Positions 1 to 22,228 of a stretch of 22,228 nucleotides of DNA are shown here, one piece after another (the first letter of the stretch is position 1; each line of letters opens with the position of its first letter). The notes below the pieces were generated by a model. It did not search any database. It was not told where the DNA came from and was given only the letters and a program-made list of their open reading frames with translations. The position numbers were made by a program, and so were the translations under genes. Where the stretch lies: IMG/VR virus record IMGVR_UViG_3300044695_003394, positions 1-22,228 of that record; one strand, given 5' to 3'. This stretch comes from a virus.

Positions 1-2
1 CT

Positions 3-1862
3 GGATGGGACTGGACTACTTGGAGTACAGGAACTGGAATTACATATTCAACTACTGGAACAAGTTTAGATATTGCTTGGGATTTAAGACCATTTCCACA
101 ACAAGATGCTTCTACTCAAATGGTTCAGGTAAGATTTAATGCTGATGTAAATCCAAATGATGGTGCATGGATGGCAAATGTAACTGCTAATGGACCAATA
201 CCAGATCAAGCAAGATTTAATGTTAGAGAAACAACTAACGGTGCACTTATTCCAATTACAGATACTAATGTTGGAGCAGGTTTTGCTGGACAAATAAGTC
301 AAGGTGCAGCATTCACTCCATATGTAGATCCAAACACAGAAACAGTTCAGGCATCGGTTGACGCAGCAAATGCAACGATTGCACAATTAAACTCAAGCCT
401 TACCCCAGTTGTTGCACAAAATACAACAAATACTTCTAATATAAATGCAATTAACACAACATCTTTAACTAACACCGTAAACTCAGCGGTATCAACAAAG
501 ACATCTTTACAATCAACATTAAACACTAAATCAAGTCAACTAGTTACTGCAATTAATAACAACATTCCAACCCCTGCCCCAATAATTTTAACTCCAATTG
601 TTGCAGGAACTACTGCAACTATTACACCGTCTTTACCTGAAGGATACACAGCAAACACTTGGTTTTATCAAGTAGTAACAGACGATCCAGATGCAGAAAA
701 TCCATACGAAGGTGGAACATATAATACAGATGGTGCACCAGAGTCTATTCAATTAACTGGTTTGACAGAAGGCGCTACTTATACAGTTAGAGTTGCTAAC
801 TGGTCTGGACCTGTAAGTCAATATACTGAGACTGTTATTTCTGTACCCGCACCACAAGGATCCAATTTAACTACTGGTGGCAATAGTTACCCAATAGATA
901 CAGCTCCAATAGATACAACCCCTGTTGACACTACCCCCGTAGACACAGAGCCAGTTGATACAACTCCCGTAGACACAGAGCCAGTTGATACAACTCCCGT
1001 AGACACAGAGCCAGTAGATACAGATCCTGTGGATACGGATCCTGTAGACACAACCCCTGTAGATACAGAACCAGTTGATACAGAACCTGTTAATACTCCT
1101 GCAGAAGAAGTAGAGGCTGTATTTGAAGAAAGCGAAGTATCTATTGAAGAAATATCAGAAAGTGGTGCAAACCTTTCTGTAGAAGATATTCAAGAAGTTG
1201 TTACTGATTTAATTAACGATAGTAGTTTAGGTGCATCTGAAATTTCTGAAGTATTAGAAGCAATTGCTGAAGGTGGAGAAGTGTCTGAAGAGATTGCTGC
1301 TGAAGTATCTGAATCTTTATCAGAAGGCGGATTAACAGAAGCAGAAGCAGAATTTATTACAGAAATGCTTTCTGCAGATGGAGAAATAACAACTGCAGAA
1401 GTTGTTAATTTATCTGAAGCCTTATCTGAAGACGGTAAATTTACTTTAGTAGAAAAAGATTTAGTTGCAGATGTATTGGTAACTTCAGCAGAAGGAGCAC
1501 CTGTAACTGCTTCCAACATAGAAGCAGCGGGACTTGAATATCGTGATCTTCCCCCAACAATTCCAGTAGAGGTAAGAGAAGACGCTAATGGTAATCCAGT
1601 AGTTATTCAAGCAGAAGTTGCTTCCGCATTACTTGTTTTAGAAAGCCCAGCAGCAATAGCAAATGCAATTGCTACTTGCTTCAATCCAGACGAGGCAATT
1701 GAAGGTTTAACAGAAGAACAAAAATGTGAATTAGGCAAAGCACTACTTAACATGGGTGCCGATATGTCTATTCCAGAACGTGAAAAAGCAGAAGATATCG
1801 TAGTAGTAACAATAATAGCTGGCCAGATAGTTCTTGGCACAGCATATAGAAGGAAGGTATAA
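3..1862 (+). CDS. Tail/fibre-like or surface protein, 5'-truncated
   Basis: The reading frame is open from base 3 and its true start lies upstream of the window. The first Met is at 120. From N to C it shows a Thr/Asn/Gly-rich region, a beta-rich fibronectin-III-like segment (about bases 570-860, with a TATITPSLPEGY-type strand and a GLTEGATYTVRV strand), 14 PVDTx-type pentapeptides, and a long acidic Glu/Ser/Ala-rich helical region. A hydrophobic segment (IVVVTIIAGQIVLGTAY) and an RRKV tail close the protein. This fits a tail fibre, baseplate or virion-decorating protein just upstream of lysis genes. The hydrophobic C-terminus followed by basic residues also resembles a membrane anchor, so a surface-anchored protein is possible. 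The family was not identified. Phage structural role is inferred from position and architecture. Confidence 0.7.
   Translation, partial: GWDWTTWSTGTGITYSTTGTSLDIAWDLRPFPQQDASTQMVQVRFNADVNPNDGAWMANVTANGPIPDQARFNVRETTNGALIPITDTNVGAGFAGQISQGAAFTPYVDPNTETVQASVDAANATIAQLNSSLTPVVAQNTTNTSNINAINTTSLTNTVNSAVSTKTSLQSTLNTKSSQLVTAINNNIPTPAPIILTPIVAGTTATITPSLPEGYTANTWFYQVVTDDPDAENPYEGGTYNTDGAPESIQLTGLTEGATYTVRVANWSGPVSQYTETVISVPAPQGSNLTTGGNSYPIDTAPIDTTPVDTTPVDTEPVDTTPVDTEPVDTTPVDTEPVDTDPVDTDPVDTTPVDTEPVDTEPVNTPAEEVEAVFEESEVSIEEISESGANLSVEDIQEVVTDLINDSSLGASEISEVLEAIAEGGEVSEEIAAEVSESLSEGGLTEAEAEFITEMLSADGEITTAEVVNLSEALSEDGKFTLVEKDLVADVLVTSAEGAPVTASNIEAAGLEYRDLPPTIPVEVREDANGNPVVIQAEVASALLVLESPAAIANAIATCFNPDEAIEGLTEEQKCELGKALLNMGADMSIPEREKAEDIVVVTIIAGQIVLGTAYRRKV
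891..1100 (+). repeat. In-frame tandem pentapeptide repeat (PVDTx)
   Basis: Fourteen 15-bp units encode P-[IV]-[DN]-T followed by A, T, E, D or P. A 30-bp higher-order unit (alternating PVDTE and PVDTT) is nearly identical at about 936-1010, while the flanking units differ at synonymous positions. This suggests recent slippage or unequal exchange. The segment probably forms an extended, negatively charged linker between the FN3-like domain and the acidic helical region. Confidence 0.9.
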
Positions 1863-1863
1863 T
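1834..1863 (+). promoter_or_regulatory. Promoter for leaderless gene at 1870
   Basis: TTGGCA (1834-1839, five of six matches to the -35 consensus), an 18-bp spacer and TATAAT (1858-1863) sit 6 bp before ATG 1870. Transcription would start at or within a base or two of the start codon. The promoter lies over the end of the preceding gene. Confidence 0.65.
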
Positions 1864-1869
1864 AAGAAT

Positions 1870-2055
1870 ATGAAATGGTTAAAAAAATGGAGCCTAGCCG
1901 CTCTAAATGAAAACTTTACATTCCTTGGATTTTTTGTAGCCTGGGTAGTATTAGAGGGTAGCGCAAAAACCGTTGTAGGTTATGTAACCCTAGCTTCAGT
2001 AGCCTTATGGTTTATGACTATAGGCATTAGAGAAAAAGCAGAAAAAGAAGAGTAA
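1870..2055 (+). CDS. Small membrane protein (holin candidate)
   Basis: 61-aa protein with a basic amphipathic N-terminus (MKWLKKWSL) and two hydrophobic stretches (about residues 14-26 and 30-50) joined by a short loop, ending in a charged REKAEKEE tail. The small size, two membrane segments, charged tail and position five genes before or less from an endolysin fit a class II-like holin or other lysis-associated membrane protein. There is no family signature to confirm this. ATG 1870 was chosen over an upstream in-frame TTG at 1834 because the TTG lies inside the -35 element of the promoter just ahead of 1870. Confidence 0.6.
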   Translation: MKWLKKWSLAALNENFTFLGFFVAWVVLEGSAKTVVGYVTLASVALWFMTIGIREKAEKEE

Positions 2056-2078
2056 TAGCATACTAACCCTACATTTGC

Positions 2079-2084
2079 TATAAT
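2079..2084 (+). promoter_or_regulatory. -10 box for leaderless gene at 2091
   Basis: A perfect TATAAT lies exactly 6 bp upstream of ATG 2091. The -35 position holds only a weak TAGCAT. No Shine-Dalgarno sequence precedes the ATG, which fits leaderless transcription. Confidence 0.6.
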
Positions 2085-2090
2085 AGACTT

Positions 2091-2288
2091 ATGAAAAAAA
2101 TAAAGGTGTTTTTAGCATCTAGCCTTTTAGTATTGTCTATTAGTGGATGTGGCTATGATGGTCATTATAGATATCCATGTCAAGATCCTACTAATTGGCA
2201 AAATGCAGAATGCAAGCCACCAATCTGTACGGCTAACGGAGCATGTCCAGAAGATCTAGCAGAGACAAAGGAAACAGTAAATGGCTAA
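2091..2288 (+). CDS. Small cysteine-rich lipoprotein
   Basis: 65-aa protein with a classic lipoprotein signal: basic start (MKKIK), hydrophobic core (VFLASSLLVLSIS) and lipobox ISGC with Cys20 as the lipidated residue. The mature part contains a GYDGHYRYPCQDP block and three further cysteines in spaced pairs, so disulphides on the outside of the membrane are plausible. The arrangement resembles small lipoproteins seen near lysis genes of aquatic phages. The role (spanin-like, superinfection exclusion or other) cannot be decided, and a true outer-membrane spanin would make no sense in an actinobacterial host. It overlaps the next gene by 8 nt. Confidence 0.7.
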   Translation: MKKIKVFLASSLLVLSISGCGYDGHYRYPCQDPTNWQNAECKPPICTANGACPEDLAETKETVNG

Positions 2289-2688
2289 AGAAAGATTATC
2301 CCCTCAAGATTTAGATGCAAGATTAAAATTTATTCTAGGAATTACTTTAGGATCAATTTTATTTATAACTTCAACAGGCATTATGTATGCTTTAATATTT
2401 GTTACACAACCAATCACTGGACAATCCGAAAATGATAAAATGTTCTTTAACGTATTAGGTAGCGTTGCTACATTTATTACTGGAACATTGGCTGGACTTC
2501 TTATTGGTTCATCTGGCGCTAAAGATGTTATGGCAGCACAAATTGCAAACAAAGAAATTGATGCAAAAAATACACAAGCAGATAAAAAATTAGAAGCTGA
2601 AATTGATGATGCAAAGTCACGTAGATTGGCTAAACCAGATGGCGCAATGCCAGCAGAGCAACCAGTAGATGATAGCTGGGACAAGTAA
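2281..2688 (+). CDS. Membrane protein with cytoplasmic coiled coil (holin-like)
   Basis: 135 aa. Two hydrophobic segments at about residues 16-40 (GITLGSILFITSTGIMYALI) and 58-78 (VLGSVATFITGTLAGLLIG) are followed by a charged helical tail (about 85-118) rich in Lys, Asp and Ala, then a polar PAEQPVDDSWDK end. It lies directly before the endolysin, sharing one base of the stop/start (TAATG), so the two are surely co-translated. A holin or holin-accessory role is the natural inference from this position, but the sequence has no diagnostic motif. Confidence 0.65.
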   Translation: MAKERLSPQDLDARLKFILGITLGSILFITSTGIMYALIFVTQPITGQSENDKMFFNVLGSVATFITGTLAGLLIGSSGAKDVMAAQIANKEIDAKNTQADKKLEAEIDDAKSRRLAKPDGAMPAEQPVDDSWDK

Positions 2689-3272
2689 TGTCAGAGCAAG
2701 GAACTGCAGCAAAATTAGTTGAGATTGCAACAGAAGAAATAGGTACCGTAGAAGGTCCTAAAGACAATGAAACTAAATATGGTAAATTTACCAAAGCAGA
2801 TTTTCAACCTTGGTGTGGATCATTTGTTAATTGGTGTGCAAACGAAGCTGGAGTAAAGATTCCAAATACGGTATATACTCCTGGTGGCGCACAAGCATTT
2901 AAGAAAGCAAACTCATGGATTGATGGAGACCTTGCAGATCCAGAGCCAGGAGATATTGCTTATTTTGATTTCCCATCAGACGGTGTTGATAGAATATCAC
3001 ACGTAGGAATAGTTGCAATAGATAACGGTGACGGAACTGTTTGGTGCATTGAAGGTAATACTTCTGGAGATCCTAAAGGAAGCCAAAGAAATGGCGGAGA
3101 AGTTTGTAAAAAGCTTCGTGCATATAAAAAAAATAAAAAGAATATAATGGTTTCAATTGTTGGATTTGGAAGACCTAAATTTGGAACAAGCATTGCTAAA
3201 AAATCTGAGCCTGCTGCAAAAACAACTAAAAAAGTAAAGACTTGTTCAGAGTGTGGTCAAGTAGTTAAATAA
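2688..3272 (+). CDS. CHAP-domain endolysin
   Basis: 194 aa. CHAP amidase/endopeptidases cut peptide bonds in peptidoglycan, here most likely for host lysis. The domain covers about residues 5-165. The catalytic Cys43 sits in PWCGSFVNW, His105 in RISHVGIV, and the third polar residue in IEGNTS (Glu122 or Asn124). No signal peptide is present, so export would depend on the holin-like proteins encoded just upstream. After a Lys/Ala linker the protein ends with a CSEC mini-motif (Cys186, Cys189) that resembles half a zinc ribbon. It is not a known cell-wall binding module. Confidence 0.85.
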   Translation: MSEQGTAAKLVEIATEEIGTVEGPKDNETKYGKFTKADFQPWCGSFVNWCANEAGVKIPNTVYTPGGAQAFKKANSWIDGDLADPEPGDIAYFDFPSDGVDRISHVGIVAIDNGDGTVWCIEGNTSGDPKGSQRNGGEVCKKLRAYKKNKKNIMVSIVGFGRPKFGTSIAKKSEPAAKTTKKVKTCSECGQVVK

Positions 3273-3416
3273 ATGAATACCTATAGAGTAAAATTAGAAG
3301 TAGAGGTAGAAGTAGAGGCCTTTGACGAAAATGATGCTCTAGACTATTCAAATGACATATTTGGCGTAGATGACGAAATAAAAAACGTTAAAATAATTAA
3401 CGTTAAGGAGAAATAA
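3273..3416 (+). CDS. Acidic micro-protein, unknown
   Basis: 47-aa acidic protein starting MNTYRVKLEVEVEVEAFDE, with an alternating beta-strand-like beginning and the tail KNVKIINVKEK. The pattern (a strand, a DENDALDYSND helix, then a strand) resembles very small phage proteins with a beta-alpha-beta fold, but no family was recognised. It starts 1 nt after the endolysin stop and its stop shares one base with the next ATG. Confidence 0.65.
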   Translation: MNTYRVKLEVEVEVEAFDENDALDYSNDIFGVDDEIKNVKIINVKEK

Positions 3417-4072
3417 TGGCAAAAGAAGGATACAAGCCAACTGCTGGAATGCAATCTGCAGCACGTAGAGCAATTAAAATTAAAGAACAAGGTAAAGCAA
3501 AAGGCGCTGGTACGGCGGTAGGCTGGACTAGAGCTGGTCAACTTGCTAGGGGAGAGACACTTAGTTTAAATACAGTTAAGCGAATGTATTCTTATTTTTC
3601 CCGTCATGAAGTAGACAAAAAGGGTAAGGATTGGGATAACGCAGAAAATCCTTCAAATGGAAAGATCATGTGGTTAGCATGGGGCGGAGACGCAGGATTT
3701 TCTTGGTCACGTAAAATAGTTAATAGGGAGAAAAATATGAAAAAGTCATTAGAAGTACAGGAAGTAATAGAAGAAATTAAAGACATGCTAGAAGATGTAA
3801 TTAATCCAGTCGATACAGTAATTGAAATCTCAGAAGATACTTTAGCAAAATCTGTAGACCCTAAACCAGAAGATGCAGAGGATGAGGGCTATGAGTCAGA
3901 TAACGAAGAAGAAGATAAATGGGATAATATTCAAAAAGCTTGCTGGACTGGATATAAGCAGGTAGGAATGAAGGATAAAAATGGCCGTATGGTGCCAAAT
4001 TGTGTTCCAGTAGAAAAAGTTAATAAATCATTATGGGATGGAAAATTTAATCCATCTTCAATAAAAAAATAA
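3416..4072 (+). CDS. Phage protein with GMQxAARRA...WGGDAGxxW domain
   Basis: 218 aa with good Shine-Dalgarno AAGGAG ahead of the ATG. Residues 1-105 carry a conserved phage-associated domain (GMQSAARRAIK, RHEVDKKGKDW, MWLAWGGDAGFSW) that I associate with proteins encoded near, or fused to, head-maturation and structural proteins. Its biochemical function is not established. A central acidic region (about 110-165) follows. A short C-terminal module (CWTGYKQVGMKDKNGRMVPNCVPV) is another motif common in marine and freshwater phages. Both cysteines of that module are present. It is likely virion- or assembly-related. Confidence 0.65.
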   Translation: MAKEGYKPTAGMQSAARRAIKIKEQGKAKGAGTAVGWTRAGQLARGETLSLNTVKRMYSYFSRHEVDKKGKDWDNAENPSNGKIMWLAWGGDAGFSWSRKIVNREKNMKKSLEVQEVIEEIKDMLEDVINPVDTVIEISEDTLAKSVDPKPEDAEDEGYESDNEEEDKWDNIQKACWTGYKQVGMKDKNGRMVPNCVPVEKVNKSLWDGKFNPSSIKK

Positions 4073-4596
4073 TGAATAATCCCAGTTATAAAATTTGGGA
4101 ATCAGTTTTAGATAAAGATCAAGTAGATCATATTTGTAATTTTGCAAAAAATAACCCTATGTATCACCCATTTGATAATTTTTATGGGTTTTCTACTGCT
4201 CCGCATATTATAGATGAAAATAAAACTATTGAAAATCTTTTACAAAAAGCATTAGAATACTTTAAAGATGTTTATGAGGTTAAAGGAAAGAAAGTTATAT
4301 TTGATAGGCAACATGGACTGATAATGAAAAAGGGCGCAAAATTGGATCCACATTTAGATATTTATAATGAAGGGGACCCTAACGCTGGTCCAGGTGATGC
4401 TTTAGTATTTAATATATTTATAACGGATGATTACGATGGAGGAGAACTAGTATTTAAACATCTTGGAGAATCATTTAAAATGAGGGCTGGCGACGCTATT
4501 TTATTTCCAGGATTTTTGCTAAATCATGGAGTAAATGAAGTTAAAAGTGGATCAAGGATTAATATTGTTAATCATTATTTTTTAGTAGATGCATAA
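4072..4596 (+). CDS. 2OG-Fe(II) dioxygenase, prolyl-hydroxylase-like (copy 1)
   Basis: 174 aa. This family couples 2-oxoglutarate decarboxylation to hydroxylation of a substrate, using Fe(II). The double-stranded beta-helix core carries the iron triad His94-x-Asp96 (DPHLDIYN) and His152 (LLNHGVNEV), with Arg162 (SGSRINI) placed to bind 2-oxoglutarate. The FITDDYDGGELVF strand is typical of the P4H/2OG-FeII_Oxy_3 group. The substrate is unknown. Options include host or virion proteins or small molecules. The start overlaps the previous stop by one base. Confidence 0.85.
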   Translation: MNNPSYKIWESVLDKDQVDHICNFAKNNPMYHPFDNFYGFSTAPHIIDENKTIENLLQKALEYFKDVYEVKGKKVIFDRQHGLIMKKGAKLDPHLDIYNEGDPNAGPGDALVFNIFITDDYDGGELVFKHLGESFKMRAGDAILFPGFLLNHGVNEVKSGSRINIVNHYFLVDA

Positions 4597-4616
4597 AAAA
4601 TAATGTATAAAATCAG

Positions 4617-4646
4617 TTGACAAGCCATTTAAAATCCCTGTATAAT
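4617..4646 (+). promoter_or_regulatory. Consensus sigma70-type promoter
   Basis: TTGACA (4617-4622), an 18-bp spacer and TATAAT (4641-4646) form a full-consensus promoter, the strongest in the window. It should drive the group 4683-5928, which includes whiB. The predicted start near 4653 gives a leader of about 30 nt. Confidence 0.85.
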
Positions 4647-4653
4647 AGGTTAT

Positions 4654-4682
4654 AGGGATTCGCCCTTTATATTTAAGGAAAA
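4654..4682 (+). promoter_or_regulatory. 5'-terminal leader hairpin and RBS
   Basis: The predicted transcript begins with AGGG-ATTCG-CCCT (4654-4666), a small hairpin at the 5' end. It is followed by AAGGAA (4675-4680) as ribosome binding site, 2 nt before ATG 4683. Such 5' hairpins often stabilise phage mRNAs. Confidence 0.45.
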
Positions 4683-4913
4683 ATGTTACATTTAAATGAA
4701 CGTGGTGTAGACGTATTTATCAATAAATATAAATCAATTACTAATGATGCATATTGGAACAACTATGATTTAATTATTTGGAAAAAAAATAATAATGCAT
4801 TTTTTAATATAAAAGGAATATTTAATAAAGCTTGGGGAATGGCAGATAGAGTATCTGTAGATAATAAAGGAATGTGGGTTCTACCTAAACAATATGTCAA
4901 ATATTTTAAATAA
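4683..4913 (+). CDS. Unknown 76-aa protein
   Basis: 76 aa, aromatic-rich (several Trp, Tyr and Phe), basic, with KAWGMADRVSVDNKGMWVLPKQYVKYF at its end. It has no membrane segment, cysteine or recognised motif. The compact alternating pattern suggests a small alpha/beta fold that may bind a polymer, but that is a guess. It is the first gene behind the consensus promoter and overlaps whiB by 20 nt, so it is translated with it. Confidence 0.65.
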   Translation: MLHLNERGVDVFINKYKSITNDAYWNNYDLIIWKKNNNAFFNIKGIFNKAWGMADRVSVDNKGMWVLPKQYVKYFK

Positions 4914-5205
4914 TTTAGGGGTAGACAAAGACGATTTAGACTGGTGGCACCTTGCAGTTTGTAGAGGCATGGACACTAACTTATTTTATGATAAATATGA
5001 AAATGATCCTAAAATTGCAAAAAATGTTGACGAAGCATGTCTAGCTTGCCCAGTTATATCAATGTGTTATAAATCTGGATCTGATGGCGATGAGTATGGC
5101 GTATGGGGCGGAGTTTATTTAAACTCTGGATCGATTGATAAAACTAGAAATTTACATAAGACAACTGATACATGGAAAAGATTGAAAAAGAAAAATGTTT
5201 ATTGA
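4894..5205 (+). CDS. whiB: WhiB-family Fe-S transcription regulator
   Basis: 103 aa. WhiB proteins are actinobacteria-specific regulators that hold a 4Fe-4S cluster sensitive to O2 or NO and bind the sigma factor's region 4. The four ligands are visible: Cys23 (AVCRG), then Cys49-x2-Cys52-x5-Cys58 (EACLACPVISMC), followed by the GVWGG turn (69-73) and a basic C-terminal tail (KRLKKKN) for DNA contact. Phage WhiB copies are known (for example in mycobacteriophage TM4) and can reprogram or block host WhiB. Here it sits with redox genes further downstream, so redox sensing by the phage is plausible. It is the best host-lineage marker in the window. Confidence 0.92.
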   Translation: MSNILNNLGVDKDDLDWWHLAVCRGMDTNLFYDKYENDPKIAKNVDEACLACPVISMCYKSGSDGDEYGVWGGVYLNSGSIDKTRNLHKTTDTWKRLKKKNVY

Positions 5206-5515
5206 TAAAGATAAAAATCATTTTAAACATGGGATTAATCAATGGACTGGGGAACCCAACAAGCCAGTATTTTATACACCAGAAATGTCAAAAGCAATAA
5301 GAGGAATTACCAAACCAGCAAACAACTTACAAATGGATATAGTAAAGTATCCAGAATTTTTAGCAATAAGATTATATGAAGACAACTTTGTACAATTTGA
5401 AGGCGTTAAAAAAGAAATGGTCATAGATTATGTAGCAAAAGTAAAAAAGCTACTTGAGTCATATGGAGTAAGATGTGAGCTGGAAGGAGTGCCTAGTGAA
5501 AGAATACTACGATAG
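5195..5515 (+). CDS. Unknown 106-aa phage protein
   Basis: 106 aa, soluble and mixed in charge. The N-terminal part reads as an extended region (NHFKHGINQWTGEPNKPVFYTP). The C-terminal part looks like an alpha/beta unit (YPEFLAIRLYEDNFVQFEG then a KKEMVIDYVAKVKKLLESYG helix). No catalytic motif or family was recognised. The start overlaps whiB by 11 nt and the stop is inside the next gene, so it belongs to the whiB transcript. Confidence 0.65.
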   Translation: MFIDKDKNHFKHGINQWTGEPNKPVFYTPEMSKAIRGITKPANNLQMDIVKYPEFLAIRLYEDNFVQFEGVKKEMVIDYVAKVKKLLESYGVRCELEGVPSERILR

Positions 5516-5699
5516 AGTATTAATTGTATTTATTCATGATCTAGGAGTTTATGGAACTACAGAAAAACTAGGAGCATTTGCCTCTATAGTAAAATATAAA
5601 AAAGATGAAATGGAGTACGAAGAAATGATAGATAATTCAGAATTTTCAATTATGGATGAAATTGTATTTTCACATGTAGAAGAGGAATATAATGGATAA
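5496..5699 (+). CDS. Small acidic protein, unknown (GTG start)
   Basis: 67 aa, beginning MKEYYDRVLIVFIHDLGVYG and ending in an acidic stretch (EIVFSHVEEEYNG). GTG 5496 was chosen over GTG 5475 because AAGGAG (5484-5489) lies 6 nt before it. No family was recognised. It overlaps the preceding gene by 20 nt and the next by 8 nt. Confidence 0.6.
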   Translation: MKEYYDRVLIVFIHDLGVYGTTEKLGAFASIVKYKKDEMEYEEMIDNSEFSIMDEIVFSHVEEEYNG

Positions 5700-5928
5700 G
5701 GTTCTTTGCTATTCTTGTAACAAAACTAAAAATAAGTTAAATCTTAAAAAGTCTACATTGCTTCCAATAAATTTATTTATGTGTGATGGATGTATAGAAT
5801 TAAAATTTGAACCAAGATGGCTAGTAATCATTACTGGTAGACAAAACGGGCCAGAAAGCGTTAGAGAGTTTGTTTTAAAAAAGAAATATGTTGGAGATGA
5901 AATTTCTGCTTCTGAGTTATTAATTTAG
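5692..5928 (+). CDS. Zinc-ribbon phage protein
   Basis: 78 aa with two Cys pairs, CYSCNKTKNKL and CDGCIELKF, which should fold as a zinc ribbon. These are followed by the block EPRWLVIITGRQNGPESVREFVLKKKYVGDEI. I recognise this as a conserved hypothetical of actinobacteriophages (the PRW...I..TGR...G...VREF...K.YVG pattern). The function is unknown. Binding of nucleic acid or an RNA polymerase subunit would fit the fold. It is the last gene of the whiB transcript. Confidence 0.75.
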   Translation: MDKVLCYSCNKTKNKLNLKKSTLLPINLFMCDGCIELKFEPRWLVIITGRQNGPESVREFVLKKKYVGDEISASELLI

Positions 5929-5942
5929 TATACATTCTACGG

Positions 5943-5948
5943 TATAAT
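5943..5948 (+). promoter_or_regulatory. -10 box upstream of 5959
   Basis: TATAAT lies 10 bp before ATG 5959 and a TATACA-like box lies a little further upstream (5929-5934). Transcription would begin about 3 nt from the start codon, so the mRNA is leaderless or nearly so. No Shine-Dalgarno sequence is seen. Confidence 0.5.
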
Positions 5949-5958
5949 ATGATATATA

Positions 5959-6270
5959 ATGAATCTGGATCTGAACTCTATAATTATTGCAATATCTGCT
6001 GCGATATTGTCTGGCATGGGGACGGCAATTATTGCTGGTCTGAACGAAAATAAAAGAGAAAAAAATAGAAAACAAGAGCGTGAGCAGGACCATTTAAAGT
6101 TAGAAGTAAAAGATTTAAAAATTGAATTATATCAAATAGAAAAAGAATTAACTGAGTGGAAAGATAAATATTATGAGGCCATTCAGGAATTAATTTTAAT
6201 TAAATCTGAGCTAGAAGATGCCTTAAGAAGCCTTTCAGAAATAGACTCAAATGAGGTTTTGGACAGATAA
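5959..6270 (+). CDS. Membrane-anchored coiled-coil protein
   Basis: 103 aa. Residues 7-28 (SIIIAISAAILSGMGTAIIAGL) form one membrane segment. The rest is a long highly charged coiled coil (about 33-95, Lys/Glu-rich with regularly spaced Leu and Ile). Proteins of this shape occur in many phages as lysis accessories or membrane tethers. The sequence cannot separate these options. It is a one-gene unit between two predicted promoters. Confidence 0.65.
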   Translation: MNLDLNSIIIAISAAILSGMGTAIIAGLNENKREKNRKQEREQDHLKLEVKDLKIELYQIEKELTEWKDKYYEAIQELILIKSELEDALRSLSEIDSNEVLDR

Positions 6271-6288
6271 TTTTTAATTTAGTATACT
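6260..6288 (+). promoter_or_regulatory. Promoter for leaderless gene at 6296
   Basis: TGGACA (6260-6265), a 17-bp spacer and TATACT (6283-6288), then 7 bp to ATG 6296. The -35 overlaps the end of the preceding gene. Confidence 0.7.
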
Positions 6289-6295
6289 AGTCTGT

Positions 6296-6865
6296 ATGAC
6301 AGCAGTGGTAGCCCTTATTCATGAAAATAAAGTCCTTCTAGGAGGAGATTCTGCTGCATCTGATGATAAAACAGGATTAATTTTTTCACGCACAGATCCA
6401 AAAGTTTTTAGAGTAGGTCAGTTTGGAATTGCATTTGTTGATAGTTTTAGAATGGGACAAATTCTTCAATATAACTGGACGCCACCAATTTACAAACCAA
6501 CAGCAGGATTTAAAAATTTAGAAAAATTTATGCGTACCAAGTTTGTTGAATCAATTAAAGAAACATTTAAAGAACAGGGATATGGTAATCAAACCGCAGG
6601 ATCTACAGAAGATGGCGATGAAGGCGGAGTTTTCTTAATAGCAGTTCAAGGTGCAGGTAGAATATTTACTATGGATAGTGATTTCCATATAGGTGAAGCA
6701 GACATTCAATACATGGCAGAAGGTGCTGGGCAAGAATTAGCTTTAGGATCACTATACTCAACATCATCTATTAAAACACCCCGTAAACGGGTCAGGATGG
6801 CTCTAGAAGCGGCTGCAAAATTTAACATGGCAGTTAGAGCACCATTTACAATAATTGAAATTTAG
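6296..6865 (+). CDS. Proteasome/HslV-like Ntn hydrolase
   Basis: 189 aa. N-terminal-nucleophile peptidases of the proteasome beta/HslV type use the first Thr after Met removal. Here the start is Met-Thr-Ala-Val-Val-Ala. Counting the Thr as 1, Asp17 (GGDSAAS) and Lys35 (TDPKVFRVG) sit where the family has Asp17 and Lys33. The FRVGQFGIAF strand is also typical. There is no propeptide, as in HslV. No ATPase partner is encoded nearby, so it may act alone, on small substrates, or with a host ATPase. A direct role in virion maturation or host protein turnover is inference. It has its own leaderless promoter. Confidence 0.8.
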   Translation: MTAVVALIHENKVLLGGDSAASDDKTGLIFSRTDPKVFRVGQFGIAFVDSFRMGQILQYNWTPPIYKPTAGFKNLEKFMRTKFVESIKETFKEQGYGNQTAGSTEDGDEGGVFLIAVQGAGRIFTMDSDFHIGEADIQYMAEGAGQELALGSLYSTSSIKTPRKRVRMALEAAAKFNMAVRAPFTIIEI

Positions 6866-6873
6866 AGTATAAT
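6845..6873 (+). promoter_or_regulatory. Promoter for leaderless gene at 6881
   Basis: TTTACA (6845-6850, five of six), a 17-bp spacer and TATAAT (6868-6873), then 7 bp to ATG 6881. It lies inside the end of the hydrolase gene. Confidence 0.75.
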
Positions 6874-6880
6874 TAAATAT

Positions 6881-7084
6881 ATGGACATTAATAATCTTAA
6901 GCCAGAAAATTATAACATGGCTATGGATTTAAGAGGAACACCAACTCATGTTTGTCCTTGTGGATGTTTTATATGGAATCTAAAAGTAATCTTTGAAGAT
7001 TTTGATATTGCAACATATTTTTTAGATATGGAATGTGCAAACTGTGGTAGTTTAGCAACGGCTCCCACCCCAACAGACAGGTAA
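6881..7084 (+). CDS. Small zinc-ribbon protein
   Basis: 67 aa with CPCGCFIW near residue 25 and CANCGS near residue 57, a four-cysteine zinc site with about 30 residues between the pairs. The segment between the pairs (LKVIFEDFDIATYFLDME) is beta/alpha. It begins MDINNLKPENYNMAMDLRGTP, a conserved-looking lead. No defined role can be assigned. Confidence 0.65.
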   Translation: MDINNLKPENYNMAMDLRGTPTHVCPCGCFIWNLKVIFEDFDIATYFLDMECANCGSLATAPTPTDR

Positions 7085-7087
7085 AAA

Positions 7088-7258
7088 ATGAGAAAATCAG
7101 AAAGATTACGATTGTTAGAAATGCAAATAATCAAACTAGAGTTTGAGATAGATTTATTAAACAACATGCTTGCTGCATTATTAGAGGCAAACAATTTACC
7201 ACAACCTCAATTAGACGCTGGTAAATGGTATCAGAGACGGATAGATAGAAACTCTTGA
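7088..7258 (+). CDS. Small helical (coiled-coil) protein
   Basis: 56 aa beginning MRKSERLRLLEMQIIKLEFE, with heptad-like Leu/Ile spacing through residue 34, then a proline-containing end (LPQPQLDAGKWYQRR) rich in Arg. It resembles small DNA-binding or oligomerising phage proteins, but no family was recognised. The stop codon lies within the -35 element of the subtilase promoter. Confidence 0.6.
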   Translation: MRKSERLRLLEMQIIKLEFEIDLLNNMLAALLEANNLPQPQLDAGKWYQRRIDRNS

Positions 7259-7284
7259 CAGATTTGGGTATGTTTTAGTAAAAT
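7255..7284 (+). promoter_or_regulatory. Promoter for leaderless subtilase gene
   Basis: Perfect TTGACA (7255-7260), an 18-bp spacer and TAAAAT (7279-7284), then 6 bp to ATG 7291. Confidence 0.75.
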
Positions 7285-7290
7285 GTACCT

Positions 7291-8424
7291 ATGAATAAAA
7301 AACTAATAACTGCAATATCAATACTATCACTAACACTATCTACTACATTTATTGCTGTAGAGGCGAAAGCTAATCAAGTACCCTCAACAATAGCAATTCT
7401 GGACACTGCATTAGACACTTCTCTACCAATTTTTAAAGATAAAATTGTATATGAAGTTTGTGTTTTAGAATTGGCCTCATGTCCAAATGGACAAAAGTTT
7501 ATGGAAGGTCCAGGATCTACTGTACTTCCATTTGATATTATTTCTAAAAATGGTTTTGATCACGGAACACAAATGGCATCAGTTGCAGTAGCAACTAATC
7601 CAAATATTAAAATTGTTTTTGTAAGAATTATTGGAAACAATCCATCTGGCTCAAGACAATCAACTGGCGAAACTGGTGTTTCTTTAGCATTAAAATGGGT
7701 ATTAGATAATAAATCTCGTTTTAATATACAGAGCGTTGCAATGTCTCAATCAAATCATGCAATACTAACAACATTAACAGACTATTGCCCTACAACACCA
7801 ATGTTGCGTGGAGTAATATCTTCATTAGTTTCTTCAGGCACACCAGTGTTTTTTCCAGCAGGAAACAACAGAGACCTTTCAAGGTTATCTTGGCCAGCAT
7901 GTATTAACGATTCGATATCAGTTGGAATGGCAGACCAGTATGAGCAAATAGATAACTTTTCTAACTTTGATAAAGATAGATTAGACTTTTATGCTCTTGG
8001 AAATATGAAAGTTGCGGTTCCAGGAGGTTCTGTAAAAAATGCAGCAGGGTCATCAATTTCTACGCAAGTTGCTGCTGCTACATGGGCTGGAATTAAAAGT
8101 TCAAATCCTTCTTTAACTTATCAACAAGTTTTAGATATGCTAAATAATGCTTCAAAGCCAATCCGTGGTGCTAGGGGGCAATATGGTAAACTTATCTCTA
8201 GTGCCCCTATTGAAATTGCACCAAGTGCTCCAATAGTAACAAAACCAGTCGCTCCAGTAACTAAAACTGCAGAGCAATTGGCTGCCGAAGCAAAGGCTGC
8301 TCTTACAATTGAGGCTAACAAAGCAATTTCAGAGGCGGAAGCAAGATACCAAGCTGAAGTTAAACTGGCTGCAGATAAACTGGCTGCAATTAAATTGGAG
8401 TGGGCTAAAAAAATAAATGGCTAA
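7291..8424 (+). CDS. Secreted subtilisin-like serine protease
   Basis: 377 aa. The signal peptide (about 1-27: MNKKL, a hydrophobic core, cleavage after AKA) predicts export. The S8 catalytic triad is in order: Asp38 (AILDTALD), His91 (GFDHGTQMAS) and Ser255 (AAGSSISTQVAAA). Asn192 (FPAGNNRD) provides the oxyanion hole. The mature enzyme starts almost directly at the Asp motif, so there is no long inhibitory propeptide. Residues about 308-377 form a Pro/Ala linker and an Ala/Lys/Glu-rich helix that may bind the cell surface. It could process surface or virion proteins or act as a moron that alters the host envelope. Subtilases are unusual in phages. Confidence 0.85.
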   Translation: MNKKLITAISILSLTLSTTFIAVEAKANQVPSTIAILDTALDTSLPIFKDKIVYEVCVLELASCPNGQKFMEGPGSTVLPFDIISKNGFDHGTQMASVAVATNPNIKIVFVRIIGNNPSGSRQSTGETGVSLALKWVLDNKSRFNIQSVAMSQSNHAILTTLTDYCPTTPMLRGVISSLVSSGTPVFFPAGNNRDLSRLSWPACINDSISVGMADQYEQIDNFSNFDKDRLDFYALGNMKVAVPGGSVKNAAGSSISTQVAAATWAGIKSSNPSLTYQQVLDMLNNASKPIRGARGQYGKLISSAPIEIAPSAPIVTKPVAPVTKTAEQLAAEAKAALTIEANKAISEAEARYQAEVKLAADKLAAIKLEWAKKING

Positions 8425-8623
8425 CATGACAGTGCTAGAAGAAATAATTAAAGAAATCGGTGAGGAGTTGTACCAGAAATGGTACAACGCCCTTGCAATA
8501 GAAGACAGAACAGAAGAATCTTCTAAGGCTATGTCTATAAATGCTGGAGAAACAACATTTTGGGTAGTTCAAACATTTATGAATAAATTTAATGCAGCAG
8601 CAGAGGAACTAAAAGACAAATAA
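8417..8623 (+). CDS. Small helical protein before thioredoxin
   Basis: 68 aa (start at 8417, or 8426 from the second ATG), largely helical with EEIIKEIGEELYQKWYNAL and a later NKFNAAAEELKDK helix. It overlaps the subtilase stop and its own stop shares a base with the thioredoxin ATG. No family was recognised. Its coding sequence contains a perfect 9-bp inverted repeat with a GAAA loop. Confidence 0.65.
   Translation: MANMTVLEEIIKEIGEELYQKWYNALAIEDRTEESSKAMSINAGETTFWVVQTFMNKFNAAAEELKDK
8467..8488 (+). repeat. Perfect 9-bp inverted repeat with GAAA loop
   Basis: Arms GTTGTACCA (8467-8475) and TGGTACAAC (8480-8488) flank GAAA. As RNA this is a stable GNRA-capped hairpin inside a reading frame, about 135 nt before the thioredoxin start. 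No T-tract follows, so it is not a standard terminator. Confidence 0.8.
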
Positions 8624-8928
8624 TGCTAGAAATAAATGACGAAAATTTTGATAAAATATTAACTCTTCATAATGTTTTAGTTGTTGATTTTTGGGCAACA
8701 TGGTGTAGGCCATGTAAAATGTTTTCTCCTATTTTAGAGGAAATTTCTAAAGAAAATAATATTTGGATTGCCAAAATAGATGTAGATCAAAATCCAATAC
8801 AGGCTTCAAAATACAGCATAACCTCAGTTCCAACAACAATTATATTTGAAAATGGTAAAGAGGTTAAAAAAATACTTGGCGCAAAACCTAAACATCAAAT
8901 GATTGAGGAGTTAAGTAAATGGCTATAG
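8623..8928 (+). CDS. trxA: Thioredoxin
   Basis: 101 aa, the normal thioredoxin length. The active site WCRPC (27-31) follows the VVDFWATWC strand, and the cis-proline is at Pro70 in SVPTTIIFENG. Asp22 is the buried family Asp. Thioredoxin reduces protein disulphides using thioredoxin reductase, which is not encoded here, so the host enzyme must supply electrons. Possible partners in this window are the peroxiredoxin and the GPx-like protein, or host enzymes such as ribonucleotide reductase. The TrpCysArgProCys active site differs from the common WCGPC, which usually shifts redox potential. It is co-translated with the gene before and the gene after. Confidence 0.92.
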   Translation: MLEINDENFDKILTLHNVLVVDFWATWCRPCKMFSPILEEISKENNIWIAKIDVDQNPIQASKYSITSVPTTIIFENGKEVKKILGAKPKHQMIEELSKWL

Positions 8929-9095
8929 ATTTTTTAGATGTTCAATCTTGGTATGAGTATGGTCGTGAAAAAAATTGGGTATCAGAGGTATTTTGCGACA
9001 CACATGAAGGACCACCACTTTCTGATGAAGAAATGGAAGAATGGGAAGAGGGCGGAGATCCTTGTAGCTTTCATGTAAAACTTTGGGATCAATAA
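8919..9095 (+). CDS. Small acidic Cys/His protein
   Basis: 58 aa with CDTHEGPPLSDEEMEEWEEGGDPC in the middle (split: CDTHEGPP, then an EEMEEWEEGGDPC run). This pattern is familiar from a conserved actinobacteriophage hypothetical. Two Cys and two His could bind a metal. It overlaps the thioredoxin gene by 10 nt. The function is unknown. Confidence 0.65.
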   Translation: MAIDFLDVQSWYEYGREKNWVSEVFCDTHEGPPLSDEEMEEWEEGGDPCSFHVKLWDQ

Positions 9096-9122
9096 AGACA
9101 ACAAATTGCTTGGTTAAACGTT

Positions 9123-9184
9123 TATATATATGGGTGTACACCCAAAATAGAATTCCATTTTGTAAAAAAATGGATAAAAAGGAG
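9123..9184 (+). promoter_or_regulatory. Leader region: -10-like box, palindrome, hairpin, strong RBS
   Basis: A TATATA box (9123-9128, no convincing -35) precedes the perfect palindrome TGGGTGTACACCCA (9131-9144), which is near the expected transcription start. A second inverted repeat pairs CCATTTT (9155-9161) with AAAATGG (9167-9173). AAGGAG (9179-9184) lies 10 nt before ATG 9195. The palindrome could be an operator or a 5' hairpin. Confidence 0.5.
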
Positions 9185-9194
9185 AAATAAAAAC

Positions 9195-10208
9195 ATGAAG
9201 TCATTAAAAAAGATTGCCGTTGCTTCGGCTGCAGCCCTAGCATTACTAGGCATTCAATCAATTAATGCATCAGCAGCACCGTTAGCAGTAACAGTTGCTG
9301 GTTCAGCAAATACTACAACATCTACAGCGCCTGCGACTGCGAACGTTCCAGCCGACAACACAGTAGATTCAGCAGATGCCATTGCTCTAGCAGCAACAGC
9401 AGATACTGGAACTGTAGTTACATTTACAGCAACAGGTGGCGTTAAGCTAGTCACAGCTTTAAGCGCAACAAATGCAGTAGTTAGTTCTTCTGCAGGTTCA
9501 ACGTCGTATTCAGTAACTTCTGCAGGATCTGCAGTAACTGTTTATGCATTCACAACATCAACAGCAACAGGTTCAGTTACAATTGTAAATGGATCTTACT
9601 CTACAGTTGTTTTTGTTAAAGGAATTGCAGGTTCTGTATCAAACGTCGGAGTTTCAGTACCAACTTCAGTGGCAGTAGGAACCATTCCAGCAATTACAGT
9701 AAGCACAACAGACGTGTTTGGAAACGCAGTTTCTGATACCGTAACAGCAACATTAATTGGTGGAACTTGGGCAGATGGCTCAATTTCTAAACAAATTGTA
9801 ACATCTACTGCAGCTCAGGTTGCAGCGGATTCTACATTAATTTTAGGATCTAAAAAAGAGAATACTTCAGTTGCAACAATTGGTAATGTAACAATTGCAG
9901 TAACTGGTGCGACAACAGCAACAGCAGTCACTGGACTAAAAGTTCCAGTAAAAGCCGTAGTTGCGTCATACACAGTTACCGATTTAAATGGCACAATTGC
10001 ACAACTTCAATCTCAAATTAGCTCATTGTCAGCAGATTTAAATTCAGCAAAAGCTGACGCTGCTTCAAAACAATTAGTTATTGATTCCGCAACAGCAGCA
10101 AAAATTATTGCTGATGCAGCAGCAATTAAGGAAAAGGCTGATTATAATAAATTAGCTACAGCCTGGAATAAGGCATTTCCTAAAAAGAAGGTTGCTTTAA
10201 AGAAGTAA
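9195..10208 (+). CDS. Secreted Ala/Thr/Ser/Val-rich surface-type protein
   Basis: 337 aa. Signal peptide at about 1-28 (MKSLKKIAVASAAALALLG, cleavage near ASAA). Residues 30-260 are a low-complexity beta-rich region of Ala, Thr, Ser and Val with repeated strand-like stretches similar to bacterial Ig-like folds. A coiled coil follows at about 262-300 (LNGTIAQLQSQISSLSADL), then an Ala/Lys helix and a basic PKKKVALKK end. It is a monocistronic unit with an excellent RBS and terminator, which implies high expression. The style is that of actinobacterial exported surface proteins, so capture from a host is plausible. Alternatives are a virion or adhesion factor. Confidence 0.75.
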   Translation: MKSLKKIAVASAAALALLGIQSINASAAPLAVTVAGSANTTTSTAPATANVPADNTVDSADAIALAATADTGTVVTFTATGGVKLVTALSATNAVVSSSAGSTSYSVTSAGSAVTVYAFTTSTATGSVTIVNGSYSTVVFVKGIAGSVSNVGVSVPTSVAVGTIPAITVSTTDVFGNAVSDTVTATLIGGTWADGSISKQIVTSTAAQVAADSTLILGSKKENTSVATIGNVTIAVTGATTATAVTGLKVPVKAVVASYTVTDLNGTIAQLQSQISSLSADLNSAKADAASKQLVIDSATAAKIIADAAAIKEKADYNKLATAWNKAFPKKKVALKK

Positions 10209-10221
10209 ATTCTTTAAATAA

Positions 10222-10249
10222 GGGGCAAGGGAAACCTTGCCCTTTTTTT
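10222..10249 (+). terminator. Rho-independent terminator
   Basis: GGGCAAGG (10223-10230), GAAA loop, CCTTGCCC (10235-10242), then seven T. It closes the secreted-protein gene. The 3' arm also contains the -35-like TTGCCC of the next promoter. Confidence 0.95.
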
Positions 10250-10265
10250 ATTTAAATGGTAGAAT
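10237..10265 (+). promoter_or_regulatory. Promoter embedded in terminator, leaderless GTG gene
   Basis: TTGCCC (10237-10242), a 17-bp spacer and TAGAAT (10260-10265), then 6 bp to GTG 10272. The spacer holds the T-tract of the terminator. Confidence 0.55.
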
Positions 10266-10271
10266 ATATAT

Positions 10272-10409
10272 GTGGAGTACATTGAAGATCAAATAAGAGA
10301 AAAAATATTAAACGAAATTAAATATTTAGAGTTACCATATGAATGGAAACCTAACGAAGTAATTAATTATATATATAATAAATTAAGTAGAGGTAAAATT
10401 AATGAATAG
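10272..10409 (+). CDS. Micro-protein, unknown (GTG start)
   Basis: 45 aa, MEYIEDQIREKILNEIKYLE then LPYEWKPNEVINYIYNKLS. The look is of two helices joined by a Pro/Trp turn, acidic at the front and basic at the end. The GTG is 6 nt after a -10 box. It overlaps the next gene by 8 nt. No family was recognised. Confidence 0.55.
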   Translation: MEYIEDQIREKILNEIKYLELPYEWKPNEVINYIYNKLSRGKINE

Positions 10410-10620
10410 TAAAAAAAGAAGTGTTTATAAATCAATTACATGGCCAGCAGTACATATTTTGTTTGTTGGTACATTAGTATATTTATTTGAAAAAGCTATT
10501 ACTGGCGAAGCACATTGGGAATATGCTGGTTCATTTGCAATAATTTATACAGCATGTGAAATGATTGGCTTTTTCTTACACGAAAGAGCATGGGAAAAAT
10601 TTGGAAAAAGAGTAAAGTGA
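10402..10620 (+). CDS. DUF2061-like membrane protein
   Basis: 72 aa. The pattern KSITWPAVHILFVGTLVYLF, ITGEAHWEYAGSFAIIYTACEMIGFFLHERAWEKF matches the DUF2061 layout: a KaitW start, two membrane helices, an acidic residue in the second helix and a terminal HErxW. The family is widespread in bacteria and in some phages and its function is not known. It is preceded by AGAGGT (10388-10393). Confidence 0.75.
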   Translation: MNSKKRSVYKSITWPAVHILFVGTLVYLFEKAITGEAHWEYAGSFAIIYTACEMIGFFLHERAWEKFGKRVK

Positions 10621-10763
10621 GTTTAGTATTAAAGTCAGAAAATCCATTAGTTCATAGTATGTGTGAAAAAAATGATTGTGAAAATAAAGCAACAAGAATT
10701 ATTAAAGATTTAAATCTTTATAGCTGGGTGTGTGAAGAATGCTATGGAAAATATAGGCCTTGA
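10617..10763 (+). CDS. Four-cysteine zinc-finger micro-protein
   Basis: 48 aa from GTG 10617, which overlaps the previous stop by 4 nt (GTGA). Cysteines occur as MCEKNDCENKATR and WVCEECY, a CxxxxC plus CxxC zinc site with about 18 residues between pairs. The pattern is that of a small treble-clef-like finger. Its stop overlaps the start of the next oxygenase gene, suggesting translational coupling. Confidence 0.65.
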   Translation: MSLVLKSENPLVHSMCEKNDCENKATRIIKDLNLYSWVCEECYGKYRP

Positions 10764-11383
10764 TAAAAAATATAAATAATAAAATTTATATAATTGAGGG
10801 ATATATATCTAAAAGTACATCAGATTTTTTAACAGAAACATTTAATAGTACTACATCAGATGCACCAGATTACCAGATAAAAGGTGGTCCGTCTTTAAGT
10901 CCAGAAAATGGATATACTTTTAAATGTGGTAATCCTATTAAAAGCTACCAAGATGATAATAATTACAATATTGGAATAGACATTTTGACAATGTTATGTA
11001 ATTCAATGTCAAACACAATTTCAGACTTTTTAGATACAAAAATGGATATTAAAACAATGTTTTATGGGTTAATGCTAGAAGGTTCTGAAATGAAGACGCA
11101 TACAGATAATTACATTACACCTAATGACCCAGAAAGTATTAGAAAAAATTCAAAAGACGATTGGTCTGGGCTTCTTTATCTTAACGATGATTATGAAGGT
11201 GGGCTTTTAGAGTTTCCCCAAGAAAATTTTTCAATAAAACCAAAACCTGGAACCTTTATTTTTTTTAAAGGGGATCATGATTTACCACATCAGGTGTCAA
11301 AAATTGAAAAAGGGCATAGAAACGTAATAATATCATTTTTTTGGCCTATAGAATATCGTGGCCTAGATACTGTTTTGGGCTAG
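10760..11383 (+). CDS. 2OG-Fe(II) dioxygenase, prolyl-hydroxylase-like (copy 2)
   Basis: 207 aa, from a TTG start overlapping the preceding stop (TTGA). No other in-frame start occurs early. Fe(II) ligands are His114-x-Asp116 (KTHTDNYI) and His177 (LPHQVSKI), and Arg187 (GHRNVII) should bind 2-oxoglutarate. LLYLNDDYEGGLLEF is the typical jelly-roll strand. The N-terminal 100 residues are more divergent and may set substrate choice. Among the copies here it looks closest in its motif spacing to copies 1 and 3. Confidence 0.85.
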   Translation: MIKNINNKIYIIEGYISKSTSDFLTETFNSTTSDAPDYQIKGGPSLSPENGYTFKCGNPIKSYQDDNNYNIGIDILTMLCNSMSNTISDFLDTKMDIKTMFYGLMLEGSEMKTHTDNYITPNDPESIRKNSKDDWSGLLYLNDDYEGGLLEFPQENFSIKPKPGTFIFFKGDHDLPHQVSKIEKGHRNVIISFFWPIEYRGLDTVLG

Positions 11384-11404
11384 TAATTTCTTAAATGCTA
11401 TAAT
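11375..11404 (+). promoter_or_regulatory. Promoter for 11461 gene group
   Basis: TATAAT (11399-11404) with a weak -35 TTGGGC (11375-11380, 18-bp spacer). The predicted start is near 11411. Confidence 0.55.
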
Positions 11405-11412
11405 ATAGTCAT

Positions 11413-11456
11413 AGATGGATTTCTAGACCCATCTAAATAAAACAACCTATAGGAGA
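11413..11456 (+). promoter_or_regulatory. 5'-terminal leader hairpin and RBS
   Basis: AGATGG (11413-11418) pairs with CCATCT (11429-11434) across a 10-nt loop, placing a stem at the very 5' end of the transcript. AGGAG (11451-11455) is the RBS for ATG 11461. Confidence 0.5.
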
Positions 11457-11460
11457 TAAA

Positions 11461-11619
11461 ATGTCAGACGGAAAAGATTTAAAAGGATTTAACGAAACAA
11501 AGCCAGCAGGATCATCACCATGGCCAACAGAATCATACACAGAGGCACCAAAAGCTGCATTCCCATCAACTGATAAGTCATCACAAGATGGCGCAGGCGT
11601 AAACAACGGCGGTAAGTAA
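11461..11619 (+). CDS. Disordered micro-protein
   Basis: 52 aa, MSDGKDLKGFNETKPAGSSP then a Pro/Ser/Thr-rich body with a Gly/Asn end (GAGVNNGGK). The composition suggests an intrinsically disordered protein. Good promoter, 5' hairpin and RBS argue it is expressed well. No homologue was recognised. Confidence 0.6.
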   Translation: MSDGKDLKGFNETKPAGSSPWPTESYTEAPKAAFPSTDKSSQDGAGVNNGGK

Positions 11620-11621
11620 TA

Positions 11622-11771
11622 ATGTGTTTTGAATGCGGATGTGAATCAGTAGGAAGTGAAACAGGAATTGTTTCAGCACCTATGTTAGACGTTTCAAGAG
11701 ATGGAGAAGCAGGTCTTACATTAAATATGACCGCCACTCCAGCGCAAAGAACATCATTTATCAATGAGTGA
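11622..11771 (+). CDS. Cysteine-rich micro-protein
   Basis: 49 aa starting MCFECGCESVGSE, with three closely spaced Cys at residues 2, 5 and 7, then SAPMLDVSRDGEAGLTLNMTATP. Two bases separate it from the upstream stop, and it overlaps the next gene by 8 nt. The Cys cluster may bind a metal ion with a partner. The function is unknown. Confidence 0.6.
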   Translation: MCFECGCESVGSETGIVSAPMLDVSRDGEAGLTLNMTATPAQRTSFINE

Positions 11772-11982
11772 AAATGGCACAGGTATGGCGACACCGCCAA
11801 ACAATGAACCAGCAGGCGCAGTAACTTCTCAAGAAGTTGGTCGTAAAAAACCAAATCAAGGAAAGTTTAGATCAGGAATTAATGGTCCAAGGCCAGCAAC
11901 AAAAATTGATACTAATAAGCATGGCATACGTAGAGAAATAAATCTAGGTGCCAAAAAAACAGGTAGACCTAAGAAGGTTTAA
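11764..11982 (+). CDS. Basic AT-hook-like protein
   Basis: 72 aa, disordered and strongly basic toward its end. The tail GAKKTGRPKKV contains a GRPKK core that resembles an AT-hook minor-groove DNA binding motif, and EVGRKKPNQGKFRSGINGP may be a second basic patch. Binding to AT-rich DNA is inferred from these motifs only. Confidence 0.6.
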   Translation: MSENGTGMATPPNNEPAGAVTSQEVGRKKPNQGKFRSGINGPRPATKIDTNKHGIRREINLGAKKTGRPKKV

Positions 11983-11984
11983 TA

Positions 11985-12086
11985 ATGTGCACAAAATCAA
12001 TATCTAGTTCTTCGGATCTAGATATTGATATTTTAAATACTATAGATGATCAAATTGATAAAGCTGAAGGAACAGGATTAATATAG
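11985..12086 (+). CDS. Micro-protein, unknown
   Basis: 33 aa, MCTKSISSSSDLDIDILNTI then DDQIDKAEGTGLI: a Ser-rich start and an acidic helix. Two bases after the upstream stop, and its stop (TAG) shares a base with the GTG of the next oxygenase. The tight spacing supports translation, but the size makes this tentative. Confidence 0.45.
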   Translation: MCTKSISSSSDLDIDILNTIDDQIDKAEGTGLI

Positions 12087-12757
12087 TGATAGAAATTATT
12101 CATAAATCAGATATTGTTGAATATAAAAATGTATTTACAAAAGAAGAGTGTGATTACATAATTTCTTATTGGAAAGATCTTGACGACTGGATATTATCTT
12201 GTTTTTACAATATGTATATATTGTCTGGAAATAAACCACATACTCCAGAAGGTGGGCACGCTTTAAGAAAATTTCAATTAAAATCACAAGAATTAGCAGA
12301 AAAAGTATTTAATAGAAAATTAAAACAAATAAGTTTAAGTTCTCATAAATGGGAGCCAGGAGCATTTGCGCCAGACCATTCAGATAATACCGAATTAGAT
12401 GGGACTCCAAATGCATGGCAAGAAAATAAATTAGTTACCATGATTTATTTAAATGATAATTTTGATGGAGGACTCCTGACATTTAGAGACCATGAAATTT
12501 CTTTTAAACCAGAGGCTGGATCAGTAATTGTTTTTGATGTTGGAATTCAAAACGTACATGCGGTTACTGAAGTAACATCTGGAACTAGATACACCATGAT
12601 GGGATCATATGATTACGCAGATAGTGTATACAATGTTGATCTAAAAAAAATTAAAGAAGATACCAATCCTTTAAGAGAAAAGTTAAGAGAAGAATGGGCT
12701 AATGGAAAAATTATGCCAAAAGATTCCGCAACCTACTATAAACCAATAAATAAATAA
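12086..12757 (+). CDS. 2OG-Fe(II) dioxygenase, prolyl-hydroxylase-like (copy 3)
   Basis: 223 aa from GTG 12086. Ligands are His98-x-Asp100 (PDHSDNTE) and His158 (NVHAVTEV), with Arg168 (GTRYTMM) for 2-oxoglutarate. TMIYLNDNFDGGLLTF is the family's core strand. The N-terminal VFTKEECDYIISYW helix is typical of P4H-like phage enzymes. A C-terminal extension (about 180-223) is charged and ends in KPINK. It runs head to tail with copy 4, only 2 nt apart, so the two are co-transcribed. Confidence 0.85.
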   Translation: MIEIIHKSDIVEYKNVFTKEECDYIISYWKDLDDWILSCFYNMYILSGNKPHTPEGGHALRKFQLKSQELAEKVFNRKLKQISLSSHKWEPGAFAPDHSDNTELDGTPNAWQENKLVTMIYLNDNFDGGLLTFRDHEISFKPEAGSVIVFDVGIQNVHAVTEVTSGTRYTMMGSYDYADSVYNVDLKKIKEDTNPLREKLREEWANGKIMPKDSATYYKPINK

Positions 12758-12759
12758 TT

Positions 12760-13623
12760 ATGTATACAATAAAAACTATAGAATTTCCTGGATACGAAGA
12801 ATTAAAAAATAATTTTAATATTTATAAAGATATTTTTATCAATGAATCAATAATTGCTTTTAGAAATGCAAATTTAGACTTTGAAATGCAAACTAAAATA
12901 ATGCATTTATTTGGTGATAATTTAGGCTGGTATCCGAATTCTTCAAACACCAACCCTTCAGATTATATAGAAGATCATCATAAACACATGAATGATATAA
13001 ATATTAAAGAAAAAAACTTATTGATGCTTCAATGGCACCAAGAGCATGTTGCACAAGAGCATAACCCTTATGTTAGTGGTGTTTGGAATATGACCTTATT
13101 TAAATGCAAACTAGAAACTGGAAAAACATATTTTGTAGATATGTCAAAAGTTTTTAATATGTTTGATGAAACAGATAAAGAATTTATGATAAATTGTAAA
13201 ATACATTTTAATAATTATAGGTGGTTTAATAATAAAGATTATTACTACTATGTACCAGAAGAGAATCAGATTACAAACAAAGATGAATATGTAACCTATA
13301 ACTTAGTCTCAGAACATTGGATAACTAAAGAAAAAACTATAAGAACATATTTTTCTATGTATGAAGACACCACGCTTTATAAATTTAAAGATCAAGATCC
13401 TTCTATTGATGAAATTAATAAATATAAAGAAATTTCTAATAAAATAAATGATATTGTAAATAATAATGAAAATATAAGAATACAGCACATTTGGCAACAA
13501 GGAGACTTGCTGATCCCAGACTTATTTAAATTAGCACATGCAGTAAGTGGTGGGTTTGATAAAAATGAAAGAAAGCTAGAAGGAATGTTTGGCACATTGG
13601 AGCCATGGAAAGTAAGAAGTTAG
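12760..13623 (+). CDS. TauD/TfdA-like 2OG-Fe(II) dioxygenase (copy 4)
   Basis: 287 aa, a different subfamily from the others. Ligands are His93-x-Glu95 (LQWHQEHVA) and His260 (LAHAVSGG), with Arg271 (NERKLEG) at the 2-oxoglutarate position. GKTYFVDMSKVFN follows the family's GG-T-F-DM pattern, and WQQGDLLIPD matches the W-GDL-I-D strand. The ligand is Glu where most members have Asp, which still supports iron. TauD-type enzymes usually act on small molecules such as sulfonates or amino acid derivatives. The substrate here is unknown. Its stop is 1 nt from the stop of the convergent copy 5. Confidence 0.8.
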   Translation: MYTIKTIEFPGYEELKNNFNIYKDIFINESIIAFRNANLDFEMQTKIMHLFGDNLGWYPNSSNTNPSDYIEDHHKHMNDINIKEKNLLMLQWHQEHVAQEHNPYVSGVWNMTLFKCKLETGKTYFVDMSKVFNMFDETDKEFMINCKIHFNNYRWFNNKDYYYYVPEENQITNKDEYVTYNLVSEHWITKEKTIRTYFSMYEDTTLYKFKDQDPSIDEINKYKEISNKINDIVNNNENIRIQHIWQQGDLLIPDLFKLAHAVSGGFDKNERKLEGMFGTLEPWKVRS

Positions 13624-13624
13624 T

Positions 13625-14191
13625 TTAATATTTTAAAGCGTAATTTTTATCATTACCTAACCAAATCAACATAGTATATCTACTATCTACTATTTTTTTA
13701 ATTTCATGATCATAATTAAGTTCTCCATTTTGAGACGGAAAACAAAATAAATCCCCACAACGAGGCTGATATTTATATTGTAAATAAGGAAAATGAATTT
13801 CACCTTCATTAAATACATCATTTAAATAAATAGAGCAAGTATATTTAATATGAGGATTTTTCCCATAATCATTATCGCCATGAATTTCTAAATATGCACC
13901 ATCATTTTGTTTTGCTAACCAAAATGAAGAAGGATATAAATCTTCATTAACTTCATATTCAATTTTTATTTTTTCTACACATTTTTCAAAGTATTTTAAT
14001 ACTAAATTTTTAATTTCTCCAAGTTCATCTAAATTAATTGATGATTTATGATAATTATCTTTACCAAACATTTCAATAAAATATTTATTTTCCTGAAAAG
14101 ATTGAAACTTATTTAAATTATTATCAATATATTTAATTACCTGATATGATTCTGATTTTTTTATAAATTCATTAAATAGTTTTATTGTCAT
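13625..14191 (-). CDS. 2OG-Fe(II) dioxygenase, prolyl-hydroxylase-like (copy 5)
   Basis: 188 aa on the minus strand inside a plus-strand block. Ligands are His104-x-Asp106 (EIHGDNDYG) and His162 (YDHEIKKI), with Arg171 (DSRYTML) for 2-oxoglutarate. SIYLNDVFNEGEIHF is the core strand. The region is very AT-rich, even for this window. It has its own leaderless promoter and is convergent with copy 4 and divergent from 14227, which suggests a separately inserted one-gene cassette. Confidence 0.85.
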   Translation of the reverse strand: MTIKLFNEFIKKSESYQVIKYIDNNLNKFQSFQENKYFIEMFGKDNYHKSSINLDELGEIKNLVLKYFEKCVEKIKIEYEVNEDLYPSSFWLAKQNDGAYLEIHGDNDYGKNPHIKYTCSIYLNDVFNEGEIHFPYLQYKYQPRCGDLFCFPSQNGELNYDHEIKKIVDSRYTMLIWLGNDKNYALKY

Positions 14192-14197
14192 ACTATT

Positions 14198-14203
14198 ATT
14201 ATA
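14198..14203 (-). promoter_or_regulatory. -10 box for leaderless minus-strand oxygenase
   Basis: On the minus strand TATAAT lies 6 bp before the ATG at 14191. The -35 is weak. It is divergent from the box at 14214-14219. Confidence 0.6.
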
Positions 14204-14213
14204 TCATTTATGG

Positions 14214-14219
14214 TATAAT
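14214..14219 (+). promoter_or_regulatory. -10 box for leaderless gene at 14227
   Basis: TATAAT, 7 bp before ATG 14227. No good -35 is visible. The two divergent -10 boxes are only 10 bp apart, so the promoters must overlap. Confidence 0.6.
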
Positions 14220-14226
14220 TTAATTT

Positions 14227-14421
14227 ATGCGTAAATTAATTGATGGCACAGAAATTGAGTCTTACGATACCCCAATTGATTTAACGATACATACAAAAGC
14301 TCCAGGAAAATGGCTTCTTATAGATTTAGAGACAGGGCAAGAGTATATTGGGTCAAATGTTTCTACAAAATATGGTAAGTGGAGAAGGATAAAGGATAGG
14401 GTGGTGCCTCGTAATAACTAG
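14227..14421 (+). CDS. Small conserved-looking phage protein
   Basis: 64 aa, MRKLIDGTEIESYDTPIDLT then KWLLIDLETGQEYIGSN and a YGKWRRIKDR end. It is beta-rich, with a basic end. The IDGTEIESYDTP and LIDLETGQEYIG blocks are a style I associate with small hypothetical proteins of aquatic phages. The function is unknown. Leaderless. Confidence 0.65.
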   Translation: MRKLIDGTEIESYDTPIDLTIHTKAPGKWLLIDLETGQEYIGSNVSTKYGKWRRIKDRVVPRNN

Positions 14422-14428
14422 GGCATGA

Positions 14429-14434
14429 TATAAT
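14429..14434 (+). promoter_or_regulatory. -10 box for leaderless gene at 14441
   Basis: TATAAT lies 6 bp before ATG 14441. There is no clear -35. Confidence 0.6.
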
Positions 14435-14440
14435 TAACCT

Positions 14441-15178
14441 ATGAATACAATAGACAACCCATCTGCAGCACACACATCAGAATGCGTTTCATACGCACCA
14501 GATGTCCTGTGCATTTGCCAAGATACACCAATTGATGATGTAAAAAGCTTCTACGATATTAGCTTAAAGTCGGCTGACGGAGAAGATAATTTCCTAAAAG
14601 AATTTGAAGGTAAGGTAACACTTGTCATTAACGTAACAGGAGAATGCGGTAATGCACCACAATACGGAGTTATTGAAGATTTGTATCAAGAATATAAGAA
14701 CGAAGGATTTGAAGTTTTAGCAGTTCCAACAAATGACTATTGCGGAGCAGGATTAACATACGGAGAGCATGTGTATGGCTGTGAAGATGCAAAGGGAGCA
14801 CGTAAATTTGGAATAGATAAGTATAACGTAACATATAAGTTTTCAGAGTTAGTTGAGTCTAACCCTGGCCCAGGCGAGATCATTCCAGGTCTTCCAGGAA
14901 AATATGGAGTCGTAAAACCACATGCTATTTATAAGTGGCTAGGATTTCAAGGTTCAAAAAATAAAAATACAAAAAATAACGGCACATTTATGTCTGGTAA
15001 TTTTGAAAAGTATTTAGTAGATAGAAATGGAAAGCTTGTAGCATATTTTAGAAATGGTGACCTGTTAAACCAGAACCAAGAAAGTATGGAAATGGGCTTA
15101 ACCGAGGATGGCGCTCCAAGAGCTTCAGTTGCACGTAAAAAGATTACAGATGCAATAGAGAAAGCGTTGGCAGCATAA
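14441..15178 (+). CDS. Glutathione-peroxidase-like (thioredoxin fold) protein
   Basis: 245 aa. The core TLVINVTGECGNAPQYGVIEDL follows the GPx pattern for the strand, the catalytic Cys (Cys69) and the Tyr/Leu helix. EVLAVPTNDY matches the LGFPCNQF region, and NFEKYLVDRNGKLV matches the WNFxKFLVDxxG block. Members reduce hydroperoxides with thiol donors, in bacteria mostly thioredoxin. The usual catalytic Gln and Trp positions do not hold those residues here, and extra Cys (101, 114) follow the active site. Activity may be altered. The C-terminal 35 residues are an extension. It is leaderless and could be served by the thioredoxin encoded at 8623. Confidence 0.75.
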   Translation: MNTIDNPSAAHTSECVSYAPDVLCICQDTPIDDVKSFYDISLKSADGEDNFLKEFEGKVTLVINVTGECGNAPQYGVIEDLYQEYKNEGFEVLAVPTNDYCGAGLTYGEHVYGCEDAKGARKFGIDKYNVTYKFSELVESNPGPGEIIPGLPGKYGVVKPHAIYKWLGFQGSKNKNTKNNGTFMSGNFEKYLVDRNGKLVAYFRNGDLLNQNQESMEMGLTEDGAPRASVARKKITDAIEKALAA

Positions 15179-15262
15179 AAGCCTAAAAAGGTAAATAAAG
15201 TATTTAAGGTTGTAGAAGTATGCAAAGATCATTTTGAATTCCCAAAATGCTTCATAATATGA
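15179..15262 (+). other. Open frame directly after GPx-like stop, no start codon
   Basis: 27 sense codons run in frame right after the stop at 15176-15178, reading KPKKVNKVFKVVEVC then KDHFEFPKCFII and a stop. No ATG, GTG or TTG begins this frame. The sequence looks coding (CKDH and PKC, basic start), so it may be a decayed extension of the GPx-like gene or a readthrough product. Confidence 0.3.
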
Positions 15263-15271
15263 GAGAAAAAC

Positions 15272-15895
15272 ATGAACATAAATAAAATTACTGATGATAT
15301 TACATACTACAACGATATATCAGAAACATTTAGAGAGCAGAAAGAAGCCCTTGAAACGGCTGGCATATGGTGTGTACGTGGTCTTTTAGAGCCATTGGAG
15401 AATACCTCTGATCTATGGACAGATTCTGTAGGCAAAGAGCATGTCCAGGGAGATGTTTGGATGCCAGACAACGAGATATCAGACAAAAGAACTTTTAAAG
15501 CTGGTAATTTATCTAAATTTGATAAAATAATTAATGAATGTATCAAGGAATATAAAGAGTCTCACTCAATTAAAAAAGAAAATGATCCTATTAGTGCAAC
15601 AGTTGTTAAAAGAAATAAAAAGGGACACAACTTAAGACCACATTCAGTTGGAGATGGATACCATGTTGTATTTTATTTAAACGATGATTATGTAGGCGGA
15701 CAGATATCATTCTCAACAAAAGAAGATGTGTCAACCAACCCATTGGTTCACCCTAAATACCCAGAGAACATAGATAAGATAGATGCATGGATTAAGCCAG
15801 AGCCATACACGGTAATCATCATGCCATCATCTATTAAGATTACAGAACATGTTATTTCTTCTTGGAACAGGTATACAATTTCAGCAGGTTTTTAA
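15272..15895 (+). CDS. 2OG-Fe(II) oxygenase-like protein with altered iron site (copy 6)
   Basis: 207 aa with the family core: HVVFYLNDDYVGGQISF strand, distal His193 (TEHVISS) and Arg200 (WNRYTIS). The proximal site reads His124-Ser-Val126, where Asp or Glu is normal. An Asp is present only two residues later (GDG). It may be inactive, use another ligand, or act like 2OG halogenases, which lack the acidic ligand so that halide can bind. That last option is speculative. A long insertion lies between the core strands (about 148-172). GAGAG upstream serves as RBS. Confidence 0.7.
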   Translation: MNINKITDDITYYNDISETFREQKEALETAGIWCVRGLLEPLENTSDLWTDSVGKEHVQGDVWMPDNEISDKRTFKAGNLSKFDKIINECIKEYKESHSIKKENDPISATVVKRNKKGHNLRPHSVGDGYHVVFYLNDDYVGGQISFSTKEDVSTNPLVHPKYPENIDKIDAWIKPEPYTVIIMPSSIKITEHVISSWNRYTISAGF

Positions 15896-15963
15896 TGACT
15901 AACGGTAAATATGTAATTTGGGCATCTTGGAACAAAGATTTCCCTATACCAAGCACAAATTAG
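15895..15963 (+). CDS. Possible 22-aa micro-protein
   Basis: MTNGKYVIWASWNKDFPIPS and two more residues. Its ATG shares a base with the oxygenase stop (TAATG), the same coupling seen elsewhere. The size makes it uncertain. Confidence 0.35.
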   Translation: MTNGKYVIWASWNKDFPIPSTN

Positions 15964-15978
15964 ACCTGTTAATTGCTA

Positions 15979-16008
15979 TTGACTAAATCAATATAAATAT
16001 TGTATAAT
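15979..16008 (+). promoter_or_regulatory. Promoter of ahpC-ahpD
   Basis: TTGACT (15979-15984), an 18-bp spacer and TATAAT (16003-16008). Start predicted near 16015, where a perfect 10-bp palindrome CTACTAGTAG (16015-16024) lies. The palindrome could be an operator. The leader is about 20 nt. Confidence 0.75.
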
Positions 16009-16035
16009 AAACACCTACTAGTAGAATGGAAATTA

Positions 16036-16572
16036 ATGAAAACCGTAGGTGATAAATTAGGTAATTTTAATATAATGGGAGTAAAACCTGGAGCCCTTGC
16101 TCCTGATGATTCTTCATTTGAAGTAATTAATCAAGACTCATTTCCTGGAAAATGGAAAATTATTGCATTTTACCCAAAAGATTTTACATTTGTTTGCCCA
16201 ACAGAAATTGTTGCATATGATAAATTAGTTAATGATTTTAACGATAGGGATGCAGTTTTAATGACTGGATCTACAGACAATGAATTTTGTAAACTTGCAT
16301 GGCGAAATGCACATGATGATCTTAAAAAAACTAATTCTTGGTCTTTTGCTGATACTAATCGTGAATTATCTGGTGATCTTGGAGTTATTACTCCTCAAGG
16401 TGTTGCTCTTCGTGCCACATTTATTGTAGATCCAGAAAACACTATACAACACATTACAGTAAATAATCTTGATGTAGGACGAAATCCAGAAGAGGCTTTG
16501 CGTGTTTTAGATGCTCTTCAAACAGGAGAGCTTTGTGCATGCAATCGCCCATTGGGCGGAGAAACCCTATAA
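16036..16572 (+). CDS. ahpC: Alkyl hydroperoxide reductase AhpC (2-Cys peroxiredoxin)
   Basis: 178 aa. Peroxiredoxins reduce H2O2, organic peroxides and peroxynitrite. The peroxidatic Cys54 sits in YPKDFTFVCPTEI (the PxxxT/SxxC motif), and the resolving cysteines are Cys167 and Cys169 in ELCACN. This CAC tail near the end, together with HPGKW/FPGKW and VGRNxxEALRVLDALQ, matches the actinobacterial (mycobacterial) AhpC rather than the AhpF-linked enteric type. ATG 16036 was chosen over an in-frame TTG at 16000 because the -10 box falls inside that extension. GGA (16029-16031) gives a modest RBS. It is translationally coupled to ahpD. Confidence 0.92.
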   Translation: MKTVGDKLGNFNIMGVKPGALAPDDSSFEVINQDSFPGKWKIIAFYPKDFTFVCPTEIVAYDKLVNDFNDRDAVLMTGSTDNEFCKLAWRNAHDDLKKTNSWSFADTNRELSGDLGVITPQGVALRATFIVDPENTIQHITVNNLDVGRNPEEALRVLDALQTGELCACNRPLGGETL

Positions 16573-17084
16573 TGTCTTGGGTAGATAGTTTAAAAGATAC
16601 AATTCCAGATTATGCTAAAGATACTAAATTAAATTTAGATGCAGTAATTAATAGATCAACTATTGATGTAGAACAAGCATCTTATTTGGCTCTGGCAGCA
16701 GCATTTGCTACTGGCAATAGTAAACTTGTAGTTTATATTTCATCTAATTTAACTGATGAGGTTGAAAAAAATGCAGCCCTAACTGCTGCCTCAATTATGG
16801 CTCAAAATAATATTTGGTACCCATATCTTGAAATGGCAGACGATCAAAGTCTTAAAGGATTGCCAGCGCAACTTAGAATGAATGCAATATCATCACATGG
16901 TGGAACAACTAAAGGTAAGTTTGAAGCTTATTCTTTAGTAGCGTCTATTATAGGTAAATGTCATTTTTGTGTAAAGGCTCATTATGAGACCTTAAAGCAA
17001 GAAGGGTACACAGTAGAACAACTAAGAGATATTGGAAGAATTGCAGCGGTAATAAATTCGGTGTCTAGGGTACTATCAGCATAA
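16572..17084 (+). CDS. ahpD: AhpD alkylhydroperoxidase
   Basis: 170 aa. AhpD is the partner that reduces AhpC in mycobacteria, taking electrons from lipoamide of dihydrolipoamide acyltransferase. The CxxC centre is Cys130-x2-Cys133 (KCHFCVKAH), with His137 and Glu118 (FEAY) as the proton relay, all at the positions known in Mycobacterium AhpD. The relay His132 is Phe here, with His at 131. IPDYAKDTKLNL and MNNxWY/AQNNIWYPY are shared signatures. Its ATG shares a base with the ahpC stop. An ahpC-ahpD pair on a phage is unusual. Confidence 0.88.
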   Translation: MSWVDSLKDTIPDYAKDTKLNLDAVINRSTIDVEQASYLALAAAFATGNSKLVVYISSNLTDEVEKNAALTAASIMAQNNIWYPYLEMADDQSLKGLPAQLRMNAISSHGGTTKGKFEAYSLVASIIGKCHFCVKAHYETLKQEGYTVEQLRDIGRIAAVINSVSRVLSA

Positions 17085-17090
17085 AATAAA

Positions 17091-17288
17091 ATGATACCAG
17101 ACCTTAGAAATGAAACTCTTAACCTAATAGATGATTTTATATTAGATCATATAAATGATTTTACAAATGAGGAGCTATATTGGATTATAAATGAATTAGA
17201 GTCACTGTCTAATACATTTTATAAAAAGTTTAAGCCACTAATCGATGAAGATATAGAGGCCTTAATTGAAGATATTGAGGAAGAATGA
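17091..17288 (+). CDS. Small acidic helical protein
   Basis: 65 aa, acidic (ends EDIEALIEDIEEE), almost all helix: LIDDFILDHINDFTNEELYW and a second helix. No motif was recognised. It begins 6 nt after ahpD and overlaps the next gene by 4 nt. Confidence 0.6.
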   Translation: MIPDLRNETLNLIDDFILDHINDFTNEELYWIINELESLSNTFYKKFKPLIDEDIEALIEDIEEE

Positions 17289-17536
17289 TAAGGTATTTTA
17301 AACTTAGAAAAGCCATGAAAGAAGTAATTAAAAATAATAATGAATTTTTAATGGCATTGGCAGAGTCTGAAAGAAATGAACAGGCATCTAATTTAACATG
17401 GGATGAAGATGGTGTATGGAAAGGCTGGACCTATAATAGAGACACAAATAGATACTATTTTGATGACATAGGTAATGAATCTATTACGGGATTATGGGAA
17501 AATCAAATTGCTCAAGAGGCTAATGAAACAATTTAA
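17285..17536 (+). CDS. Small phage protein, unknown
   Basis: 83 aa. A basic helix (MIRYFKLRKAMKEVIKNNNE) is followed by a Trp-rich strand region (WDEDGVWKGWTYNRDTNRYY) resembling a WW-like or KTSC-type beta unit. It overlaps both neighbours. The function is unknown. Confidence 0.6.
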   Translation: MIRYFKLRKAMKEVIKNNNEFLMALAESERNEQASNLTWDEDGVWKGWTYNRDTNRYYFDDIGNESITGLWENQIAQEANETI

Positions 17537-17672
17537 AGCTTATTGTAGATATTGTGAACAGGTAGTTGAAGGAAAGACTACTGCAGTAACCGTACTAGAA
17601 TCTGGCAATTACCTATATATTGGTGAATGTAATGTTTGTCTATATGAGATAAGAAGAATCTCTAGGCCATGA
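17523..17672 (+). CDS. Zinc-ribbon micro-protein
   Basis: 49 aa from ATG 17523 (an upstream ATG at 17475 would add 16 residues inside the previous gene). Two Cys pairs, CRYCEQ and CNVCLYEI, with a beta hairpin between them, describe a small zinc ribbon. Possible nucleic-acid binding is inferred. Confidence 0.6.
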   Translation: MKQFKAYCRYCEQVVEGKTTAVTVLESGNYLYIGECNVCLYEIRRISRP

Positions 17673-17818
17673 ACAAATTAACCTGCCATGGGTGTCAGAA
17701 GTCTGCTAAGTTATTTTTACATGTTATGGATGATAGTTTTATATACGCCCTATGTAGAAAATGTGTAATAGTTCAATTAGACATAGAGCACTATATGAGA
17801 AAGAATAATGAATTGTAG
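17669..17818 (+). CDS. Zinc-ribbon micro-protein
   Basis: 49 aa, MNKLTCHGCQKSAKLFLHV, then CRKCVIVQLD. The CxxC...CxxC pattern has 20 residues between pairs. ATGA overlap with the previous gene. Resembles the other small ribbons in this window. Confidence 0.65.
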   Translation: MNKLTCHGCQKSAKLFLHVMDDSFIYALCRKCVIVQLDIEHYMRKNNEL

Positions 17819-17820
17819 GT

Positions 17821-18279
17821 ATGTCTAAAAGACATAGAAATAGACCAGAGTGCGGTACAAGATCTGGATACGATTGGCATAGAAGAGATGCTAAAGAACT
17901 TGCTTGCTTAGAGTGTCGCAATGCTGAGGCATTGTATTGGCGGGAACAAAGGATAATCAGGGGCGATGTAATAAGACAAAATAACCAAAGAAGACGTTCC
18001 AGATACTTTAGAGCTATAGGAAAAAATACCAAGATATCTGTATTTACAGAAAAAGAAATATTAGATTTATATGGTACTAATTGCCATATATGCCAAAAGC
18101 CAATAGATTTAAATGCCCCCAGAGGAGTAGGTAGGCCTGGATGGGAAAATGGACTACATTTAGACCATGTAATACCATTATCTAAAGGTGGAGATAATAC
18201 TATTGAAAATGTAAAACCATCTCATGGGTATTGTAATATAACTAAGAATGCTACAATTATTAGTAAACATAATACATAG
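17821..18279 (+). CDS. HNH endonuclease
   Basis: 152 aa. HNH enzymes nick or cut DNA with a metal-bound His/Asn centre. The N-terminal region (about 1-70) is Arg/Lys-rich, with CGTRSGYDWHRR and CLECRNAEA. The HNH core has Cys88-x2-Cys91 (NCHICQKPI), GLHLDHVIPLSKGGDN with Asp115-His116, Asn130 (IENVKPSH) and Cys138 (GYCNITK). It may be a homing or packaging-related nuclease. It is flanked by small genes and starts 2 nt after the previous stop. Confidence 0.85.
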   Translation: MSKRHRNRPECGTRSGYDWHRRDAKELACLECRNAEALYWREQRIIRGDVIRQNNQRRRSRYFRAIGKNTKISVFTEKEILDLYGTNCHICQKPIDLNAPRGVGRPGWENGLHLDHVIPLSKGGDNTIENVKPSHGYCNITKNATIISKHNT

Positions 18280-18333
18280 TATATTGATCTAAATTAGTCC
18301 AAAAAAAGTGCGGCGAAAAGTAGAAGCTCCCAA

Positions 18334-18346
18334 GCCAGTACCTGGC
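18334..18346 (+). repeat. Short inverted repeat upstream of 18359 box
   Basis: GCCAG-TAC-CTGGC, centred about 20 bp before the -10 box at 18359. Its position in the -35 region makes it a possible operator. Confidence 0.45.
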
Positions 18347-18358
18347 CTGACAATATAG

Positions 18359-18364
18359 TATAAT
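18359..18364 (+). promoter_or_regulatory. -10 box for leaderless gene at 18371
   Basis: TATAAT, 6 bp before ATG 18371. No good -35. It follows a 90-nt non-coding gap after the HNH gene. Confidence 0.6.
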
Positions 18365-18370
18365 GGATAT

Positions 18371-18496
18371 ATGACCTGTAAATGTAATGATGAGCAAAAA
18401 ACAGGATACGGGTATGATGAATTAAAAGACTTTGATATGGGATATAGAGATCCTAGACAAAGCAGAATAACTCCATTTAGAGGACCAATTAGATAA
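18371..18496 (+). CDS. Micro-protein, unknown
   Basis: 41 aa, MTCKCNDEQKTGYGYDELKD then an Arg-rich end (RQSRITPFRGPIR). Two Cys (CKC) at the start. It has its own leaderless promoter. No family was recognised. Confidence 0.55.
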   Translation: MTCKCNDEQKTGYGYDELKDFDMGYRDPRQSRITPFRGPIR

Positions 18497-18498
18497 GG

Positions 18499-18579
18499 AT
18501 GAGCATGGGATTTTTAGACAATTTAGAGGCGTGGCTGGACTTTGAAGAAGAGGTAGATCTGGAATCAGAATCTTCATGA
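18499..18579 (+). CDS. Micro-protein, acidic
   Basis: 26 aa, MSMGFLDNLEAWLDFEEEVD ending in LESESS. Acidic amphipathic helix. It is placed 2 nt after the previous stop and overlaps the next gene by 4 nt (ATGA), which supports it despite its size. Confidence 0.45.
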   Translation: MSMGFLDNLEAWLDFEEEVDLESESS

Positions 18580-18731
18580 TTAAATTTAGAAGCCCTATAT
18601 ACTGGGAGTATAAGTTCAATGCAACGCTGAGTATATTATGCCAAAATTGTGGTGTAAGGTTTAATACAACATTTAAGAAGTATGAGAGAAATAAAAGCTG
18701 TCCTAGATGCATGTATAAAGCAGTTGACTAG
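18576..18731 (+). CDS. Zinc-ribbon micro-protein
   Basis: 51 aa with LCQNCGVRFN and SCPRCMYK, a CxxC...CxxC ribbon with 17 residues between pairs, resembling archaeal/phage zf-ribbon proteins. The stop is just inside the promoter of 18760. Confidence 0.65.
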   Translation: MIKFRSPIYWEYKFNATLSILCQNCGVRFNTTFKKYERNKSCPRCMYKAVD

Positions 18732-18753
18732 AATAATATAGATATAGTATAAT
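18724..18753 (+). promoter_or_regulatory. Promoter for leaderless gene at 18760
   Basis: TTGACT (18724-18729), an 18-bp spacer and TATAAT (18748-18753), then 6 bp to ATG 18760. Confidence 0.75.
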
Positions 18754-18759
18754 CAGGGC

Positions 18760-18987
18760 ATGACTGAAATGACTAGTGTGGGAACAGACTTTATAAGTAA
18801 AGAGCCTATAAAAAAATGGGTCAAGGTAGGTAAAGATGAGAATACTGGATTATGGTATTATGAAAATTCTTTGGGAGCTAGATCACAGGCAATATTTGTA
18901 AGTAGGAAAAAAGCTTGGGCCAAAGGAAATGATTACATAGACTTTATATATCCTAAGAAGAAATCAAATAAAAGGGGTAGAACATGA
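18760..18987 (+). CDS. Small basic protein, unknown
   Basis: 75 aa, with KKWVKVGKDENTGLWYYENS then RKKAWAKGNDYIDFIYP and a KKKSNKRGRT basic tail. The NTGLWYYENS block resembles a WW-like or arm-type DNA binding element, but this is not certain. Leaderless. Confidence 0.6.
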   Translation: MTEMTSVGTDFISKEPIKKWVKVGKDENTGLWYYENSLGARSQAIFVSRKKAWAKGNDYIDFIYPKKKSNKRGRT

Positions 18988-19112
18988 ACTCACTACTTTG
19001 GTTTTTATTGGGCTTATTCTTAGGATTAGGTTTAGACTTTATTTTAGTATTACATATGCTTAAACCTATAAAAAATCGTATTGATAAACTTGAGGCGGGA
19101 AGCAATGACTGA
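18984..19112 (+). CDS. Single-span membrane micro-protein
   Basis: 42 aa with one hydrophobic segment (about 3-25: SLLWFLLGLFLGLGLDFILV) and a charged end (KNRIDKLEAGSND). ATGA overlaps with the previous and next genes. Confidence 0.55.
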   Translation: MNSLLWFLLGLFLGLGLDFILVLHMLKPIKNRIDKLEAGSND

Positions 19113-19236
19113 TGATTGTTACACAGGTAACGTATGTTGGGAACCATATAACCATTTAACTAGATCTATACTTATTCTATCAATCGTCATAGGTATAGTA
19201 CTCATAATCAAGATATATAGAGGATATAGGAAGTAA
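19105..19236 (+). CDS. Single-span membrane micro-protein
   Basis: 43 aa with two Cys in the N-terminal part (MTDDCYTGNVCWEP), one hydrophobic segment (about 21-37, SILILSIVIGIVLIIKI) and a basic end (YRGYRK). The orientation should be N-out by the positive-inside rule. It is the last plus-strand gene. Confidence 0.55.
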   Translation: MTDDCYTGNVCWEPYNHLTRSILILSIVIGIVLIIKIYRGYRK

Positions 19237-19803
19237 TACAGAGCCTTGGTGCCATAGGCACATATAGCTTTATTTTGATCCATATCCTAGCTTCCCCCCT
19301 CTCATATACATCTCTTAAAACACCCTTTAAAGCCTTTTTAGAGCCATATCTATCAGTATTCTATGAAAGTAAATACTATTAATTATAACGTAAATGTTAT
19401 CGATATATACTAAGATATATATACATGTATTTGAGCGATCCCCACTACTCCCCATAATCCTCCACATGTAGGGCACATGGCATATATTACCCATATTGTC
19501 AAGAGCTTTGGACCAAATGTTATATATATGTTATATAAATGAGTTCCAGGATATATAAACATGTCTCGTAAAGCCATATATTTGCCCACATATTTTGCCA
19601 TATTTTATATACTTTTTGTTATATTCTATATATGTTTAATAAAATAATTATACATTTATTATATATTTTGAGAGATTTTCAGGGATTTTTTATAGCTCTT
19701 CGTAAAGCGAACATTCTGCCCTTACGGATATATAACAAATGGGACATATATATCCAAGATGTACATATAGTACAAATCGGACATACTGTCCCAATATGTT
19801 TTG
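19237..19803 (+). other. Non-coding, AT-rich convergence region
   Basis: About 570 bp with no convincing gene on either strand, between the last plus-strand gene and the last minus-strand gene. It holds long TATATA-rich tracts, a GTGCC-ATA-GGCAC hairpin near 19250, degenerate GCCATATTTT-type repeats and a long inverted repeat at its right end. A replication origin, a transcription-termination zone, or both would fit. Nothing decides this. Confidence 0.5.
19573..19610 (+). repeat. Iteron-like degenerate repeats
   Basis: Three GCC-[CA]-ATATTT-type units begin at 19573, 19584 and 19597 (GCCATATATTT, GCCCACATATTTT, GCCATATTTTATA). The spacing of 11 and 13 bp is close to one helical turn. Confidence 0.4.
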
Positions 19804-19807
19804 TTAT
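19732..19807 (+). repeat. Long imperfect inverted repeat
   Basis: Outer arms ATAACAAA (19732-19739) and TTTGTTAT (19800-19807), middle arms TGGGACA (19740-19746) and TGTCCCA (19787-19793), central hairpin TGTAC-ATATA-GTACA (19760-19774). It overlaps the stop codon of the minus-strand gene at 19804. Confidence 0.6.
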
Positions 19808-19995
19808 TTAGATATACGTGTTACGGTTACTGGACCACATAGGGTATTGTATCTATCTGTCTCCGCCGTCTTTCTTGCCTTCTCTATCTTCTTCCATTTA
19901 CGGAAAGCAGTTAGGGCATGATTCTTATCTCTACCCCGCTTTGTGTCCTCCCATTTCTTCGGCTTACGTTGAGAGGACCCCGTAGCTTTGCTCAT
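19804..19995 (-). CDS. Small basic protein, unknown
   Basis: 63 aa, strongly basic (KPKKWEDTKRGRDKNHALTAFRKW then KKIEKARKTAETDRY). The start overlaps the preceding gene by 4 nt (ATGA). The KRGRDK patch suggests nucleic-acid binding. No family was recognised. Confidence 0.6.
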   Translation of the reverse strand: MSKATGSSQRKPKKWEDTKRGRDKNHALTAFRKWKKIEKARKTAETDRYNTLCGPVTVTRISK

Positions 19996-20261
19996 GCGGT
20001 AGGCTCATGCAATTCTATAACCTCAGCAAGGTGGCTCGATAACATCAGAGCCTCAGAGGTAATACCCTCAGCCCAATAAGGTTCGAAGTTGCCAGCCTGA
20101 TATCTAATAATTTCCTTCATCAACTCCATAAGTCTATCTTGGGTATATAGAGGAAAGTTATTTACAATTATGTTAGCGCATATCATTGGATTAAACCAAT
20201 GGTTGTCTAACACTTTTGCTAATTGTTCTGCGATTTTTTCTTCATCTGTTTTTTTAGCCAT
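19992..20261 (-). CDS. Small helical protein, unknown
   Basis: 89 aa with MAKKTDEEKIAEQLAKVLDNHWFNPM, then helices through about residue 80. The MAKKTDEEKIAEQLA lead and WFNPMICANIIVNN region resemble conserved actinophage hypotheticals. AAAGG lies 6 nt before the ATG, and a consensus-like promoter precedes it, so this begins the leftward small operon. Confidence 0.7.
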   Translation of the reverse strand: MAKKTDEEKIAEQLAKVLDNHWFNPMICANIIVNNFPLYTQDRLMELMKEIIRYQAGNFEPYWAEGITSEALMLSSHLAEVIELHEPTA

Positions 20262-20278
20262 GTCCGCCTTTCATAAAG

Positions 20279-20307
20279 ATTATACCAAAAAGGTTGGAGA
20301 AGGTCAA
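20279..20307 (-). promoter_or_regulatory. Minus-strand promoter in the terminator arm
   Basis: On the minus strand TTGACC (20307-20302), a 17-bp spacer and TATAAT (20284-20279), with start near 20272 and RBS AAAGG before ATG 20261. The -35 element is part of the 3' arm of the terminator at 20287-20337. Confidence 0.75.
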
Positions 20308-20337
20308 CGATTTCGGGGGCTCGTCAACCCTCTCCAA
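20287..20337 (-). terminator. Minus-strand Rho-independent terminator
   Basis: On the minus strand two 16-nt arms (20337-20322 and 20309-20294) pair fully when three G-U wobbles are allowed. The DNA arms differ at those three sites. A 12-nt loop separates them, and CC plus five T (20291-20287) follow. It lies after the stop of the gene at 20348. Confidence 0.8.
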
Positions 20338-20347
20338 TATTTATTGT

Positions 20348-20491
20348 TTACTTAGTTAGTTTAACTTCTGCAGTAAACTTTACGCCGTTCTTCTCTGCCT
20401 CTGACAGAGCTTGCTTAGCAGCACCTGAGAAGCGACCACGCTTGCCCACTGTAATGCCCTTGGTCTTTAGATATTCACGCTTTGTTGTCAT
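20348..20491 (-). CDS. Small basic protein with GRF-S motif
   Basis: 47 aa, MTTKREYLKTKGITVGKRGR then FSGAAKQALSEAEKNGVKFT and AEVKLTK. The VGKRGRFSGAAKQALSEA pattern is common among short actinophage proteins, and KRGRFS resembles an AT-hook-like or Lsr2-type patch. DNA binding is inferred. The start overlaps the previous stop (ATGA). Confidence 0.7.
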   Translation of the reverse strand: MTTKREYLKTKGITVGKRGRFSGAAKQALSEAEKNGVKFTAEVKLTK

Positions 20492-20925
20492 TGTGTTGAC
20501 CCTTCTAATACTACAGGCTCCGCCTTGAAGCCTGCTTCTTGCGTTCCATATTCAGTTGTGTTATCTGACTGCACGTCGTCAGAATCCTCGTCATCTAGCC
20601 AGTTGTCTTCCTCCAGGGCCGCAAGATAATCATTGTCGATCATCCAGTCTTGGATTGCCTCATCAACATACTCTGCCCCATATTCAAGGGTAAATTCAGT
20701 TGGCGGGTTATCCCAAAGTTTCTCCCAGATATTATCCAGAGTAATACCTTCAGTAACAACATAATCATTATATTCATTAGGTTCTTTATAAGTATCATAT
20801 TTATCTGATACTACATCCCATACCCACAGCCATACCAGTGGAGCACCAATTGGCATACCCTTTAGAGTATTTATAATTTGGTCTAATTGCATTTTAGTTT
20901 GTGGACCTAGATCTTTATTAACCAC
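20488..20925 (-). CDS. Acidic phage protein, unknown (GTG start)
   Basis: 145 aa, a GTG start overlapping the upstream gene. The body is Trp-rich (VWLWVWDVVSD, TLDNIWEKLWDNPP), with an acidic Asp/Glu stretch (about 105-128) and a Ser/Thr-rich end. AAAGGG lies about 12 nt before the GTG. It may be a DNA-mimic or host-takeover protein, but that is a guess. No family was recognised. Confidence 0.6.
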   Translation of the reverse strand: MVNKDLGPQTKMQLDQIINTLKGMPIGAPLVWLWVWDVVSDKYDTYKEPNEYNDYVVTEGITLDNIWEKLWDNPPTEFTLEYGAEYVDEAIQDWMIDNDYLAALEEDNWLDDEDSDDVQSDNTTEYGTQEAGFKAEPVVLEGSTQ

Positions 20926-21172
20926 GTTGTTTAGCCCTTTCGTTGATAGCGAATGATAAATTATACGTCATAATGTATATTTCTGTCAATGCGTCTAGTC
21001 GACCTGAAAGATATTTATATTCAGGCATATCCTGTAATTCAGATATGTCTAACAGTTTAGTTTCACATTCATACATTAGATTCTTCATATGTCCATGCAT
21101 GATGTCTGTACCTGTCTCACCCATATCTACAAGCTTTTGAAGATGTGGTTCTAATTTATCAGACATTATCAT
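20918..21172 (-). CDS. Helical protein, unknown
   Basis: 84 aa from ATG 21172 (a TTG two codons earlier is less likely; AAAAGGG lies 7 nt before the ATG). It is helical: LEPHLQKLVDMGETGTDIMH then a longer LDALTEIYIMTYNLSFAINE helix. No motif was recognised. It overlaps both neighbours. Confidence 0.65.
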   Translation of the reverse strand: MIMSDKLEPHLQKLVDMGETGTDIMHGHMKNLMYECETKLLDISELQDMPEYKYLSGRLDALTEIYIMTYNLSFAINERAKQRG

Positions 21173-21333
21173 TTGCAAACCCTTTTCTTTACATACTGAT
21201 ATTTTGTATAAGCCTGGTCTGAGTAATTTTTTATTTGTCTAGATTTCCATGTGCAAACCTTAGCATTTGCTGGGACGGCAGTAATAGGTAATAACCCTAA
21301 TACTAAACTACATATAATTATCTTACGATTCAT
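21169..21333 (-). CDS. Small secreted basic protein
   Basis: 54 aa with a signal peptide (MNRKIIICSLVLGLLPITAV, then PANA-K cleavage) and a mature part of about 30 residues rich in Lys, Tyr and Gln with two Cys (VCTWKSRQI, RVCK), which could form one disulphide. GGAGG lies before the ATG and it overlaps both neighbours. A secreted peptide in an early operon may alter the envelope or exclude other phages, which is speculation. Confidence 0.65.
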   Translation of the reverse strand: MNRKIIICSLVLGLLPITAVPANAKVCTWKSRQIKNYSDQAYTKYQYVKKRVCK

Positions 21334-21484
21334 TTGCTACCTCCAGTAGATGTTCTATAGCCATAATTTGTCCTTGGATATTGATCTTAGATTCAACATT
21401 TAAATTTTTATCCATATCCTGGTTAAGACTAATTAAATGAATATTCATATATTCTATTAACTTATCCGTAGTAAGTGTTCTCAT
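21323..21484 (-). CDS. Small helical protein, unknown
   Basis: 53 aa, MRTLTTDKLIEYMNIHLISL then NQDMDKNLNVESKINIQGQI and a helix. Amphipathic, no cysteine or signal peptide. It overlaps both neighbours by 10-23 nt. Confidence 0.6.
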   Translation of the reverse strand: MRTLTTDKLIEYMNIHLISLNQDMDKNLNVESKINIQGQIMAIEHLLEVANES

Positions 21485-21629
21485 CTATGTACCCTTCTGC
21501 TAGCAGTCCCTCAAAGAAATCCCATATGGTTAATAGACCTTGCTTAACATCAGGGTCGGAAGCGGAATCAATAGCAACAGTTAAACTATTACCAAAGTTC
21601 TGTATATCCTTATATGTATATCCTAACAT
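21462..21629 (-). CDS. Small protein, unknown
   Basis: 55 aa, MLGYTYKDIQNFGNSLTVAI then DPDVKQGLLTIWDFFEGLLA and an EGYIDENTYYG end. Mixed helix, acidic. It overlaps both neighbours by 7-23 nt. No family was recognised. Confidence 0.6.
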   Translation of the reverse strand: MLGYTYKDIQNFGNSLTVAIDSASDPDVKQGLLTIWDFFEGLLAEGYIDENTYYG

Positions 21630-21862
21630 TCTATGTAGTATTCCTCTCCAGGTTCTACCTGCCAGTATTCATTAAATTGTTTCTTGACGGATTCATCAGA
21701 ACACATATTTGCCATTTCATAGTCAGCAATAAACATACCTTCATCTATATGACCAGTTATCCAAGAATCAAATAACTGTTCTTGAATATCTTGTAATACA
21801 GCGTCTGATATATGCTTAGGCATATCATCAAACATACTAGGTTTATCATTTTGATATCCCAT
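21623..21862 (-). CDS. Small acidic protein, first of the leftward operon
   Basis: 79 aa, MGYQNDKPSMFDDMPKHISD then a helix (AVLQDIQEQLFDSWITGHID) and an acidic end (WQVEPGEEYYIEC). It is the first gene of the operon 21862 to 20348, with AAAGGA 5 nt before the ATG. No family was recognised. Confidence 0.65.
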   Translation of the reverse strand: MGYQNDKPSMFDDMPKHISDAVLQDIQEQLFDSWITGHIDEGMFIADYEMANMCSDESVKKQFNEYWQVEPGEEYYIEC

Positions 21863-21885
21863 ATATTCCTTTCGCTAGGACCTTA

Positions 21886-21914
21886 ATTATATAACAGACC
21901 ACTGACATTGTATA
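21886..21914 (-). promoter_or_regulatory. Promoter of leftward small-protein operon
   Basis: On the minus strand TATACA (21914-21909), a 17-bp spacer and TATAAT (21891-21886). The start is predicted near 21879, leaving a leader of about 17 nt that includes the RBS. Confidence 0.65.
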
Positions 21915-21923
21915 TAGAATATA

Positions 21924-21938
21924 GGTGTGTTTCACACC
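21924..21938 (-). repeat. Inverted repeat just upstream of the operon promoter
   Basis: GGTGTG-TTT-CACACC, about 10 bp upstream of the -35 element. A dyad in this position is a candidate repressor or activator site. Confidence 0.5.
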
Positions 21939-22016
21939 ACATGTCCAAGCTTTGAGATTTCAGGGAAATATATTTGACTTCCGTAAACAACATATGCTAC
22001 CCTCACCCGTGAGCGC

Positions 22017-22049
22017 AAAAGAGAAGCCCCCGTGAATGGGGTCACGGGG
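22017..22049 (-). terminator. Minus-strand terminator-like hairpin
   Basis: Arms CCCCGTGA and TCACGGGG (22049-22042 and 22035-22028 read leftward) with a 6-nt loop. On the minus strand GCTTCTCTTTT follows, a T-rich tail. It should end transcription coming from the right. Confidence 0.7.
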
Positions 22050-22145
22050 ACTAAGATGAATGGCTGCTAGGACCTCAACGAAAGGAAAAACCTGCGTTAC
22101 TTAGCATCTAATAGACGCACCATTCTATGAATAGGCACAGGGCCT
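22017..22145 (-). ncRNA. Candidate small RNA or long leader
   Basis: Between an extended -10 promoter (22152-22160) and the terminator (22017-22049), the minus strand has no gene of note. The only reading frame with a start is eight codons (MVRLLDAK). The transcript would be about 130 nt and can form a GCGTCT-ATT-AGATGC hairpin and smaller stems. This is a hypothesis. Confidence 0.3.
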
Positions 22146-22151
22146 AAACAA

Positions 22152-22160
22152 ATTATATCA
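22152..22160 (-). promoter_or_regulatory. Extended -10 promoter
   Basis: On the minus strand TGATATAAT: TATAAT preceded by the extended TG motif. No clear -35. Confidence 0.5.
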
Positions 22161-22162
22161 CA

Positions 22163-22228
22163 CTAAACGAGTAATCTTTCCAGCGCATACTTCTCACAGA
22201 ACGCCGATAGGTCCATGGTAAAGATTGC
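22163..22228 (-). CDS. C-terminal end of a minus-strand gene (partial)
   Basis: The frame is open from the window edge and ends at 22163-22165 after AIFTMDLSAFCEKYALERL-LV. It may be the end of a larger gene, or a 17-codon frame from the internal ATG. It is too short to identify. Confidence 0.4.
   Translation of the reverse strand, partial: AIFTMDLSAFCEKYALERLLV

Follow-up and report, generated by a model that had tools for sequence, protein, structure and literature searches.

In B. thailandensis, AhpC works through Cys57, Cys171 and Cys173, which are equivalent to the cysteines of the phage protein described here, and AhpD binds to AhpC and reduces it (PMC6626918). With cumene hydroperoxide, the AhpD/SucB/Lpd system supports this AhpC about fivefold better than TrxC, and the promoter of the operon is bound by OxyR (PMC6626918). 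This is the closest characterised relative that was found. The Burkholderiales ahpCD operons resemble the phage locus in gene order, in the three cysteines of AhpC, in a well-supported common AhpD clade and, for most of their copies, in the AhpD motif CHFC-V-K-x-H. However, in the bacterial loci read, the two genes are usually 13–156 bases apart, whereas a one-base overlap prevails in the phage copies, and the tail of AhpC is CPC instead of the CAC of the phage copies, which lie in phage genomes. The AhpC-AhpD system of M. tuberculosis (2bmx, 1gu9/1knc) shares with the phage pair the enzyme class, the AhpD fold, the residues Glu118, Cys130, Cys133 and His137 and the cysteine positions of AhpC, but the identities are 47% (AhpC) and 36% (AhpD), His132 is replaced by Phe in the phage protein, and its genes form a separate clade in both trees.

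Phage-mediated defence against reactive oxygen species (ROS) has been proposed for fresh water by Kavagutti et al. 2019 (PMC6802176). In that article, the antioxidant proteins of freshwater phages comprise thioredoxins, glutaredoxins, glutathione peroxidases, superoxide dismutases and ferritin, and many phages of the set are actinophages bearing WhiB; its main text contains neither the name AhpC nor the name AhpD. Those phages are similar to the present ones in carrying antioxidant genes, but what the present ones carry is an operon that joins a peroxidase to its dedicated reductase. In the literature found, which consisted of general papers on ROS defence, a phage ahpC-ahpD pair is not reported. 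The idea of antioxidant genes in phages as such has been published before.

Composition and occurrence of the operon

The window (the whole stretch of DNA analysed, an IMG/VR record of 22,228 bases) is a fragment on which endolysin, WhiB and HNH genes are found. The elements of the operon are as follows:

15979–16008, + strand: sigma70-type promoter TTGACT-N18-TATAAT, 5′ of ahpC
16015–16024, no strand assigned: 10-base palindrome CTACTAGTAG, close to where transcription should start; unsupported as a regulatory element
16036–16572, + strand: ahpC, a typical 2-Cys peroxiredoxin (C54 peroxidatic; C167 and C169 resolving), 178 aa, reading frame without interrupting stop
16572–17084, + strand: ahpD, an AhpD-family disulfide reductase (E118, C130-HF-C133, H137), 170 aa, reading frame without interrupting stop

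The stop of ahpC and the start of ahpD share one base (16572, TAATG), as had been predicted. In AhpC, Cys54 lies within PKDFTFVC, and Cys167 and Cys169 form the CAC tail, which agrees with the original prediction at each position. The PxxxTxxC active site and the catalytic Arg (P47, T51, C54, R126) do not vary in any of the aligned phage copies or in 163 bacterial homologues, and the C-terminal CxC resolving pair of the AhpD-linked class is CAC in 150 of 150 loci. The protein passes the Pfam AhpC-TSA threshold (80.4 against a cut-off of 26), its best solved relative is M. tuberculosis AhpC (2bmx, E 2.7e-46), and it misses the cut-off of the NCBIfam equivalog model TIGR03137 (AhpC; 109 of 272 bits), which we take to represent the AhpF-linked type of AhpC. 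Some phage copies (L094, L133, L139) carry an insertion of 13–18 residues after AhpC residue 109.

In AhpD, the CxxC (Cys130 and Cys133), Glu118 and His137 are found exactly where they were expected, and they are invariant in 22 aligned phage copies; in the CHFC motif, Phe stands at the place of His132 of the M. tuberculosis protein. The latter is also the best solved relative (1gu9, E 2.6e-23), and the all-helical fold of the predicted model (pLDDT 89.6) matches it with a TM of 0.87 and an rmsd of 2.2 Å. As for the family models, the Pfam CMD threshold is passed, the core-domain model TIGR00778 is narrowly passed (28.3 against 27.8), and the cut-off of the subfamily model TIGR00777 of NCBIfam is missed (118 of 191.95 bits).

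In the IMG/VR scans, 322 stretches resembled ahpC and at least 599 resembled ahpD. In all, 150 loci were examined (the window and 137 other contigs, 12 of which are counted twice), and both genes are adjacent and in the same order in all 150, 149 of them outside the window, with the one-base overlap in 142. The catalytic residues are complete in every phage copy, except for ahpD copies cut at contig ends. Among the phage copies, dN/dS has a median of about 0.06 for ahpC and 0.07 for ahpD, values which are rough since synonymous sites are near saturation; judged by these ratios, both genes are under strong purifying selection. With intact genes, complete catalytic residues and many viral loci, the predicted phage-borne operon of the AhpD-linked class stands. 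Deposited phages were searched as well: in 50,697 records, including the large Streptomyces phages, there is no match to AhpD, and the AhpC-like matches covering most of the query are at most about 36% identical.

The consensus promoter predicted before ahpC was recovered: five such sites occur in the window, compared with 0.09 expected by shuffling, and 27 bases separate the end of this one from the ahpC start. The palindrome had been regarded as a sign of regulation, and this part did not hold. Since 10-base palindromes are common (30 in the window, or 1.35 per kb), one of them within a 40-base leader says little about regulation; the leader of the window has no stable RNA hairpin and folds no better than its shuffles; and the leaders behind ahpC promoters, nine distinct ones with that of the window, differ in sequence, so that a conserved operator is unsupported. 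Seven of these nine leaders fold better than shuffles (z below −1.5), versus 12% of 81 other promoters. Leader hairpins of differing sequences directly after the promoter were seen in L014, L083, L116, L133, L134, L138 and L143. Another leader, GGGTAAGATAAGAAAGTTGGTGCAAATCCAACCTACCC, is common to L057, L058, L070 and L075 upstream of ahpC and is predicted to fold; in the two loci searched (L058, L075), it matched no Rfam family. An Rfam search of ten sources returned tRNAs only. In most relatives, ahpC starts directly behind tRNA genes, and the pair sits among tRNAs.

A further predicted thiol peroxidase lies shortly upstream of the operon:

14441–15178, + strand: glutathione-peroxidase-family protein (PF00255)

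Five 2OG-Fe(II)/TauD-type oxygenases are encoded within about 10 kb (4072–4596, 10760–11383, 12086–12757, 12760–13623 and 13625–14191); they are iron enzymes and may be peroxide targets. An HslV-like peptidase (6296–6865) and a subtilase-family protease (7291–8424) are close neighbours of each other.

Descent of the two genes

The pair had been called mycobacterial in type, which is correct for the enzyme class and the fold and incorrect for descent. Among the matches listed, identity to Burkholderiales proteins reaches 67% for AhpC and 57% for AhpD, and the phage motif CHFCVKAH is close to CHFCVKSH of Burkholderiales, while M. tuberculosis has CSHCLVAH. The bacterial contig scan used two peptide patterns, and the matches listed may omit nearer bacterial relatives. 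Neither pattern would match the mycobacterial WPKDFTFV, and Actinomycetota were therefore surveyed separately. In a Pseudomonadota survey, 33 of 398 genomes were matched, with the highest scores in the Burkholderiales-like group (assigned from the tree).

Trees of both genes were built by a quick method. The phage genes form one clade in each (support 99 for AhpD and 97 for AhpC), and the actinomycete clade with M. tuberculosis excludes them in both (99 and 97). Mycobacterial descent is ruled out by the identities together with the two trees. As the original prediction required, the pair is not nested in one host strain either. In the AhpD tree, the phage clade joins the Burkholderiales group and one Actinomycetota metagenome-assembled genome (MAG), KLAP143, with support of 100; in the AhpC tree, its neighbours are a broader proteobacterial group, with Burkholderiales and KLAP143 among them. 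The pair was probably acquired once from a Burkholderiales-type operon, then kept together and passed among phages as a unit. KLAP143, whose genome of 1.6 Mb contains a related ahpC-ahpD with touching genes (L166, 3001–4082), may alternatively be a donor or recipient, although in the AhpD tree it sits on a long branch and its placement is unsure.

Electron supply and function

No flavoprotein disulfide reductase (Pyr_redox_2) was found in 17 phage records, and all 14 control genomes were positive, which speaks against a phage-encoded reductase for AhpD in these records. Since no such pyridine-nucleotide disulfide oxidoreductase was detected, the last electron step is presumably that of the host. 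The window also encodes a possible alternative reductant:

8623–8928, + strand: thioredoxin (WCRPC)

A thioredoxin gene is present in 16 of the 17 ahpCD-bearing records and in 1 of 14 relatives without ahpD (Fisher p 9e-7, which is overstated, as the contigs share descent and many are fragments). With no flavoprotein reductase detected and thioredoxin nearly always present, the electrons may come from host lipoamide as well as from thioredoxin.

In the proposed mechanism, Cys54 of AhpC would reduce hydrogen peroxide, organic peroxides and perhaps peroxynitrite, and the oxidised Cys54 would be resolved by Cys167 and Cys169. AhpD, translated from the same message, would re-reduce AhpC through the Cys130–Cys133 dithiol, and would itself be recharged by host electrons, most likely from the lipoyl arm of a host E2 and its lipoamide dehydrogenase (NADH); thioredoxin would offer another route. 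In summary, the pair is read as an auxiliary antioxidant module of Burkholderiales-type origin, in which AhpC is reduced by a host-recharged AhpD, and a probability of roughly 0.75 is assigned to this joint reading; the missed cut-offs of TIGR03137 and TIGR00777 and the co-occurrence of thioredoxin with the operon count against it. The pair probably protects infected cells against oxidative damage. The enzymatic activity, the electron donor, the donor lineage and the benefit to the infected cell are what we infer from the comparison of genes and proteins.

It is unlikely that AhpC is a working peroxidase driven mainly by phage or host thioredoxin, with AhpD as a minor or substrate-specific donor. 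The thioredoxin gene tracks the operon as described above, so thioredoxin may have this role, and AhpC of B. thailandensis does accept TrxC (PMC6626918), but the constant presence of ahpD next to ahpC in 150 of 150 loci under strong purifying selection, and the preference of that characterised relative for AhpD (PMC6626918), argue against it. Still less probable is that the pair serves thiol-redox control in the infected cell, be it for ribonucleotide reduction, protection of the iron-dependent oxygenases of the phage or a draw of electrons from lipoyl enzymes of the host, and not to ward off peroxide from outside. A ribonucleotide reductase is encoded by a complete-looking relative, and the five oxygenases and the glutathione-peroxidase-family protein of the window are mostly near the operon, but this support is indirect, and the catalytic residues are those expected of an ordinary peroxidase pair.

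Carrier phages and their hosts

A contig from another metagenome is 100% identical to the window along 11,762 bases that span the operon, and a further one, from a different metagenome, is 99.8% identical over 6,408 bases, likewise across the operon; both run through both flanks, so the locus is phage-borne, as claimed originally, rather than a chimera joined at about 16 kb. That host DNA was misassembled onto a phage contig is extremely improbable: ahpCD are normal bacterial genes, but these two flank-spanning contigs, the 149 further viral loci, complete-looking phage genomes with the pair and a phage clade apart from all sampled hosts rule out chimerism or host contamination.

Parts of the window between 2269 and 7077 align in order with contigs of 115–120 kb. 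Two contigs with the pair, of 118,809 and 112,158 bases, have identical 123-bp ends, as expected of complete genomes, and are not flagged complete in the IMG/VR listing. The hallmark genes were read on the first of them, which has ahpD at 19138–19647 and encodes DNA polymerase, terminase, capsid maturation protease, ribonucleotide reductase, helicase and primase; a homologous capsid protease is found in 13 of 16 large ahpD-bearing contigs. The large Streptomyces phages (BillNye, Blueeyedbeauty and relatives; 125–131 kb) are similar in genome size, and their proteins are up to 54% identical to the DNA polymerase of this contig over its whole length (54% to BillNye) and up to 56% identical to its capsid protease over half its length. 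The window further contains a marker of an actinobacterial host:

4894–5205, + strand: WhiB-family regulator

WhiB is used as such a marker in PMC6802176. Together with the phage kinship, it points to actinobacteria as hosts, at the level of the phylum. By their gene content, the carriers appear to be large (about 112–120 kb) tailed phages infecting actinobacteria and distant kin of the large Streptomyces phages.

Fourteen contigs, of which three are 112–119 kb long, encode a capsid protease with 82–97% identity to the one of the 118.8-kb genome, and none of them gave an ahpD match, in a scan run without a positive control of its own, with a profile that does match in bacterial scans; in a separate phage scan for ahpD, 16 phage records were matched. 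A universal core role of ahpC-ahpD in these phages is thereby ruled out, and the pair is an accessory unit.

In the Actinomycetota survey, AhpD was found in 24 of 396 sampled genomes, of which KLAP143 alone is smaller than 4.5 Mb, and the AhpD-bearing genomes also have the matching AhpC class; in the order of KLAP143, it is found in 1 of 58 genomes, that is, in KLAP143 alone. Since AhpD was found in so few of these genomes, the phage may bring the host a missing system. Small-genome actinobacteria, if they are the hosts, probably lack the AhpC-AhpD system. It is a tentative idea that the phages import a complete Burkholderiales-type peroxide relay into hosts without AhpD or its AhpC, which would open a new path from the lipoyl dehydrogenase complexes to peroxide.

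Earlier proposals of phage antioxidant functions concerned mostly single genes. In the present phages, the peroxidase stays with the reductase dedicated to it in well over 100 viral contigs, and the pair is without close relative among deposited phage genomes. The idea of phage antioxidants is thereby made testable at the level of the enzymes, the electron donor and the effect on infected cells. If the hosts lack the system, the virus would wire a new redox branch onto the central metabolism of the host.
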